64,000 nt of DNA from Carboxylicivirga linearis (lineage in GTDB: Bacteria; Bacteroidota; Bacteroidia; Bacteroidales; Marinilabiliaceae), in NCBI RefSeq assembly GCF_018271995.1, contig NZ_JAGUCO010000010.1, forward strand, positions 1 through 64,000, written 5' to 3'. The notes under the pieces are model-generated. The model saw only the letters and a program-made list of their open reading frames with translations, made no database searches and had not been told where the DNA came from. Shown in pieces: positions 1-64,000 of this stretch. The translations under genes and the position numbers were made by a program. The number at the start of each line of letters is the position of its first letter. Position 1 is the stretch's first letter.

Positions 1-696
1 CTTCTTACCATACAAGATGATTCCTTTTCTGACTACTTTTAGACAAACAGAGTAAAGGTTAAAGTTCCAATACCAGTTTATGGGCTATAACTACTATATA
101 TCCGCCATTACTTCCTATTCTTTTGTAAATACCTGTATATATGCTATAAAATCATTTTAATTACTTATAGTCGTTTATTTAAAAAAATACGTTTATAAGC
201 GATTAAGCAATTGACCCACATGGTTGAAGGTAAAAAGCAGATAGTTAAGAAATAAGGATTCATAGTATTTGATTAAAAATTAGCGTTTACAAAAATAGCA
301 GAATACGGGTATTATGCTAATAAACCATTGCGTTTTTAGTTTAACGGAGTAAAACAGAAGATAAATGGTATAATTTTGTATTTCAATAATAAACAGATTA
401 TAAATACATACTTATGTGTCTTTTATTGTTATATAGGTGGTGTAACTTAAAAGCACACAACCTGTTTATTAGTTAAATAAAAGGGCTGTTTGTTAGAAGA
501 AATTGCCGTGGTAAGCAAAATATTGCTCAGGGAAGGGTTAAATATCCCAATGGGAACTATTATTTGACAAGTAATTTTAGATATTTTACTCAGGAAGCTT
601 GTCAAATTGCTCAGGGGCGGCTTAAAATTGCTGATTATTTTCAAAAAAACGACCAAAAATGCGGTTCTCATAAGTGATTAACCACTATATTTTACT

Positions 697-737
697 CGTT
701 GAGATTGATATTTTGCCCGTTGAGATCAATATTTTGC
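697..737. repeat. two-copy 21-bp tandem repeat
   Basis: CGTTGAGATTGATATTTTGC at 697-716 recurs as CGTTGAGATCAATATTTTGC at 718-737, with 18 of 20 bases identical and a 21-bp period. The period is seven codons. On the minus strand an ATG just outside the pair reads MQNIDLNGQNINLNE and then stops, so the repeat could be the remains of a heptapeptide-repeat gene. It could equally be a non-coding tandem duplication. Confidence 0.6.
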
Positions 738-755
738 ATAAAAAAGGGTGAATAT

Positions 756-787
756 CCCCCGAAGAAGGTGTGAAACAATCTCGGGGG
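756..787 (-). terminator. probable terminator of the 806-1495 gene
   Basis: CCCCCGA (756-762) pairs with TCGGGGG (781-787), a GC-rich 7-bp stem about 20 nt past the stop codon of the minus-strand gene ending at 806. A run of six T on the minus strand follows about 11 nt after the stem. The gap between stem and T run makes this weaker than a canonical intrinsic terminator. Confidence 0.5.
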
Positions 788-805
788 CTAACAAAATAAA
801 GGGTT

Positions 806-1495
806 TTAAGCTTTAATGTACTTTTTAAGTCGCTCATCATTCTTCCAAAAAACATAACGACCATACTCTCTTATTTCCTGTACTTTTTTATAAAGAAGGG
901 TATAAGCTTTATCTCGTAATAATTTATTTCCGCCCCCCTCTTCTGCTGTTCCGTTAGCTTGAGCCAGCAATTCCGAAAGAGAATGCGAAAGCTTCTTTGC
1001 CTCTTGTAAAACAGGCATATCAAAGTTAATTGTCCCTAGAGGTTGAGGATTATTTTCACCAAGTACAGCCAGTTCTATTAAATCCTGAATCATATCGGCA
1101 TTGCTGCTTCCCTCACGTAAACGACGGACTTTTTGTAGCAGGTTATTGTCTTTACGATAGGCAAATGTAAAATGATGCAGCATATCATCTCTTAGCTTAT
1201 AAGCCTCAGGAGACTGCTGCTGCCATTCTTTTTGGGCCTCCTGACGGGCTCTGAATTCACTCATCCAATTCGCCTGTATATAACGCAGCGCTCCGGTAAG
1301 TGGAGTAACTTCGTCAATAATCTTTACATCAAGGCCTGCACCGGTTAATGCTTCCTTATCATGCTGGGCTTCTATGGCCAGGGTCTCACACGATGCTGCA
1401 AAATCATCAATGGGTTGATTGGGTAATTTAACCTCACCATCGGGCACTGCTTCAATCAATTCTTTCCATTCCTCATAGTTTTCGTTGAAACTCAT
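806..1495 (-). CDS. unrecognised cytoplasmic helical protein (229 aa)
   Basis: I do not recognise a family. The protein has no signal peptide, lipobox or membrane segment, and is rich in Glu, Lys, Ala and Leu with predicted helices throughout, so it is probably an all-alpha soluble protein. A glycine-rich break (EEGGG, about residue 187) separates two helical parts. The C-terminus is aromatic and basic (REYGRYVFWKNDERLKKY). It stands alone: the nearest plus-strand gene starts 1.2 kb away and a probable terminator follows it. The ATG at 1493-1495 has no purine-rich ribosome site, as is common in Bacteroidota. Length and composition support a real gene, but function is unknown. Confidence 0.75.
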   Translation of the reverse strand: MSFNENYEEWKELIEAVPDGEVKLPNQPIDDFAASCETLAIEAQHDKEALTGAGLDVKIIDEVTPLTGALRYIQANWMSEFRARQEAQKEWQQQSPEAYKLRDDMLHHFTFAYRKDNNLLQKVRRLREGSSNADMIQDLIELAVLGENNPQPLGTINFDMPVLQEAKKLSHSLSELLAQANGTAEEGGGNKLLRDKAYTLLYKKVQEIREYGRYVFWKNDERLKKYIKA

Positions 1496-1963
1496 AATTC
1501 AAAAAATTTAATGATATATTGCGGTCACCTCTCCGGCCTCCTCTTCCATTCCGGTCGCTTAAAACAGGTAGGTTGATGACCAGCCGGGGAGGGTTTTCCG
1601 TCAATATTTACTTCTTAAAATACTATATTGTTAATTACCACACAAACTTTAATGCAATAAATTAGCACTTTACTAATCATCTCCTTTACTAGTACACACA
1701 ACCGTTGTATGCATTTTATTTTTTAAAATCGTTTGTATTCCTTATCAGCAAATGATTTCAGTAATTATACTATGATAATATAGATTTATTTTAAATTAGA
1801 GCAAAGAGGGGGGCACCTCATCGAAAAGTGAAAAACAAAATATTTTAAATGTAAATAAGGATCACTTTAAAAAGTTGTGGAGAATCTGAAAATTAATAAT
1901 AAACTTATTTTTATTCGAATAATTTTAATAGCCAGAATCCCCCACTCGAAACAAAGTTTCGAA

Positions 1964-2145
1964 CTTCGGATTGTCAGCGATAGTTGCGAACATGGCGGAA
2001 TGGTGGCTTCGAGGAACGAGAAGTTGTACCTGAAGCCATAAGTTCGTCAACGTTGCGCAGCAATCGCCTCAATCCGAAAGATTTTTGATTCCTTTTTCTA
2101 AAAAAGGAATAATAGAATTCTTCGCTCAAGCCGGAATGGCTTCAA
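1964..2145 (+). repeat. two-hairpin intergenic element, copy A
   Basis: A long imperfect stem-loop runs from CTTCGGATTG (1964-1973) to CAATCCGAAAG (2070-2080), with inner pairs GCGAT/ATCGC (1977-1981, 2063-2067), GCGAAC/GTTCGT and GGCTTC/GAAGCC. It is followed by a small T-rich hairpin, ATTCCTTTTT/AAAAAAGGAAT (2088-2110), and by CGCTCAAGCCGG near 2123. The architecture of a big hairpin, a T-rich linker and a small hairpin matches copies B (15619-15810) and C (24833-25030). Primary sequence similarity to them is weak, so membership of the same family is inferred from layout. Confidence 0.45.
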
Positions 2146-2275
2146 CTTTTTGTTCATATATTCTTATAATTAAAAGGTATTCACGATTTACGTTTCACTA
2201 CAATTGCCTCCAGCTCAAAAAGCCTGCCTGCGGCTAACAGGTTGACAAAAAAGCCGCCGACAACAGCACTCACTT

Positions 2276-2361
2276 ACCCACTAGAGCAACGCTTCGGGAA
2301 AAATTTAAAGATTTACAGAATGTATCTCAAATTTTTCTATCCTTCGCTTTTGCTAGTGGGT
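2276..2361. repeat. 86-bp inverted repeat
   Basis: ACCCACTAG (2276-2284) is the reverse complement of CTAGTGGGT (2353-2361), and GAAAAATTT (2298-2306) pairs with AAATTTTTC (2329-2337). The two arms are about 31-33 nt each with mismatches in the middle and a 22-nt loop. No open reading frame is inside. It could be a REP- or MITE-like remnant. It lies about 340 bp upstream of the GH5 gene and lacks a terminal T run, so a terminator is unlikely. Confidence 0.55.
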
Positions 2362-2697
2362 CCCAAGCTGCGTTGCTGAGGTCGGAGTGACGAGATAACA
2401 AGATTTATTGAAAGTTTATTGCAGCATTCTATGTCCATTTTTTAAAACCCAAACTTGAATTAAAGAATAGAATTTCTTTTGGTGAAGTTATGACTGATCC
2501 ACAAGAATATGAAGTGATCTGTAAATAATTGTATTCAGCAGCTTAGGAGGGAGTGTTCTTTTGTTACGATTTTAGTTAGTCGGCGTTAACATATTAGGTA
2601 GTTAAACAAAAATGTAAAAGGATTATCATTTTTTGTAAAGGTTAAAACTGATTAATACTATATCATTGTTAACAGATCAATTTAACTAAAATTAAAA

Positions 2698-4461
2698 ATG
2701 AAAAAATCCAATATTATTACATTGTCCCGAACACTCAAATTTTATATTCTTATTACAGCTGCACTTTTTATTTTTAGTTGCGAAAAAGAAAATGCAGAAG
2801 ATATTTTGAGTGTCACACCTACCGTAATTGAAATACCTCGATCAGGAGGTAAAGCTTATTTTACTATTGAAACCAATGCTTCTTCATGGCAAATACAAAA
2901 CCCCAAACCCGATGTTATAGATTTAACCCTCACAGAAGGAACCAGCAAAAATGAAATTATTATAGTTGAAGTTGCAGGCAGAACTCTGGAAGCTTTAAAT
3001 GAAACACTTATTGTTACAGCCGGAAGTGCTGTTCCTGTTGAAGTTCTGGTGACTCAAAAAGAATCTGAATATCTTTATGAGTTGCAGGTTGATGAAGATG
3101 AATTGGAATTTGTTCAAGACGATCGATCTACTAAAATCCTACTAACTTCTACTGCTCCTGAATGGACTATAAACAATACATTTGATTGGATTCATTTTAG
3201 TAAATCAACCGGAGGACCGGGTGATACAGAGATTACTATTGAGGTAGATGAAATTACCGATGGAAAGGATAGGAGTGCAACGGTTGAGATTACAGCAGAG
3301 GCATCAGAAACAATTCTGCTAACTATCAATCAAATTCCTAATATGTATCCCAGTTATAATACATCACCGCTTCCTGCTGATATGACTGGGGTGGAGAGTT
3401 CTGCCGTAGAATTGGCTTCAAAAATAAAAATTGGATGGAACATTGGGAATACACTGGAGGCTATTGGAGGAGAAACGGCGTGGGGTAATCCAATGGTTAC
3501 AGAGGAATTAATTCAATTGGTGAAAGCAAATGGTTTTAATGCTATCCGAATTCCTTGTTCGTGGGATAAATATCTTGCGAATACCCAAACAGCTGAGATC
3601 AAAGCTTCATGGCTCGATAGGGTGAAGGAGGTAGTACAATATTGTGCCGATAATGAAATGTATGCTATACTCAATATTCATTGGGATGGCGGATGGTTAG
3701 AAAACAACTGTACGCCTGATAAACAAATGGAAGTAAATGCCAAGCAAAAAGCCTTTTGGGAGCAGATAGCCACTCATTTGAGAGATTTTGATGAGCACCT
3801 TATTTTTGCAGGAGCCAACGAACCTAATGTGGAGTCACAGGAACAGATGGATGTACTTATGAGCTACCATCAAACCTTTGTGGATGCTGTAAGATCAACA
3901 GGAGGTAAAAATGCCTATCGCGTATTGGTGGTGCAAGGGCCCTCAACAGATATTGAAAAAACACAGAATCTGATGTCGGCTATGCCTGATGATGAGGTTG
4001 CGGACAGAATGATGGCGGAGGTACATTACTATACTCCTTACCAGTTTTGCCTGATGACCGAAGATGCAAACTGGGGGAAGATGTTTTACTATTGGGGAAA
4101 TGGCTATCATTCATCAACCGATACCGAACGCAATGCAAACTGGGGTGAGGAAGAGGATATGGATAATTTATTTGCTTCTATGAAGACTCAGTTTGTAGAT
4201 AAAGGAATCCCTGTGATATTGGGCGAGTTTGCCGTCATTAAACGAACCTTTCTTACAGGAGATGATCTTCAGCTTCATCTCGATTCAAGAGCTTATTTCC
4301 TTAAATGCGTAGCCCAAAAAGCGAAGGCAAACGGAATACTTCCCTTTTATTGGGATGCAGGTAATATGGGAGAAAATGCTTCGGCTCTTTTTAACCGTGA
4401 GAATAACACAGTGTTTGATCAGCAGGCCTTGGATGCTTTAATGGAAGGTATTAATAATTAA
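2698..4461 (+). CDS. BACON-domain GH5 (subfamily 4-like) endo-beta-glucanase lipoprotein
   Basis: Predicted surface or periplasmic endoglucanase (cellulose, xyloglucan or mixed-linkage glucan). The N-terminus is a lipoprotein signal with a lipobox Cys (LFIFSCEK). Two BACON domains follow (about residues 35-120 and 128-213), which usually space an enzyme away from the membrane. The catalytic domain opens with IGWNIGNTLEA, typical of GH5_4. The acid/base is Glu375 in GANEPN and the nucleophile Glu510 in ILGEFAV, both present. It is the first gene of the hemicellulase block. The stop codon's last base is also the first base of a palindromic 227-bp element, so that insertion may have reset the very C-terminus. 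Family is secure; exact substrate is not. Confidence 0.92.
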   Translation: MKKSNIITLSRTLKFYILITAALFIFSCEKENAEDILSVTPTVIEIPRSGGKAYFTIETNASSWQIQNPKPDVIDLTLTEGTSKNEIIIVEVAGRTLEALNETLIVTAGSAVPVEVLVTQKESEYLYELQVDEDELEFVQDDRSTKILLTSTAPEWTINNTFDWIHFSKSTGGPGDTEITIEVDEITDGKDRSATVEITAEASETILLTINQIPNMYPSYNTSPLPADMTGVESSAVELASKIKIGWNIGNTLEAIGGETAWGNPMVTEELIQLVKANGFNAIRIPCSWDKYLANTQTAEIKASWLDRVKEVVQYCADNEMYAILNIHWDGGWLENNCTPDKQMEVNAKQKAFWEQIATHLRDFDEHLIFAGANEPNVESQEQMDVLMSYHQTFVDAVRSTGGKNAYRVLVVQGPSTDIEKTQNLMSAMPDDEVADRMMAEVHYYTPYQFCLMTEDANWGKMFYYWGNGYHSSTDTERNANWGEEEDMDNLFASMKTQFVDKGIPVILGEFAVIKRTFLTGDDLQLHLDSRAYFLKCVAQKAKANGILPFYWDAGNMGENASALFNRENNTVFDQQALDALMEGINN

Positions 4462-4687
4462 TGCGAATCAATAGTTCAAATTGTTTTATAGCAAAGTTCA
4501 ACCCACTTTCGGGATTGTATCATTAGTCAAATAGTCACCCCGCGCTCCACACGAGGCTATTATTGTTAATGTCCTTCGAGCATTTTCAAATCCTGAAGGG
4601 ATTTAATATGAATAGCCACGGGCGGAACCCGTGGAGTATGAACGTATTATAAAGGAACCCAAAAGTGGGTTCAACATTGATTCGCAT
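4461..4687. mobile_element. MITE-like palindromic element, 227 bp
   Basis: Perfect 12-bp terminal inverted repeats, ATGCGAATCAAT (4461-4472) and ATTGATTCGCAT (4676-4687), enclose further inverted arms: GTTCAACCCACTTT (4496-4509) with AAAGTGGGTTCAAC (4662-4675, 13 of 14 paired), GGCTATT with AATAGCC, and CTCCAC with GTGGAG. The direct repeat AATTA flanks it on both sides (4456-4460 and 4688-4692), consistent with a 5-bp target duplication, though such a word is common in AT-rich DNA. It has no coding capacity. It occupies most of the gap between the GH5 and GH39 genes. A non-autonomous transposable element is the simplest reading, and a structured RNA 3' end is the alternative. Confidence 0.7.
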
Positions 4688-4802
4688 AATTAAAGTCTGT
4701 TTATAAGTTCGTTAGTTGCTCTATAAGCCTTGATATCGAACTATCTATTCCAGACATTTATGGATTGTTATTAATTCGAATTCTCAATAAAAAATATAAA
4801 AC

Positions 4803-6368
4803 ATGAAAAAATCCTTAATAACCTTCATCCTGCTTTTATTAGCTGGTTTGATGGCTCAAGCTCAAACCAATCACCGGACTATTTCTGTTGATGTGGCTCA
4901 GGAGCATGGTAAAATGAATACCATGTTTAAAGAGTGTATTGGTGCCGGACGCGCTAACGAAGGCTTGCGTGCCGACTGGCAGCAACAACTAATGACTGTT
5001 AAAAAAGAGTGCGATTTTAAATACATCCGTTTTCATGGTATACTCACCGATGATATGGGTATTTATAAAGAAGATCATGATGGTAATCCGCAATATAACT
5101 TTATGTATGTCGATGCTTTGTTTGATTTTTTGTTGAGCATTGATATCACACCCTTTGTTGAATTAGGATTTATGCCAAAGGATCTTGCCAGTGGTGAAGA
5201 AACCATATTTTGGTGGGAAGGAAATGTTACTCCTCCTAAAGATTACGATAAGTGGGGCGATTTGATTAAAAGTCTGGTGCAACACTTCACCGACCGTTAT
5301 GGAGAAGAAGAAGTGAAAAAATGGTACTTCGAGGTGTGGAACGAACCAAATTTGGTGCCTGCCTTTTGGACCGGCTCGCAAAAAGAATATTTTAAACTAT
5401 ATAAATATGCTGCCGAAGCGGTAAAAAGCGTGTGTGCCGATTATCCGGTGGGTGGTCCTGCCACTGCCGGAGCTGCCTGGGAATCGGAAATGATTGAATT
5501 CTGTAAGAAAAAGAATGTGCCGCTCGATTTTATCAGTACCCACTCGTATGGTGTTGATGTTGGATTCCTTGATGAGTTTGGAAACAATGGCACCCGATTG
5601 AGTAAAAACGATATGGCTGTTAGTCAAGATGTGATTCAATCTCGCAAAGAGATATCTGAATCTTCAATGCCCGATTTGGAGCTGCATTATACCGAGTGGA
5701 GTTCATCGTATACTCCTTCCGATCCTTTGCACGATAGCTATCACGAAGCCGCTTTTATCCTCAATAAAATTAAGCAAATAGGTGATGCTGCCACTTCCAT
5801 GTCGTATTGGGTATTCACCGATATCTTTGAAGAAGCCGGCCCTCGCTTCACACCTTTTCATGGCGGTTTTGGTTTGATGAACACTCAAGGTATTAAAAAG
5901 CCGGCCTATCATGCTTATGCTTTGATGAATCAACTGGGCGAGACAGAATTGGAAAACACAGATAAGGCTTCGTGGGCCTGTAAAAATGACGAAGGCAGCG
6001 TTCAGTTACTGTTATGGGATTACACTCATACCTTACCGGATTCAATCAATAATCAGGATTACTATAACAACGATTTACCTGCAAAAGGTAAGGGAGTTGT
6101 GGATCTTAAGGTAAAAGGTTTAACCACCGGAACCTATAGTTTAAAAATACATAAAGTGGGTTACAGATGCACCGATGCTTATACGGCTTATAGCGATTTG
6201 GGTAGCCCTGATCAGTTAAGCAAAAAGCAGGTGGATCTTTTAAAGGAGATGACTAACGAATCACTGGTATCCACTGAGATTATTAAAATAGGAACTGATG
6301 GTACATATACTTCAGAATTGAAGATGAGGGAAAACGATGTGTACTTTATCGATATAGAAAAATTGTAA
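4803..6368 (+). CDS. GH39 beta-xylosidase, secreted
   Basis: Predicted retaining exo-enzyme releasing xylose from xylo-oligosaccharides. A cleavable signal peptide (MKKSLITFILLLLAGLMAQA) exports it, with no lipobox. The family motif FEVWNEPNL carries the acid/base Glu181, and LHYTEWSSSY carries the nucleophile Glu298. Length (521 aa) fits a GH39 barrel with its C-terminal beta-sandwich. The next gene starts 10 nt after its stop, so it is co-transcribed with the GH43 genes, an arrangement suited to stepwise xylan or arabinoxylan side-chain and backbone removal. Some GH39 members are alpha-L-iduronidases or act on other glycans; the flanking GH43 genes favour xylan. Confidence 0.88.
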   Translation: MKKSLITFILLLLAGLMAQAQTNHRTISVDVAQEHGKMNTMFKECIGAGRANEGLRADWQQQLMTVKKECDFKYIRFHGILTDDMGIYKEDHDGNPQYNFMYVDALFDFLLSIDITPFVELGFMPKDLASGEETIFWWEGNVTPPKDYDKWGDLIKSLVQHFTDRYGEEEVKKWYFEVWNEPNLVPAFWTGSQKEYFKLYKYAAEAVKSVCADYPVGGPATAGAAWESEMIEFCKKKNVPLDFISTHSYGVDVGFLDEFGNNGTRLSKNDMAVSQDVIQSRKEISESSMPDLELHYTEWSSSYTPSDPLHDSYHEAAFILNKIKQIGDAATSMSYWVFTDIFEEAGPRFTPFHGGFGLMNTQGIKKPAYHAYALMNQLGETELENTDKASWACKNDEGSVQLLLWDYTHTLPDSINNQDYYNNDLPAKGKGVVDLKVKGLTTGTYSLKIHKVGYRCTDAYTAYSDLGSPDQLSKKQVDLLKEMTNESLVSTEIIKIGTDGTYTSELKMRENDVYFIDIEKL

Positions 6369-6378
6369 AAAAGATAGA

Positions 6379-7995
6379 ATGATAAAAGTAAGTTGGTTTA
6401 CACTTTTCATTCTCTTTGTTTTTGTCGGATGTAAAACAGAAACGGCAAGAACTTACGAGAATCCGATTATAAGAGGAATGAATCCCGACCCAAGCATATG
6501 CAGGGTAGGAGATGATTTTTACCTGGTAACGTCAACATTCGAATACTTTCCGGGTATTCCAATTTATCACAGTAAAGATCTGGTAAATTGGAAGCAGATT
6601 GGTCATGTATTGCATCGCCCGGAAAATTGTCTGGCAGAAGGAGCTTATTCTTCCGGAGGTAATTATGCTCCGGCTATTCGTTATAATAATGGCACTTTCT
6701 ATGTGACCTGTACTAATTATGGTGGCAAAGGATCGCAGGGAGCTTATTATGTAACAGCAACTGATCCTGCAGGTCCATGGTCCGATCCGGTTTGGGTTGG
6801 CAACTGGAATGTAGATCCTTCCATCCTATTTGCCAATGATAGCATGTACTGGATTAGTCCTGATAATAAGGGGAGTTTTATGGTTGGTACCATCAATCCC
6901 GAAACAGGAGAAACCATTACACCTTTGCGTTTGGTGGCATCGGGCCAGGGAGGTTCATCGCCAGAAGGGCCGCATATGTATAAAATAAACGATTATTATT
7001 ACCTGATGTCGGCTGAGGGAGGAACGGGTTATGAGCATCGTGAGGTTATTCAACGAAGCAAATCTCCTTATGGTCCATTTGATCCTAGTCCTTATGGACC
7101 TGTTATCACCAATATGAATCATCCCGAGAGTCCTTTTCAGGCAATTGGTCATGCCGATTTGGTTCAATTGCCTGATGATAGTTGGTGGTTGGTTTGTTTG
7201 GGAATTCGTCCGCAAGGAGGGAAGTTTCAACATTTAGGCCGTGAAACCTTTTTAGCTCCGGTTACCTGGACGGAAGATGGTTGGCCAATAGCCGGTACCA
7301 ATGGTATGATGGATACATCTTATGTAGTCCCGAATCTACCCGAACATAAATGGGAGAAAGCCCCTGTTCGAGATGATTTTGACGCAGTAACATTAGGATT
7401 GGACTGGACTTTTATTCGTCAACCTTATGGGAATGATTGGTCGTTGACAGGTCGAAAGGGGTACCTGCGCCTGAACGGATCAGCTATCACATTAAAAGAG
7501 ATGGATTCGCCAGCTTTTGTTGGTCGTCGTCAATCAGCTTTAAATATTGCTGCATCCACTAAAATGAGTTTCACACCAACTGCAGATAATGAAGAAGCAG
7601 GTTTGGTTATCAGGGCCAACGATGCTAATCATTATGCTTTGGTGGTGACACAAAAGGATGGAAAGCGAGTAGTTAAATTTCGAAGGGTTTTAGAAGAGCT
7701 GTTAGAGGATGAGATTTATACAGCTATTCCGGATGGTGATGTTGTTTTACGAATCACAGCTACACCTTTGGAATACCAGTTTTGGGTTCAGGCCAAAGGC
7801 TTTGAAACAAGCTTAATTGCATCAGCGCCAACCAAAGATCTTTCAACCGAAAAAGTGGGAGGATTTATAGGAGTGTTTATCGGTATGTATGCATCAGGTA
7901 ACGGCCAGGCTAATACTAATCCTGCCGATTATGAATGGTTCGATTTTGAAATTAATCCTGTAGTACCATACGTCTGGAATAATGATCAAGAATAA
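6379..7995 (+). CDS. GH43 beta-xylosidase/alpha-L-arabinofuranosidase with C-terminal sandwich
   Basis: Inverting five-bladed propeller enzyme for xylo- or arabinoxylo-oligosaccharides. Visible catalytic residues are the base Asp37 (MNPDPSI), the pKa-modulating Asp146 (NVDPSIL) and the acid Glu196 (SPEGPH). Residues about 335-538 form the concanavalin-like C-terminal domain found in XynB-type GH43 enzymes. The N-terminus is a short lipoprotein signal with Cys18 (VFVGCKT). The text STFEYFPGIPIYHSKDLVNW is characteristic of the GH43_10/11/12 group; I cannot choose the subfamily. It follows GH39 by 10 nt and precedes a second GH43 by 78 nt. Confidence 0.9.
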   Translation: MIKVSWFTLFILFVFVGCKTETARTYENPIIRGMNPDPSICRVGDDFYLVTSTFEYFPGIPIYHSKDLVNWKQIGHVLHRPENCLAEGAYSSGGNYAPAIRYNNGTFYVTCTNYGGKGSQGAYYVTATDPAGPWSDPVWVGNWNVDPSILFANDSMYWISPDNKGSFMVGTINPETGETITPLRLVASGQGGSSPEGPHMYKINDYYYLMSAEGGTGYEHREVIQRSKSPYGPFDPSPYGPVITNMNHPESPFQAIGHADLVQLPDDSWWLVCLGIRPQGGKFQHLGRETFLAPVTWTEDGWPIAGTNGMMDTSYVVPNLPEHKWEKAPVRDDFDAVTLGLDWTFIRQPYGNDWSLTGRKGYLRLNGSAITLKEMDSPAFVGRRQSALNIAASTKMSFTPTADNEEAGLVIRANDANHYALVVTQKDGKRVVKFRRVLEELLEDEIYTAIPDGDVVLRITATPLEYQFWVQAKGFETSLIASAPTKDLSTEKVGGFIGVFIGMYASGNGQANTNPADYEWFDFEINPVVPYVWNNDQE

Positions 7996-8015
7996 TTAAT
8001 TTTGAGGTAGAACTA

Positions 8016-8031
8016 AGGTAGCCCCCTACCT
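8016..8031. other. intercistronic hairpin between the two GH43 genes
   Basis: AGGTAG (8016-8021), loop CCCC, CTACCT (8026-8031): a perfect 6-bp stem without a following T run, in the 78-nt gap. It is more likely a processing or stability element, or chance, than a terminator. Confidence 0.3.
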
Positions 8032-8073
8032 GCTACTGCTTAAAAACTAACAATCTAAATTAAACTTTTATCA

Positions 8074-9594
8074 ATGAATAAACTTTTTATCAGCATACTT
8101 TTAGTTGTAGGACTTATATCAACTAATTGCACAATGCAACAAGAACAGCAAAAGGAGCAGGTAAACAATGAGGAAACCTTTATGAATCCTGTGTTTGATG
8201 GCGATTATCCCGACCCAAGTATTTTAGTTGATGGTGAAGATTATTATATGGTTCATTCATCATTTGAATATTACCCCGGCTTGTTAATCTGGCATTCCAC
8301 CGATCTATTAAACTGGACACCGGTTGTTAGCACGCTTCATAAGTATGTGGGCTCTGTGTGGGCTCCTGACTTAGTGAAGTACAACGATAAGTATTACATC
8401 TATTTTCCGGCTTCCAATACCAATTATGTGATTTGGGCTGATCAGATTGAAGGCCCCTGGAGCGACCCAATTGAGTTGGATATAACTATGATTGATCCGG
8501 GTCATGTGGTGGATGAAAACGGTAATCGTTATCTGTATTTCAGTAGCGGTAGTTATGTGCCATTGTCTCCTGATGGACTTTCCATTGACGGACCTGTTGT
8601 ACATAGTTATTCCGGTTGGGAAATTCCACGCGAATGGTCGATTGAGTGTTTCTGTATGGAAGGGCCTAAATTGTGTAAAAGAGGTGAGTATTATTACTTA
8701 ACAGTTGCCGAGGGTGGTACAGCAGGACCTGCAACTGGTCATATGGTTATATCGGCTCGTTCTAAATCACCACTTGGTCCATGGGAGAATTCACCTTATA
8801 ATCCAATTGTACGTGCTAAAAGTAATAAAGACAGATGGTGGTCTTTAGGTCATGCTACGCCATTCGAAGATGCCTATGGCGATTGGTGGATGATTCTTCA
8901 CGGATACGAAAAGGATTATTATAATATGGGGCGTCAAACCATGTTGGCTCCTCTTGAATGGACTGAAGACGGATGGTTTAAACTACCTGAAGGATATACG
9001 GTAGAAACACCAACCCAAAAGCCCAAAGGAAAGAAATCAGGTGAAGATTTTACTTTATCGGATGATTTCTCAGGCAAAACACTCAATCCTTCTTGGAGAT
9101 TTTTTAAAGAAGATAATCCTGACAGATTTGAAATTAAAGACAACAGTATTATCATCAAAGGCAAGAGTGATAATGTTGCAGGTTGCTCGCCTATGTTGTG
9201 TATCCCTGAAGATCATTCGTATACTGCCGATGTAGAAATGGAGATAAAAGGAGATGCTGTTGGTGGAATAGTATTATTCTATAACGAAAGAGCATTCTCA
9301 GGTGTTTTAGCTGATAAAGAAAATGTGTTCGCTAACCTGCGCGGATGGCAGTTTGCCACAGAACCCAATGTGTTGGATCGTCATGTTTATCTGCGACTAA
9401 AAAACATTGAAAACACGGTTGATATGTTCTATAGCCTGGATGGCAAGGAATGGACAAAGATTGAGAACTCATTTGAAGCATCGGCTTATCATCATAATGT
9501 GTTAAGTGGATTTATGAGTTTAAGAATCGGATTGTGTTCAATGGGCGATGGAGAAGTTGTATTTAAAAACTTTAAGTATACACCTATTGACTAG
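8074..9594 (+). CDS. second GH43 glycosidase with C-terminal ConA-like domain
   Basis: Paralogue of the preceding GH43, but divergent. The lipobox is STNCTMQ (Cys19). Catalytic residues are Asp47 (DYPDPSI), Asp141 (MIDPGH) and Glu196 (CMEGPKL). The C-terminal half from about residue 325 resembles the beta-sandwich (DUF1349/GH43 C2-like) that completes the active site in this group. Two GH43 enzymes of different subgroup beside a GH39 suggest division of labour, for example arabinose removal against xylose removal. It is the last gene of the block; a strong terminator follows at 9640. Substrate is not resolvable from sequence alone. Confidence 0.88.
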   Translation: MNKLFISILLVVGLISTNCTMQQEQQKEQVNNEETFMNPVFDGDYPDPSILVDGEDYYMVHSSFEYYPGLLIWHSTDLLNWTPVVSTLHKYVGSVWAPDLVKYNDKYYIYFPASNTNYVIWADQIEGPWSDPIELDITMIDPGHVVDENGNRYLYFSSGSYVPLSPDGLSIDGPVVHSYSGWEIPREWSIECFCMEGPKLCKRGEYYYLTVAEGGTAGPATGHMVISARSKSPLGPWENSPYNPIVRAKSNKDRWWSLGHATPFEDAYGDWWMILHGYEKDYYNMGRQTMLAPLEWTEDGWFKLPEGYTVETPTQKPKGKKSGEDFTLSDDFSGKTLNPSWRFFKEDNPDRFEIKDNSIIIKGKSDNVAGCSPMLCIPEDHSYTADVEMEIKGDAVGGIVLFYNERAFSGVLADKENVFANLRGWQFATEPNVLDRHVYLRLKNIENTVDMFYSLDGKEWTKIENSFEASAYHHNVLSGFMSLRIGLCSMGDGEVVFKNFKYTPID

Positions 9595-9639
9595 TTTATC
9601 ATTTTTTTAAATCAGAATTAAATAGAAGTATAAATCAGC

Positions 9640-9674
9640 AAAGCAGCTAATCTACGGATAAGCTGCTTTTTTTT
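9640..9674 (+). terminator. intrinsic terminator of the hemicellulase block
   Basis: AAAGCAGCT (9640-9648) pairs perfectly with AGCTGCTTT (9661-9669), followed by an uninterrupted T run to 9674. It is placed 45 nt after the last GH43 stop. Confidence 0.88.
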
Positions 9675-9800
9675 GATTTCGATATGAAGAATATTTATTT
9701 TTATTGTTTGTTGCGTTTTAGGATATAATAATTTAAGATTTTGGTTAGCATACCCAACGTACTAAGATCAATTAATTCATAAATATAAAACAGAAGCATT

Positions 9801-10007
9801 ATGAAGTTTATAACAATAAAAGAATCGCACGTTGAAGCAGATTTATTAATACTGAAGAGTATTTTGGAATCAGCAGGGATAGAATGTTTTTTGAAAAACG
9901 AATATACAAATCAGGTAATGACCCATATGGCAACATTTACCGTTGAACTGCAGGTGTTGGAGTCAGATTATGCAAAAGCTCAGGAAATTATGAAACAATC
10001 GGAATAA
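9801..10007 (+). CDS. DUF2007-type small protein (68 aa)
   Basis: Small cytoplasmic protein of the putative signal-transducing DUF2007 family. The fold signature is visible: an N-terminal strand (MKFITI), the helix following ADLLILKSILESAGI, and the strand VELQVLESD before the final helix with the AxEIM pattern. Such proteins resemble a PII-like or ferredoxin-like alpha/beta domain, and their role is not established. It has its own gap on both sides (over 200 nt upstream, about 90 nt downstream) and may be monocistronic. The assignment rests on remembered family pattern and length, which match well. Confidence 0.7.
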   Translation: MKFITIKESHVEADLLILKSILESAGIECFLKNEYTNQVMTHMATFTVELQVLESDYAKAQEIMKQSE

Positions 10008-10097
10008 TAAACTAAAGCATAAAGTATTCTTTTACATTAACATGGATAGATAAATTTTATATCTTTATTGTTAATTAAATCAATAAACCCAACCCTT

Positions 10098-11093
10098 ATG
10101 AAAAAGTTATCGTTGTATCTTCTGCTTATTTTTACTTTGGCGTCGTGCTTTCACGAGCAAAGGGTAGTTACAATTACCACTTATTCCGATGAAGAGATAA
10201 ATGCAGAATCATTACCTCATGCCAGTCAGTCCACGCTTTCGCATATTGCACTAAACGATTCAGATCCGGAATTAAGAAAACTGGCAATAAAACATGTCAA
10301 TAGCCAATCTACCCTATCGCATATCGCAATAAATGATAATGCCCCTGAATTACGACAGATGGCGATTGCCAAATGCACATCGCAATCAACTTTATCTCAT
10401 ATTGCCTTAAACGACAATGACAGGGAGTTGAGAAGGATGGCTTTTAAGAAGGTCAATTCACAGTCCACCGTTTCGCATATAGCCTTAAATGATAATGATC
10501 CTGAGTTACGACAGATGGCTATCGCTAAATGCACATCGCAATCAACTTTATCTCATATTGCTTTAAACGATAATGACCCTGAATTGAGGTGGATGGCTTT
10601 TAAGAAGGTCAATTCACAGTCCACCGTTTCGCATATAGCCTTAAATGATAATGATCCTGAGTTGCGACGAATGGCTATCGCTAAATGCACATCGCAATCA
10701 ACTTTATCCCATATTACCTTAAACGACAATGACAGGGAATTGAGGTGGATGGCTTTAAAAAAGGTTACTTCGCAATCAACAATTTCGCACATTGCCTTAA
10801 ATGATAAAGATCCGGAACTACGCCAAATGGCTATTGCCAAAGCTACCTCACAGTCTACTTTATCGCATATAGCTTTAAATGAAAAAGATTGTGAGCTAAG
10901 ATTAATGGCTTTGAAGAAGATTACTTCACAATCAACATTATCGCATGTTGCCTTAAATGATAATAATGAGGAATTAAGGGTGTTGGCAATTAAGAAATTA
11001 ACCTCGCAGTCAACACTAACTCATATCTCACTCAATGATGATAATAGTGATATTAGAAAGTTGGCAATAACCCGGTTAACTCAACTAAAATAA
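10098..11093 (+). CDS. lipoprotein of eleven 26-residue HEAT-like repeats
   Basis: The lipobox is TLASCFHE (Cys17), so it is anchored in the envelope. From residue 43 to 328 it is eleven unbroken 26-residue units with consensus SQSTLSHIALNDNDPELR followed by xMAxxKxT. The spacing and the Asp-Asn-Asp..ELR..A pattern resemble two-helix HEAT-like repeats that stack into a superhelix and bind protein partners. Units alternate between an AIAKCT ending and an F/LKKV ending, giving a 52-residue higher-order period in the middle. The start chosen is the ATG at 10098; an upstream TTG at 10068 would add ten residues before a normal signal peptide. A SUMF1-domain gene begins 3 nt after the stop, so the two are co-translated. 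Function unknown. Confidence 0.85.
   Translation: MKKLSLYLLLIFTLASCFHEQRVVTITTYSDEEINAESLPHASQSTLSHIALNDSDPELRKLAIKHVNSQSTLSHIAINDNAPELRQMAIAKCTSQSTLSHIALNDNDRELRRMAFKKVNSQSTVSHIALNDNDPELRQMAIAKCTSQSTLSHIALNDNDPELRWMAFKKVNSQSTVSHIALNDNDPELRRMAIAKCTSQSTLSHITLNDNDRELRWMALKKVTSQSTISHIALNDKDPELRQMAIAKATSQSTLSHIALNEKDCELRLMALKKITSQSTLSHVALNDNNEELRVLAIKKLTSQSTLTHISLNDDNSDIRKLAITRLTQLK
10224..11081 (+). repeat. 78-bp coding tandem repeats with a 156-bp dimer unit
   Basis: Eleven in-frame 78-bp repeats. The central block 10441-10596 is duplicated almost base for base at 10597-10752, a period of exactly 156 bp, showing recent expansion by dimers. The outer repeats are more diverged. Such near-identical arrays are prone to copy-number change by slippage or recombination and to assembly collapse. 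Confidence 0.9.
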
Positions 11094-11096
11094 GAA

Positions 11097-11855
11097 ATGA
11101 GGTATTTATTACTCGCCTTTTGGGGGCTTCTGTCTATAATGGTTAATTCCCAATCTGTAATTACTGATAACATGGTTTTAATTCCTGCCGGAGAATTTGT
11201 GATGGGAAAAGATATGGAGAGTCAACCACCGTTTAGTCCTGCTCATAAAGTAAAGGTTAATGCATTTTATATGGATACCTGTGAAGTAACCAACCGTCAG
11301 TACTTGCAGTTTTGTAAAGAAACCAATACCGCTTTACCTGAGTTCTGGAATACAGAATTATTTAGATGTGGTGATGCTTTTCTTGATTATCCTGTTGTGG
11401 GAGTCAACTGGTTTAGTGCCATGAAATATGCTGAATGGGCAGGTAAAAGGCTTCCCACAGAGGCCGAGTGGGAATATGCTGCACGTGGTGGTTTGATTGA
11501 TAAGGATTATCCTAATGGCAATAATTGGAATAAAGAAAAAGCCAGTCAGGAAGAAGGAGCATGGGAAAATCTTATAGAACCGGTCGGCCAGTATGAATCC
11601 AATGGCTATGGTTTATATGATATGGGTGGTAATGTTTGGGAATGGGTTGCCGATAGATATTCTGATACCTACTACGCAGAAGAAATATACGATAATCCGC
11701 AAGGCCCTGATAAAGGTTCAAATCGTGTGATAAGAGGAGGAAGTTGGCACTCGGGTAAGATGTGTAAGCGAGTTTATTATCGCAAAGGCTTAATAAGTAA
11801 CTGGTCCGACTTTGCTGTGGGATTTCGTTGTGTCAAAGATGTTAATGGTAATTGA
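11097..11855 (+). CDS. secreted SUMF1/FGE-like domain protein
   Basis: 252 aa with a cleavable signal peptide (ending near VNSQS) and a single SUMF1 (formylglycine-generating-enzyme-like) domain: MVLIPAGEFVMGKD, DTCEVTNRQYLQFC, RLPTEAEWEYAARGG, YDMGGNVWEWVADRY, RVIRGGSW, GFRCVKD, all in family order. The closely spaced Cys pair that binds copper in true FGE is not obvious; one Cys (KMCKRVYYRKG) lies in that region. A structural or binding role, as in many Bacteroidota SUMF1 proteins, is therefore as likely as sulfatase activation, and no sulfatase gene is nearby. It starts 3 nt after the HEAT-like repeat lipoprotein, implying the two act together outside the cytoplasm. Confidence 0.85.
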   Translation: MRYLLLAFWGLLSIMVNSQSVITDNMVLIPAGEFVMGKDMESQPPFSPAHKVKVNAFYMDTCEVTNRQYLQFCKETNTALPEFWNTELFRCGDAFLDYPVVGVNWFSAMKYAEWAGKRLPTEAEWEYAARGGLIDKDYPNGNNWNKEKASQEEGAWENLIEPVGQYESNGYGLYDMGGNVWEWVADRYSDTYYAEEIYDNPQGPDKGSNRVIRGGSWHSGKMCKRVYYRKGLISNWSDFAVGFRCVKDVNGN

Positions 11856-11925
11856 TCAGCTGTAATAACAATAAAATAGTATTCGTTTTTTAGGGCTAAG
11901 GCAGTTTATCCTTTTTTTGATTATA

Positions 11926-11952
11926 CAAAAAAAGCCGGCTCGTTAGCCGGCT
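11926..11952 (-). terminator. intrinsic terminator of the starch locus
   Basis: AGCCGGCT (11933-11940) and AGCCGGCT (11945-11952) form an 8-bp GC-rich stem with a 4-nt loop. On the minus strand it is followed by seven T. It lies 36 nt past the stop of the GH97 gene, the last gene of the starch operon, and also faces the convergent SUMF1 gene. Confidence 0.88.
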
Positions 11953-11987
11953 AATCAAGAAAATCTATGTTTATAATAACTGTACAG

Positions 11988-14060
11988 TTACTTTTTAATA
12001 AGCGAAAGAGCAAAGCCTCCGCCCGGAGCTAACCTCGTGTCAAGGCTGTCTCCTTTTTTAACTTCTTTTGTTGTGATGATATAAAGTGTTGGATTCAAAT
12101 CCCAATCGGCATTGGCATCATCGGCATAAAGGGTGCACTCATAGGTAGCTCCTTCGTCCAGAAAATCCAGTTGCAATGATTCTTGCCTTTCATCACCATT
12201 GGTTACTCCTCCGATAAACCAATTATCAGAGTGTTTGTCTTTACGTGCAATGGTACAGAATTCACCAATTTCGGCATTCAGTACTTTGGTATCAGCCCAA
12301 TCAACCGGAACATCTTTTATAAATTGTAAGGCATCAACACCTTCATAGTTCTCTGGTAAATCTGCCGCCATTTGTATAGGACTGTAGAAAACAACATATA
12401 AGGCCAGTTGATGTGCCAACGTTGTTTTTACTCGGTGTTTGAACGGGTAGTTTTTTCGTTCCTCATCAGTCTTCAGCTTTTTATAATCCTTGTTTACAGA
12501 ATTAAGCAATTGCAAATCAAATATACCTGGAGTATAATCCATTGGTCCGGCTAAGTTGCGCGTGAAAGGTAATATGGCATCATGGTTCAAAGCATTACCA
12601 TCACTCCAGGCATTAAACTCCTGACCACGCATACCTTCTCCACTTAATAGGTTAGGGTAGGTGCGGCTTAATCCACTTGGTTTAATTGGTTCGTGAATAT
12701 TTACAGCTATCTGATGTTTAGAAGCCAGTTCAACCGTATGATTGTAATGATTCACCATCCACTGATCATAGTGGTAATGGTTTTCGATTTTACCTACATA
12801 GCCTGTTTTAACAGCATGTATGCCATTGTCCTGATAATACTGATAGGCATCTTCCAGCTGTCGTTCGTAGTTGGCTACCTGGGCTCCTGTTTCGTGGTGA
12901 CCAATAATACCTACTCCTTTTGAAGCTGCGTATGCACTCAACTCTTCCATGTCAAAATCGGCATAGGGTTGCGTGTAATTAAAATTTACCCAACCGTTCC
13001 ATCCCTGGTTCCATCCTTCAACCAATACACCACCAAATCCGTTTTCAGCAGCAAAATCTATGTAGCGCTTAACATTGGCAGTGTTAGCTCCGTGATTGTG
13101 GCTTCCTTCCATTTCCCAGGTTGATTTTTTAACATGCATCTCCCACCAGATTCCCACGTATTTCATGGGTTTGATGTAGCTGACATCTTCCAGTTTATTG
13201 GGTTCGTTGAGGTTTAAAATCAACGATGATTCAATTAAATCGCCTGCTTTTTTACCTACAGTAATGGTACGCCACGGTGTACTGAAAGGTAAAGTAACTT
13301 TAGCTATCTCACCTTTTTTACCGGCTGCAGCCATGCCAATTTTTAAAGTTTGAGGATCGAGACATAACGATGATCCCGGATAGTTAACAATTGCTGCTTC
13401 ATGAATACTCAAATAGTTACCTGTAGGAGTTTTCATGGTTACTGGTGTATTAAAGCCGGTTGAACATGCAAAACTGTTGGCATGTGCCGATGTGGCAGAT
13501 TGGTTGCGCAACTCTTCGCTTACCTCACTTAGTTTGGTTGTTTGGTAAGTATATTCGTCATTATCCCAGCAAGGAGCAATCCACCAGGTTTTATTGTCGG
13601 ATGTCATGTTGAATTGAGTAGCTTCGCTGTTGATGGTAGCTTCTCCTTCACCAAGGATAGTGTACCGAAAACCTAAACCGTCGTTGTAGACTCTGAAAGT
13701 AACATCGATTTGCTGATCATCTTTTTGAAGACTTAATATTGCCTGGTTATAATGGTTCTCAATTTTGGCATATTGCCCCCAAACCGGTTCCCATTGTTCA
13801 GTAAAAGTACTCCGTTTCATTCCTTTTACTTGTAAGCCGGAACTTAAGTCAATACCATTCATTTGTAGACCAAGCGCGGCATCAGTAATCAATTTTTCTC
13901 CGTTAAAAACTACAGAGTAGGTTGGTCGACCAGTCTCATCAATATTCACATTCACTAGCAGATTTTGGTCTGGTGAAAGAATGGTGTTTTTGCTGTTATT
14001 GGTGCATGAAGTCAACACAATAACTAGCGTAATAAGTAGATAGAAAAAGTATTTTATCAT
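11988..14060 (-). CDS. susB: GH97 alpha-glucosidase, SusB-like
   Basis: 690-aa lipoprotein (VIVLTSCTNN, Cys19) predicted to release glucose from maltose and malto-oligosaccharides in the periplasm. It has the GH97 layout: N-terminal beta-sandwich, central barrel, C-terminal beta domain. The conserved glutamates of the inverting, calcium-dependent GH97 group are present: Glu390 (GHHETG), Glu457 (NIHEPIKPSG) and Glu481 (GMRGQEFNAW). The spacing of the last two (24 residues) matches what I recall for SusB Glu508/Glu532. It lies 56 nt after the GH13 gene in the same orientation and ends the operon. Retaining GH97 alpha-galactosidases lack this Glu set, so alpha-glucosidase is favoured. Confidence 0.92.
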   Translation of the reverse strand: MIKYFFYLLITLVIVLTSCTNNSKNTILSPDQNLLVNVNIDETGRPTYSVVFNGEKLITDAALGLQMNGIDLSSGLQVKGMKRSTFTEQWEPVWGQYAKIENHYNQAILSLQKDDQQIDVTFRVYNDGLGFRYTILGEGEATINSEATQFNMTSDNKTWWIAPCWDNDEYTYQTTKLSEVSEELRNQSATSAHANSFACSTGFNTPVTMKTPTGNYLSIHEAAIVNYPGSSLCLDPQTLKIGMAAAGKKGEIAKVTLPFSTPWRTITVGKKAGDLIESSLILNLNEPNKLEDVSYIKPMKYVGIWWEMHVKKSTWEMEGSHNHGANTANVKRYIDFAAENGFGGVLVEGWNQGWNGWVNFNYTQPYADFDMEELSAYAASKGVGIIGHHETGAQVANYERQLEDAYQYYQDNGIHAVKTGYVGKIENHYHYDQWMVNHYNHTVELASKHQIAVNIHEPIKPSGLSRTYPNLLSGEGMRGQEFNAWSDGNALNHDAILPFTRNLAGPMDYTPGIFDLQLLNSVNKDYKKLKTDEERKNYPFKHRVKTTLAHQLALYVVFYSPIQMAADLPENYEGVDALQFIKDVPVDWADTKVLNAEIGEFCTIARKDKHSDNWFIGGVTNGDERQESLQLDFLDEGATYECTLYADDANADWDLNPTLYIITTKEVKKGDSLDTRLAPGGGFALSLIKK

Positions 14061-14116
14061 TTTGTAATGTATTTCTTATAAAAGGTAAAAAGAAAGACTC
14101 AGATTAGGTAAATGAT

Positions 14117-15490
14117 TTATTGTTTTTTCAGGATTAAAAATTCGTACGGCGATAAATCGATAGTTGCTTCCAAGGTTACAGATGATTCTTTTATCATGTT
14201 GATTCTTGATTCAGAAACAAAATCATCGGGTACTGTGAATGATATTTCAGTGTTTTTGATGTTGGCAATGATCAGAATATTTTCACTATCAGAGGAGCGT
14301 GTAAAACAAACCACATTATCGTCGGTAAATGTTTCCAAAGCTCCTGTTTTCATAGCTTCAAATGAGTTGTATATATCCATTATTTTCTGATACGACTGAT
14401 AGATATCCTGATTATTATTCCAGCCAACATTTACAAAATTGAAAAAGTTAATGGTGGATGAATAACCAACTTCCTGCGAACTGTACATGAGTGGTACACC
14501 TCCCAAGGTTGTTGAAACAACATAAGCTGATAGTGCTCCTTGTTGTCCATTATACTTTGATATCGGGCTGTTTTCCGAAGCACGATCGTGGTTGGTAGTA
14601 AAACGTAGTTTCTGTTTACCTTCCGGTATCTGACCAAATTCATTTTGATGAGAGGCATATAAATCAGCGGTACTTTTGGTTCCGGCGTAAAGACCTTCCA
14701 AAACATCGCAGAAGTTCCATCCGTAATCCAAATCAAATCCAGCCTGAAGATTGATAGGATCTGTTCCTTCGGCCAGCATCAACACAGTGCGTCCTTCCTG
14801 CATGTTTTTTAACTCATAAACAGCATCGCGCCAGAAACCTGCAGGAATCCAGTCGGCAGCATCGCAGCGGAAACCATCCACATTAGCTTCGCGCACCCAG
14901 TATTTCATAGATGATATCATGGCATCTCTCATGTCGTGATTGTTATAGTTGAGATCTGCTACATCGGACCAGTTAGTGCCAACCGGTGGAATAATATTAC
15001 CTTCATCATCTTGTGTGTACCAATCTTTATGATCACTCACCCACTCGCTATCCCATGAGGTATGATTAGCCACCCAATCAATTATAACAGCCATCTCTCT
15101 GTTATGGGCTTGTAGAACCAGTTCTCTTAGGTCATCCAGCGTTCCGTATTCCGGTTCTGTTGCTACATAGTTTTTAATGCAATAGGGCGAGCCAATAGCA
15201 TTTTCAATACCCTGTTCGTTCACCGGCATTAACCAAAGTATATTTACCCCCAATGATTTTATCTCATCTAATCGATCAGTAATAGCATTGAAAGAATTAT
15301 CTGAAGCAAAAACCCGCTCATTGGCTTCGTACATCACAATGTTATCAATCGATGGTACTCTATCAAATGGTTCGCCATAGAATTCTTCACTGGTTTGTGG
15401 TTCATCAGGGGTAGGTGTATCGTTGTTACTGCAGGCCGTAAAGAGTGACAGAGTCATTAAAAATCCGGCCAGAATTACTATCTTCTTCAT
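14117..15490 (-). CDS. GH13 alpha-amylase lipoprotein
   Basis: Extracytoplasmic alpha-amylase-family enzyme, probably the surface or periplasmic starch or dextrin hydrolase of this locus. The start is the ATG at 15490 (MKKIVILAGF), giving a lipobox at SLFTACSNN (Cys20); a longer frame upstream adds 15 implausible residues. GH13 conserved regions are all present: Asp138 with DWVANH, nucleophile Asp210 in VDGFRCDA, acid/base Glu241 in LMLAEGT, and Asp302 in TTNHDRA. At 457 aa it is compact, without added carbohydrate-binding modules, which are instead found on the neighbouring SusE/F-like proteins. A repeat element separates it from those genes, so its expression may be uncoupled from theirs. 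Confidence 0.92.
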   Translation of the reverse strand: MKKIVILAGFLMTLSLFTACSNNDTPTPDEPQTSEEFYGEPFDRVPSIDNIVMYEANERVFASDNSFNAITDRLDEIKSLGVNILWLMPVNEQGIENAIGSPYCIKNYVATEPEYGTLDDLRELVLQAHNREMAVIIDWVANHTSWDSEWVSDHKDWYTQDDEGNIIPPVGTNWSDVADLNYNNHDMRDAMISSMKYWVREANVDGFRCDAADWIPAGFWRDAVYELKNMQEGRTVLMLAEGTDPINLQAGFDLDYGWNFCDVLEGLYAGTKSTADLYASHQNEFGQIPEGKQKLRFTTNHDRASENSPISKYNGQQGALSAYVVSTTLGGVPLMYSSQEVGYSSTINFFNFVNVGWNNNQDIYQSYQKIMDIYNSFEAMKTGALETFTDDNVVCFTRSSDSENILIIANIKNTEISFTVPDDFVSESRINMIKESSVTLEATIDLSPYEFLILKKQ

Positions 15491-15843
15491 AAAAGTAAAT
15501 GTTATTACACAAGTTATATTTGATTTCGAACACACCGTAAAGTGATATTATTTGATGTGTTCGAAATAAGTTTAATGTCGCTTAATACCTAAATAATCTT
15601 TTACTTGATTTTCACCGCTCAAGCCGCGGGGGCTTTTCATTTCTTGTCTTGATACAAGAAATGGAAACAAAGAAAATCAAGGCTCCATTGAGAATGACTC
15701 TTGTTTAATTGTTGAACTTAAGTGCGGCCGGGTGATTTTCGAGCGAGGCTCTCAACTTCCCGGTCTTACTAATGTTCAACTACGTAACACTCCTCATTCT
15801 CAATGAGGCCGAATAGGTATTATTGTGATTATCCAATTTGTTC
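15491..15843. other. 353-bp gap inside the starch locus
   Basis: The gap between the SusF-like gene and the GH13 gene holds repeat element copy B (15619-15810) and no gene. All other intergenic gaps from SusC to the SusF-like gene are below 35 nt, so this is a clear interruption. I could not identify a separate promoter for the GH13 gene. Confidence 0.7.
15619..15810 (-). repeat. two-hairpin intergenic element, copy B
   Basis: Read on the minus strand: a long hairpin with arms at 15794-15810 and 15681-15697 (15 of 17 paired; inner arms GTTCAAC 15774-15780 and GTTGAAC 15711-15717), then GCCTTGATTTTCTTTG, then a small perfect 10-bp hairpin CATTTCTTGT/ACAAGAAATG (15638-15663) with loop ATCAAG, then a GC-rich GGCTTGAGCG end. 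Copy C (24833-25030) has the same order, the same GCCTTGA start of the linker and a loop differing by one base. No protein is encoded. Confidence 0.7.
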
Positions 15844-16929
15844 TCAGTTACAATCAACTACCGTATAGGAATCAGAGGTTATCTCGAGACATACATCTTC
15901 GGTAATAGACATCGAAAGATCAAATTGTCCTCCATCACCACCTGTTCCGTTATTAAAGATGACGTTACCCACTGTTTGACCTGCAGGAACTGTTACGGTA
16001 CACCATCCTTCAGAATCAGGAGTGACTGTTTGTCCTGGCCAAGCTCCAAACGTTTCTGCAACGGGATCACCGCCCCAGGCATAAATACTTGATGAAGCCC
16101 AGTCACTGCCCACATATTTCCAGCTAATAGTTATTGGAGGCGTTGGACAATCTACAGCAGTAAAGGTGCTGTTGTCGGTATCAAATTCATAACAGGCACT
16201 TTCGGTTGGATCAACCAAAAAATCGAATTGCTGACCGGCTCCGTTATCATTCATGATAAGGTTGATAGGGCGACTTGTAGGTACGGTGAAAGAATACCAA
16301 CCTTCGGCATCTGCTGTTAATACCTGTCCCGGCCATCCTCCGTAAGCTTCTTCGGCACCCCATGCATATACCGCAAATTCTGCCCAAGTACCAGTTGTTT
16401 GCTTAAACCTGATGGTTAGCTCTTCAGGTTGCCAGGTGGCAACTGGAGATACAACCACTGGTATTGAATTGGAAATAATTGAATCGGTACCTCCTTCGTA
16501 AGAAGCTACTATACGGAATTCAATATTTTGTGTTTCTTCAAAATCTTCCCCGGCCAAACTTGCTGTAACATTGTATAGTGTGCTGGAATAAATGTCTATG
16601 AATAATTCATCAGTAGATTTGACCTCCACTTTAGTTTCGAAATTATTACTTAAGATACCTGCTTCTAAGGCGTAGCTAATATCTTGTACATCAACTGGCA
16701 GACCGTTTTCGTAAGAGATGCGGGGGCGTGTCCATGTTGTTCGGAACAAAAAGTCACCATTGTCACCTTCTTCCGGAGCTTCTAATGTAAATTCATTTTC
16801 GCTCAGAGAATTCAGTATCGGATTGGAGGTGATAATTTCACCTCCGGCAGTACGTTCGTATGTATCCTCGCAAGACGTCATGATAGCTGCAAGAAATACG
16901 AAAGCCATTATATATTTTATTGTATTCAT
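15844..16929 (-). CDS. SusF-like surface lipoprotein with two CBM26-like starch-binding modules
   Basis: 361-aa lipoprotein (AAIMTSCEDT, Cys20). Residues about 25-165 are the SusE/F N-terminal Ig-like domain (LNSLSENEFTLEAPEEG). Two tandem modules follow, about 169-262 and 266-361, each with the aromatic signature VYAWG or IYAWG, then WPGQ, EGWYSFTVP or EGWCTVTVP, and a QFD segment. This pattern is that of CBM25/26-type starch-binding modules, in which the Trp and Tyr residues stack on glucose rings. It lies 19 nt after the SusE-like gene. The role inferred is outer-surface starch capture next to the SusC/D transporter. Module family assignment is from pattern memory. Confidence 0.85.
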   Translation of the reverse strand: MNTIKYIMAFVFLAAIMTSCEDTYERTAGGEIITSNPILNSLSENEFTLEAPEEGDNGDFLFRTTWTRPRISYENGLPVDVQDISYALEAGILSNNFETKVEVKSTDELFIDIYSSTLYNVTASLAGEDFEETQNIEFRIVASYEGGTDSIISNSIPVVVSPVATWQPEELTIRFKQTTGTWAEFAVYAWGAEEAYGGWPGQVLTADAEGWYSFTVPTSRPINLIMNDNGAGQQFDFLVDPTESACYEFDTDNSTFTAVDCPTPPITISWKYVGSDWASSSIYAWGGDPVAETFGAWPGQTVTPDSEGWCTVTVPAGQTVGNVIFNNGTGGDGGQFDLSMSITEDVCLEITSDSYTVVDCN

Positions 16930-16948
16930 GATAATCTCATTTTAAGTT

Positions 16949-18103
16949 TTACTCCTGAAACATTATCGCATAGTGTCCTGTCAAGTCGTTGAAACGAACA
17001 TGATAAGTACCCAAACCAAATTCATCCAAACTGATATTGTTGTCGTGAGTTGTTGGGTTTAATTCTGCAACACCCCAAGGAACATCGGTTGATATTTTTG
17101 GGCACCAGCGATTATCCCAATTGTTATTGGCTCGGAATTTTACACCATACTCAATATTGTCGAGTGTAATATCCAAACTCCATTGGTGAGGATCGTAACT
17201 TGAAACTATCATATTGGGTTCATTCACTTCACCCCATTCCGAGAAGGCTCCAACCAAACTCATTACAGGCCATTCAACTGCGTTTGTTACATCGTAGTTT
17301 TCGATGGACCATGTCATGGCACTCAAATCAATGGTTAATGTGTAATAGCCATCGGTTTCGATGAAGAACGCACCCAGATCACCAACTTCAAGGACGCCAT
17401 CTGCACCTGCGCAGTACATATTGTCCCAGGTTCCCAGATAACTTTCGGGGCAAAGTTTAAAATATGTATTACCTGCTATAAATCCGGTGTAGGTATATGT
17501 ATAATCATCAGAAGCACTGCTGTTACGATACATCATAAACTCAGTATTTGTGTTATTCCATCCTTGCATATCACCAATAATGTATATGGGTTCTACATCT
17601 GTAGGAGGATTATAAGTAGTGATGGTTACCGGCAGAGTGTTAGCAGAGGCAATAGCATTCTCAGGATTGTTTTCGCCGTAAGTGGCTACCACTCTCATTT
17701 CGTAATTCACAGGTTCTGCAGGTTGAATTTCAAACTCAGTTAACAGAAAGGTGTTTAAGTCTGCCACAAAAATATCGGTGTATAATTGCATAGAGGATGC
17801 AAGTGTTTTTGCACTGGCAAAATTATTTCCTTCTATATCAATTTGTAATTGATAGCTAACCGGACCTGCCGGCATTGTTTGATCCGAACCATCGAGGTAG
17901 AAGAAGGTTTCTGTCCAGGTAACTGTAAAAAGTAATGGGTTAGTACCAGTTTCAACTGTTTCGAGCACAATCATATTAGAAGGAAGATAGTTTAATTCGC
18001 TGGCTTCGATATGTGTCAGAACCGGACTATTCTCGTCGTCGCTACAGCTAAATAGCGCGATCGATAAGAATAGTAAGCTCAGATATATTATTTGTTTTTT
18101 CAT
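16949..18103 (-). CDS. susE: SusE-like starch-binding outer-membrane lipoprotein
   Basis: 384-aa lipoprotein; start placed at the ATG at 18103 (MKKQIIYLSL), with lipobox ALFSCSDD. The N-terminal SusE domain (LNYLPSNMIVLET) is followed by two beta-sandwich starch-binding domains of the SusE/F type, about 190-290 (YIIGDMQGWNN) and 295-384 (SLVGAFSEWGEV, ending in HVRFNDLTGHYAIMF). Trp-rich surface loops fit malto-oligosaccharide binding. It sits 31 nt after SusD in the operon. Whether it is closer to SusE or SusF cannot be decided by eye; together with the next gene it supplies the accessory binding layer. Confidence 0.88.
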   Translation of the reverse strand: MKKQIIYLSLLFLSIALFSCSDDENSPVLTHIEASELNYLPSNMIVLETVETGTNPLLFTVTWTETFFYLDGSDQTMPAGPVSYQLQIDIEGNNFASAKTLASSMQLYTDIFVADLNTFLLTEFEIQPAEPVNYEMRVVATYGENNPENAIASANTLPVTITTYNPPTDVEPIYIIGDMQGWNNTNTEFMMYRNSSASDDYTYTYTGFIAGNTYFKLCPESYLGTWDNMYCAGADGVLEVGDLGAFFIETDGYYTLTIDLSAMTWSIENYDVTNAVEWPVMSLVGAFSEWGEVNEPNMIVSSYDPHQWSLDITLDNIEYGVKFRANNNWDNRWCPKISTDVPWGVAELNPTTHDNNISLDEFGLGTYHVRFNDLTGHYAIMFQE

Positions 18104-18134
18104 TTTTCCTAAATTTTGATTTAACATTCACCAA

Positions 18135-19736
18135 TTAGTAACCCGGATTTTGTTTAACGTTAGTATTAGCCACTAACTCAGCTGCCGGAATAGGGAATAT
18201 TTTATATATGTTGTTGATGTTGGCCGTACCACTATACACGCCATTTTTCCAAGGCCATGCGTAGTTGGCTGTAAACTGGTTAAAACGAATAAGGTCGGTA
18301 CGTCGGTGGCCTTCCCAATAAAGTTCTCTGGAGCGTTCCTGTAGAATAAAATCAAGAGTCAAATCACTATCAGCAATGGTTGAAGCATTAGCTCTGCTGC
18401 GTATTTCGTTGATGTAACCCAGAGCAGTGCTTCTGTCACCTCCGGTTCCACCACGCAATACTGCTTCGGCATACATCAGGTAAGCATCTGCCAAGCGATA
18501 CATTGGAAAATCGGTATCAGGAAACTGGTTGTCGGAACCAAATTCGCGATTTTCAACCGGTACATTCAATGGATCACTTTGTATGATATTGGTATATTTA
18601 ATAACAGAGTAACCGTAGTTAAAGTCGTTTAATACGCTGGTTTCCTGTGTACGTTTATCAGTCCAGAAAAGAGCTCTTGAATCGTTTTCTTCAAACAAAG
18701 TAGTAAGCGTTTCTTTGGCTCTAAGTCCCGACCATGATTGACCTAATCCGAAATTACTTCCAGGCTCCATATCCGATCCCCATGAGGCTGCCATCAGGTA
18801 AGTTGTTCCACCATAAGTAGTGGCTTTTTTACCGTCAAACACAATTGGGAAAATGATTTCGGGTGAAAGATCATTATCGGCACCAAACATATAACTGTAT
18901 TGTGTATCTAATTCATAATCTTCGCCCATTAGTTTATTTAAATAGGTAAGACTTTCGGTGTATTTACTTTCGGCGATATATACTTCGGCGTTCAAATACA
19001 TTTTTGCCAATACCATCCAGATAACTCCATTGGTTACTTTGCCATAGTTTGCATCACTTCTTTCCGGAAGATTGTTTTCACAGGCAAGCAGTTCATCTTC
19101 GATCCATGGAAATAGAAAGTCGCGACCTTTTTGTTCAGGCATATAGGCACCCACACCATCTTCCTGATTTAAGAAAGGAACATTGGCAAATAAATCCATC
19201 AGTAAATAGTATTTAATAGCTCTGATGGCTTTTACTTCCGTTCTGTATTCCTGAATTTCGGCTTTGAGAGCTTCAGCCACATTACGTTCGTTCAAAGCCT
19301 CTTCTTCTGTTTCGCGAAGAAACTCATTACAGAAAGCAATGGTTACCAGCATACGGTTGTATGTTAATTCGCAAAATCGGTTGCTTGAAGTCCAGTTACA
19401 AAAAGTAAGTCCGTTCAATCCATCATCCGACCATGCACAAACCGCTTCATCGGTAGTTAATTCCTGTAAATTCCAGTACGAGCGAAGGAAAGTAGCTTCT
19501 CCCTGATCATCACCAACAATATCATCATATCCGCTTGGGCCCTGGTTACCCGATAGAGCAAAACAGGCGTAAATCTTGGCAACAAATTTATTATAGGTTT
19601 CAGGATCGTCCCATGCCTCTTCGGCAGTTGTTTCTTTTCCTCCGGGAGGAACCGTATTTAAATCGTCGGTACAAGACGATAAGTTCATTGTCAATGCTAT
19701 TGCAAAGAGTATTGTTATTTTATATAAGATTTTCAT
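18135..19736 (-). CDS. susD: SusD/RagB family starch-binding lipoprotein
   Basis: 533-aa SusD homologue: lipobox LSSCTDD (Cys22), a TPR-like helical core and the C-terminal SusD domain with the typical RLADAYLMYAEA, YINEIRSRA and ERSRELYWEGHRRTDLIRF motifs. It acts as the lid of the SusC pore and the first starch-binding platform. It begins 11 nt after SusC, the normal operon arrangement. The SusE and SusF-like genes that follow mark it as a starch-type SusD. Confidence 0.95.
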   Translation of the reverse strand: MKILYKITILFAIALTMNLSSCTDDLNTVPPGGKETTAEEAWDDPETYNKFVAKIYACFALSGNQGPSGYDDIVGDDQGEATFLRSYWNLQELTTDEAVCAWSDDGLNGLTFCNWTSSNRFCELTYNRMLVTIAFCNEFLRETEEEALNERNVAEALKAEIQEYRTEVKAIRAIKYYLLMDLFANVPFLNQEDGVGAYMPEQKGRDFLFPWIEDELLACENNLPERSDANYGKVTNGVIWMVLAKMYLNAEVYIAESKYTESLTYLNKLMGEDYELDTQYSYMFGADNDLSPEIIFPIVFDGKKATTYGGTTYLMAASWGSDMEPGSNFGLGQSWSGLRAKETLTTLFEENDSRALFWTDKRTQETSVLNDFNYGYSVIKYTNIIQSDPLNVPVENREFGSDNQFPDTDFPMYRLADAYLMYAEAVLRGGTGGDRSTALGYINEIRSRANASTIADSDLTLDFILQERSRELYWEGHRRTDLIRFNQFTANYAWPWKNGVYSGTANINNIYKIFPIPAAELVANTNVKQNPGY

Positions 19737-19747
19737 TTCCGCTTCAA

Positions 19748-22700
19748 TTAAAAGTTAACACTCACACCCATTACATACATGATAGGACGAGGGTAGAAAT
19801 TGTTATCCACACCGCCATATACTTCCGGATCGAGACCTTCGTATTTTGTAAATACAAAAGGATTTTGTACCGCCATTGATAAACGTGTTTGCGTTTCAAA
19901 ACCCAACACTTTATCTATCGAATATCCAAGTGTGATATTGTCGATTCTGAAGAAAGAGGCATCTTGTACATAGTAATCGGACAACACGCGTTTGTAGTTA
20001 AAATTAGTATCGAAAGCCGTTGAATGTCGGTTGCTTAAAAACTCGTTGGCATAAACACGGGCAGGAGCCAGTTCAGCATTATTGGCAGCAACAGCATTGT
20101 AGTTGTAGTTACCTAAACTTCCGTGAGAAGCAATTGAAAAGTCCCAGTTTTTGTAATTTAGTTTTGTATTAAAACCAAGGTTCCAGTCGGGAGTGAACTT
20201 ATGGTATAGATACAAATCTTCTTCGTTGATAGTGCCGTCATTATTTCTATCCACATACATTCCTTCAATAGGCTTACCGGCTTCATCGTAAATTTGCTCG
20301 TACACATAGTACATCGAGTGAGGGTTGCCTACAGTATGAGCAAGTAGATCGAATCCTCCATCACCTCCTGTGTTACCAAAACGGTGCATAGCTGCATCGT
20401 TGTTAAAGGTAAGTGCAGTAATTTCATTTTTGTTATAGGCAAAGTTGAATCCAAATTCCCACTTCCAGTTGTTTTTTACAATAGGAATCACATTTACCGA
20501 GAATTCTGTACCGATATTCTCCAGGGTACCAATATTGGCTACCACATATTCGCTGAAGTTGCTACCTGCCGCAACTTTAACTTCCTGATTCAGCAAGTCG
20601 CGGGTTTCGCGACTATAGAAGTCGATGGTACCATTCAGGCGGTTATTGAAGAAACCGTAATCAAATCCAACGTTCCATGTACGAGTGGTTTCCCATTTTA
20701 AATCGTTATTATATGATAATGGTTTGATAAGCGTTTGCCAAACTCCGTTTCGATAATAATTGGCTGCTTCACCCACACTATTCTGGTAAACTCTAACAGA
20801 CGGATAGGTGTAACCAATATCCTGCTGACCGGTAAGTCCCCAGCCTAAACGCAATTTAAGATTGGATAAAACGCCCGAGTCTTTCAGGAAATTCTCTTGA
20901 TTGATGCGCCATGCAAAGGCTGCTGCCGGGAACACTCCCCAGCGGTTGTCCTCATTAAACCTTGATGAACCATCCTGCCGAACCGTAAAAGTAAGCAGGT
21001 ATTTGTTATACATGTTCCAGTTCATTCGTCCAAAGAAAGATACCAGGTAATACTCTTCAGCGTAGGGTACATTATCCTCTATTACTTCACCATAGCGGTC
21101 GGGAGCAGTGCGGATAGCCAGATTGCTGTTTTCCCACCAGAAGTGTTGCCACGAATAACCTGCCATCACTTCCATATTACTATCCATAAAGTCCATATCA
21201 GTTTTATACTGACCATAGAAATCGAGCAAAGAATTATTTCGTGTATTCTTCCAGTCGTTTTGGTAACCACCTGAATTAGCTTCGGCAGGTGCAGTATGAG
21301 GTGTTGCATTATGTCCGGTTGTTTCGGAATAATCAATTCCCATATTTAAATTGAAATTGATTTTTGGGAAGAAGTGTAGTTTGTAATCGGCCTGTGCATT
21401 ACCAATAAACTGATAACCTTCTGAGGTGTCGTCGCGCATTTCTAATAATGAAACAGGGTTCTTGGTAGCCACACTTAAAATATTTCCATCAGTTCCTGTC
21501 CACGACCAATAACCACCGTAAGGGCTGTTTTCGTCGTAAATTGGTTGAGTTGGATCCATTGATATGGCTGATCCTATGGCACCCTGATTGGCGAATCGGT
21601 TTTTAATATACATTCCACGCCCGTTTAGGTTTACCGATAAATGATCATCTAACAGCTTTGGTGTAACAGAGAAACTACCTGTAAAACGTTCCATATTGGA
21701 TGTTTTCAAAATACCATTCTGATTGGTGTAGCCTACCGAAGTACGGTAAGGCATCATATCTTTATATGAACCATAAGCACTTAAGTTGTGCTCGGTACTT
21801 ATCGATGTGCGGAAAATAGCATCCTGCCAATCGGTGTTTTCACTTCCCAGTTTTCCAATCACTTCTTCTTCATTAGATAAACCGGCAAAGGCATCCTGAA
21901 TGAAAGTGCGGTACTCATCACCATTCAGTACATCAATGCCTTCTTTGCGTTGACTTACCGATACATTACCATCGTAGTTGATACGTAGTTTACCTGATTT
22001 ACCTTTTTTAGTGGTGATAAGAATAACACCGTTTGAAGCGCGTGAACCGTAAATGGCGGTTGCCGATGCATCTTTTAATACTGTAAATGTTTCGATGTCG
22101 GTTGGGTTAATGGTACTTAGCATATTACCAACACCACCAGGACCTCCACCCAATGGAATACCATCTACAACAATTAGCGGATCGTTATTGGCCGAAAGAG
22201 ATGATCCTCCACGAATACGAATAGTTGCTCCTGCGCTTGGTGAACCACCGGCAGTGGTGATTTGTACCCCGGGAATTTTACCGATTAACATATCCTGAGG
22301 ATTAGGAGCTGAACCCCTGGTCTTTAAATCGGGTTTTAGCACTGATACCGAACCGGTAAGGTCGTCTTTCTTAACAGAACCATAACCAATAATAACCACT
22401 TCACCTACCAACTCTTCGGTTGATGTCATAACTACATTTATGGTCTGACGACCAGCAATAGCAATTTCCTGATCATCAAATCCAATAAAGGAAAAAATTA
22501 AGGTGTCGGATGTAGATAAGTCACTTAACGAAAATTGCCCGTTGGGATCGGTTACAGTACCAATGGTCTTGCTTTTAACAATAACATTAACCCCTATTAT
22601 GGTCTCTCCTGATTGATCTTTGACAATACCAGAGACGGAATGTGTTTCCTGGGCGAAGCCGGAAATACTAGTTAGTAATAACAGAAGTGCAAAGACTTTT

Positions 22701-22753
22701 GGTAACCACATATGGGTTCGCAAAGTCCTTGAGCTCACATAGATTTTTTTCAT
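19748..22753 (-). CDS. susC: SusC-type TonB-dependent outer-membrane transporter
   Basis: 1001-aa receptor for malto-oligosaccharide import. After a signal peptide (ends near SGFAQE) comes a carboxypeptidase-regulatory-like domain (about 38-115, HSVSGIVKDQSGETIIGVNV), then the plug domain with the SusC marker VVIIGYGSVKKDDLTGSVS and IRIRGGSSLSANNDPLIVVDG, then a 22-strand barrel ending in an aromatic residue (GVSVNF). It couples to TonB/ExbBD encoded elsewhere. The first structural gene of the starch operon, it is 237 bp downstream of the SusR-like gene, with a candidate promoter in between. The length is normal for the family. Confidence 0.95.
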   Translation of the reverse strand: MKKIYVSSRTLRTHMWLPKVFALLLLLTSISGFAQETHSVSGIVKDQSGETIIGVNVIVKSKTIGTVTDPNGQFSLSDLSTSDTLIFSFIGFDDQEIAIAGRQTINVVMTSTEELVGEVVIIGYGSVKKDDLTGSVSVLKPDLKTRGSAPNPQDMLIGKIPGVQITTAGGSPSAGATIRIRGGSSLSANNDPLIVVDGIPLGGGPGGVGNMLSTINPTDIETFTVLKDASATAIYGSRASNGVILITTKKGKSGKLRINYDGNVSVSQRKEGIDVLNGDEYRTFIQDAFAGLSNEEEVIGKLGSENTDWQDAIFRTSISTEHNLSAYGSYKDMMPYRTSVGYTNQNGILKTSNMERFTGSFSVTPKLLDDHLSVNLNGRGMYIKNRFANQGAIGSAISMDPTQPIYDENSPYGGYWSWTGTDGNILSVATKNPVSLLEMRDDTSEGYQFIGNAQADYKLHFFPKINFNLNMGIDYSETTGHNATPHTAPAEANSGGYQNDWKNTRNNSLLDFYGQYKTDMDFMDSNMEVMAGYSWQHFWWENSNLAIRTAPDRYGEVIEDNVPYAEEYYLVSFFGRMNWNMYNKYLLTFTVRQDGSSRFNEDNRWGVFPAAAFAWRINQENFLKDSGVLSNLKLRLGWGLTGQQDIGYTYPSVRVYQNSVGEAANYYRNGVWQTLIKPLSYNNDLKWETTRTWNVGFDYGFFNNRLNGTIDFYSRETRDLLNQEVKVAAGSNFSEYVVANIGTLENIGTEFSVNVIPIVKNNWKWEFGFNFAYNKNEITALTFNNDAAMHRFGNTGGDGGFDLLAHTVGNPHSMYYVYEQIYDEAGKPIEGMYVDRNNDGTINEEDLYLYHKFTPDWNLGFNTKLNYKNWDFSIASHGSLGNYNYNAVAANNAELAPARVYANEFLSNRHSTAFDTNFNYKRVLSDYYVQDASFFRIDNITLGYSIDKVLGFETQTRLSMAVQNPFVFTKYEGLDPEVYGGVDNNFYPRPIMYVMGVSVNF

Positions 22754-22792
22754 AACAAAACTTTTAATTTCGAACTCGGATTATTCCGATTA

Positions 22793-22800
22793 CAAAACTA
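22793..22800 (-). promoter_or_regulatory. candidate -7 box of the starch operon
   Basis: On the minus strand TAGTTTTG (22800 to 22793) matches the Bacteroidetes -7 consensus TAnnTTTG exactly, 39 nt before the susC ATG. No good TTTG is found at the -33 position, as might be expected for a promoter that needs an activator such as the adjacent SusR-like protein. Confidence 0.45.
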
Positions 22801-22990
22801 TTTGTGATCTATGTGCTCTGTAGATGTATATGAACGAAAATATAGACTTTTAAGAAGGGGTAAATCCTTTAAGTTATTGTGGGGTAGTGGTATATGGTTT
22901 TGTTGTGGGATAAAAAATATAGATAGGTTATACTTAAGTATGCTTGATTTTATATGGATTTTTAATCATTTAGATATAAAAAATGAATAA

Positions 22991-24601
22991 CTACGATGTA
23001 AAACTATCAATCTTCATAATTTCATTTTCGAATTTATCCCTATCGATCTTAGCGCGGTTTTTAACTTTGGTGCGATATGTATAAACGGTATTTACCGAGT
23101 AGCGTAAAAACTGTGCAATCTTCGAACTATCGTGCACACCTAAACGGATTAATGCAAAAATGCGAAGTTCGGTATTTAAAAGCTCGTCTTTCTTTAACGA
23201 GAATTGATTTTCAGGTTCAAAGAGCGCGTTGAATTCATCTTTAAAATCAGGAAATAGTTTCAGGAAGATACGATCGAAACTCATTAAAAGCTCCTGCATC
23301 TCTTCATTAATCAGTTTTTTCGATTTGGTCATAGCTAGTAATGAATCAATCTGCCCCACTTTAATTTTGCGTTGAACCAATTGCTGAAACTGCTCAATTT
23401 TATCGATATACTGCGAGCAAAGATTCAGGAAGTGCCCGATGTATTCTTCTTTAATCTTGTTCGATTCCAGTAAATCGCGGTTTAATTGATTCAGTTGATC
23501 ATTGGTTAATTGAATCACCATACGGTTTTGCCTTAATTCTTTTAATTGTTTAAGAATATAAAAGGCTGCGAATAGAATCAATAAAGCCAGAAAACTAATG
23601 GCTGCTAGGGCAATAGCCAATCGTCGCTTTTCGCGATTTAACTTATCATGAAAAGCTTTTTCAATAATGGGTAACGACTTGGCGATTTCAACCCTTCGCA
23701 AGCGGGCATTGTAATAATTGGCATCATCGAGCGATAACTTAATAAGCTGATAGGCTCTTTCGGTATCACCTTCGTCGTATAATATCAATGCCAGTTTATG
23801 AAAAGAGGCATTTTCGGTAATGGCACAGTGAATATCTGAAATGGCAGCCATAATGGCGTATTGCTTTTGTAATTCCGGGTTATCAGACACACTGTAAATA
23901 AACGAGAGGGTAGAGGTAGTGATAGAATAATCCTGACTATATGAATTCTGATTTTCAATAAAACGGAGATATTGATTTTTAGCACGTTCAATGTTTCCAT
24001 CATACAATTCCAATTGCCCACGATGAATATAATCGGGTTGGTTCAATTGCTCAGATAATGTAATCAGAGAATCCAGATAGTCGCGAGATTTATACCAGTA
24101 TTCATCAGAAAAAAGATTTCGACCATTAAACAGGGTTAGATCATGAAAATACCTTGAGCAATAGTTGTAATATAGTAATCGCTGCTTATTGGTTAATGAG
24201 TCGGTAATAATATCTTCAATAAACCGATACGAATCGGTGTATAACCCCGATGAGGTCATGATAAAAGCCAAATCAAGGCAACTCTGATTGTACCAATATG
24301 TATCTTTTAAGCTTTTTGATTGCCTGTAAATAGCCATTGCGTAGTGGTAGGCCGAATCGTATTGAAAGGTTTTGTATTCGTCGTACAACTTCTGACTGAA
24401 ATGATAGATATCCTCAGTTGTTTCAGTATGATTGAGTTGTAGTTTAAGACTATCAATAGTTTGTATTCTTTCCTTTATGAAAATGGGTTTTCGCTCAATG
24501 GCATTATCCAGCAATTGAAATAATGAATCGATTTTAGTGTTTTGTGCTTCCAGACTCAAAAGGTAGCATAGACCGAATGTCAAAAACAAGAATCTTTTCA
24601 T
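22991..24601 (-). CDS. susR: SusR-like membrane-spanning transcriptional activator
   Basis: 536 aa. The signal-like N-terminus is followed by a periplasmic helical TPR-like sensor (about 25-320), one strong transmembrane helix (about 325-348, LAIALAAISFLALLILF), a coiled-coil linker and a cytoplasmic end with a helix-turn-helix (about 485-525, LGVHDSSKIAQFLRYSVNTV then YTYRTKVKNRA). This order is that of SusR of Bacteroides (DUF6377-type), which senses maltose-type sugars and switches on the sus genes. Its position directly upstream of, and in the same direction as, susC supports the same job here. It has its own upstream region and is probably transcribed separately from susC. Confidence 0.88.
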   Translation of the reverse strand: MKRFLFLTFGLCYLLSLEAQNTKIDSLFQLLDNAIERKPIFIKERIQTIDSLKLQLNHTETTEDIYHFSQKLYDEYKTFQYDSAYHYAMAIYRQSKSLKDTYWYNQSCLDLAFIMTSSGLYTDSYRFIEDIITDSLTNKQRLLYYNYCSRYFHDLTLFNGRNLFSDEYWYKSRDYLDSLITLSEQLNQPDYIHRGQLELYDGNIERAKNQYLRFIENQNSYSQDYSITTSTLSFIYSVSDNPELQKQYAIMAAISDIHCAITENASFHKLALILYDEGDTERAYQLIKLSLDDANYYNARLRRVEIAKSLPIIEKAFHDKLNREKRRLAIALAAISFLALLILFAAFYILKQLKELRQNRMVIQLTNDQLNQLNRDLLESNKIKEEYIGHFLNLCSQYIDKIEQFQQLVQRKIKVGQIDSLLAMTKSKKLINEEMQELLMSFDRIFLKLFPDFKDEFNALFEPENQFSLKKDELLNTELRIFALIRLGVHDSSKIAQFLRYSVNTVYTYRTKVKNRAKIDRDKFENEIMKIDSFTS

Positions 24602-24731
24602 AGGTAGACAAGTTATTCGAATGAATAAAGCAGTATCAACTTTAACATGTTAGCAAGCGGTAAAGATAATAATGTTTGAGTATTAGCAACGATAAATGAT
24701 GTCGAAGTTGAAATGGTGTTTTAAGAAATAA

Positions 24732-24765
24732 AAGCCCGAATCAGATAAAAATGCAATCCGGGCTT
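24732..24765 (-). terminator. probable terminator downstream of the GH63 gene
   Basis: AAGCCCG (24732-24738) pairs with CGGGCTT (24759-24765). On the minus strand TTTTATTT follows. It separates the glucosidase transcript, which ends in element C, from the SusR-like gene. Confidence 0.65.
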
Positions 24766-24832
24766 ATTTTATATTTTCTTCATTGCTATCATAAAATAAG
24801 AAATAAAGCTTTTCTTACAGTTGGTTCTTAGT

Positions 24833-25030
24833 GGGCCTCAGCCAGTGAGCCAAAAAACAAGGTTAGATTGACGGATAAAAATCGTTTTTGTTTGAACGCA
24901 GTGAGTTTAAACGATTTCAGTCAGCTAACCGTAGTTTTTTGAGTGAGATGGGTGCAGCCTTGACTTTTTTTGCTTCATATTTTGTGTCAAGACAAAAAAT
25001 GAAGTCGGGTTTGGGCGAAGCGCCAATAAA
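24833..25030 (+). repeat. two-hairpin intergenic element, copy C
   Basis: The large hairpin has paired arms CAAAAAAC/GTTTTTTG (24851-24858, 24934-24941), GGTTAG/CTAACC (24861-24866, 24925-24930) and AATCGTTT/AAACGATT (24880-24887, 24909-24916). Then comes GCCTTGACTTTTTTTGCTTC and a 13-bp small hairpin (24973-25004, one A-A mismatch) with loop GTCAAG, and a GGGCGAAGCGCC end. It matches copy B in order, linker and loop. In the small stem one C-G pair of copy B is a T-A pair here, so pairing is preserved. Confidence 0.7.
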
Positions 25031-25072
25031 CAGAAATATTTTGGACAGCTATATATTTACTTATTATTTATT

Positions 25073-27805
25073 CTAAAAGGTAATGTTACCTACCAGATGC
25101 ATGTTTTTATTAAAGTTCTTTTCGGTTACATCGTAAACCAATGTCATTAAATCGGTGATACAGCCGGTCCATCCTGTTTGATGACTGGCACCTAATCCTT
25201 TTCCAGTTTCGGCATTAAAATACTCATAGAAGAGCAGGTTTTCAGCCCAGTTAGCATCGGTTCGGAATTTATCATTCCCCAGATTGTAAGGACGTTGTCC
25301 ATTTTCATCTTTAATAAATAATTTCAATACCCTTTTCGCAACAAATTGAGCAGCATGTAACAGGTGCATTTGATTGCCCGATCCGGTTGGACATTCAACC
25401 TGTAAACTGTCTCCGTAATAGGTGTAATAGGCAAGTAAGGAGTTAAGAAGAAGTATGTTAGAAGGTATCCATATTGGCCCTCTCCAGTTTGAATTTCCAC
25501 CAAACATATCGCTTTCTGATTCACCGGGAATGTATTCAACCTTGAATTCTTCGTCGCCCCATTCAAAAACATAAGGATTGGCTTCGTGGTATTTTGATAA
25601 AGAGCGAATTCCATAAGGACTTAAAAACTCCTCTTCGTCAAACATACGATTTATGATACAGGTTAATTTATGTCTGTCTAAAATAGAAACCATTATGCAG
25701 TTTTGTTCTCCTAATATTCCCGGACGATGGATATTGCGGTATATTTCAGGAAAACGATTGGCAAAGTCTTCGACGCGTTCTGTTATTTGAGGAAACTCTT
25801 CCAAAATGCTTTGAGGTAAAATACATACCGACATCAGAGGAAGCAATCCCACCAGTGATCTTGTTTTGAGTCGCATGGTTTTGCCATCAGGAAAGTGTAG
25901 CAGGTCGTAAAAGAAGTTGTCTTCTTCGTCCCACATTTGCTGACCTTCTTCGTTTTTATTATTGAGAGCACCTGCTATCCAAATCGTTTGCATAAAATAT
26001 TTAAACACAAAGCTGTTATAAATATCTTCTTCTTTAGATAACTCTATGGCCATACGAAACATCTGTAAACTGAAAAAAGCCATCCACGATGTCCCGTCGG
26101 CTTGTTCTATATGGCCTCCTGTGGGCAGGTTGTTGCTACGATCGAACACACCTATATTATCTAAACCCAAAAAGCCACCTTCAAACAGGTTATTGCCATC
26201 CGGATCTTTACGATTCAACCACCAGTTAAAATTCAGACTTAATTTTTGAAAGCAATAGGCTAACCATTTTTTATCACCTCTGCCTTTAACTCCCTCTCGT
26301 TCTCTAAGGTAGGTTTCCATCACTGCCCAGGCATGAACCGGAGGATTAACATCACTGAAGTTCCATTCATAAGCAGGTATCTGGCCATTAATCGACATAT
26401 AATCGGCACTTAGCATCTGCTTCAGCTGCATTTTTGTGAAATCAGGATCTAATTCCATAAAAGGAATCATGTGAAAAGCCAGATCCCATGCGGCAAACCA
26501 TGGATATTCCCACTTGTCGGGCATGGATAAAATGTCTTCGCATTTCAATTGAAACCACGAAGCATTTCTTCTGTTTTCGCGCGTTTCCATTTGTACCCAG
26601 GGTTTGATACCGTTAGCCGAAAGCCATTTCGATACATCAAACTCGTAATATTGTTTGGTCCAAAGCATACCACTCTTAGCCTGGCGGAAGATGTTTTGTA
26701 TGTCTTCATCATCGGTATCGGGAGCAATGCTTCGGTAAAAATCGTTGGCATCATCAAGGCAATCCTTAAAAACTTCTTGTTTGTTTTCAAACGGATTTTC
26801 ACCAGCCTTAAATTCTTTGGTTGATAATCGGAAACATAGCGATTGTTTTTCACCAGCCTCAATATCTAGTACATAATGAGCCGAAGCTTTGGTTCCAATC
26901 AAATAAGGATTGACGGCTTCAGCCTGATTATTGATGACATAGTTGTTGATGCCGTCTTTTGTGTACTCGGTGCAGTTATTACCATCAAATAGCTCTTTAT
27001 TGTTGGTGTCGTTGTTGCAAAATAACAACGATGTTTGAGTATCGAAGTACAGGTAGTAAGTTTGATCTTCTTTGGTTTTCTGCTTACTGTAATGCGCTGT
27101 TATAAATTGTTGATTACCTGAATCGGTCCCTTTTAAAGTGGGTGTTATCTGATCAGGTGTCTTTTCCCACGACCAGGTATTGCGAAACCAGAGGGTTGGT
27201 AGCAAATGAATCTGTGACATTTTAGGCCCTCGATTGATAATACTTGCGCAGATAAAAATATCATCGTGTTCCTCTTTGGCGTATTCTATGCTAATTTCAA
27301 AATATTCGTTTTGATCGAATATACCTGTGTCAATTAATTCAAATTCATCTTCTTGTCGGGTTCGTCTGGCGTTTTCTTCAATTAGGTCACTGTATGGAAA
27401 CGGATTTTGAGGGTACATGTAAATATATTTCATATAACTATGGGTAGGAGTATTATCCTTGTAGAAATAATATTCCTTCACATCCTCTCCGTGGTTACCC
27501 TGATTATTGGTGAGTCCAAACAAGCGTTCCTTTAATATCGAATCTTTACCATTCCAAAAAGCGAAGGCAAAACATAGCTGTTGTGTGTCGTCTGATATGC
27601 CGCCAATACCATCTTCACCCCATCGGTATGCTCGCATCAGGCTTTGTGCATGCGAAAAATAATTCCACGCATCTCCTCCTTCACTGTAATCTTCCCGTAC
27701 TGTCCCCCATTGGCGTTCGCTGAGGTATGGTCCCCATAAATGCCAGTTTTCAACTCCTTCTTTCGTCAGGGCAAGACGAATTCTCTCATTCAGTTGTTTT
27801 TTCAT
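25073..27805 (-). CDS. GH63-type glucosidase (MGH1-like), cytoplasmic
   Basis: 910 aa, no signal peptide. The N-terminal part (HLWGPYLSERQWGTVREDYS, YRWGEDGIGGISD, RLFGLTNNQGNHGEDVKEYY) and the (alpha/alpha)6 barrel with WDLAFHMIPFMELDP and NWRGPIWIPSNILL are typical of bacterial GH63 glucosidases related to eukaryotic processing glucosidase I. Known members act on alpha-glucosides or on mannosylglycerate or glucosylglycerate-type compounds. The ATG at 27805 is chosen because the longer frame begins with TTG at 27853. It is transcribed alone or behind the histidine phosphatase gene (about 85 nt apart), next to the starch locus but not clearly part of it. Substrate is unknown. Confidence 0.85.
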   Translation of the reverse strand: MKKQLNERIRLALTKEGVENWHLWGPYLSERQWGTVREDYSEGGDAWNYFSHAQSLMRAYRWGEDGIGGISDDTQQLCFAFAFWNGKDSILKERLFGLTNNQGNHGEDVKEYYFYKDNTPTHSYMKYIYMYPQNPFPYSDLIEENARRTRQEDEFELIDTGIFDQNEYFEISIEYAKEEHDDIFICASIINRGPKMSQIHLLPTLWFRNTWSWEKTPDQITPTLKGTDSGNQQFITAHYSKQKTKEDQTYYLYFDTQTSLLFCNNDTNNKELFDGNNCTEYTKDGINNYVINNQAEAVNPYLIGTKASAHYVLDIEAGEKQSLCFRLSTKEFKAGENPFENKQEVFKDCLDDANDFYRSIAPDTDDEDIQNIFRQAKSGMLWTKQYYEFDVSKWLSANGIKPWVQMETRENRRNASWFQLKCEDILSMPDKWEYPWFAAWDLAFHMIPFMELDPDFTKMQLKQMLSADYMSINGQIPAYEWNFSDVNPPVHAWAVMETYLREREGVKGRGDKKWLAYCFQKLSLNFNWWLNRKDPDGNNLFEGGFLGLDNIGVFDRSNNLPTGGHIEQADGTSWMAFFSLQMFRMAIELSKEEDIYNSFVFKYFMQTIWIAGALNNKNEEGQQMWDEEDNFFYDLLHFPDGKTMRLKTRSLVGLLPLMSVCILPQSILEEFPQITERVEDFANRFPEIYRNIHRPGILGEQNCIMVSILDRHKLTCIINRMFDEEEFLSPYGIRSLSKYHEANPYVFEWGDEEFKVEYIPGESESDMFGGNSNWRGPIWIPSNILLLNSLLAYYTYYGDSLQVECPTGSGNQMHLLHAAQFVAKRVLKLFIKDENGQRPYNLGNDKFRTDANWAENLLFYEYFNAETGKGLGASHQTGWTGCITDLMTLVYDVTEKNFNKNMHLVGNITF

Positions 27806-27890
27806 CGTATAATAGGCTTCCTCAAATGTATAAAAGATAGGCCTATTCTGCAATTGCTAATAACTATTGGATGATTTTATAGGGTGCCAA

Positions 27891-28508
27891 CTATAACTGC
27901 CATTGGCTATTATTTGATGAGTTGAGTTGAACAAATGAGATATGATCTGCCTGATTAATAAAAATAACTTCAACTGTTCCATCCGGCATTAGTTTAAATC
28001 TACTGATGGAGGTGTTTTTGGGCGACTCCCATTGATGGTATGTATCAACATCATAATTGTGCAAAACGGTCCAGAATGCACGGATTAATCCCCCATGACT
28101 CATGGCTGCAATTTTCTTTCCATGATGATGAGTCGTAATCAGTTTAAGAAATTCTTTTGCCCGATGGATGAGGTCTTCGGCTGTTTCGGCACCTTCAGGA
28201 AGTGTTTTCATATCCCAGTTTTTTGGAAAAGGTTGTCCCTGCCAGCCTGCAAGATAACGTTCGCGAAGTAAAGGCTCAGGAATAATTTCCTGGTTATTGT
28301 GATGACATGTAATAGCTAGCATGCTTTCCATTGTACGCTTCAGGTCGCTGGAATAAAACAAGTCGAATGTTTCATCTTTTAAAACTTCACCCACAGCCTG
28401 GGCTTGCTGTTTGCCAATAGTACTTAATGTTCCAGGTGTTTGCCCCTGGCATATACCTGCCGCATTTTCTTCAGTCTCACCATGTCGTATCAGCCAAAAA
28501 TCAATCAT
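27891..28508 (-). CDS. histidine phosphatase family protein (phosphoglycerate-mutase-like)
   Basis: 205 aa, cytoplasmic. It has the phosphohistidine motif LIRHGETEEN near the N-terminus, the supporting FYSSDLKRTMESM segment, the acid-donor region LLRERYLAGWQG and the second catalytic His in AAMSHGGLIRAF. Members of this branch dephosphorylate small sugar phosphates, alpha-ribazole phosphate or other metabolites; no cobalamin gene is nearby. It lies upstream of the GH63 gene on the same strand, so a role in sugar-phosphate turnover is possible but inferred from position only. Confidence 0.88.
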   Translation of the reverse strand: MIDFWLIRHGETEENAAGICQGQTPGTLSTIGKQQAQAVGEVLKDETFDLFYSSDLKRTMESMLAITCHHNNQEIIPEPLLRERYLAGWQGQPFPKNWDMKTLPEGAETAEDLIHRAKEFLKLITTHHHGKKIAAMSHGGLIRAFWTVLHNYDVDTYHQWESPKNTSISRFKLMPDGTVEVIFINQADHISFVQLNSSNNSQWQL

Positions 28509-28593
28509 TAAATTATATTTTGTGTTGCTCTTATCAGCAATTGTTAATAGCTATTTATAAGTTGGGAGTGAAGATAGAAAAGACTTAATGATG

Positions 28594-28639
28594 TAAAAAA
28601 TCCCGGTATCAATAAAAGTAGGAACGTGATACCGGGATT
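28594..28639 (-). terminator. intrinsic terminator of the ORP-like cluster
   Basis: AATCCCGGTATCA (28599-28611) pairs perfectly with TGATACCGGGATT (28627-28639), and on the minus strand a run of T follows. It sits 17 nt after the last gene of the redox cluster. Confidence 0.9.
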
Positions 28640-28655
28640 GTAATACTAAGCTGTA

Positions 28656-30347
28656 TTATTTCTCTTTTTCGAAAGGCCAGCCCATAATGCCTCCCTCCAT
28701 TACTTTAACATTGGTGTAACCATGAGCTTTTAATACACGTGAAGCTTCGTATCCGCGTAATGAGATTTTACAGTATGTAACAATAGGAGTAGACTTGTCA
28801 TCAGGTAATTCCTGAATGCGAGTACGTAACTGTCCTATTGGTATCAATGTCTCACCTGCACCCAAACGAGTTTGTTCATACTCATCGGGTCCGCGGGTGT
28901 CTAATAGATAAAGGCGTTCATTCTTATCTAATTTTTCTTTTACCTCCAGTGCGGATATTCCATCGAATAATCCGCGCATTTTATTTTGCATGATATGAGC
29001 TGTAGCAATGCTGTGATCGATGGCTAACGAGAATGGTGGGGCATAAGGTAAGTCGTTATTTGCCAAATCATCCACTGTAAGTTTGCCCATGATAGCGGTT
29101 GCCCAAATAGCAATTTGTTTACTTACATCACCCGGCCCAATAACCTGGGCCCCCAATATGCGACCAGTTTGCTTCTCAGCCACTAATTTGGTGATGAGTA
29201 ATTTTCCGTTCATAAAGCCTGGCTTATCCGGACTGGCGTTAACAACCTTAATGTAATCTAATCCTTCCTTTTCAGCAATTGCTTCGGATAGACCGGTAAT
29301 ACCAACGCCGTAGTCAAATATTTTACAGATACCGGTTTGAATGGTTCCCTTAAATGTTGCAACATCATTCAATATTACATTTTCGCCGGCGACACGTCCT
29401 TCAAGATTAGCAAGGTCGCCATAAGGTGCCAATACTTTTTTGCCTGTTATCTTATTGGTTACTTCAATGCAGTCGCCAACAGCATATATGTCTTTATCTG
29501 AAGTTTGCATGTAGTCGTTAACAGCTAGTCCTCCCAGTTCACCAATATCTAATCCTGCTTCGCGAGCTAGATCCACTCGAGGAGTTACACCAATTGCTAC
29601 AACAGCCAGTTCGCAAGGTATTTCAGTGCCATTGGCAAGCTTCACTGCTTTAAGTTTACCGTTTTCACCAATAAATTCGGCAACACCGTTTTTAGTAATA
29701 ACATTGGCTTTTGTTTTCAGGTAGTTCTCAACCAGCTTAGCCATCTTCCAGTCAAGGAAGGTTAATAGTTGTGGTAATAACTCAATAAGGGTGAGTTCAA
29801 TGCCAGCCAGATTTAGCGCTTCGGTTGTTTCAATACCAATTAAACCCCCACCTATAACAACTGCTTTTTTAATGCTTTTATCATCTCTGATCTTACGCAA
29901 ATAATCAGCGTTTTGCATTGATTGTAAAGGAGTGATTCCTTCCAGATCGATGCCGGGTATAGGAGGCATTTTAGGTGTTGATCCGGTGGCTATAATAAGT
30001 TTATCATAGGGTTGAATGCCTGTTTCACCAGTTGTCAGATCCTTAAATTCAACCAACATATTTTTGCGATCGATCCGCGTTACTTCTGTATTAACTTTGG
30101 CATCAATACCTTTTGCATTCAGGTAATATTTCGGATCGCGAACAACTCCGGTGGGGGTGCAGAGTAGCTTGTTTCTATCATCAAAAAAACCACCCACATA
30201 ATAAGGATAACCACATGAAGCCATTGATAAATCAGGTGCTTTCTGGAAGATAGTAATCTCAGCAGACTCATCTAATCGTCTTGCTCTGGCTGCAGCTTTT
30301 GGTCCGGCAGCAGATCCACCTATAATAACAATGCGTTTGTTTTTCAT
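28656..30347 (-). CDS. NADH-dependent persulfide/CoA-disulfide reductase fused to rhodanese
   Basis: 563 aa. Residues 1-450 are a flavoprotein disulfide reductase of the CoADR/NPSR type: FAD motif IIGGSAAGPKAAARAR, the single redox Cys45 in SMASCGYPYY, a second dinucleotide motif VVIGGGLIGIETTEAL, and the FAD-binding YAVGDCIEV. Residues about 460-563 are a rhodanese domain with Cys526 (TYCKISLRG). Characterised relatives reduce CoA persulfide, polysulfide or CoA disulfide using NADH, with rhodanese passing sulfane sulfur to the flavin site. It is the last gene of the ORP-like cluster, 26 nt after the Mrp ATPase, which suggests the cluster deals with sulfur or redox stress. Confidence 0.9.
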   Translation of the reverse strand: MKNKRIVIIGGSAAGPKAAARARRLDESAEITIFQKAPDLSMASCGYPYYVGGFFDDRNKLLCTPTGVVRDPKYYLNAKGIDAKVNTEVTRIDRKNMLVEFKDLTTGETGIQPYDKLIIATGSTPKMPPIPGIDLEGITPLQSMQNADYLRKIRDDKSIKKAVVIGGGLIGIETTEALNLAGIELTLIELLPQLLTFLDWKMAKLVENYLKTKANVITKNGVAEFIGENGKLKAVKLANGTEIPCELAVVAIGVTPRVDLAREAGLDIGELGGLAVNDYMQTSDKDIYAVGDCIEVTNKITGKKVLAPYGDLANLEGRVAGENVILNDVATFKGTIQTGICKIFDYGVGITGLSEAIAEKEGLDYIKVVNASPDKPGFMNGKLLITKLVAEKQTGRILGAQVIGPGDVSKQIAIWATAIMGKLTVDDLANNDLPYAPPFSLAIDHSIATAHIMQNKMRGLFDGISALEVKEKLDKNERLYLLDTRGPDEYEQTRLGAGETLIPIGQLRTRIQELPDDKSTPIVTYCKISLRGYEASRVLKAHGYTNVKVMEGGIMGWPFEKEK

Positions 30348-30373
30348 TTTGGACTCGGATTTTAAGTTGATAC

Positions 30374-31195
30374 TTAATTTACTTTTTTAAGTATGTTATT
30401 AGTCAGCTCCTGAAATGCTTTGTGAACAGATGGCGTGTCTGTCAGGAAAATATTTTTGCCACTGTCTGATGTTTCTTCAATCTCCATAACTAAAGGAATC
30501 TGACCTATCAATGGAGCGTTTAATTCATCAGCCAATTGCTGCCCTCCACCTTTACCAAAAATGAAATAACGTTCATCTGGATGATTAGCAGGTGTAAACC
30601 AGGCCATGTTTTCAATGATTCCCAAAACAGGTGTTTGAACGTGTGGATTTGAGAACATATATCCGGCTTTTCTGCCGTCAGCAACAGCCAGCTGTTGTGG
30701 TGTAATCACAATCAGAGCTTTTGCTTTTTTGATATCCTGAGCCATGGTGATGGCAATATCACCTGTGCCGGGAGGCATGTCAATCAATAAGAAATCCAGT
30801 TCACCCCATTTGGTGTCTTCTATAACTTGTTTTAGCGTTTTTGATGCCATGGGACCACGCCAAATCATAGCATCTTCTTCCTTGGTTAATAAACCAATCG
30901 ACATAATTTTAACCCCATATTTTTCGATGGGAATAATTCTGGCTTTCTCGTTTTCTTTTTCAGCAACGGGTCGCTGGTTTTTAATATCAAACAAAATTGG
31001 GACAGAGGGGCCGTAAACGTCGGCATCGAGCAAGCCGGTTCTATATCCTTCCCGCGCCAAACTTATAGCAAGGTTGGCTGCCATGGTTGATTTTCCTACG
31101 CCTCCTTTCCCCGAAGCCACCAAAATAACGTTCTTAACAGAACTAAGCAGTTCAGGTTGTTTTTCTAGAGGTGTTACCATTTTATAATCAGACAT
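30374..31195 (-). CDS. Mrp/NBP35-family ATPase (iron-sulfur carrier type)
   Basis: 273-aa P-loop ATPase with the deviant Walker A ASGKGGVGKSTMAANLA, switch motifs LLDADVYGPS and LIDMPPGTGD, and the Mrp segment MIWRGPMASKTLKQ. Mrp/ApbC proteins carry or transfer Fe-S clusters. The MIP18/DUF59 N-terminal domain of long Mrp proteins is absent. The Cys-x-x-Cys that bridges a cluster in a dimer, normally just after ENMxxF, is missing: here the text reads ENMAWFTPANHPDERY. I recall the same lack in other Bacteroidota Mrp proteins, so it is odd but perhaps lineage-typical. The gene begins 6 nt after the upstream MinD-type gene. Confidence 0.88.
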   Translation of the reverse strand: MSDYKMVTPLEKQPELLSSVKNVILVASGKGGVGKSTMAANLAISLAREGYRTGLLDADVYGPSVPILFDIKNQRPVAEKENEKARIIPIEKYGVKIMSIGLLTKEEDAMIWRGPMASKTLKQVIEDTKWGELDFLLIDMPPGTGDIAITMAQDIKKAKALIVITPQQLAVADGRKAGYMFSNPHVQTPVLGIIENMAWFTPANHPDERYFIFGKGGGQQLADELNAPLIGQIPLVMEIEETSDSGKNIFLTDTPSVHKAFQELTNNILKKVN

Positions 31196-31201
31196 GATTT
31201 T

Positions 31202-32113
31202 TTATTGATGAGTTATTATTTTACTTTCTGTTGTTATTTCAGGCTGGTATTGAATTAGGTTGTGCCAAATGGTTTGGATTGCCTGAGCCGGTTGTGATGA
31301 AGGTGCATATTCAAAAATGTTTTGTTGCTCTTTCATTGCTTCCCAAAATTCTTTCGCATACGGAATTTTGCCTAACAAAGGGATATTCAATTTTTTCAGG
31401 TCTGCAATAATTGTTTTTTCGACTTCTTTATTAATTCCTGATTTATTTAAAATCGCATATCCCGGAATGTTAAAACTGTTGATCAGATCAACCACACGCA
31501 AAGCATCATGATGACCCGATAAAGTAGGTTCAATCACTAAAAGAACCATGTTGGTTCCTGAAAGAGATGCTATAACAGGGCATCCAATTCCCGGAGGTCC
31601 GTCGTTAAGTATAACATTAGCTGCTTGATTGACTGCAAGATCTTTTGCTTTTTTGCGAATGAAGGTGACCAACTTACCTGAGTTTTCTTCTCCTGGTTCC
31701 ATTTGAGCATGTACAAATGATCCAAAACGTGTTGAAGATTCATACCACCTGTGTCCATCATTTTGAACGGTTGTAATGGCTTGTTGAAGGCAGGCTCTCT
31801 CGCATAATCTGCATCCTTCACAGTTAAATGGATTTACTACATATTCATCATTGTTATTTAATTCAATGGCATTAAACCTACAAAGTGACTGACATAAGCC
31901 ACAACTTGAACAGATTTCTGTTTTGATACTAGCCGTTTGTCCACTAAGGAAGCTACCTTGCTCTTTTATTACTGGGTTGAGCAATAGAAACAAATCGGCA
32001 GCATCAACATCGTTGTCACATATAACCGCAGAAGTAAACAAACTTGCTAATGCTGCTGATATAGTTGTCTTTCCAGAGCCTCCTTTACCACTTAATACTG
32101 TAATCTCAAGCAT
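31202..32113 (-). CDS. MinD/ParA-type ATPase with inserted ferredoxin domain (second copy)
   Basis: 303 aa: a deviant Walker A (LSGKGGSGKTTISAALA), an inserted two-cluster 4Fe-4S ferredoxin domain (about residues 62-115, CSSCGLCQSLC and CEGCRLCERAC, four Cys each), then the rest of the P-loop fold (LNDGPPGIGCPV, LLVIEPTLSGHHD). Such paired ATPases accompany NifX/DUF134-type proteins in many anaerobes and are the Orp3/Orp4-type proteins of Desulfovibrio. ATP-driven Fe-S handling or protein positioning are the two roles proposed for the family. It overlaps the preceding paralogue by 8 nt, a sign of translational coupling and probable heterodimer formation. Confidence 0.9.
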   Translation of the reverse strand: MLEITVLSGKGGSGKTTISAALASLFTSAVICDNDVDAADLFLLLNPVIKEQGSFLSGQTASIKTEICSSCGLCQSLCRFNAIELNNNDEYVVNPFNCEGCRLCERACLQQAITTVQNDGHRWYESSTRFGSFVHAQMEPGEENSGKLVTFIRKKAKDLAVNQAANVILNDGPPGIGCPVIASLSGTNMVLLVIEPTLSGHHDALRVVDLINSFNIPGYAILNKSGINKEVEKTIIADLKKLNIPLLGKIPYAKEFWEAMKEQQNIFEYAPSSQPAQAIQTIWHNLIQYQPEITTESKIITHQ

Positions 32114-32984
32114 AGTGAACCCATTTATTTTTAAGATTAGAAATCAGTTTGGAATAAGCTGCATTAATATCGCCAGGTATATTTTTTAAAATGCTTCCCT
32201 GTGCATAGGAACTGGCATAATCAACCCTAAATGGTATTTCGGCTAATATTTCTATTCCTTCGCTCATCAGATAAGTATTTGTTTCTTCAAAGCCTTTGTC
32301 AGCCTTATTAATAATTACTCCAAACGGTTTATTTAGCTTTCTAACTAATTCAATCATTAATTTCAGATCGTGCAGACCAAAAGGAGTGGGTTCAGTAACT
32401 AAAATAATGTAATTGGCCTGACTGACAGTTGATACCACTGAGCAGCTGGTTCCGGGAGGCGCATCGTAAAGTATGATATCTCCGTTAAGCCAATCATCAT
32501 TCACTAAATGGTTGATGACCATGGTTTGCATAGCTGAACCAACTTTTAGTTTTCCCTCAATTAAAGGAGTCTCCTGATTGTTTCCGAACTTTATCAATTG
32601 ACCAATTGCATGGCTTTTTTCCGTTAGTGCATCTTCAGGACATGCATAAAGGCAGGCTCCACAAGAATGGCACAGAGCTGAGTTGACTTCGGCAAAACCA
32701 ACCCCTGGAATAACAACAGTCGCATTGAATTCGCAATAGTCAACGCATTTTTTGCAAAACGAACATCTATCTGTATTAATAGAAGGAATCATCTGCAATA
32801 CCTCTTTGGATTCAATTGGTTTCAGATCATCAAAAAATATAGATGAATTAGGTTCCTCTACATCACAATCGGCAATTTGAACTTTGCTTGTGATGTTTTC
32901 TTTTATATAATGAAATAGGGTTACTGTTACAGTTGTTTTTCCCGTACCTCCTTTGCCGCTAGCTACAGCTATTTTAATTGGCAT
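32106..32984 (-). CDS. MinD/ParA-type ATPase with inserted ferredoxin domain (first copy)
   Basis: 292 aa, paralogous to the next gene: Walker A ASGKGGTGKTTVTVTLF, ferredoxin insert (about 65-115) with CSFCKKCVDYC and CHSCGACLYACP, switch II LYDAPPGTSCSV and the FGLHDLKLMIELV helix. All eight cluster Cys are present, so two 4Fe-4S clusters are expected. Its end overlaps the start of the second copy by 8 nt. It begins after a 103-nt gap that holds a stable hairpin, so its level may be set separately from the three small upstream genes. Confidence 0.9.
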   Translation of the reverse strand: MPIKIAVASGKGGTGKTTVTVTLFHYIKENITSKVQIADCDVEEPNSSIFFDDLKPIESKEVLQMIPSINTDRCSFCKKCVDYCEFNATVVIPGVGFAEVNSALCHSCGACLYACPEDALTEKSHAIGQLIKFGNNQETPLIEGKLKVGSAMQTMVINHLVNDDWLNGDIILYDAPPGTSCSVVSTVSQANYIILVTEPTPFGLHDLKLMIELVRKLNKPFGVIINKADKGFEETNTYLMSEGIEILAEIPFRVDYASSYAQGSILKNIPGDINAAYSKLISNLKNKWVHYA

Positions 32985-33009
32985 TTGTATGAAATTAAAT
33001 CAGGTTAAA

Positions 33010-33047
33010 ATAGCGGAGAGTCTGCCCCTAACAAACTACTCCGCTAT
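33010..33047 (-). other. intra-operon hairpin before the MinD-type pair
   Basis: ATAGCGGAG (33010-33018) pairs perfectly with CTCCGCTAT (33039-33047). On the minus strand it is followed by TTTTAA, so it could be a partial terminator, or a processing stem protecting the upstream small-gene part of the transcript. It is the only sizeable gap in the cluster. Confidence 0.5.
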
Positions 33048-33087
33048 CGTACTCAGACAAAGTAAAAGTCAGACAAGAAATAGAGTG

Positions 33088-33276
33088 CTAACTCTTATCT
33101 GAATTAAACCACCTTAATCCGCGTCCCCTACCGCGACCCGAATTACGTCCCATTCCACTACCCTTTGGAGTGTTTGAACGATTTTTTCCATTATTGTTTG
33201 AAGATTGACATCTTCCTTGTCCTCTGCCGGTTCCAGAACCTTGTCCTGAAGGACCGGTACCATCCATTCTAGGCAT
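33088..33276 (-). CDS. DUF5320-type Gly/Arg-rich small protein (62 aa)
   Basis: Begins MPRMDGTGPSGQGSGTGRGQ, the signature of the DUF5320 family (MPxxDGTGPxGxGxxTGRG), and continues with Gly, Ser, Asn and Arg repeats (GRGRGRGLRW) instead of a coiled coil. It is basic and likely disordered. Family members sit beside NifX-like and MinD-like genes in anaerobes and have no known activity. Its start overlaps the end of the NifX-type gene by 8 nt, so the two are translationally coupled. Confidence 0.85.
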   Translation of the reverse strand: MPRMDGTGPSGQGSGTGRGQGRCQSSNNNGKNRSNTPKGSGMGRNSGRGRGRGLRWFNSDKS

Positions 33277-33601
33277 AATTATTATTTGATTTTAACTGTT
33301 CTATGATGGATGAAATGGTTTTACTATCATCATCCAACATTACCATTTGAATTTTAAACTTGTTCAGCATGTCTTTTGCTTTGGGACCAAAATCGCCCGA
33401 GATAACTCTTGAAACTCCTGATTCTATTATTGTTTGTGCAGCTTTGTTTCCTGCACCACTTTTGGTATTGACGTTTTTATTCTCAATAAATTCAGTGGAG
33501 AGGTCTTCTGTGTTGAAAATGCAGAAGTAGGCTGCTCTGCCAAATCTTAAATCAAAGGTTGAATCGAGTGAATTATTAGTTGATGTAATGGCTATTTTCA
33601 T
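33269..33601 (-). CDS. NifX/NifB-type dinitrogenase iron-molybdenum cofactor domain protein
   Basis: 110 aa, a single NifX-like domain: MKIAITSTNNSLDSTFDLRF followed by GRAAYFCIFN, then AAQTIIESGVSRVISGDFGPKA and a final alpha/beta unit. This family includes the orange protein (ORP) of Desulfovibrio, which holds a mixed Mo-Cu sulfide cluster, and small cluster chaperones. No nif genes are in view, so a nitrogenase role is unlikely. The conserved RFGRA loop near the N-terminus is kept. It lies 3 nt after the DUF134 regulator and overlaps the DUF5320 gene. Confidence 0.88.
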   Translation of the reverse strand: MKIAITSTNNSLDSTFDLRFGRAAYFCIFNTEDLSTEFIENKNVNTKSGAGNKAAQTIIESGVSRVISGDFGPKAKDMLNKFKIQMVMLDDDSKTISSIIEQLKSNNNYA

Positions 33602-33604
33602 AAC

Positions 33605-34021
33605 TTATTCCTCTTTGTTGGTAATGATGGTTTCAATATTTTTTGACTGGCACATTGGGCAGCAATCGCTAGTTGAACAATCAGGTAAATTAAATCGGGC
33701 ATTGCAACGATTGCATACATACCAGCTTTCGTCCATATGTGCATGGCCATAAACGGCTCTTATTTCTTTGGTCTCAACCAGAGCTTCAGCTATCTTTCGT
33801 CGCGCGGTTTCGTAAATCCGTGCAAAGGTGGCCCGCGATATTCCCATTAGCTTTGATGCTTCCAGTTGATTCATTAAATCGTAATCAGCCAGTTTAATGG
33901 CCTCGTATTCTTCGTAAAGAAGTTCTACCGATCTGTTATTGGGTCTGTGGCCATATGGTTTGTACCCTTTAAATCCGGGTGGAGCTACTATTTTTCGTAA
34001 TCTTCTTCTGCGAGGCATCAA
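33605..34021 (-). CDS. DUF134-family DNA-binding regulator with C-terminal Cys cluster
   Basis: 138 aa. The N-terminus (RRRRLRKIVAPPGFKGYKP) and helix-turn-helix (YDLMNQLEASKLMGISRATF, then ARIYETARRKIAEALV) are those of DUF134 proteins, which resemble sigma-70 region 4. A C-terminal extension carries two CxxC pairs (CNRCN, CPMC) and further Cys and His, likely a zinc or Fe-S sensing site. It is the first gene of the cluster and is preceded by two identical near-palindromes overlapping its promoter, so autoregulation is very likely, with metal or redox state as the probable signal (inference). Confidence 0.9.
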   Translation of the reverse strand: MMPRRRRLRKIVAPPGFKGYKPYGHRPNNRSVELLYEEYEAIKLADYDLMNQLEASKLMGISRATFARIYETARRKIAEALVETKEIRAVYGHAHMDESWYVCNRCNARFNLPDCSTSDCCPMCQSKNIETIITNKEE

Positions 34022-34033
34022 TTTAAAATTTAA

Positions 34034-34079
34034 ATGAGAATATGCTCAAAATTATAAATAATGAGAATATGCTCAAAAT
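34034..34079 (-). promoter_or_regulatory. promoter and double operator of the ORP-like cluster
   Basis: A 19-bp direct repeat (ATGAGAATATGCTCAAAAT) occurs at 34034-34052 and 34061-34079, 27 bp apart. Each contains the near-palindrome TGAGCATATTCTCA (12 of 14 symmetric). Read on the minus strand, a -33 TTTG (34077-34074) and an exact -7 box TAATTTTG (34054-34047) are 19 nt apart, and each box lies against one operator. The expected start of transcription is near 34040, about 20 nt before the ATG. This geometry suits a repressor dimer on each site, most likely the DUF134 protein. Confidence 0.8.
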
Positions 34080-34217
34080 AAAATTGAAATTATTTTAATC
34101 TTATATTGACTATTTGTCTGGATCGTAATGAATAATGGAATTAACAATGTGCTGCTAATAATCCACTAACGTTATGAAACTTTACGTGAATGGGATTAAT
34201 TTCAGGCTATTATTATT

Positions 34218-34225
34218 TAGTTTTG
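34218..34225 (+). promoter_or_regulatory. candidate -7 box of the sensor-kinase operon
   Basis: TAGTTTTG matches TAnnTTTG exactly, 47 nt before the histidine-kinase ATG. The -33 region is not a clear TTTG. Confidence 0.45.
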
Positions 34226-34271
34226 CACAGATAAAGAAGACCTTTGACCAAATCTAATTGAACCAAACTAA

Positions 34272-36239
34272 ATGAGTAGCCAACTATTGTCTGTAAATTG
34301 GGGAAAGACAATTTTATTAGGAATTATCTTAAGTCTTACCTTCTTCCCTGAAAGCTACGCAAGAGGTAGCAAGCTTCCACCTGTTGAATTAAAAGATAGT
34401 TTAGTAAGTGTTTTAACTGATGCCGGTAATGATACGTTATTAGTCGATAGTGTTTATGCGCTCATAAAAATCTATCGTCGCCAATTAAAAGATGAGTATA
34501 AAAATATTCTGGTTGATTATATCAATTACTCTTCGGATATTGGCTACACTCGCGGAGCCATGCGAATGTATGATCGATTAGGACTAAACGAACGATATAG
34601 CGAGCGATTTGATTCTGCTGTTTTTTATCATCATAAATCGTTGGAACTGGCTATTCAGCTCAAGGATAGTTTTCAGATGGCTTATAACTATAATAATATT
34701 GGTCAGGCGTATCGATTGCAGGATATGAATAGTTTGGCCATTAAAAATTTTCATAAAGCTCTGGATTTGCAGGAGGCTAATGGCAATGATAAAGGAGCGT
34801 CGTTTACTCAAAATACTCTGGGTGCGGTTTATGTTGTACAAAAGGAGTATGATCAGGCGATGCATTATTTCAGAGAATCGCAGAAAACAGCGAAGCATAG
34901 AAATGATTTACGAACCCAATCCTATAACCTGGGAGCTATGGGTGAAGTTTATATGCTGCAAAATCAACCCGATTCAGCTATTTTATATTTTACTACAGCC
35001 AAAGATATTAAACTGGAAATGGGTGATAAGAAAGGGCTTGGTGTATCGAACCATTTAATTGGTCAGGCTTATTTTAATAAAGGCGATTATTTTAAAGCTG
35101 AATCGTATTTGAACGGAGCCTTAAATCTACATCTAAAATATCATACGGAACGATACATTGCCTTGTGTTACGATTATTTGGGTAAAATAAAGCTTAAGCA
35201 GAATAAGTATGACGAAGCTGCCGATTATTTATTAAAAGCAAAATCAATTTCTACCAATATACACTCGTACGAAAATTTATTGTCCATCAATAGTAGTCTG
35301 AAAGAGCTTTATCAGAATCAGCGGCAATGGCCTTTGGCAATGCAGGTGATGGTGCAAAATGAGCAAATAAACGATAGTATTTACAGCTTGAAGAAAGCGC
35401 GGGAAATGCAGGCGCTTGAGATCGAATACGAAACCGAAAAGCGTGAACAGCAAATTAAACTGCTTTCGGCCGAAAATGAGATAAAAGAGCAACGACTTAA
35501 AATAGGTATTGCCATTATTGCATTGCTGGTTCTTACCATTGGTTTTTGGTTTTTTATGCAGAAGGAGAAACAAAAACGAATTCTGTTAGAGCGTGATAAA
35601 GTAAGACAACAGTTGTTGCGATCACAAATGAATCCTCACTTCTTGTTTAATGCTCTGGGTAGCATTCAAAGTTATATGTATCAGAATGATGTTAAAACAG
35701 CTGCAAGATATATGGGTAACTTTGCTTCGTTAACTCGCTCTATTTTGAATAATTCGGCAGTAGAACAGGTATCGCTCGATGAAGAAATAAGTACACTAAA
35801 AAATTATCTGGAACTTGAAAAAATGCGTTTGCAATCCAATTTCCAGTACAGTATTGAAGTGCCTGAAGATATTGATGTAGAATTTGTAGCTGTTCCTCCC
35901 ATGTTGATCCAGCCTTTTGTTGAAAATGCCATCAAACATGGGATTAAAAATTACAGTTCGGGAGGAAAGGTGAAGCTTGCTTTTGAAGAGAAGGAAGATC
36001 TTATTCATGTAGTGATTGAAGATAATGGAGAGGGAATAAACACGACGAAAGAAAAAGGTACAATCAATCACAAGTCGATGGCTACTACTATTTTTAAGCA
36101 GCGAATGAAAATTATCCGCGATAAATTCCCGAATGTTCCTGAGCCTGTTATTTACGACTTATCTGAGAATGATAGTCAAGGTACCCGAATTGATTTGTAT
36201 CTGCCAATACTTGAATTAAGTCCCATTTTAAATTCCTGA
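34272..36239 (+). CDS. TPR-sensor histidine kinase of the LytS/His_kinase type
   Basis: 655 aa. A signal or first membrane segment (ILLGIILSLTFF) is followed by a periplasmic TPR array (about 85-365, e.g. YNNIGQAYRLQDMNSLAIKN), a coiled coil, a transmembrane helix (about 410-428, IGIAIIALLVLTIGFWFF), and a cytoplasmic kinase. The kinase has the PF06580 motif LRSQMNPHFLFNALGSIQ with phospho-acceptor His456, and an ATPase domain with PPMLIQPFVENAIKHGI and EDNGEGI. It pairs with the LytTR regulator 4 nt downstream. The signal sensed is unknown; Bacteroidota use this class widely. The following OMP/OmpA/T9SS genes may be its targets (inference from order only). Confidence 0.92.
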   Translation: MSSQLLSVNWGKTILLGIILSLTFFPESYARGSKLPPVELKDSLVSVLTDAGNDTLLVDSVYALIKIYRRQLKDEYKNILVDYINYSSDIGYTRGAMRMYDRLGLNERYSERFDSAVFYHHKSLELAIQLKDSFQMAYNYNNIGQAYRLQDMNSLAIKNFHKALDLQEANGNDKGASFTQNTLGAVYVVQKEYDQAMHYFRESQKTAKHRNDLRTQSYNLGAMGEVYMLQNQPDSAILYFTTAKDIKLEMGDKKGLGVSNHLIGQAYFNKGDYFKAESYLNGALNLHLKYHTERYIALCYDYLGKIKLKQNKYDEAADYLLKAKSISTNIHSYENLLSINSSLKELYQNQRQWPLAMQVMVQNEQINDSIYSLKKAREMQALEIEYETEKREQQIKLLSAENEIKEQRLKIGIAIIALLVLTIGFWFFMQKEKQKRILLERDKVRQQLLRSQMNPHFLFNALGSIQSYMYQNDVKTAARYMGNFASLTRSILNNSAVEQVSLDEEISTLKNYLELEKMRLQSNFQYSIEVPEDIDVEFVAVPPMLIQPFVENAIKHGIKNYSSGGKVKLAFEEKEDLIHVVIEDNGEGINTTKEKGTINHKSMATTIFKQRMKIIRDKFPNVPEPVIYDLSENDSQGTRIDLYLPILELSPILNS

Positions 36240-36243
36240 AATT

Positions 36244-36996
36244 ATGAGCCGTTTTAAAGCTGTAATTATTGATGATGAACCTAATATGCGTTTGTTGCTT
36301 CGTGAGTTGGTTGCTGATAATTTCACCGAAATTCAAATAATGGCTGAAGCCGGATCGGTAGATGAAGGTGTGGCAATTATTCTGCAACATAAACCCGATA
36401 TTGTATTTTTAGATATTGAAATTAAGGGAGGAACGGGTTTTCATATTTTGCAAAAGGTAAAACCCTACTCATTCAAATTGATTTTTATTACGGCATTTAA
36501 TCAATTTGCCATCAAAGCCATTAAGTTTAGCGCCATCGATTATATTCTTAAGCCTGTAAACGAAACCGAGTTTGTGCAAGCTGTTTCTAATGCCATTGAT
36601 AGTATTCAGCAATCGTTAAGTTCGGCTCAGATGACTAATTTTATTGATCATTTTGAGAAGGAAGAGCAGCGCAAGAAAATCGTACTTCGTACTTCTGATG
36701 CTATCCATTTAGTTGAGGTTAGCGATATTGTTTATTGTAAAAGCGATAATAGTTATACCTCTTTTTATTTAAAAGATCAAAAAGAGATTTTAGTATCGAA
36801 ATCGATTAAAGAGTTTGCTGATTTGTTGGAGGAATATCGTTTTTTTCGGCCTCATCAATCATTCTTGGTTAACCTGAACTGTGTAAACAAGATTGATAAA
36901 ACTGACGGTGGATTTATCATCCTAAATAACGGAAAGGAAATACCCGTGTCAGGGCGCCGAAAAGCCTATGTGCTGCAGATGGTAGAAGCGTTGTGA
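36244..36996 (+). CDS. LytTR-family response regulator
   Basis: 250 aa. The receiver domain (1-120) has the acidic pair Asp10-Asp11, phospho-acceptor Asp57 (FLDIEIKGG) and the switch Lys in YILKPV. The C-terminal LytTR DNA-binding domain (about 145-250) carries IVYCKSDNSYTSFYL, FFRPHQSFLVNL and IPVSGRRKAYVL, all hallmark segments. It starts 4 nt after the kinase stop, so the two form a cognate pair. LytTR proteins bind direct repeats in target promoters; I found no obvious repeat pair to assign to it. Confidence 0.94.
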   Translation: MSRFKAVIIDDEPNMRLLLRELVADNFTEIQIMAEAGSVDEGVAIILQHKPDIVFLDIEIKGGTGFHILQKVKPYSFKLIFITAFNQFAIKAIKFSAIDYILKPVNETEFVQAVSNAIDSIQQSLSSAQMTNFIDHFEKEEQRKKIVLRTSDAIHLVEVSDIVYCKSDNSYTSFYLKDQKEILVSKSIKEFADLLEEYRFFRPHQSFLVNLNCVNKIDKTDGGFIILNNGKEIPVSGRRKAYVLQMVEAL

Positions 36997-37103
36997 TTGT
37001 AAATGTTTATACAGCCCAAAACAAATTCAGTTAAATTCAATACGCTTTCAAGTTAGCGTACTACCAATTCAAATATACCCCAAAAACACATATTGATAGG
37101 TTC

Positions 37104-37111
37104 TACTTTTG
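37104..37111 (+). promoter_or_regulatory. candidate -7 box of the beta-barrel protein gene
   Basis: TACTTTTG matches TAnnTTTG exactly, with the ATG 29 nt further on. The -33 element is not evident. Confidence 0.45.
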
Positions 37112-37139
37112 AAGTATAAACAATTAAAAACCTATTGAC

Positions 37140-37712
37140 ATGAGAACAATTAAAATGTACTTAGTGCTGGGTGCGCTATGTGTTTTGGGATTAACAGCTA
37201 AAGCTCAGGATTCGAAATTTATGTTGGGAGCAGGCCTCGATTATGCTACTGATATTGATAATTTGGGTATCCACCTAAAAGGCTTGTACCTTATAAACGA
37301 TGACTGGGAAGCTGATGCTGGTTATACTTATTACTTCAAAAAGAACTATACCAACTGGTCAGCACTTGATTTTAACGGACATTATGTTTTTACTAGCAGC
37401 GATAAAGGTGTTTTGTATGCTTTAGCTGGCCTAAATGTAACTTTCTACAAAATTAAGTATGATGATATAGTTGGTGACTATACCACTGGATATGATGATT
37501 ATTATGGAGAGTACTATGGCGATGAGTATTCTGATTTAATGGTAAGTATGACCTCTGATATGGAAGCAAAAGGTTCTGAAGTTGGCTTAAATATTGGATT
37601 AGGTGGAAGAATGGGCTTAAGTGATAATTTGTTTCTTTCTGGCGAAATAAAATACACATTGGGCGGAGCCGATTACTTAAATATCGGAGCTGGGTTAATG
37701 TACTGCTTCTGA
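37140..37712 (+). CDS. outer-membrane beta-barrel protein (OmpW/porin-like, 190 aa)
   Basis: A signal peptide (ends TAKAQD) is followed by alternating aromatic strands typical of a small eight-stranded barrel: MLGAGLDYATDID, WEADAGYTYYF, LDFNGHYVFTSSDKGVLYAL, VGLNIGLGGRMGL, and a C-terminal strand ending in Phe (GAGLMYCF), the usual outer-membrane insertion signal. One external loop is very Tyr/Asp-rich (about 115-137). It has its own candidate promoter after the two-component pair. Specific function is unknown. Confidence 0.82.
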   Translation: MRTIKMYLVLGALCVLGLTAKAQDSKFMLGAGLDYATDIDNLGIHLKGLYLINDDWEADAGYTYYFKKNYTNWSALDFNGHYVFTSSDKGVLYALAGLNVTFYKIKYDDIVGDYTTGYDDYYGEYYGDEYSDLMVSMTSDMEAKGSEVGLNIGLGGRMGLSDNLFLSGEIKYTLGGADYLNIGAGLMYCF

Positions 37713-37808
37713 TTATAGATTATCGGGAAACGAGTTTCGGGATGTTCTTTGAGGAATGTCTCGAAACAATTTCTCTATTTCAATTCGATTAACCCAAGAA
37801 TCTTCGCT

Positions 37809-39059
37809 ATGAAAAATCTGATAATAATTGTTTGCCTTTTTGTGCTTTCAACTCAGATAAAAGCACAGGTAAAAGTGGATGTTGGTAAAAAAGTTGAAAG
37901 TTCGGCCAACAGAAAAGCTAACCAAAAAACGGACGAAGCTATTGATAAAACCTTCGACAAACTCGAAGAAGGTATTGGCTCATTGTTTGGTAAGAAAAAG
38001 AAAAAATCTTCAAAGAGTTCAGTGGCTCAGGAAAAGACTGAAGTTTCAACTTCATCTTCTGATAAGGAAGTTTCTGATAAAGCACCAGTAGCAGATAAAG
38101 TAACCATGAATTGGAGTAAATTCGATTTTGTTCCTGGTGATGAGGTCATTTTTTCAGATGCTCCTGATATAGATGAAGAAAATGGTGAATTTCCAACACG
38201 CTGGGATTTAAAAGGCGGTCAGGTTGAAATTGTAGAAGTTGATGGTGAGAAAGTAATTGCCTTCTTCGATGGCAGTCCTGAAATTGTTCCTTATCTTAAA
38301 AATGCTGAAACTGATTATTTGCCTGATGTTTTTACCATTGAATTTGACATCTATCGTCCTGCTCATGGAAATCGCTTCTTTGTTTATTTATGGGATCGAA
38401 AACGTCAACGCAGTGGCGGTGATCAGGAAATAGAAATTAATATTAATAGCGTTGCTGTTAATAATGTTACAGGTGAATATGCACCTGCGAGAGATCGAGA
38501 TCAGGGCCGTTGGATGCACGTCTCCATTGCTTATACTAAAGGTAAAATGAAAGTGTATTTAGATGATACGCGATTGATAAATATTCCTCATTACGAGTAC
38601 AATCCTACAGGCCTATCCGTTCAATGTTATTTTGCCGATGTAAATGAAGACAAAATCTGGTATCTAAAAAATGTGAGAATTGCCAAAGGTGGTGTAAAAT
38701 ATTACGATCGAGTGCTAAGCGATGGAAAGATTGTTTGTAATGGCATTCGTTTCGATGTGAATAAAGCTACTCTCAAACCAGAATCAATGGGGCAAATCAA
38801 CGAGATATATGAGTTGATGCAGAAAAATGCAGATTTGAAATTCTCAGTTGAGGGCCATACAGATAGTGATGGAGATGATTTGAAGAATCAATCATTATCC
38901 GAAATACGTGCGCAGGAAGTGATGAATACTTTGATAAAGATGGGAATTGATTCTTCTCGTTTGCAAGCAAAAGGATTTGGAGAATCGGTGCCATTGAATC
39001 ACAATGCTACACCTGAAGAAAAAGCCAGCAACAGGCGCGTTGAGTTTGTAAAAATCTAA
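37809..39059 (+). CDS. OmpA-family protein with central LamG-like domain
   Basis: 416 aa from the ATG at 37809 (MKNLIIIVCLFVLSTQIKAQ signal); the longer frame starts with TTG inside the preceding gap and is rejected. After a Lys/Ser-rich linker (about 60-90), residues about 105-310 look like a concanavalin/LamG-type beta-sandwich (FTIEFDIYRPAH, MKVYLDDTRLINIPHY). Residues about 315-416 form the OmpA C-terminal domain (GIRFDVNKATLKPES, VEGHTDSDGDD, LSEIRAQEVMNTLI, ASNRRVEFV) that grips peptidoglycan. It probably links the envelope to the wall. It follows the beta-barrel gene by about 100 nt. Confidence 0.88.
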   Translation: MKNLIIIVCLFVLSTQIKAQVKVDVGKKVESSANRKANQKTDEAIDKTFDKLEEGIGSLFGKKKKKSSKSSVAQEKTEVSTSSSDKEVSDKAPVADKVTMNWSKFDFVPGDEVIFSDAPDIDEENGEFPTRWDLKGGQVEIVEVDGEKVIAFFDGSPEIVPYLKNAETDYLPDVFTIEFDIYRPAHGNRFFVYLWDRKRQRSGGDQEIEININSVAVNNVTGEYAPARDRDQGRWMHVSIAYTKGKMKVYLDDTRLINIPHYEYNPTGLSVQCYFADVNEDKIWYLKNVRIAKGGVKYYDRVLSDGKIVCNGIRFDVNKATLKPESMGQINEIYELMQKNADLKFSVEGHTDSDGDDLKNQSLSEIRAQEVMNTLIKMGIDSSRLQAKGFGESVPLNHNATPEEKASNRRVEFVKI

Positions 39060-39221
39060 ACTTAAAACTTATTGTTATGGGATCTCTAAAATCTATTACC
39101 GTGTCGCATTTTTGTTTATGGAAGAAAAGCCTCAACGGATTGAGTGGTAAGAATCAAGGTTGGTATTTCCTCAGATATTAACTGTGATGTATAACAAACT
39201 ATAACTTAAAAATAATTCAAC

Positions 39222-40685
39222 ATGAAAAAGAAAATTTTACTTTCAATCTTATTCATCCTAACAGGTGTAATGACCATGATGGCTCAAATAGTGGCTTTTC
39301 AAGGTATCTCAAAAACGCGAATTGATGTAACAAACGAAACCGTTGTTGGGCAGGTATCAATCAATCCTCAAGTTTCCGGTAAGGCAATTGTGCGATTCGA
39401 CGGTGTTTGTTCCTCTGATTTTGGAGATCGAATCGTATTGGCAGCAAGCAATACAACATCGTGGGGAACAAACGACGGAAGTGTTTCTGCTGAAGGTATC
39501 AGCCAATCGTTAAGAAGCAGACCTTTTTCCCATACTCGCGTTTATGATGTAACGGCAGGAGCTCATTCTTTTTATGCTATTGCACATAACTATGTTGAAA
39601 CAGCGGGTTCGGGTAAAGCATCCATTTACGGCAGCTTAACTGTAGAATTTGTTCCGGAAGGACAATATATGGTCGAATATCAGGGTGTAGTGCAATCGAA
39701 CATCAACTTATCTGATAAAACAACAGTTGGTCAAGTTACTCTTAATCCAACAACTTCAGGAAAGGTGATTGTGCATTTCGACGGGAAATGTATATCCGAT
39801 CCTGGTGATCGTATTGTATTGGCAGCAAGTAATACAACATCGTGGGAGGTAAACGACGGAAATGTAGGGGTTGAAGCAATTGATTCTGATTTAAAACGAA
39901 ATTCATTTTCACATACACGAGTCTATGATGTTAGTGCAGGTAGTCAAACATTTTATGCTGTTGCTCATAATTCTGTAGAAACAGAAGGAAACGGTGTCGC
40001 TTCAATTTATGGTACGCTAACTGCCTTGTTTATTCCAGACGAAATTCTTCCTGTTGCCTTTGCTTCTATTGTAAATGCGAATACTGATTTAAGTGATGTA
40101 ACTACTGTTGGTCAGGTTACTATTAATCCGCAAACTGCTGGAAAAGCCATTGTTCATTTCGACGGATTGTGTATTTCTGATGATGGTGATATGATTGTTT
40201 TGGCGGCCAGTGATACTCCTGATTGGGGAGTAAATGACGGAAATGTATCTGTTCAGGCGGTGGACGATGATTTGAATAGGAATTCATTCTCGCATACCCG
40301 CGTTTATAATATTGCTGCAGGAAGCCATACTTTCTATGCGGTAGCTCAAAATTACGCTGAAACAGCAGGGACTGGTATTGCCTCTGTTTATGGTAGTCTT
40401 ACTGTTGAGTTTATACCGAATGAAACAAGTACAGCCATTGGTGATAATATTCTTGATTCGTCATTCAACATTTATCCCAATCCTTGCAGCGGAATTTTCT
40501 ACATTGACGGATCTTCATCTTTCGATTGTGAAATATTCAATGTGGCTGGATATCTGATGGCGAAATATCCTAATGTTAATTCCAATTCTCCTATCAATAT
40601 TGAAAACCTGACTTTGGGAACTTATCTGGTAAAAATATATACCGATGAAGGTACAATAGTTAAGAAGTTGGTGGTTAATAAATAA
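39222..40685 (+). CDS. T9SS-secreted protein with three copies of an unrecognised 126-residue domain
   Basis: 487 aa: a signal peptide (ends MMAQI), three tandem domains at about residues 24-150, 151-280 and 281-405, then a type IX secretion sorting domain (about 415-487, FNIYPNPCSG ... IENLTLGTYLVKIYTDEGTIVKKLVV). Each domain shares TVGQVxxNP, SGKxIVxFDGxC, GDRIVLAASxT, FSHTRVYD and ASIYGSLTVEF. I do not recognise the domain; the beta-rich pattern suggests a sandwich. The protein is expected to cross the outer membrane and be attached to the surface or released. The next gene starts 8 nt later and is co-transcribed. Confidence 0.85.
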   Translation: MKKKILLSILFILTGVMTMMAQIVAFQGISKTRIDVTNETVVGQVSINPQVSGKAIVRFDGVCSSDFGDRIVLAASNTTSWGTNDGSVSAEGISQSLRSRPFSHTRVYDVTAGAHSFYAIAHNYVETAGSGKASIYGSLTVEFVPEGQYMVEYQGVVQSNINLSDKTTVGQVTLNPTTSGKVIVHFDGKCISDPGDRIVLAASNTTSWEVNDGNVGVEAIDSDLKRNSFSHTRVYDVSAGSQTFYAVAHNSVETEGNGVASIYGTLTALFIPDEILPVAFASIVNANTDLSDVTTVGQVTINPQTAGKAIVHFDGLCISDDGDMIVLAASDTPDWGVNDGNVSVQAVDDDLNRNSFSHTRVYNIAAGSHTFYAVAQNYAETAGTGIASVYGSLTVEFIPNETSTAIGDNILDSSFNIYPNPCSGIFYIDGSSSFDCEIFNVAGYLMAKYPNVNSNSPINIENLTLGTYLVKIYTDEGTIVKKLVVNK

Positions 40686-40693
40686 TCAGAGCA

Positions 40694-41344
40694 ATGAAAA
40701 GGTTTAAAAATATACTGGTTGTTATTTTATTGGGATGTTCGATTGCTATGAATGCTCAAATTAATCCGGAAAAATATGCTGTAAAATCGGGGCATGTCCA
40801 ATATACTTTATCTGGAAATACAACAGGTACAAAAAGTGTTTGGTGGGATGATTACGGAGATAAAACCTATGAAGAGATAAAAGCAGTTACCGAGGTGAAA
40901 ATGTTTGGTATGAAAAATCGTGAAGAGGTGCATACCATAACCGTTATGGTTGGCGATCAATTTTGGTCGGTAAATGTAATAGAGGGCACGGGGCAAAAAG
41001 GAGTTTCGGAAACGCAGGAAATGGCTAAATCCATTGCTGAGGATATGACAGAAGAAGAGGCAAAACAATTAGAGCAGCAAATAATGGATGCTTTAGGCGG
41101 TGAAAAATTAGGGACTGAAACATTTTTAGGTCATTCATGTGAAATATTATCAGTAATGGGTGCTAAAATATGGATATATAAAGGAGTGGTATTGAAGTCG
41201 GAGGCAAAAATAATGGGTATCGAAAGTAATGAAGTAGCAACTTTGTTTGATGAAGATGTAAACGTTGCTTCTAGTCGTTTTACTCCACCAGCAGATGTTG
41301 AATATCAAGATATTTCACAAGTGCAGCAAAGCTTATTTGAATAA
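40694..41344 (+). CDS. secreted protein of unknown function (216 aa)
   Basis: It has a signal peptide (MKRFKNILVVILLGCSIAMN then AQ) and a soluble alpha/beta body. I do not recognise a family. Visible features: an N-terminal beta region (HVQYTLSGNTTGTKSVWWDDYGD), a charged helical middle (EDMTEEEAKQLEQQIMDAL), and a C-terminal strand pair around FLGHSCEILSVMGAKIWIYKG. The last pattern resembles periplasmic DUF4412-like proteins, but I am not certain. It is 8 nt after the T9SS cargo gene and ends at a terminator, so it probably belongs to the same envelope unit. Confidence 0.8.
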   Translation: MKRFKNILVVILLGCSIAMNAQINPEKYAVKSGHVQYTLSGNTTGTKSVWWDDYGDKTYEEIKAVTEVKMFGMKNREEVHTITVMVGDQFWSVNVIEGTGQKGVSETQEMAKSIAEDMTEEEAKQLEQQIMDALGGEKLGTETFLGHSCEILSVMGAKIWIYKGVVLKSEAKIMGIESNEVATLFDEDVNVASSRFTPPADVEYQDISQVQQSLFE

Positions 41345-41397
41345 GAATCATAATTAACAAATAAATTCTCAGCGAATGGGTTAATTGTTGTTGAGTC

Positions 41398-41431
41398 AGG
41401 AGGTTGCCATAACATTTGGTAACCTCCTTTT
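41398..41431 (+). terminator. terminator between convergent operons
   Basis: AGGAGGTTGCC (41398-41408) pairs with GGTAACCTCCT (41418-41428) through one G-T wobble, followed by TTTT in the plus direction. It lies between the secreted-protein gene and the convergent AraC gene and touches the latter's stop. Confidence 0.8.
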
Positions 41432-41432
41432 G

Positions 41433-42311
41433 CTAAAAAACACTTTTTGTACCCGTAAAATTAGTTCTGAATTCGGAAGGAGTGCAGCTTTGGCGCTTTT
41501 TGAAAATGCGATTGAAGTTTGAAATGTTGTTAAAGCCACATTCGAAACAAATTTCACCGATACTTTTATTGCTTTCAATTAGCAGGCGTGTTGCATAGCC
41601 AAGTCGTATTTCGTTTACAAAGTCAACAAACGATTTGCCTGTGCGCTGTTTAATTAGGCGGCTGAAAGATACAACTGTCATATTAACCTGGTTGGCTGCG
41701 TCTTCCAGTTTTATCTTCTTACCAAAGTTTTCTTTTACAAATCCATATATGGCTTCAATTCGTTCGCTGTTATGAAAATCATTCTGACGTTGAAAGGACA
41801 TGTTCGTTAGTAATTGCTGGTCGCGAGATATGGCTAAATCATATAACAGAGATTGAAACTCAAGAAAGCTGTCAAAACCTCTTTTCTGACTTAATCTTTG
41901 TAACCGTGGTTCAATCATTCTAATGGTTTCGCTCGAAAATAAAATTCCCCGGTAGGCATTATTTAATAATTCTCTAATGGGTTGTAGAAGGTTACGATTT
42001 AAGGTTTCTTCGTTAAATAGTTCTCGTGGAAATTGAATCGTAATCTCATGTAGTGATTTATCGCCATTATTTTTAAAGTTTTCCCATCCATGATATAAAT
42101 TAGGTCCCACCATCACCAATTCTTTTTCTTCAATCTCGCCTATATGATCCCCAACAATTCTTTTTCCTCCTTTGGCATTGTGTATATAGTTGATTTCAAA
42201 TTCAGGATGAAAATGGATTGGGAAGTTGAAAAATTCTCGTTCTCTGTCAAATATTAAGAAGCAATCGTTCTCTTTAAGAGGTGTTATTTCACGATGAATT
42301 TGATTTGTCAT
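41433..42311 (-). CDS. AraC-family transcriptional regulator of the mannan locus
   Basis: 292 aa from the ATG at 42311; the longer frame begins with TTG and is rejected. The N-terminal cupin-like sensor (FPIHFHPEFEINYIHNAKGG, GPNLYHGWEN) is followed by the two-helix-turn-helix AraC domain (about 185-285, KIKLEDAANQVNMTVVSFSR, IGEICFECGFNNISNFNRIF). It is divergent from the GH26-GH130-permease operon across a 296-bp gap, the usual position for a local sugar-responsive activator; cytoplasmic mannobiose, mannosyl-glucose or mannose-phosphate would be candidate effectors (inference). Confidence 0.92.
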   Translation of the reverse strand: MTNQIHREITPLKENDCFLIFDREREFFNFPIHFHPEFEINYIHNAKGGKRIVGDHIGEIEEKELVMVGPNLYHGWENFKNNGDKSLHEITIQFPRELFNEETLNRNLLQPIRELLNNAYRGILFSSETIRMIEPRLQRLSQKRGFDSFLEFQSLLYDLAISRDQQLLTNMSFQRQNDFHNSERIEAIYGFVKENFGKKIKLEDAANQVNMTVVSFSRLIKQRTGKSFVDFVNEIRLGYATRLLIESNKSIGEICFECGFNNISNFNRIFKKRQSCTPSEFRTNFTGTKSVF

Positions 42312-42607
42312 AGCCTTAGGATTTGATGCAAATATAATAGAAGTGATAAAATAGTACAATTGATATGTAATTTTACGAGGTAAATCGCGCTATTAATCAA
42401 TTTTGAAAATAATATAAGAATGACTTTTATAGTATTTATAATGCCAAAAATCAGTGTAGTAATAGGTGTTGTTGGCTCTGGATGGTGTTACTGTGGTTAA
42501 TTTATGATTGATAAAATAGTATTTGTGAGTGATCTAAAAATACTTGTAACGATGTTGGTGCCGAACTAATTTTGCTTATGTAATTAAATAAGCTTTCTGA
42601 ATCGGTT
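42312..42607. promoter_or_regulatory. divergent control region of the mannan locus
   Basis: The 296-bp AT-rich gap contains the word GGTGTT twice, at 42465-42470 and 42484-42489 (19 bp apart), and a third TGTTGG near 42553. A similar GGTGTT pair precedes the SusC gene at 50402 and 50418. No exact TAnnTTTG box is found on the plus strand; TAGTATTTG near 42518 is closest, with one extra base. AraC-type proteins often use direct repeats, so these are candidate binding sites only. Confidence 0.35.
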
Positions 42608-43714
42608 ATGATGAAATGTATTTATAGAATAAGTTATGCTTTAATAATTGTCGGTTTATTTTCTGCATGTAATAATCAGAAAAGTAAAGAATTATCTGGA
42701 AAAGAACAGCTGATTGACGTTTTGAGATCAGTAAAAGGAAAAGGTATTCTTTTTGGTCATCAGGATGATTTGGCCTATGGTATCAACTGGAAATACGTCG
42801 ATGGTCAATCGGATGTAAAGCGCGTGGCAGGCGACTATCCGGCTTTGTTTGGTTGGGAGTTGGGAGGCTTGGAACGAGGTGATGCTGTTAATCTCGATAG
42901 TGTTCCATTTGATACAATGCGTCGCCTGGCTTTAACTGCCTATCAAAAAGGTGGAATTAACTCTTTTAGTTGGCATCCTTATTCGGTAGTTAATGGTGAA
43001 AACTCGTGGAATACTGATACAACTGTTGTTAAGTACATTATTCCTGGTGGAGATAAGCATGAGGCATTTGTACATCAATTAGATAAAATAGCTGATTTTC
43101 TTAATTCTATTAAAACCGAAAATGGTGAGAAAATACCATTTATTTTCCGTCCGTGGCATGAGATGGATGGAGGTTGGTTTTGGTGGGGCAGTAAAAGTTG
43201 TACTCCAGATGAATTTAAACAACTTTTCCAATTTACCATTGATTACCTGAGAAATGAAAAGGGTGTTGATCAAATGGTGGTAGCCTATTCGCCTGATTGC
43301 AGCTTTACTTCGCTCAATCAGTATTTAACCTGGTATCCGGGAGATGAATACATAGATGTTGTTGGTGTTGATAATTATTATGATTTACGTGTTGGAGGTG
43401 ATGTGCAAGCTGCAATTAACAAGCTTCATATTGTAATTGATTATGCCAACCAGAATGGGAAAATATCTGCCTTAACAGAATCCGGAATTGAGAATGTTGC
43501 CGATTCAACCTGGTATGTGCAAAAGCTAGGTGTGGTTTTAAATGATGATAAAGTAGCTGCTAATATTAGTTATGCAATGGTTTGGAGAAATGATCCGGAT
43601 GTCCATTTCTTTTTTCCTTATCCAGGGCATCCGGGTGCAAAATATGCAAAAGAGTTATTGAATCAGGATCATATTTGGTTATTGAATGATCTTGTGGCAT
43701 TGGAGAAAAAATAG
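42608..43714 (+). CDS. GH26 beta-mannanase lipoprotein
   Basis: 368 aa, lipobox LFSACNNQ (Cys21). The GH26 barrel is complete: GKGILFGHQDDLAYG at the start, acid/base Glu185 in FRPWHEMDGGWFWWG, nucleophile Glu291 in LTESGIENV, and the aromatic VVAYSPD segment. Bacteroidota relatives (BfMan26A type) release mannobiose from beta-mannan. It heads a run with the GH130 phosphorylase and permease genes, as I recall for the Bacteroides fragilis mannan catabolic cluster, implying it feeds mannobiose to them. It is 35 nt from the next gene. Confidence 0.92.
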   Translation: MMKCIYRISYALIIVGLFSACNNQKSKELSGKEQLIDVLRSVKGKGILFGHQDDLAYGINWKYVDGQSDVKRVAGDYPALFGWELGGLERGDAVNLDSVPFDTMRRLALTAYQKGGINSFSWHPYSVVNGENSWNTDTTVVKYIIPGGDKHEAFVHQLDKIADFLNSIKTENGEKIPFIFRPWHEMDGGWFWWGSKSCTPDEFKQLFQFTIDYLRNEKGVDQMVVAYSPDCSFTSLNQYLTWYPGDEYIDVVGVDNYYDLRVGGDVQAAINKLHIVIDYANQNGKISALTESGIENVADSTWYVQKLGVVLNDDKVAANISYAMVWRNDPDVHFFFPYPGHPGAKYAKELLNQDHIWLLNDLVALEKK

Positions 43715-43749
43715 AGTGAGTAAATCAATAAGAAAGAATTATAAAAGGT

Positions 43750-44943
43750 ATGAAAGAAGATATTTTTGAATCAAGACTAGAAAAAGTCAAGAAAAAGCAT
43801 CGTAAGGTTATTAATAAACCTAACAAAGCTTTGTTCAGTGAGAATGGAATATATACACGATATAAATATCCGGTAATTACACGTAATCATGTGCCTTTGC
43901 ATTGGCGTTTTGATTTAAACAAAGAAACCAATCCATATTTTATGGAACGCATTGGTTTTAATGCAGCTTTTAATGCTGGAGCTATCAAGTTGAACGATAA
44001 ATATTTGATGGTTGTTCGTACCGAAGGGAATGATCGTAAATCGTTTTTTGCAGTAGCTGAAAGTGACAACGGTATCGATGGATTTAAGTTTTGGGATAAG
44101 CCTATTACATTGCCTCAAACCAATGAGTTTGATACTAATGTTTACGATATGCGCTTAACACAACACGACGATGGTTGGATTTATGGCGTTTTCTGCACCG
44201 AACGTAAAGATCCGGATGCTCCTGATGGAGATACCAGTAGTGCTGTAGCAGCAGCTGGAATTGCTCGCACTAAAGATTTAGTAGAGTGGGAGCGTCTTCC
44301 TGATTTAATATCAACCACAGGTCAGCAACGTAATGTGGTATTATTCCCTCATTTGATTGATGGTAAATACGCATTTTACACTCGTCCGCAAGATGGGTTT
44401 ATCGATACCGGTAAAGGTGGTGGTATTGGTTTTGGCTTATCAGAAACCATTGAAAATGCAGAGGTGAAAGAAGAGGTGATTGTGGATGCTAAAACTTATC
44501 ATACCATTTATGAAGTGAAGAATGGTTTGGGGCCTGCTCCTATCAAAACAGAACATGGTTGGTTGCAATTGGCACATGGTGTTCGTAATACTGCTGCTGG
44601 TTTACGTTATACCTTGTATGTGTTTATGACGGATTTGGAAAAACCATGGATTGTAACTCATAAACCTAACGGTCATTTTATTTCTCCATTGAAAGATGAG
44701 CGTGTGGGTGATGTATCCAATGTTGTTTTTGCCAATGGATGGATTGCTGATGAAGACGGAAAAGTGTTCATCTATTATGCATCGTCCGATACTCGCATGC
44801 ATGTGGCTACAACCACTATTGATCAGTTGGTTGATTATTGTTTGAATACGCCAGAAGATAAATTGCATTCGCATTTAAGTGTTGAAACTATTAATGAGTT
44901 AATCGATAAGAACAAAGATTTTATGGGTCTTTTGAATGATTAA
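43750..44943 (+). CDS. GH130 4-O-beta-D-mannosyl-D-glucose phosphorylase
   Basis: 397 aa, no signal, so cytoplasmic. It reversibly splits beta-1,4-mannosyl-glucose with phosphate to mannose-1-phosphate and glucose. The GH130 subfamily 1 text is clear: [35 protein letters not shown], and [17 protein letters not shown], whose Asp133 corresponds to the proposed general acid. C-terminal [15 protein letters not shown] and [15 protein letters not shown] complete the propeller. Its substrate would come from the 2-epimerase encoded at 62101. The energy of the glycosidic bond is saved as sugar phosphate. Confidence 0.93.
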
Positions 44944-44970
44944 GTACTACATTTAAGAACAAAAAATAAT

Positions 44971-44993
44971 GGCCTCTGCTTAATGCAGGGGCT
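44971..44993 (+). other. hairpin in the leader of the permease gene
   Basis: GGCCTCTGC (44971-44979), loop TTAAT, GCAGGGGCT (44985-44993): a 9-bp stem with two G-T pairs. There is no T run. It ends 9 nt before one possible ATG (45003) and 27 nt before the preferred one (45021), so it could lower translation of the membrane protein or mark an RNA processing site. Confidence 0.5.
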
Positions 44994-45020
44994 TCACCCT
45001 TTATGCTAACAAACTTTTTT

Positions 45021-46391
45021 ATGACTGATAAAGTTACCTTAAGAGAAAAAATTGGATATGGTTTTGGCGATGCCGCCTCATCAATTTATTACAAGTTGTT
45101 TACAACTTTTTTAATATTCTTTTATACTGATGTTTTTGGTATTTCAGCTGCGGCAGCTGGTACTATGATACTAATCACCCGTCTTTGGGATGCTTTTAAT
45201 GATTTAATTATGGGGGCGATTGCAGATCGTACAAAGACGAAATGGGGGAAGTTCAGGCCTTATATGCTTTGGTTTTCAGTCCCATTGGCAGTTGTTGGAG
45301 TTGCTACTTTTACAAGTCCTGATATTACTGATGGAGGTAAGTTGATATATGCTTATATCAGTTATTCTTTGTTGATGATGATATATACTGCTATTAATGT
45401 ACCTTATTCATCCTTAATTGGGGTGATGACATCTGACTCTGTTGAGAGGACCTCTTTGGCTTCGTATCGTTATGCTTTTGCTTTTGGAGGTGGAATACTA
45501 GTGCAAGGTTTGTTGTTAAAAATGGCAGGTGTATTAGGTGGAGATAATGAACCACTTGGATGGCAGTTGGCAGTTGGAGTTTTTGCAATTTTGTCAATAG
45601 TTTTTTTCTTAATTACATTCTTTTGGACAAAAGAACGTGTACAGCCAAAACAAGAACGGCAATCAACCTTAAAAGATGATTTAAAGGATTTGTTGAAAAA
45701 TAAAGAGTGGTTTGTGATGTTAGCTGTAGGTGTCTTTACAGTCATCTTTAATCAACTTAGAGAAGGTGCAGCGGTTTACTATTTGAAGTATTATTTTGGA
45801 GGTCAAGATGTAATGTTTTTTGGTAAATCAATGCATCTTGATTATAAAGTATTGACAGGCATTCTGGTTCCTGTATGGACAGGTGCTAATATTCTGGGGG
45901 TTTTTATGGCTACTTGGATGGCGAAAACAATAGGGAAGAAAAAAGCCTATACCATTTTTATGTTGATCTCCTTAGTGGCTAGTTTAATGTACTATCCGGT
46001 TGCTCCGGGTAGTCTTTATGTTTTGCTTCTATTGCAAATATTTGTCGGTGTTGCCGCGGGCTTACCAATTCCATTGATGCTTGCGATGTTTGGTGATATT
46101 GCGGATTATTCTGAATGGAAAACAGGGCGTCGAGCTACTGGTTTAATTTTTTCATCAATTTCTATGTCACAAAAGTTTGGAAGTACAATTGGTATTGCAT
46201 TAACGGGGTATATTCTTGCTTCTTTTGGATATACGCCTAATGAGGTTACAGCAGAGTCTCAGTCAGGTATTCGAATAATGATGAGTTTTGTGCCTGCCAT
46301 TGCTGCAGGGTTGTCTGTGGTATTTTTATGGATGTATAAGCTAAATGAGCCGTATATGGCAAAAGTAAAGAAAGACCTAGATGAAAGATAG
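45021..46391 (+). CDS. GPH/MFS-type sugar:cation symporter, probably mannobiose permease
   Basis: 456-aa inner-membrane protein with about 12 transmembrane helices of the glycoside-pentoside-hexuronide (MFS_2) family: REKIGYGFGDAASSIYYK at the start, ITRLWDAFNDLIMGAIADRTKTKWGKFRPY, and PIPLMLAMFGDIADYSEWKTGRRATGL in the second half. I prefer the ATG at 45021 (MTDKVTLREKIGYG), which matches the family's N-terminus; 45003 would add six residues. Between the GH130 phosphorylase and beta-mannosidase genes, it most likely carries mannobiose or mannosyl-glucose into the cytoplasm with a cation. Confidence 0.9.
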   Translation: MTDKVTLREKIGYGFGDAASSIYYKLFTTFLIFFYTDVFGISAAAAGTMILITRLWDAFNDLIMGAIADRTKTKWGKFRPYMLWFSVPLAVVGVATFTSPDITDGGKLIYAYISYSLLMMIYTAINVPYSSLIGVMTSDSVERTSLASYRYAFAFGGGILVQGLLLKMAGVLGGDNEPLGWQLAVGVFAILSIVFFLITFFWTKERVQPKQERQSTLKDDLKDLLKNKEWFVMLAVGVFTVIFNQLREGAAVYYLKYYFGGQDVMFFGKSMHLDYKVLTGILVPVWTGANILGVFMATWMAKTIGKKKAYTIFMLISLVASLMYYPVAPGSLYVLLLLQIFVGVAAGLPIPLMLAMFGDIADYSEWKTGRRATGLIFSSISMSQKFGSTIGIALTGYILASFGYTPNEVTAESQSGIRIMMSFVPAIAAGLSVVFLWMYKLNEPYMAKVKKDLDER

Positions 46392-46427
46392 AATTAAAAA
46401 TGATTAGGTTCTTAAATCCAAAATATT

Positions 46428-49019
46428 ATGAAAAAATTAATAGTTGCTTCTTTATGTGCTTTAGGAATACTTAACGCATGTCAGCAACCTCAATCAGAAA
46501 CAATGGTTGTTAAACAAATAAATAAAGGCTGGACTTATCAGCAGGTAAATGGCAAATATTCGGGTAAAGCAACTGTACCCGGAACCATTCATACCGATTT
46601 GCTGAACAATGGTCAGATTGAAGATCCCTTTTATCGAACCAACGAAAAAAAGCTACAATGGATAGATAAGGAAGATTGGGTGTATCAAACAATGTTTCAT
46701 CTTGATGATGAAACATTGTCGCGCGATAGGATTGTATTGCATTTTTATGGTTTAGATACTTATGCCGATGTCTATTTGAATGATTCTTTATTACTAAAAG
46801 CTTTTAATATGCATCGTCAGTGGGAGGTGGATATTAAGAAATTTGCTAAGGTAGGTGAAAACAATCTGAAAGTATATTTGCATTCACCAGTAAAAAAAGG
46901 ATTGGAGTTGTATGAAGAAGCTGATTATTCGTATCCGGCACCCAACGATCAATCAGAAAATGGAGAGTTAGGTGATAAGAAAATTTCTGTTTTTACACGT
47001 AAAGCGGGTTATCATTACGGATGGGACTGGGGACCTCGATTTGTGACTTCAGGTATTTGGCGTCCCATTGAGTTGCAGGCATGGAATGATGCGCGTGTTA
47101 GATCGTTGTATATTAAGCAGCCTTCGATAACTGCTCAAAAAGCAAAGCTGCAGGCTTTGGTTGATATTGATGCAGAAATGAAAGGTGAGGTGCAAATTGA
47201 ATTGTACAATAATTCCGATCAAACTATGTTGGTGAGTCGCGAAGCTGAATTACAATTAGGAAGTAATGAGATAATGATTCCTTTTGAAATTAAAAATCCT
47301 AAACTTTGGTGGAGTAATGGTTTGGGAGATGCTCATATGTACGATTTTGAAGTACGAATTAAAAAGGGTAGTACCTTACTTGCAGGTAAGAAAGTATCAA
47401 CCGGTATTCGTTCTGTTAAACTTATTCGTGAAAAAGATGAGAAAGGAGAATCTTTTTTATTTGAGTTAAACGGATTACGAGTTTTTGCAAAAGGAGCTAA
47501 TTATATTCCAAATGATAATTTTTTGCCTCGTGTAAGCAAAGAAGATTATCAAAAAGTAGTTGCTGATGCTGTTGATGCTAACATGAATATGCTTCGCGTA
47601 TGGGGTGGTGGTGTTTATGAAGATGATTATTTCTATGATTTATGTGATAAGAATGGTATTCTAATTTGGCAGGATTTTATGTTCGCGTGCTCTATGTATC
47701 CTGGCGATCAGGAATTCTTAGATAATGTAAAACAAGAAGCAATTGATAATGTAACACGTTTAAGAAATCACCCTTCAATCGCTTTGTGGTGTGGTAATAA
47801 CGAAATAAATACTGCCTGGCATTATTATGGAAAAGGCGGATGGGGCTGGAAACAAAAATATACCAAGGAGCAGCAGGAAGAAATGCAGGAAGCGTATTTT
47901 GATGTATTTCATAAGATTCTCCCCAATGTTATTGCGGACAAGAATTCAGATATAGCTTATTGGCCATCATCACCTCAAGCGGGTTACGAACCTAAAGAGC
48001 ATGCCGGATACAAAAGTACTTCGGGTGATATGCATTATTGGGGTGTATGGCATGGATTGCACCCATTCGAAGATTTTAAAAAGTATAAATCAAGATTTAT
48101 AAGTGAGTATGGATTTCAATCATTTCCCGATTTTGAAACTGTACAAACTTATGCTATTCCTGAAGATTATGATATTGAGTCGGAAGTGATGGCTGCTCAT
48201 CAACGAAGTGGTATTGGAAATCTTCGTATAAAAGAATATATGGGTTGGGAGTATAAAGTAGTCCCTGATGATTTTGAGCAGTTTTTGTATATGAGTCATG
48301 TTTTACAGGCTCGTGCAGCTAAAATGGCTATAGAAGCACATCGTCGCGAAATGCCTTATTGTATGGGTACTTTATTTTGGCAAATAAACGATTGTTGGCC
48401 GGTAGCCAGTTGGAGCAGTACCGACTATTATCATAAGTGGAAAGCCATGCATTATGCTGTAAAAAGAGGCTATGAACCTGTTTTAGTTTCGGCAGATGTT
48501 CAAAAAGAAGGAGTGGATCTTTATTTGGTTTCAGATTTTCATCAACCCCAAAAGGTTAATTTATCACTTACTGTTATGAAGTTAGATGGTGAAGTTGTTT
48601 CGTCGTTTAATAAAGAAGTAGAAATGGCTCCCAATACGTCTTTTTTGATAAAATCATTTGGTTATGAAGCTTTATTGAAAGGGGCTAAAAAGGAAGATGT
48701 TGTATTGTATATGGTTGTAAAGCAAGATGAAAAAGTTTTAGCTGATAATATTTCAAGCATAGTTAAGCCAAAGTTTATGCAACTTGCTGAGGCTACCATT
48801 AAAAAAGAAATTCGTAAAGAAGGTGATAGAACTTATCTTGATTTAACGGCTGATAAGATGGTATTTAGCTTGTATATAAAAGGTAAAGGTCAGCAGTTTG
48901 AGTTGTCAGATAATTATTTCAACATGCTTCCCGGAGTGAAGTATTCGGTAGAAATGAGAGATGTTGATTTGATCTCGTCTGATGATATTGAATTAATGCA
49001 TTTGCAATTGGTTAAATAA
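46428..49019 (+). CDS. GH2 beta-mannosidase lipoprotein
   Basis: 863 aa. The lipobox ILNACQQ (Cys18) places it outside the cytoplasm. It has the GH2 order: jelly-roll N-terminal domain (HTDLLNNGQIEDPFYRTNEK, typical of beta-mannosidases), Ig-like domain, barrel with acid/base Glu459 (WCGNNEINTAW) and nucleophile Glu560 (FISEYGFQSFP), and two C-terminal sandwich domains. It removes terminal mannose from manno-oligosaccharides. Because it is extracytoplasmic while the phosphorylase is cytoplasmic, the locus has two separate routes for short oligosaccharides. It is 36 nt after the permease gene and 28 nt before the GH5 gene. Confidence 0.94.
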   Translation: MKKLIVASLCALGILNACQQPQSETMVVKQINKGWTYQQVNGKYSGKATVPGTIHTDLLNNGQIEDPFYRTNEKKLQWIDKEDWVYQTMFHLDDETLSRDRIVLHFYGLDTYADVYLNDSLLLKAFNMHRQWEVDIKKFAKVGENNLKVYLHSPVKKGLELYEEADYSYPAPNDQSENGELGDKKISVFTRKAGYHYGWDWGPRFVTSGIWRPIELQAWNDARVRSLYIKQPSITAQKAKLQALVDIDAEMKGEVQIELYNNSDQTMLVSREAELQLGSNEIMIPFEIKNPKLWWSNGLGDAHMYDFEVRIKKGSTLLAGKKVSTGIRSVKLIREKDEKGESFLFELNGLRVFAKGANYIPNDNFLPRVSKEDYQKVVADAVDANMNMLRVWGGGVYEDDYFYDLCDKNGILIWQDFMFACSMYPGDQEFLDNVKQEAIDNVTRLRNHPSIALWCGNNEINTAWHYYGKGGWGWKQKYTKEQQEEMQEAYFDVFHKILPNVIADKNSDIAYWPSSPQAGYEPKEHAGYKSTSGDMHYWGVWHGLHPFEDFKKYKSRFISEYGFQSFPDFETVQTYAIPEDYDIESEVMAAHQRSGIGNLRIKEYMGWEYKVVPDDFEQFLYMSHVLQARAAKMAIEAHRREMPYCMGTLFWQINDCWPVASWSSTDYYHKWKAMHYAVKRGYEPVLVSADVQKEGVDLYLVSDFHQPQKVNLSLTVMKLDGEVVSSFNKEVEMAPNTSFLIKSFGYEALLKGAKKEDVVLYMVVKQDEKVLADNISSIVKPKFMQLAEATIKKEIRKEGDRTYLDLTADKMVFSLYIKGKGQQFELSDNYFNMLPGVKYSVEMRDVDLISSDDIELMHLQLVK

Positions 49020-49047
49020 ATGGTTTTCTTCTTTTTTTTATGAATAT

Positions 49048-50028
49048 ATGAAAGTCTCAAAACGTTATTGGTTTATTTCATTTGTTTTACTGTTTTTTAT
49101 TGGTTGTGACACCTCTACTCAAAAAGAGTTTTTCACTGTCAATGATGGAAAGTTGTTGGATGCTAACGGACAGGAATTTGTAATTAGAGGGATGAATGTG
49201 CCGCATGCCTGGTTTCCTGATCAATCATATGAGGCTTTGAATGAATTGACTAAATACAATGTGAATTGTGTTAGAATCGTTTGGGAATCAGGGAAGGAGG
49301 CATCGGAGTTAGAAAAAGTAGTTGCACGATGTGTTGACTTACAAATGATTCCTATGGTTGAGTTGCATAATGCCACCGGAGATTCAACAGAAACTAAACT
49401 GTTAGAGATGGTGGACTATTATACAAGCGACCAAATGAAAAATATAATTATCAAGTATGAGCAATATTTGTTGCTAAACATAGCCAATGAATGGGGTGAT
49501 CATACTATGACTGATGAATATTGGCGTGATTCATATTTAAAAGCAATTCAGAAGATGCGTGATGCCGGATATCGAACAACTTTAGTAATAGATGCTTCTG
49601 GTTGGGGGCAGAATATCTCTCCAATAATTACTTATGGTAAGGATCTAAATGATGCAGATCCCATGCATAATATACTGTTTTCTGTTCATATGTATGGCTC
49701 ATGGAATGATGTTGAGAAAATTAGATCAAATCTTAGAAAAGTGAAACAATTAAAGCTTCCTTTAATAATAGGTGAGTTTGGATACAATTTTAATGAGGGA
49801 GATAATAATTTAGCTTGTAAGGTTAATCATGAGGTTTTGCTTGAGGAATGTCAGAATCTTCAAATAGGCTATTTGCCATGGTCGTGGACAGGTAACAACG
49901 AGGCTAATCAATGGTTAGATATCGTTTCAAGAGAAGATTGGAAATCTTTAACCAACTGGGGAGACGATGTTATGAACTCTCCTGAGGGAATTAAATTAAA
50001 TGCTTTAAAAGCAACATTATTTGACTAA
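49048..50028 (+). CDS. GH5 (subfamily 8-like) beta-mannanase lipoprotein
   Basis: 326 aa with a lipobox (FFIGCDTS). It opens with FFTVNDGKLLDANGQEFVIR and GMNVPHAWFPDQ, the pattern of GH5_8 mannanases. Acid/base Glu148 lies in NIANEWGDH, where the usual Pro after Glu is Trp, as in GH5_8; nucleophile Glu243 is in IIGEFGYN; PWSWTGNN ends the active-site region. It is a second endo-mannanase family in the same locus as the GH26 enzymes, so the set can probably attack mannans of different decoration. It ends the first mannan operon, followed by a terminator at 50054. Confidence 0.9.
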   Translation: MKVSKRYWFISFVLLFFIGCDTSTQKEFFTVNDGKLLDANGQEFVIRGMNVPHAWFPDQSYEALNELTKYNVNCVRIVWESGKEASELEKVVARCVDLQMIPMVELHNATGDSTETKLLEMVDYYTSDQMKNIIIKYEQYLLLNIANEWGDHTMTDEYWRDSYLKAIQKMRDAGYRTTLVIDASGWGQNISPIITYGKDLNDADPMHNILFSVHMYGSWNDVEKIRSNLRKVKQLKLPLIIGEFGYNFNEGDNNLACKVNHEVLLEECQNLQIGYLPWSWTGNNEANQWLDIVSREDWKSLTNWGDDVMNSPEGIKLNALKATLFD

Positions 50029-50053
50029 TGTAATTCTTAATGTATGAATATAA

Positions 50054-50086
50054 CAAGGATGTCTCTATGGCATCCTTGCTTGTTTT
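50054..50086 (+). terminator. intrinsic terminator after the GH5 gene
   Basis: CAAGGATG (50054-50061) pairs perfectly with CATCCTTG (50071-50078), followed by a T-rich run (CTTGTTTTATT). It separates the enzyme/permease operon from the SusC/D operon. Confidence 0.8.
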
Positions 50087-50609
50087 ATTCTAATTCTTCA
50101 AGATAATAGGATAAACTTTTTCATTATTCTACCTCAGAGATTGAGCTAATTGATGAAAAAGTAAGATATATCATGGCTCTAAAATTCGATAGAAAAGGAA
50201 TATTATATTTATTATAATACAACTTGTTATTTGGACACTTATTTATGAAGTAATAAGTGTTAATAGATCTGTTCTTAGAGTAATTCGATGATGAAAGATT
50301 CCAATAATTGTTTCAATGTGTCTACTGCTTGGTATCCCTTGTTTGATTGATGCTGATTTGTTTGTAGTGTTAATTAGTACTTGTTATAATGATCTTTAAG
50401 TGGTGTTTTTTTTGACGGTGTTTTTCTTATTGTACTATATAAACGAATAGCTTGGTGGCTCTATTGTAGGTGGACTGGGTAATTAAATCAGGATAAAAAA
50501 ATCTTATCTAAAAGTTAATTAATAAGAAAAAAATGTATAAATTTGTTAATCAAGCTTAGTGTTGAAAATACAATAACTAACAATAATCAGTTAATCTAAA
50601 ACAAATCTT
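50087..50609 (+). promoter_or_regulatory. control region of the mannan SusC/D operon
   Basis: 523 bp without a gene. An exact -7 box TAAATTTG lies at 50538-50545, giving a leader of roughly 55-60 nt before the susC-like ATG; no clear -33 TTTG accompanies it. GGTGTTTTT occurs twice, at 50402-50410 and 50418-50426, and may be a regulator site related to the GGTGTT pair near 42465. The rest is featureless AT-rich sequence. Confidence 0.5.
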
Positions 50610-53600
50610 ATGAATGTAAATCTGCGATTTCTGACCATTATTGTCATGTTGCTTATGGTTCATATAATTTATGGCCAAACCAAGACAATAACCGGAACAG
50701 TGAAGGATGATACCGGTGATCCCTTACCTGGTGTATCCATTATTATTGAAGGAACATCACAAGGAACCATTTCAGATGTGGATGGTGTCTTTTCTTTGAC
50801 TGTTCCGCAGGAAGGTGTGAAGCTGGTCTTTTCTTTTATTGGGTTTAAAGATCAGGTTCTTGATGTAGCTAACAAAACAGAACTACATGTTAGCATGGTT
50901 CCTGAAGTTGAATTTCTTAATGAAATTGTAAAGGTTGGATATGGTTCGGCAAAGAAGACGAATCTAACAACAGCTCAGGTTGGGGTAACTACTGAGCAAA
51001 TGGAAAAAACGGTTAATACTACCATGGAACAAGCTATTCAGGGTAGGGCGGCTGGAGTTTATGTCACTCAAAACTCAGGCCAACCCGGTGGAGGAATGTC
51101 AATGGTGATTAGAGGGGTTAGTACAATTAATGGTTCCACCGAACCATTATATGTAATTGATGGACTTCAGGTTGAAGGAGGTTCTGTAAGCTATGGTAGT
51201 ACTAGTTCTACCAATCCGATGGCAGGTATCAATCCATCAGATATTGAAGATATTCAGATTTTGCAAGGACCTTCTGCAACGGCTGTATATGGATCAAGAG
51301 CTACTAATGGTGTTGTAATCATCACTACCAAAAGAGGTAGAAAAGGTGATGCGGATATATCGTATAATTTTTCGTACTCGGTTCAGGCAACGCCACAGCA
51401 TTTAGATGTAATGGACCTGAGACAATATGCTCAAATGAATAAAGAGTTTCACGATATAGCAGGAGGTACAACTCCCGAAGAATTTTTGGATCCCTCAATT
51501 TTAGGTTCCGGTACTGATTGGCAAAGTGAACTTTTTCAAAATGCTCCGATGCAAAAACATCAGATTAGTGTGAGCGGTGCAGGAGAGATTTCTACTTATT
51601 ACATTTCCGGTGAAATACTTGATCAGGAAGGCGTAGCAACAGGATCTGAGTTTAAGCGGTATAACCTTCGTATTAATACTTCCCAAGAGCCAAGAAAATG
51701 GCTTCGTATGCGTGAGACAGCTAACTTCAGGCAAATAAGGGAAACCTTGACTACCACATCTGAAGGTGTAATCAGTAATGCGTTGCAAAATACACCTCAA
51801 GTGCCGGTTAAAAATATCGATGGAAGTTGGGGTGGTTTTGAAAACGATGAAGGATCCAATCAGTTCGCACCAATCAACCCAATTGCTATTGCTAGCTTAA
51901 GAACAAACGAAAATGTGAGAAGAGAGTTGAATGGAGGATTTAATCTGGAAGCAGACATTGTGGATGGTCTTGTTTTTAAAACATCGGTAAATGGTAGTTA
52001 CAATACACAAAACGCAATCTATTTTAATCCAAAAATGAAGATTGGATGGTATGTAAATGATAGAGCTACTTTTAATGATTTTACTGGTGTAAGTACATTT
52101 TATAGCTGGGATCAACAACTGGCATATAACAAAACCTTTGGAGATCACTTTATAGATGCTATTGCTTTACATGAATACAAAGAAGGTACCTGGAAACAAA
52201 ATACAGGATACAGGGAAGGCTTTCTTACTAATGATATCATGGATTTAAATGCCGGAGATGAAAGTACTTCAGTTGCCAGTGGTGGAAGTAATTCTTGGGC
52301 TATGGAATCATACTTATTAAGGTTGAATTACAATTATAAAGAAAAATATATACTTCAAGGATCTATACGTGGTGATGGTTCTTCCAACTTTGGATCCAAT
52401 AATAGATGGGGGTATTTCCCTGCAGGTTCAGCAGCATGGAGGATTAGTAAAGAAAGTTGGTATAACCTATCATTCATGAATGAGTTAAAACTTCGTTTTG
52501 AAACAGGTTTAACAGGTAACTCAGGATGGAGTGCTGGCATATATGCACCACTGTCTACAACGGCAACAGAGTGGGGAACTGGTTTTTCACCTGGTAAAAT
52601 AGCCAATCCTGATTTGCAATGGGAAGAAACAATGACTAACAACTTGGGTATAAATATTCATTTATTCAATAATCGGATTCAAATTGATGCTGATATATAT
52701 GAGAAAAAGACTAATAACCTGATTTTTGATGCCAGTCAACCTGGTTTTATGGGAGGAGCTGGTAATGGTGGAGCAGGACCTCCAACAGTAAATTCAGGAA
52801 AAATTAGTAACAAAGGTTGGGGATTCACTTTTATATCAACCAATATTCAAACAGCTGATTTTACATGGGATATGAACTTCAATATCTCAGGAGTAAATAC
52901 AAAAGTTGAGGGCTTAAATAGTGAATTAGGATTTTTCGATCGTACTTCCTGGTGGATGAATAACTGGACGCAACGTACTGCGGTTGGATACTCACCATGG
53001 ATGTTTATGGGATACGAGTATGAAGGATTATTTCAATCCGTTGATGAAATTTATAACAGCTCCATTCCAACAGCTTCAGATGGCAGCCGATTAGAGATTA
53101 GTGAAGATGGAGTTTGGGTAGGTGATGTAAAATATAAGAATATCTCAGGAGAAGGTGGTGCAGAAGGTGTTATTGATGAAAATGATATGACTTTTATAGG
53201 AAATCCATGGCCTAAGTTTTTTGGTGGTTTTACCAATAATTTTCGATATAAAGATTTTGACTTAAGTGTATTGTTTACATTTAATTATGGAAATGATATT
53301 TATAACTACGTCAAAATGATTAATTCTAATCCTTCGCAAATTAACCTGGGTAGAAACTTAATGGCTGATGCGATAGACTTTGCAAGAATTGGTACTAATG
53401 AAGCCGGTGACGTAGTTATTACTAATTCAGATACTGATCTGCCTCGTATATCATATGGTCCAAATGGAAACTGGGATCGTTTCTCAAGTCGTTGGGTAGA
53501 AGATGGTTCATACATTAAACTTAAGAATATAACCTTGGGTTATACGGTTCCTCAGGCATTCCTTAATAGAACACGTTTTATTAAAAATTTGAGAATGGCC

Positions 53601-53768
53601 GTGAGTGCTCAAAACCTTTACACTTTCACTAATTATACAGGTTATGATCCTGAAGTTGGATCGTACGTGGGAAGTAATGCATCCAGTGCAAATCAGGCTA
53701 TTGGGATTGATACAGGGCGTTATCCTTTAACACCTACGTATACGTTTAATTTATTGGTAAACTTTTGA
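50610..53768 (+). CDS. SusC-type TonB-dependent transporter of the mannan locus
   Basis: 1052 aa: signal peptide (ends IIYGQT), carboxypeptidase-like regulatory domain (ITGTVKDDTGDPLPGVSIII), plug with EIVKVGYGSAKKTNLT and MVIRGVSTINGSTEPLYVIDG, and a 22-strand barrel ending in Phe (FNLLVNF). It imports manno-oligosaccharides across the outer membrane with the SusD partner 12 nt downstream. It is clearly distinct from the starch SusC at 19748. Substrate is inferred from the surrounding GH26, GH130, GH2 and epimerase genes. Confidence 0.94.
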   Translation: MNVNLRFLTIIVMLLMVHIIYGQTKTITGTVKDDTGDPLPGVSIIIEGTSQGTISDVDGVFSLTVPQEGVKLVFSFIGFKDQVLDVANKTELHVSMVPEVEFLNEIVKVGYGSAKKTNLTTAQVGVTTEQMEKTVNTTMEQAIQGRAAGVYVTQNSGQPGGGMSMVIRGVSTINGSTEPLYVIDGLQVEGGSVSYGSTSSTNPMAGINPSDIEDIQILQGPSATAVYGSRATNGVVIITTKRGRKGDADISYNFSYSVQATPQHLDVMDLRQYAQMNKEFHDIAGGTTPEEFLDPSILGSGTDWQSELFQNAPMQKHQISVSGAGEISTYYISGEILDQEGVATGSEFKRYNLRINTSQEPRKWLRMRETANFRQIRETLTTTSEGVISNALQNTPQVPVKNIDGSWGGFENDEGSNQFAPINPIAIASLRTNENVRRELNGGFNLEADIVDGLVFKTSVNGSYNTQNAIYFNPKMKIGWYVNDRATFNDFTGVSTFYSWDQQLAYNKTFGDHFIDAIALHEYKEGTWKQNTGYREGFLTNDIMDLNAGDESTSVASGGSNSWAMESYLLRLNYNYKEKYILQGSIRGDGSSNFGSNNRWGYFPAGSAAWRISKESWYNLSFMNELKLRFETGLTGNSGWSAGIYAPLSTTATEWGTGFSPGKIANPDLQWEETMTNNLGINIHLFNNRIQIDADIYEKKTNNLIFDASQPGFMGGAGNGGAGPPTVNSGKISNKGWGFTFISTNIQTADFTWDMNFNISGVNTKVEGLNSELGFFDRTSWWMNNWTQRTAVGYSPWMFMGYEYEGLFQSVDEIYNSSIPTASDGSRLEISEDGVWVGDVKYKNISGEGGAEGVIDENDMTFIGNPWPKFFGGFTNNFRYKDFDLSVLFTFNYGNDIYNYVKMINSNPSQINLGRNLMADAIDFARIGTNEAGDVVITNSDTDLPRISYGPNGNWDRFSSRWVEDGSYIKLKNITLGYTVPQAFLNRTRFIKNLRMAVSAQNLYTFTNYTGYDPEVGSYVGSNASSANQAIGIDTGRYPLTPTYTFNLLVNF

Positions 53769-53780
53769 TGATCAGATATT

Positions 53781-55490
53781 ATGAAAATAATTAAATATAC
53801 ATGGCTGTTGAGCCTTTTTACAATGTTTGCTCTTACCAATTGTTCGGAAGATTACCTGGTAAGACCTCCGGAAGATGCTTTAACCGATGCTGATTTCTAT
53901 AAAACAAATGAAGAAGTGATGGCAGCTATTGCTCCATTATATAGCCGTATGTGGTTCGATTATAATGATAAGGCTTCATACTCAATTGGCGATATGAGAA
54001 GCGGGGTTATATTTGATCCCTGGAACGATCGTGAATTTGTAGAATTCAATGCTTCGGGCAATAATCAGAGCTTAATTGCTGCGTGGAATGCTTTTTTTAC
54101 TGTTGTACAGCAGGCAAACCTGGCAATTCGTAATGTAAATGCATACGCAACTGATGCCGTTACCGACGATATTAAAAAATATGCGATTGCCGAAGCACGT
54201 TTTATGAGAGCCTGTGCATATCGTAACCTGGTGTTAGCCTGGGGAGCAGTTCCAATTATAGAAGATAATATTGCCATTATGAACTCTACGGATATCAGAC
54301 GTAATACACCTTCTAGTATATGGAGGTTCTTAACTACTGAAATGCGTGCAATAATTGATGATTTGCCGGAAGAACCATACGCTACGGGTCGTATAACTAA
54401 ATATTCAGCTGAAGGAATGTTAGCGCGTTTCTATTTATCTAGAGCTGGTGTAGAAGCAGATGGAGGTGTTCGTAATCAAACCTATTTGGATAGTGCTAAA
54501 TATTATGCCCAGCATGTAATTGAGTATAGTGGTAAGTCATTGCTGGATGATTATCGCTCGTTGTTTTTGTATCCATATGATAATAACAACGAATCGTTAT
54601 TTGAGCTTCAATGGGTTTTTTCAACTACATGGGGAGCCAGTAATTCAGTGCCAGCTTACCTGGCTTATAGCTCCGATATTGCAAACGGTGACGGTTGGGG
54701 AGGAAATAAGTCGGCAACCTGGTGGTTATTAAATAAATATGAAGGCATTAATCCAATTGGTACTACTGGAGATTCTATACGAGGAGCCACTATAGATACT
54801 CGTTTGTATAATACTTTTATGTTGCCTGGAGCTCATTACCCTGAGATCACACAAGATTATACAATGGAGGACGGAACTCAAGGACAACGTGAATGTATCT
54901 ATCCTAATAATACGGCCGATTTAAGTTTTGTCTGTACTAAAAAATATATCTGTGGTAAAAATGTTGATATTGCAGAAGGTGCTTCTTCTCAACATTATCC
55001 TAACAATATATATATGTTAAGGTTGGCAGAAATGTATTTGATATATGCTGAGGCTGTATTGGGAAATAGCAATCAATCATCTGATGCAACTGCTTTAGAG
55101 TATGTAAATACTATTAGACGAAGAGCAGGATTAAATAATCTATCAGATAATGAGGGTGATAGGTCTTATTATACAGTTGAGGATCTGTTTAATGAGCGTA
55201 CCTTGGAATTTGCCATGGAAAGTATGCTGATGTATGATCTAAGCAACATCTTTTATTACGATAAAGAGAGAGCTCTTAATATCTTGAATAATCAGGACAG
55301 AGGATTGTTTGCTGTCTATCCTGATGCTTTTCCTAATCCTAATAGCTGGACCTTTGTTAAAACCTCATGGGATTCTAACAGAAGTATTAATGTGACTGAA
55401 AGTAATTTCTATTTGCCAATTCCTGTTGCCGATTTAAGTAGTATGCCAAGCTTGTCGCTTGATCCGGTTGATTATTATGCAGGTGAATAA
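53781..55490 (+). CDS. SusD/RagB family lipoprotein of the mannan locus
   Basis: 569 aa, lipobox FALTNCSEDY (Cys21). The SusD fold is recognisable by the early DFYKTNEEVMAAIAPLYSRM, the TPR-like ARFMRACAYRNLVLAWGAVP, and the late LRLAEMYLIYAEAVLG and VNTIRRRAGL segments followed by LFNERTLEFAMES. It caps the SusC channel at the cell surface and binds incoming manno-oligosaccharides. It is 12 nt after SusC and 8 nt before the first IPT-domain protein, so the four genes form a tight operon. Confidence 0.93.
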   Translation: MKIIKYTWLLSLFTMFALTNCSEDYLVRPPEDALTDADFYKTNEEVMAAIAPLYSRMWFDYNDKASYSIGDMRSGVIFDPWNDREFVEFNASGNNQSLIAAWNAFFTVVQQANLAIRNVNAYATDAVTDDIKKYAIAEARFMRACAYRNLVLAWGAVPIIEDNIAIMNSTDIRRNTPSSIWRFLTTEMRAIIDDLPEEPYATGRITKYSAEGMLARFYLSRAGVEADGGVRNQTYLDSAKYYAQHVIEYSGKSLLDDYRSLFLYPYDNNNESLFELQWVFSTTWGASNSVPAYLAYSSDIANGDGWGGNKSATWWLLNKYEGINPIGTTGDSIRGATIDTRLYNTFMLPGAHYPEITQDYTMEDGTQGQRECIYPNNTADLSFVCTKKYICGKNVDIAEGASSQHYPNNIYMLRLAEMYLIYAEAVLGNSNQSSDATALEYVNTIRRRAGLNNLSDNEGDRSYYTVEDLFNERTLEFAMESMLMYDLSNIFYYDKERALNILNNQDRGLFAVYPDAFPNPNSWTFVKTSWDSNRSINVTESNFYLPIPVADLSSMPSLSLDPVDYYAGE

Positions 55491-55498
55491 AATTTAGG

Positions 55499-56665
55499 AT
55501 GAAATTTAAATTGAGAAAGATGAAAAATAAATTTCGATATATATTTATTGCGCTGATGACAATGTCTTTAGTGTTGGTTCATACTGCTTGCAATAACGAT
55601 GATGACACAGGATCACCACGAATAGATTATGTTCGTATAACTGACCCCGATGCTTCTGATTCATTAATTGTAAGTGCAGGTCAGGGGCAGCTGATTGCTA
55701 TTATGGGTGAAAATCTGGGCGGAGCAATTGGAATAGAATTTAATAATATTCCGTCAATGCTTACCTCACCCTATATTACAAATAGTTCTATCCTCGTTCG
55801 TGTTCCTACTGAAATACCCGAGGAAGTAACTAATCAATTTGTTCTTTACTTTAAGGATGGAAATAGCTTATCGCACGATTTTAGTGTAGCCATAAACAAG
55901 CCAAGTGTTATTTCCATGGATTGTGAATACGTAAATGATGGTGGACTTGCTGTTGTAAGAGGGAATTATTTTTACGAACCTATATCTGTAATTTTCCCCG
56001 GAAATCTCGAGGGTGAAATTGTTTCGGTAGAGGATGAAGCAATAGAGGTAATAGTACCTGAAGGAACCACACCGGGGCAAATAGCTGTTAGGTCAGATTA
56101 TGGCACGGGGCGTTCTTCTTTTATGTTCCGTGATGATCGCAATATTGTTATTAGCAGTGATCCATTTACCGGATGGTGGAATGCCGATTTTGTTGTGAGT
56201 AATCCTGGACCTGATGATCCTGAATTGATCAATGGAAATTATATCAGGGTTAGAAGAGCTATTTCTAGTTGGAATTGGTTGGAAGTTGCAGGAGGACCTG
56301 CTGACGCAATGGGAGATATTAGTAAAAATATTCCTGATGAGGCAATTTTAAAGCCATCCCTTTACAGCTTAAAATTTGAGATTAATACGCTATTGCCATA
56401 CAGTAACAATATGATTAAGTTCAATTTTGGTCTGGGTTCAGAAAATAACGATGCTTACTTATGGGCTCCACCTTATGATACAGGTGGCGAATGGAGAACT
56501 GTTACTATACCTTACGAAGAAATGGTGGCTGAATATGAGGCAAATGGATCAACCATGGAGGTGCGTCCTGAAGGTTATTGGACCCGTGTCTTATTTCACG
56601 GTGCCGGAGATTTAGATTGTGATATTGCCTTTGACAATTTTAGAATAGTGCCTAATAAGTATTAA
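55499..56665 (+). CDS. surface glycan-binding lipoprotein with IPT/TIG domains
   Basis: 388 aa. The lipobox is VLVHTACNN; the start may instead be the ATG at 55520, giving a more compact signal. Residues about 40-215 form two IPT/TIG Ig-like domains (IAIMGENLGGAIGIEFNNIP; ALAVVRGNYF-like second copy). The C-terminal 170 residues, with WWNADFVVSNPGP, INTLLPYSNNMIKFNFGLGS and YLWAPPYDTGGEWRTVTIPY, resemble the glycan-binding domain of SGBP-B-type proteins encoded behind SusD. It therefore probably holds mannan at the surface. Ligand is inferred from context. Confidence 0.85.
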   Translation: MKFKLRKMKNKFRYIFIALMTMSLVLVHTACNNDDDTGSPRIDYVRITDPDASDSLIVSAGQGQLIAIMGENLGGAIGIEFNNIPSMLTSPYITNSSILVRVPTEIPEEVTNQFVLYFKDGNSLSHDFSVAINKPSVISMDCEYVNDGGLAVVRGNYFYEPISVIFPGNLEGEIVSVEDEAIEVIVPEGTTPGQIAVRSDYGTGRSSFMFRDDRNIVISSDPFTGWWNADFVVSNPGPDDPELINGNYIRVRRAISSWNWLEVAGGPADAMGDISKNIPDEAILKPSLYSLKFEINTLLPYSNNMIKFNFGLGSENNDAYLWAPPYDTGGEWRTVTIPYEEMVAEYEANGSTMEVRPEGYWTRVLFHGAGDLDCDIAFDNFRIVPNKY

Positions 56666-56680
56666 GTAATGAATAGTATT

Positions 56681-59002
56681 ATGAAAAAACATAATTATAT
56701 AAGGATGAAATTCACGACTATATTACTGGCACTGATGTATATTAGTGTTTCCGGTGTATTTCTGGTGTCGTGTGATAAAGATGATGATGAAAATACATCA
56801 ACCGAAGCTAATGTCTTAAGCTATGGTCCAATGCCGGTAGCCAGAGGTGCAGAACTAAGGTTTATAGGAGAAAATCTAAATAAAATAACCAGTGTAGTTT
56901 TGCCCGAGAATATTGTAATTTCCAGTGCAAACTTTACAAGTCACACAGAAACAAGCATTAAGTTAATTGTTCCTCAGGATGCTGTTGAAGGATATGTGAA
57001 ATTGACAACGGAGGATGATACATTAACAACCCAAACGATGCTGGGTTTTGATGAACCTATTTCAATTGAGGAATTATCACCTGCTTCAATCAAACCGGGT
57101 AGTGTTTTAACTATAACTGGTGATTATTTGAATTTGGTTGGAGAAGTAATTTTTGCTCAGAATGTAAGTGTTGATAGTACTCAATTTGCTTCGCAATCTA
57201 GAAAAGAACTCACACTTATCGTTCCTGCAGAGGCGCAATCGGGTACAATCGCTCTGTCTAATGCGGCTGATGATCCAATTATAATTTATTCTGAAGATGA
57301 GTTGGAAGTAGTGATACCAACACTTTCAGAAACGACTCCTAACCCTGTGAAACCAGGTGAAGATTTAACTTTTACTGGAACAGATCTTGATTTGGTAACC
57401 AGTGTTACAATGGGGGGTGAAATTGTAATTACTAAATTTGTGAGTCAGGGCACAACAGCTCTGGTAGTGACCGTCCCAACCAATACGCAAAATGGTGCAG
57501 TGAAATTGTTACTACCCTCAGGCATAGAAATTGAAGCAGGTGAGATCACATTGGTTGAACCAACTGCTGAGATTGAAGATTTGCAGGCTTCTTACGGCAT
57601 TGATGAAACAGTTGTTATCGGAGGTGCTGATATAGATTTATTTACAACAGCTGCATTTACAGGTGCAGATGCTGTTCCGGTAACTCTTACTGAAGGGAAA
57701 ATAAATTTAAAAGTAACTGCAGAAGCACAAAGTGGACCTATAACATTAACCACAAACAATGGCACAATTGTATCAGTTGAGGGTTTTGTAACTACAAAGC
57801 CAGTTGCCACACTACCATCCAGTGCCACACCATTGGATGAGCTTACTATCGAATCTACTTTGAGTAATCGTGTAAAAATGCTTTTGTTTGGTGAAGTTGA
57901 AGCTGAAGCTACGGATGCAGGTGATGGATTTACAGTAGTTGTTCCATTGGAGGCAGTATCAGGAAATGTTACACTAGTGATGGATAATGATGAAACTGTT
58001 GATTTGGGAAGTATGTCCATCAATGCATATACATTCTGTGCAGTAGATGAATTTGCCGAAGAAACTACTTCAATTGGAGACTTACTTAGATGTACTGTGG
58101 TCAATGGAGCAAACCTGACCGATGTTAAACTGAATGACGTTAGTACAGGATATATTCTTAATGGAAACACTCTTTTTGTTAATGTAGGGTATAATACCGG
58201 TATTCAGAAGATGACACTCGTATCAAGTGATGCAACAGAAGTTGATTACGAAGTTGAAGTAGTTGGTGCCGGACTTGTTGAAACTGTACTGTATGATATT
58301 CCTCTTGAAGTGGTAGGATGGGGAGGAGCTACTCTACCGTATATAGTTGAAGTTCCACTACCTGCCAATGCTAAAATTCGAATCAGAGTTGCACAGGCAA
58401 ATTCCGAACTTCAAGTAATGGATGGTTATTGGGGAATGGGACCTAATTGGGCTATTACCGATGATGCCAAGAAAAATGTAATTAAGTTCTCTCCTGAAGA
58501 ATTGAGTAAAGGTTATGTCGATGTTGATTTCTCTGTCTTCCATGATGAAAATGATAATCCATGGTGGGATGGTAAGATAATGTTTAATGCTGATGGCGTT
58601 ATTGTATCTTCTATTTCTATGATTATTGACTACTCTGCACCAACAGCTATTTGGGAAGGTTCAGCGGAAGTTATTGGTTGGGGTACAGCTTTTACAACAC
58701 TGACATGGGGTGGATACGATTTTAGCGGATTAAAAGTTGGGCAAACCATGTATGTATATTATACTGCAGATTCTTATGCCACAATGCGTATTGGAAATGG
58801 TAATTGGGCTGCCTTGCCTTCAACTATTGCAATAGCTAAAGAATCGGGAGATACTTCAGATGAAGGAAATATTACGATACCCGCTGGAACATCTAGTATA
58901 TCATTTAAGTTAACTGCCGATGATATAAACTCTATCCAGAATAATGGTGGATTAGGTGTTTATGGAGGTGATTTTGTTGTCACTAAAGTGGCACTCAAGT
59001 AA
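56681..59002 (+). CDS. large multi-IPT surface glycan-binding lipoprotein
   Basis: About 773 aa from the ATG at 56681 (56669 and 56705 are alternative starts); lipobox VFLVSCDKD. About five IPT/TIG-like domains run from residue 35 to 410 (LSYGPMPVARGAELRFIGEN, LTITGDYLNLVGEVIF, LTFTGTDLDLVTSVTM and so on), forming a long stalk. The last 240 residues hold two related beta-sandwich modules, each with an EVVGWG or EVIGWG segment and several Trp (YWGMGPNWAI; WEGSAEVIGWG), likely the carbohydrate-binding tip. It begins just after the previous gene and is co-transcribed. I know of no exact family for the terminal modules. Confidence 0.82.
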   Translation: MKKHNYIRMKFTTILLALMYISVSGVFLVSCDKDDDENTSTEANVLSYGPMPVARGAELRFIGENLNKITSVVLPENIVISSANFTSHTETSIKLIVPQDAVEGYVKLTTEDDTLTTQTMLGFDEPISIEELSPASIKPGSVLTITGDYLNLVGEVIFAQNVSVDSTQFASQSRKELTLIVPAEAQSGTIALSNAADDPIIIYSEDELEVVIPTLSETTPNPVKPGEDLTFTGTDLDLVTSVTMGGEIVITKFVSQGTTALVVTVPTNTQNGAVKLLLPSGIEIEAGEITLVEPTAEIEDLQASYGIDETVVIGGADIDLFTTAAFTGADAVPVTLTEGKINLKVTAEAQSGPITLTTNNGTIVSVEGFVTTKPVATLPSSATPLDELTIESTLSNRVKMLLFGEVEAEATDAGDGFTVVVPLEAVSGNVTLVMDNDETVDLGSMSINAYTFCAVDEFAEETTSIGDLLRCTVVNGANLTDVKLNDVSTGYILNGNTLFVNVGYNTGIQKMTLVSSDATEVDYEVEVVGAGLVETVLYDIPLEVVGWGGATLPYIVEVPLPANAKIRIRVAQANSELQVMDGYWGMGPNWAITDDAKKNVIKFSPEELSKGYVDVDFSVFHDENDNPWWDGKIMFNADGVIVSSISMIIDYSAPTAIWEGSAEVIGWGTAFTTLTWGGYDFSGLKVGQTMYVYYTADSYATMRIGNGNWAALPSTIAIAKESGDTSDEGNITIPAGTSSISFKLTADDINSIQNNGGLGVYGGDFVVTKVALK

Positions 59003-59042
59003 CAATAGGTTTTTCAAAACGAAAAACAAGAATTAAAATTTC

Positions 59043-59073
59043 AGATAGCCTTTTCATATTGAGAAGGCTATCT
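59043..59073 (+). other. intercistronic hairpin before the second GH26 gene
   Basis: AGATAGCCTT (59043-59052) pairs perfectly with AAGGCTATCT (59064-59073), a 10-bp stem ending 15 nt before the GH26 ATG. Only CTTAATTAAT follows, so it is a weak terminator at best. It may reduce read-through or modulate translation of the enzyme relative to the binding proteins. Confidence 0.55.
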
Positions 59074-59088
59074 CTTAATTAATATTTC

Positions 59089-60477
59089 ATGACGAGATTG
59101 TGGATAGGATTTTTAGGATTTGTATTAATGTTTACTTCTTGCAGTAATGATGAAGGTAATGGAATAGGTGCAAATCCACCCGTGTTTAAAAGTAGTATTC
59201 CTGAAAATAATGCTAAGGATGTAAGTGTATCAACGCAAATTGAAGTTAGTTTTAACGAGGTTGTTTATGTAGTGGATGATGTTGATATCACTGTAAATAA
59301 TGAAGCTACAGAAGTTATTGAATCTTATACCAAGATAATAATCAATACAACTCTGGAAAAGGGAGAAGATTATGTAGTGCTTATTCCTAAAGGATCATTA
59401 ATTAATATGGATGATGTACCATTGGCTGATGACATACAGTTTACTTTTTCAACAGAAGAAGGTGTTTCTATCAACATTGATGAAGATCCGGTTTGTGTTA
59501 ATCCATCTACTCAGGCCGTTAACGTTTATAATTTCTTATTAGAAAACTATGGTAAAAAATCTTTGTCGGCGACCCATGCCAATGTAAATTGGAATATAAA
59601 TGAGGCAGAATGGGTGAAGCAACATACCGATAAATATCCAGCCATGAACACTATGGATTATATACATATACCATATGCCTCTGAAGGGTGGATTGATTAT
59701 AGCGATTTAACTGTAGTAAAGGATTGGTGGGATAATAATGGTTTGCTATGTGCTAATTGGCATTGGATTGTGCCTCCTTACGAAGGAGCTCCTCTTTCAT
59801 ACGATTATACATATAAACCTGAAGAAACCACATTTAAAGCTTCTAATGTTTTAGTGGAAGGAACCTGGGAAAATGAAATTGCAAAGGCAGATCTTGAAAA
59901 ACTAGCCGATTACTTAAAGCTTTTACAGGAAAATGATATTCCATTGATATGGCGTCCATTTCATGAGGCAGCCGGAAATATTTATGAGTTTAATAATGGT
60001 ACAGCCTGGTTTTGGTGGGGAGCCGATGGAGCTGATACGTATAAGGACTTGTGGATTTATATGTTTGAATATTTCGAATCTCGAGGGTTAAACAACTTGA
60101 TTTGGGTTTGGACTACTCAAACTAAGGATAATGAGTTTTATCCGGGAGATGATTATGTGGATATTATAGGAAGGGATATATATAACAATTCAGATCCTTC
60201 AGATATAGATTTACAGTTTAATGCCATTCAGGATACCTATCCGAATAAAATGGTTACTCTAAGTGAGATGGGAAATATTTCTAAGCTGTCAGACCAATGG
60301 AATGTGGGTGCTAAATGGTCATATTTTATGCCTTGGTATGATTATGATCGTACCAATGATATGAATAGTGATAATTTTACTGGTACAACACATGAACATG
60401 CAGATGCCAATTGGTGGATTGATGCAATGAATCAATCATATGTTATTACTCGTGATCAAATGCCTGACTTAAAATAA
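59089..60477 (+). CDS. GH26 beta-mannanase with N-terminal Big_5-like domain
   Basis: 462 aa, lipobox LMFTSCSND (Cys18). Residues about 30-130 form an Ig-like domain of the Big_5 type (SSIPENNAKDVSVSTQIEVS, YVVLIPKGSLINMDDVPL), nearly the same as in the esterase at 63384. The catalytic domain (about 145-462) has Glu293 (WRPFHEAAGNIY) as acid/base and Glu393 (VTLSEMGNIS) as nucleophile, with WFWWGADGADTYKDLW in between. As the enzyme encoded with SusC/D and the binding proteins, it is the best candidate for the surface endo-mannanase that makes oligosaccharides for import. A terminator follows. Confidence 0.92.
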   Translation: MTRLWIGFLGFVLMFTSCSNDEGNGIGANPPVFKSSIPENNAKDVSVSTQIEVSFNEVVYVVDDVDITVNNEATEVIESYTKIIINTTLEKGEDYVVLIPKGSLINMDDVPLADDIQFTFSTEEGVSINIDEDPVCVNPSTQAVNVYNFLLENYGKKSLSATHANVNWNINEAEWVKQHTDKYPAMNTMDYIHIPYASEGWIDYSDLTVVKDWWDNNGLLCANWHWIVPPYEGAPLSYDYTYKPEETTFKASNVLVEGTWENEIAKADLEKLADYLKLLQENDIPLIWRPFHEAAGNIYEFNNGTAWFWWGADGADTYKDLWIYMFEYFESRGLNNLIWVWTTQTKDNEFYPGDDYVDIIGRDIYNNSDPSDIDLQFNAIQDTYPNKMVTLSEMGNISKLSDQWNVGAKWSYFMPWYDYDRTNDMNSDNFTGTTHEHADANWWIDAMNQSYVITRDQMPDLK

Positions 60478-60494
60478 TGAATAAAATATAATTG

Positions 60495-60529
60495 AATGCT
60501 ATCTGCTATGCTTAGTAGGTAGCATTTTT
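60495..60529 (+). terminator. intrinsic terminator of the SusC/D-GH26 operon
   Basis: AATGCTATCT (60495-60504) pairs with AGGTAGCATT (60517-60526) through one T-G pair, followed by a T run to 60529. Confidence 0.82.
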
Positions 60530-60684
60530 ATTTATTGGCATGATAAAAAATCATTTAATAATGACTAAATCATACTTGCGGGTTGATAAGTCTAAAGTTA
60601 GTTTTGTATAGAATGGTTTGTTTGAAAAATCTTTAGGATTTTAAACCTTTTTCAAACTGTTAAGTGGATATTAAATCAATCAAA

Positions 60685-62067
60685 ATGAAACAAATTCAAC
60701 GAGTGTTTGCAGCTGTTCTGTCTGCGTTATTTACAACAACCTTATTTGCCAATATATCAGTTCCAGCTGTTTTTGCTGATCATATGGTGCTTCAACAACA
60801 AAGCAACATTAAATTATGGGGATGGGGTAAACCTTTGGAAAAAGTTAAGGTAACTGTAGGTTGGAATGTAGATACTTTAAATACTGTAGTTGATAATCAA
60901 GGACATTGGATGGTTGAGATTCAAACGCCTGAAGCAGGTGGTCCATACGAGATTAAAATGCAGGGATATAATGAGGTTATTCTAAAAGATATAATGATTG
61001 GTGAGGTTTGGTTGCTATCCGGTCAATCTAATATGGAATGGACTACCAGAGGCGGCATAACAACTAAAGAAGATGCTATTAAAGAAGCTGACTTACCTAA
61101 TATTCGTCTTTTTACCGTTACACCTCGTACAGCACTTGCACCAACACATGATGTGAGCGGTGAATGGGCAATTTGTACTCCGGAAACGATGCTTGATTTC
61201 AGTTCTGTGGGATATTATTTTGGTAAAATTCTTAACAAGAATCTGGATGTACCAATCGGTTTAGTATGTTCCAGCTGGGGTGGAACCCCTGCTGAAGTCT
61301 GGATGTCGGAAGATGTTATTAATTCTGATCCTTATTTATTAAAGTCAGCACAATCGTTAGAGCCTGTTCCATGGGGGCCTGTGGAACCGGGCAGAGCCTA
61401 TAATGCAATGATTGCTCCAATGATTCCTTTTAATTTTGCCGGTGTGCTTTGGTATCAGGGAGAGGCTAATACTGCAAATCCAGCTACTTATACCGAGATG
61501 CTGCAGATGTTGATTAAATCATGGCGTAACGATTTTGATAAAGATCTACCTTTCTACTTTGCTCAAATAGCTCCATGGAAAGATTATGGTGGAACAACCG
61601 GAGTTGAAATTAGGGAAGCTCAGCGAAGAGCTTTAAGCCTTGATAATACAGGAATGATTGTGACTAGCGACATTGGTGATACCGTTGATATTCATCCTCG
61701 TAATAAGAAAGATGTTGGAATACGTTTTGCCAATCTGGCATTACATAAAACTTACGGTAAAACCGATTTACCTGTTTTTGGACCATTGTATTCATCATAC
61801 GAAGTTAAAGGGAAAAAAGTAACTGTGTTGTTCGATCATGCTGATGGTTTAAATGTAAAAGGAGATGCTTTATCGCTCTTCGAGATTAAGGATGAAGAAG
61901 GGAATTGGCATACAGCCAAAGCAAAGGTTAGAAAAAACACCATTGTATTGAGTAGCATTGTAAAATCTCCACAGGCAGTGCGTTTTGCCTGGAGTAATGC
62001 TGCTACGCCCGGTTTATTTAATAGTGATGGATTACCGGCCTCATGTTTTAATTCAGATATTAAATAA
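60685..62067 (+). CDS. SASA/SGNH-family carbohydrate acetylesterase, secreted
   Basis: 460 aa from the ATG at 60685; a GTG at 60664 would add seven residues before a normal signal peptide (ends TTLFA). After an N-terminal Ig-like region (PAVFADHMVLQQ), the SGNH domain shows the Ser block VWLLSGQSNMEWTT, the GVLWYQGEANTANP block and the His block DIHPRNKKDVG. It is annotated in relatives as sialate O-acetylesterase, but in a mannan locus its likely job is to remove acetyl groups from acetylated mannan or glucomannan. It is 33 nt from the epimerase gene. Confidence 0.87.
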   Translation: MKQIQRVFAAVLSALFTTTLFANISVPAVFADHMVLQQQSNIKLWGWGKPLEKVKVTVGWNVDTLNTVVDNQGHWMVEIQTPEAGGPYEIKMQGYNEVILKDIMIGEVWLLSGQSNMEWTTRGGITTKEDAIKEADLPNIRLFTVTPRTALAPTHDVSGEWAICTPETMLDFSSVGYYFGKILNKNLDVPIGLVCSSWGGTPAEVWMSEDVINSDPYLLKSAQSLEPVPWGPVEPGRAYNAMIAPMIPFNFAGVLWYQGEANTANPATYTEMLQMLIKSWRNDFDKDLPFYFAQIAPWKDYGGTTGVEIREAQRRALSLDNTGMIVTSDIGDTVDIHPRNKKDVGIRFANLALHKTYGKTDLPVFGPLYSSYEVKGKKVTVLFDHADGLNVKGDALSLFEIKDEEGNWHTAKAKVRKNTIVLSSIVKSPQAVRFAWSNAATPGLFNSDGLPASCFNSDIK

Positions 62068-62100
62068 TCTGCAATCTATTTAGTTTACAACAAAGACAAA

Positions 62101-63303
62101 ATGAAAACAGACAAAATAGCTAAACTGATCTCAGAACAGGATCAGGAGTTGAAAGAGGTACTTCAGTTTTGGGCAGATAAATCAATAGATGATGTTAATG
62201 GTGGCTTTATCGGTGAAACAAACCGTGAGGGAGTTCAGGTTGAAGATGCTGATAAAGGTGCGGTTTTAAACGCTCGTTTATTGTGGACTTATTCAGCAGC
62301 TTACAATTATAGCAAGGATACCAAATACCTTGAGTTAGCAGACAGAGCTTACGATTATTTGATGGAGTATTTCAAAGATCAGAAGTTTGGAGGTTTGTAT
62401 TGGGCTGTTGATAATAACGGAAAAGTTGCTAATCGTCGTAAACAGGCATACGCTCAGGGGTTTGGAATCTATGGTTTGTCGGAATATTATCGTGCATCAG
62501 GTAAAAAAGAAAGCCTGGATGAAGCGATTGTTCTCTATCATCTGATTGAAAAGCATTTTAAAGATGATAAGTTCGGGGGATATATTGAAGCACTGGATAA
62601 TGATTGGTCGCCCTTGGAAGATATGCGATTAAGTGCTAAGGATGCAAATGAGCCCAAATCGATGAATACACATCTTCATATCATCGAGCCTTATACAAAT
62701 CTTTACAGAGTATGGCCAGATACGGTATTGAAAACTAAAATTCAACATTTGCTGGAAGTTTTTCGCGATCATATCATTGATCAGCAAACAGCGCATTTCA
62801 ATTTGTTCTTTGATATGGATTGGACAGTTAAGTCCGAGATTGTTTCATATGGTCATGATATTGAAGGAGCCTGGTTACTAACCGAGGCGGCTCATGAAAT
62901 AAAGGATGATGAGTTGCTAATTCAAATGAAAGAAATTGGAAAACGAATGGTAGATGTTACCATCAATGAAGGAATGGATAATGATGGTAGCATTTTCTAT
63001 GAAAAAGAAAATGGTCATTTAGATACTGATAAGCACTGGTGGCCGCAGGCAGAAGCTATGGTAGGTTTGATGGATGTATATCAAAATACCGGTGATGAAG
63101 CATACATGGAAGCAATGACTAAAGTATGGACTTTCATTAAAAACAATGTGAAAGATAGTGAGTGTGGTGAGTGGTTTGGAAAGGTTCATTTGAATGGGAA
63201 TCCGGATGTTGAAGAATGTAAAATTGGGTTTTGGAAATGTCCTTACCATAATTCCAGGGCTTTAATAGAGGTTATCAATCGATTGAAGATGTTAGATAAA
63301 TAA
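62101..63303 (+). CDS. mannobiose/cellobiose 2-epimerase (AGE superfamily)
   Basis: 400 aa, no signal, cytoplasmic (alpha/alpha)6 barrel. It converts the reducing-end mannose of mannobiose to glucose, giving the substrate of the GH130 phosphorylase. Family segments are visible: FWADKSIDDVNGGFIGETNR, RRKQAYAQGFGIYGLSEYY, NTHLHIIEPYTNLYRVWPD, YGHDIEGAWLLTEAAHE and KHWWPQAEAMVGLM, the last three with the His residues expected at the active site. In Bacteroides fragilis the homologue lies next to the phosphorylase and permease; here it is about 17 kb downstream, beside an esterase. Confidence 0.93.
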   Translation: MKTDKIAKLISEQDQELKEVLQFWADKSIDDVNGGFIGETNREGVQVEDADKGAVLNARLLWTYSAAYNYSKDTKYLELADRAYDYLMEYFKDQKFGGLYWAVDNNGKVANRRKQAYAQGFGIYGLSEYYRASGKKESLDEAIVLYHLIEKHFKDDKFGGYIEALDNDWSPLEDMRLSAKDANEPKSMNTHLHIIEPYTNLYRVWPDTVLKTKIQHLLEVFRDHIIDQQTAHFNLFFDMDWTVKSEIVSYGHDIEGAWLLTEAAHEIKDDELLIQMKEIGKRMVDVTINEGMDNDGSIFYEKENGHLDTDKHWWPQAEAMVGLMDVYQNTGDEAYMEAMTKVWTFIKNNVKDSECGEWFGKVHLNGNPDVEECKIGFWKCPYHNSRALIEVINRLKMLDK

Positions 63304-63383
63304 TTATTTGTGTTTTAAGCTCAATAACAATAGGTTGACATTTTTTTTAGTGATTTATCTAATAGTAAAATAAGGAGTAGTAT

Positions 63384-64000
63384 ATGAAAATAATTAACAT
63401 TTTTACTTTTATTCTTTTGCAGTCGCTTTTTTGCATTGCTTGTTCAAAAGGGCAAGAAGAGGCGCCTAAACCTGCTCCTGAGTTCAGAGCAAGTATTCCA
63501 GAAAACAATGCACAAAATGTTGAGCTTTCAACTGAAATTGTGGTCACTTTTAATGAGGTAGTAAAACTTACACCTAATCATGGAATCACTATTAATAATA
63601 AAGCAACAGATGTTGAGGAATCATATACAAAACTGATGGTTAAAGCCCAATTGGATAATAATTCCACATATACAGTAAATATTCCTTCAGGAGCTGTAAT
63701 AAATACCTCGGGCATTGAATTAAAGGAAGAAATTGAATTTAGCTTTTCTACTAAAGAAAAGATTGAACATGAAAAAGATCCCAACTTTCATATTTACTTG
63801 TGTTTTGGCCAGTCTAATATGGAAGGGCAAGGCGCTATTGAATCTCAGGACAAAACTGTTAATGAGCGTTTTCAGGTGATGCAAGCTTTAGATTGCTCCG
63901 AATTAGGAACAAAGGGCGAGTGGCGTGTTGCTGTACCTCCTCTTTGTCAATGCGCATCAGGTTTGTCGCCTGCCGATTATTTTGGTAGGACACTTATCGA
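63384..64000 (+). CDS. SGNH/SASA esterase with Big_5-like domain (runs off the window)
   Basis: Partial gene, 205 complete codons, open to the window edge. ATG at 63384 with a purine-rich AAGGAG about 9 nt upstream, one of the few good ribosome sites here. The lipobox is LFCIACSKG (Cys20). Residues about 30-128 are a Big_5-like domain matching that of the GH26 at 59089 (ASIPENNAQNVELSTEIVVT against SSIPENNAKDVSVSTQIEVS). From about residue 133 a SGNH esterase begins: IYLCFGQSNMEGQG, with the nucleophile Ser, then LSPADYFGRTLI. A second mannan acetylesterase is likely, but CE6-type xylan esterases look similar. Confidence 0.85.
   Translation, partial: MKIINIFTFILLQSLFCIACSKGQEEAPKPAPEFRASIPENNAQNVELSTEIVVTFNEVVKLTPNHGITINNKATDVEESYTKLMVKAQLDNNSTYTVNIPSGAVINTSGIELKEEIEFSFSTKEKIEHEKDPNFHIYLCFGQSNMEGQGAIESQDKTVNERFQVMQALDCSELGTKGEWRVAVPPLCQCASGLSPADYFGRTLI

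Follow-up and report, generated by a model that had tools for sequence, protein, structure and literature searches.

The stretch of DNA that concerns us here, which we call the window, is 64,000 nucleotides from Carboxylicivirga linearis. On its minus strand lies a proposed operon that begins with a gene for a DUF134 protein. Pfam labels this family (PF02001) a protein of unknown function, and PF02001 is the sole Pfam domain found in the 137-residue window protein. Its score against the NCBIfam equivalog PRK04217 is 60.6 bits, under that model's cut-off of 115. The ATG at 34018-34016 is a more likely start codon than the TTG at 34021. The genes, and the elements upstream of them, are set out below in the order in which they would be transcribed.

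34062..34075, minus strand: putative distal operator TGAGCATATTCTCA, opening with the TG that closes the -33 TTTG box; twin sites occur in relatives
34074..34077, minus strand: -33 box TTTG, a consensus match only
34047..34054, minus strand: -7 box TAATTTTG, 19 nt after TTTG; TAnnTTTG boxes lie in preferred operator registers at other loci
34035..34048, minus strand: putative proximal operator TGAGCATATTCTCA, opening with the TG that closes TAATTTTG at -7
33605..34018, minus strand: DUF134 (PF02001) protein, 137 aa, proposed autorepressor; PF02001 at 73.3 bits, cut-off 27
33815..33841, minus strand: codons 60-68 (ISRATFARI), where the recognition helix begins; A63, A66 and R67 are the proposed specificity residues
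33650..33715, minus strand: CxxC...CxxC tail, residues 102-123, zinc-ribbon-like; missing from some DUF134s that keep the operator
33269..33601, minus strand: NifX/ORP-like protein (PF02579, Nitro_FeMo-Co), the next gene and candidate sensor partner; fused to DUF134 in other bacteria
33088..33276, minus strand: DUF5320 protein (PF17253), from Pfam
32106..32984, minus strand: MinD-type ATPase with ferredoxin insert, first copy, from Pfam
31202..32113, minus strand: MinD-type ATPase with ferredoxin insert, second copy, from Pfam
30374..31195, minus strand: Mrp/NBP35-type Fe-S carrier (PF10609), from Pfam and NCBIfam
28656..30347, minus strand: CoA-disulfide-reductase-like flavoprotein with rhodanese domain, last gene of the proposed operon

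The last of these matches, in Pfam, a pyridine-nucleotide-disulphide oxidoreductase with a rhodanese domain; its closest NCBIfam name is CoA-disulfide reductase, below that model's cut-off. We take an ORP-type cluster to be one that combines a PF02579 protein, a MinD-ferredoxin pair and Mrp. Pfam finds all of these in the window operon alongside PF02001, and the original prediction's description of an ORP-like cluster with DUF134 as its first gene was a fair one. On the other side of the upstream region (34272-36996), starting about 200 bp from the operators, are a divergent TPR-histidine kinase and, by eye, a response regulator.

The upstream region itself carries two identical 19-mers, at 34034-34052 and 34061-34079. 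Within them the copies of TGAGCATATTCTCA, on the minus strand and hence the operon's coding strand, start 27 bp apart, and the 14-mer is palindromic at 12 of its 14 positions, just as the initial reading of near-palindromic repeats at this spacing had it. Read along the minus strand, operators and promoter run TTTTGAGCATATTCTCATTATTTATAATTTTGAGCATATTCTCA...ATG, so that the first TG of each operator is the final TG of either TTTG or TAATTTTG. The further claim that the repeats sit on these two boxes, 19 nt apart, is thus confirmed, each box sharing its final TG with an operator. By their match to the consensus, the -33 and -7 boxes would belong to the Bacteroidetes promoter type. A standard sigma70 scan of the operon returned promoter-like sites at the shuffled rate (18 versus 18.0), and so the promoter claim rests on that consensus together with the register.

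How particular are these sites? Within the window, TGAGCATATTCTCA matches exactly at the twin pair only, and only this pair stands out: up to three mismatches from the 14-mer give 10 matches where 9.16 are expected. Across the whole genome of 6,048,677 bases, TGAGNATATNCTCA occurs without mismatch at the twin sites only, and with one mismatch allowed at 17 places, against 9 for the reversed control. A one-mismatch TGAGCATATGCTTA at C104:385906 has no DUF134 in the surrounding 4 kb. Another TGAGCATATGCTTA lies directly 5' of the genome's second DUF134 gene (95 aa), which is followed by a NifX-like gene (a phmmer match). Our first hint that the site goes with DUF134 was that this one genome has operator-type sites before two DUF134 genes.

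The family at large was gathered from several sources. A PF02001 search matched 7 of 198 genomes of the class at E 0.001, 4 of them over the cut-off, and 115 of 395 genomes of the phylum, 102 over the cut-off. The best 80 loci of a contig profile scan came from Calditrichia, Spirochaetes, Cloacimonadota, Neomarinimicrobiota, Krumholzibacteriia, Deferribacterales, Campylobacteraceae, Bacteroidales and others. With duplicates and pattern loci (L001-L004, L006, L007, L012) and loci below the Pfam cut-off (L009-L011, L013) left out beforehand, 155 DUF134 matches were located. Dereplication at 80% identity reduced them to 128, namely 38 from the window and the phylum genomes, 74 from the contig profile scan and 16 of a GRPxxCR type from family f74.

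Expectation-maximisation on the 100 nt upstream of these genes recovered, de novo, TGAGCATATGCTCA in the 38-locus set and TGNACATATGTNCA in the separate 74-locus set, with log-likelihoods of 335 and 434 versus 24 and 37 for one shuffled set each. Without a symmetry constraint the motif was still palindromic (TGAGCATATGCTCA and TGAACATATGTtCA). When a matrix trained on one set was tested on the other, a site of at least 8 bits lay within 100 nt upstream of 25 of 38 DUF134 genes in the first set, compared with 1 of 134 other ORFs from these loci; in the second set the figures were 36 of 74 and 6 of 331. The 8-bit threshold was missed by 13/38 and 38/74 loci; with either matrix and 160 nt, 21 of the 112 non-GRPxxCR loci had no 7-bit site. 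The wider motif is TG-N2-CATATG-N2-CA with lineage variants, and the operator is, judged by sequence, a signature of the DUF134 family. The GRPxxCR proteins of f74 may be under different control: the position weight matrix finds an operator in 0 or 1 of the 16, and NifX lies downstream in none of the 14 with at least 1 kb of downstream sequence. The same family has a second DUF134 type (L151), with TTAGCATATGCCAA upstream and, downstream, a ferritin-like gene and (by eye) a rubrerythrin-like gene.

We also scanned 395 whole genomes blind, with TGARCATATGYTCA and no gene information. The scan gave 37 sites in 34 genomes, the reversed control giving 3 among the matches listed. DUF134 lies directly downstream of 19 of the 37 sites, in 17 genomes (17 of 30 loci viewed), and is absent downstream at 13 of the 30 viewed loci; the 5 remaining sites, outside those 30 loci, are in genomes without a DUF134 match. 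By hand tally, the motif is present in 18 of 32 DUF134 genomes outside f74 versus 15 of 293 genomes without DUF134 (P 1.6e-12), f74 having been set apart from this test after its own result was known. That result was a motif in only one (G340) of 70 genomes with DUF134 over the cut-off, away from the DUF134 gene. One of the 18 genomes, G439, likewise carries the motif elsewhere than at its DUF134 gene.

Close relatives and plasmid copies served as a held-out test. Of the 40 relative genomes (the organism's own included), 26 had DUF134 matches at E 1e-8; 30 of the 43 match rows had loci, and our counts cover 28 distinct orthologues. Some of them overlap with the training set: counted over residues 1-90, identity to the window protein is 97% for L195 and 92% for L196, and L206 is 86% identical to L129; L218 equals training locus L086. 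The pattern TGAR-N6-YTCA occurs within 110 nt of 25 of the 28 orthologues, against 3 of 560 shuffled upstreams. The exact 14-mer, which the original prediction proposed to look for upstream of DUF134 clusters in other genomes, does stand before the orthologue in two genomes of the same genus: L195 and L196 each have a single copy, with the window layout kept, TAnnTTTG box included. Its exact form is confined to these close relatives and the family has variants, and we rejected the idea of a single conserved 14-mer for the family. Among the 17 orthologues with alanine at residue 66, as in the window protein, twin sites fit the exact pattern in 7 and come within two mismatches of it in another 4, the other 6 having a single site, which makes the double operator common in the A66 clade. 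The plasmid survey took in 10 of 189 records, most of the 189 being from Klebsiella (69) and Citrobacter (57). There were no nucleotide matches to the window region in plasmids, and in viral contigs 66 stretches fit a DUF134 pattern, none of them confirmed.

If a DUF134 protein reads the operator beside its own gene, variation in one should be mirrored in the other. From 92 operator-protein pairs we removed L019 and L117, and in the remaining 90 scored every sufficiently filled protein column against each half-site base. Operators were picked by motif score, which favours C at base 5, and for the 90-pair set also by a typed list. The best-scoring DUF134 columns are residue 67 (base 2), residue 63 (base 3) and residue 66 (base 4). 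The AlphaFold model puts all three near one another, where the recognition helix begins (helix 62-82, mean pLDDT 87.8). The counts of the pairings are inflated by relatedness. At residue 67, arginine goes with G at base 2 in 165 of 168 half-sites and asparagine with T in 10 of 10. At residue 63, proline goes with A at base 3 (64/66), as does alanine (24/24), and glycine goes with T (6/6); the 68 half-sites of serine proteins have C in 46 cases and A in 20, and the 16 of glutamine proteins have A in 10 and G in 6. At residue 66, threonine or serine accompanies A at base 4 (113/122), and glycine, alanine or glutamine accompanies G (56/58). In a strict set of 61 pairs, picked only by the other set's matrix, residues 63 and 66 are still the top columns; base 2 is nearly invariant there and residue 67 is not top. 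A home-made tree test, on a tree built without the helix columns, counted 4 same-branch changes of S63 with C3 (null mean 0.51, 0 of 5000) and 4 of residue 66 with base 4 (null mean 0.51, P 0.0002).

The relatives bear out the residue-66 pairing, with A66 paired to G4 in 44 of 48 half-sites and T66 to A4 in 17 of 18 (P 4e-11); exceptions to the pairing are the plasmid copy L224 (S66 with G4) and L208 (A66 with one A4). On plasmids, DUF134 copies carrying N67 or S67 have palindromes whose base 2 is T. The N67 carriers are the gammaproteobacterial L230, L232 and L233 and an Acetoanaerobium copy (L226), and the S67 carrier is from Roseburia (L225). A script found ATGGCATATGCTAT at L230 and L232 and TTGACATATGTCAA at L225; ATAGCATATGCCAA at L233 and TTAGCAAATGCCAA at L226 were seen only by eye. 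Residue 66 may also account for an oddity of the window, its core of CATATT rather than CATATG: C is lost at base 5 in 7 of 10 half-sites of five A66 proteins versus 0 of 170 for the others, in a comparison whose matrix itself favours C5. Together the comparative data suggest which DUF134 residues read which DNA bases.

They also bear on who binds the sites. The operator tracks NifX-type operons as well as DUF134: counting non-GRPxxCR DUF134 loci with at least 1 kb downstream, a NifX-like gene lies within 3.5 kb in 65 of 87 that bear the operator versus 6 of 18 that do not. This is what one might expect were another transcription factor, encoded elsewhere, to bind the sites, with DUF134 a mere passenger of the operon. 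Such a factor would have to explain why bases 2-4 follow residues of the DUF134 recognition helix above all other DUF134 columns (bases 3 and 4 also in the strict set) and why the motif is so rare in genomes that have no DUF134. We regard it as very improbable.

A sequence search of the PDB found no solved DUF134 structure. The best profile match was the DNA-binding domain of DeoR (7bhy, E 1.6e-5), whose ISRPTVSRLL in the Bacillus subtilis protein aligns without gaps to the DUF134 consensus ISRPTFTRLI; a beta strand follows the helix-turn-helix (HTH) in both. The DeoR structural paper gives the operator OL18 as ATTGAACAAAATTTCAAT, of the form TGAA-N6-TTCA, and a full operator whose right half contains CATATGTTCA and ends ...TTACATATGTTCAA (PMC11229326). 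It describes contacts of R39 to T14 and G4 and of R34 to T12, the R39 contact being seen at 3.7 Å, where the authors say interactions are not observable with high confidence; in a higher-resolution structure R39 of one chain touched backbone only (PMC11229326). R34 and R39 are five residues apart in DeoR, as are R62 and R67 in DUF134, and R39 may therefore be the equivalent of R67, and G4 that of base 2. The DUF134 motif matches the TGAA half-site and the N6 spacing. DUF134 would then work like DeoR without being a member of the SorC/DeoR group: its profile match is to a DeoR-type homeodomain-like HTH, yet Pfam shows no sugar-phosphate effector domain in it. Most DUF134 proteins span 90-170 aa, many of them end in a zinc-ribbon-like tail, and their genes sit beside NifX-like ones.

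Fold comparison is less discriminating. Foldseek places the DUF134 model on 7bhy with an rmsd of 0.7 Å over 40 columns (E 0.25, rank 29), and 7bhy is absent among the 50 matches listed by a second structural aligner. DeoR was one of many equal HTH matches in the fold search, none at E 0.001, the best E-values going to MCM N-terminal domains. Fold alone does not separate a DeoR-type HTH from sigma region 4, which fits the model just as closely. That region is one of the nearest folds to the DUF134 HTH, and Pfam Sigma70_r4 models match some DUF134s; unlike a sigma-70 family member, the window protein has no region 2 match (Pfam, E 0.001), and the DUF134 operator is a symmetric palindrome, unlike a sigma -35 element. 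Archaeal EnfR (8hno), which we presume is linked to Tfx, matches the HTH with Z 6.7 and an rmsd of 1.5 over 52 residues, tied with many sigma factors. EnfR is reported to be a putative repressor of a CODH cluster (PMC10570040).

The placement of the operator relative to promoters speaks to what DUF134 would do there. In other phyla, TTGAC-like -35 and TATAAT-like -10 elements surround the operator at 20 of 39 loci versus 0.8 from shuffled flanks, with the -35 at -8 or -9 and the operator in the spacer at 18 of 39. Of 16 Bacteroidota-titled loci in the contig profile scan, 10 have a TAnnTTTG that begins one base past the operator; of 35 from genomes of the window's phylum, 11 have one that ends three bases ahead of the operator. 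The shuffled control covers the -35/-10 layout, and the two TAnnTTTG registers are raw counts. All three layouts should block RNA polymerase, which makes negative autoregulation the most likely mechanism.

We therefore read the twin sites, with a probability of about 0.87, as operators of the adjacent DUF134 protein, through which it would autorepress the DUF134-NifX-DUF5320-MinD-MinD-Mrp operon; very probably DUF134 represses its own gene by blocking the promoter. The argument is built on what was computed: the sites and how far they are conserved, the register that they keep with promoter-like boxes, and the way in which residues and bases co-vary. From these we infer that DUF134 binds the sites, that it does so as a dimer and that it represses rather than activates. 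A dimer would insert the starts of its recognition helices (residues 62-67) into two major-groove half-sites, TGAG-N6-CTCA, six bp apart, with R67 reading base 2, residue 63 base 3 and residue 66 base 4. Two such dimers, 27 bp apart, would cover the -33 box and the -7/start region, so that RNA polymerase could not engage and the operon would be autorepressed. The direct repression first predicted from the window alone is thus strongly supported by site conservation, promoter placement, co-variation and the precedent of DeoR on DNA. Similar HTH folds do occur in proteins that contact RNA polymerase, sigma region 4 being among the best fold matches, and DUF134 might on that account be an activator, or a regulator that switches both on and off, at these operators. 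The positions are those of occlusion: over the -33 and -7 boxes in the window, between -35- and -10-like boxes in other phyla and adjoining TAnnTTTG in Bacteroidota. An activating role is accordingly unlikely, and we keep to autorepression.

What would lift the repression? The original prediction placed a metal or redox switch in the cysteine-rich tail, and the tail is certainly well kept: CxxC...CxxC is present in 105 of the 128 dereplicated DUF134s, and in an alignment of 57 sequences C102 and C105 never vary and C120 and C123 hardly do. It is absent in the other 23, among them operator-bearing 90-aa forms (L126, L134 and L140, with TGAGCATATGCTCA upstream), and so cannot be a general switch. 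The tail-less 95-aa paralogue of the window genome, too, has its TGAGCATATGCTTA, and tail-less proteins retain the adjacent NifX gene along with the operator. The tail is modelled as short strands like those of a zinc ribbon and has weak profile matches to structural zinc ribbons. It may be structural, though in the window protein itself it could still act as a switch. As a general mechanism the cysteine switch does not hold up, and we consider it doubtful.

The NifX-like domain is, we believe, a better candidate for the sensor. All six plasmid DUF134 proteins longer than 230 aa in the 10 records examined are DUF134-NifX (PF02579) fusions; they come from Roseburia (L225), Treponema (L227), Pusillibacter (L228), Selenomonas (L229), Subdoligranulum (L231) and Parabacteroides (L224), the last with 60 residues between the domains. 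These fusions, with the NifX neighbours described above, indicate the NifX-like protein as the sensing partner. In the window, the adjacent protein might sense a metal or metal-sulfur cofactor and so release repression. More tentatively still, at somewhat less than even odds, DUF134 and NifX-like proteins could form a widespread, undescribed class of metal-cofactor sensors, in which DUF134 reads DNA by a simple residue-to-base code while a NifX/ORP-like domain, fused or adjacent, binds a metal-sulfur cofactor and releases the repressor. If that is true, the circuit measures the very cofactor that its own operon assembles or carries.

The orp operons of Desulfovibrio vulgaris, which encode an ORP/NifX-type protein like the window's, have what we take to be a related gene set. 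Their regulation is reported to be by sigma54, DVU2106 and IHF, and differs from the autorepression that we propose for DUF134 (PMC3897727). Among the open-access titles and passages covered we found no functional study under DUF134, UPF0251 or PF02001, most subscription journals being outside the scope of that search; UPF0251 appeared in a mutation table only, four operator 14-mers were absent, and a 12-mer and PF02001 came up only under unrelated titles. HTH proteins that act as repressors of their own genes are an established type of regulator. The operator and recognition code of DUF134, and a NifX-type sensor, would be new. DUF134 would gain a probable function and an operator, along with a recognition code at the level of residues, and ORP/NifX/MinD gene clusters would become systems whose inducer can be sought.

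Several loci have neighbours of their own interest. Downstream of the operator-bearing DUF134 at L070 is an ArsP_2-type putative heavy-metal exporter. Upstream of a Deferribacterales DUF134 (L119) we see, by eye, a long inverted repeat, AATAGGATTATGTTGAC...AACATAATCCTATT, in place of the usual palindrome. The gammaproteobacterial plasmid copies L233, L232 and L230 are DUF134-NifX pairs, with a PaaI-family gene next in two of the three and a Dps gene in the one from Klebsiella michiganensis.
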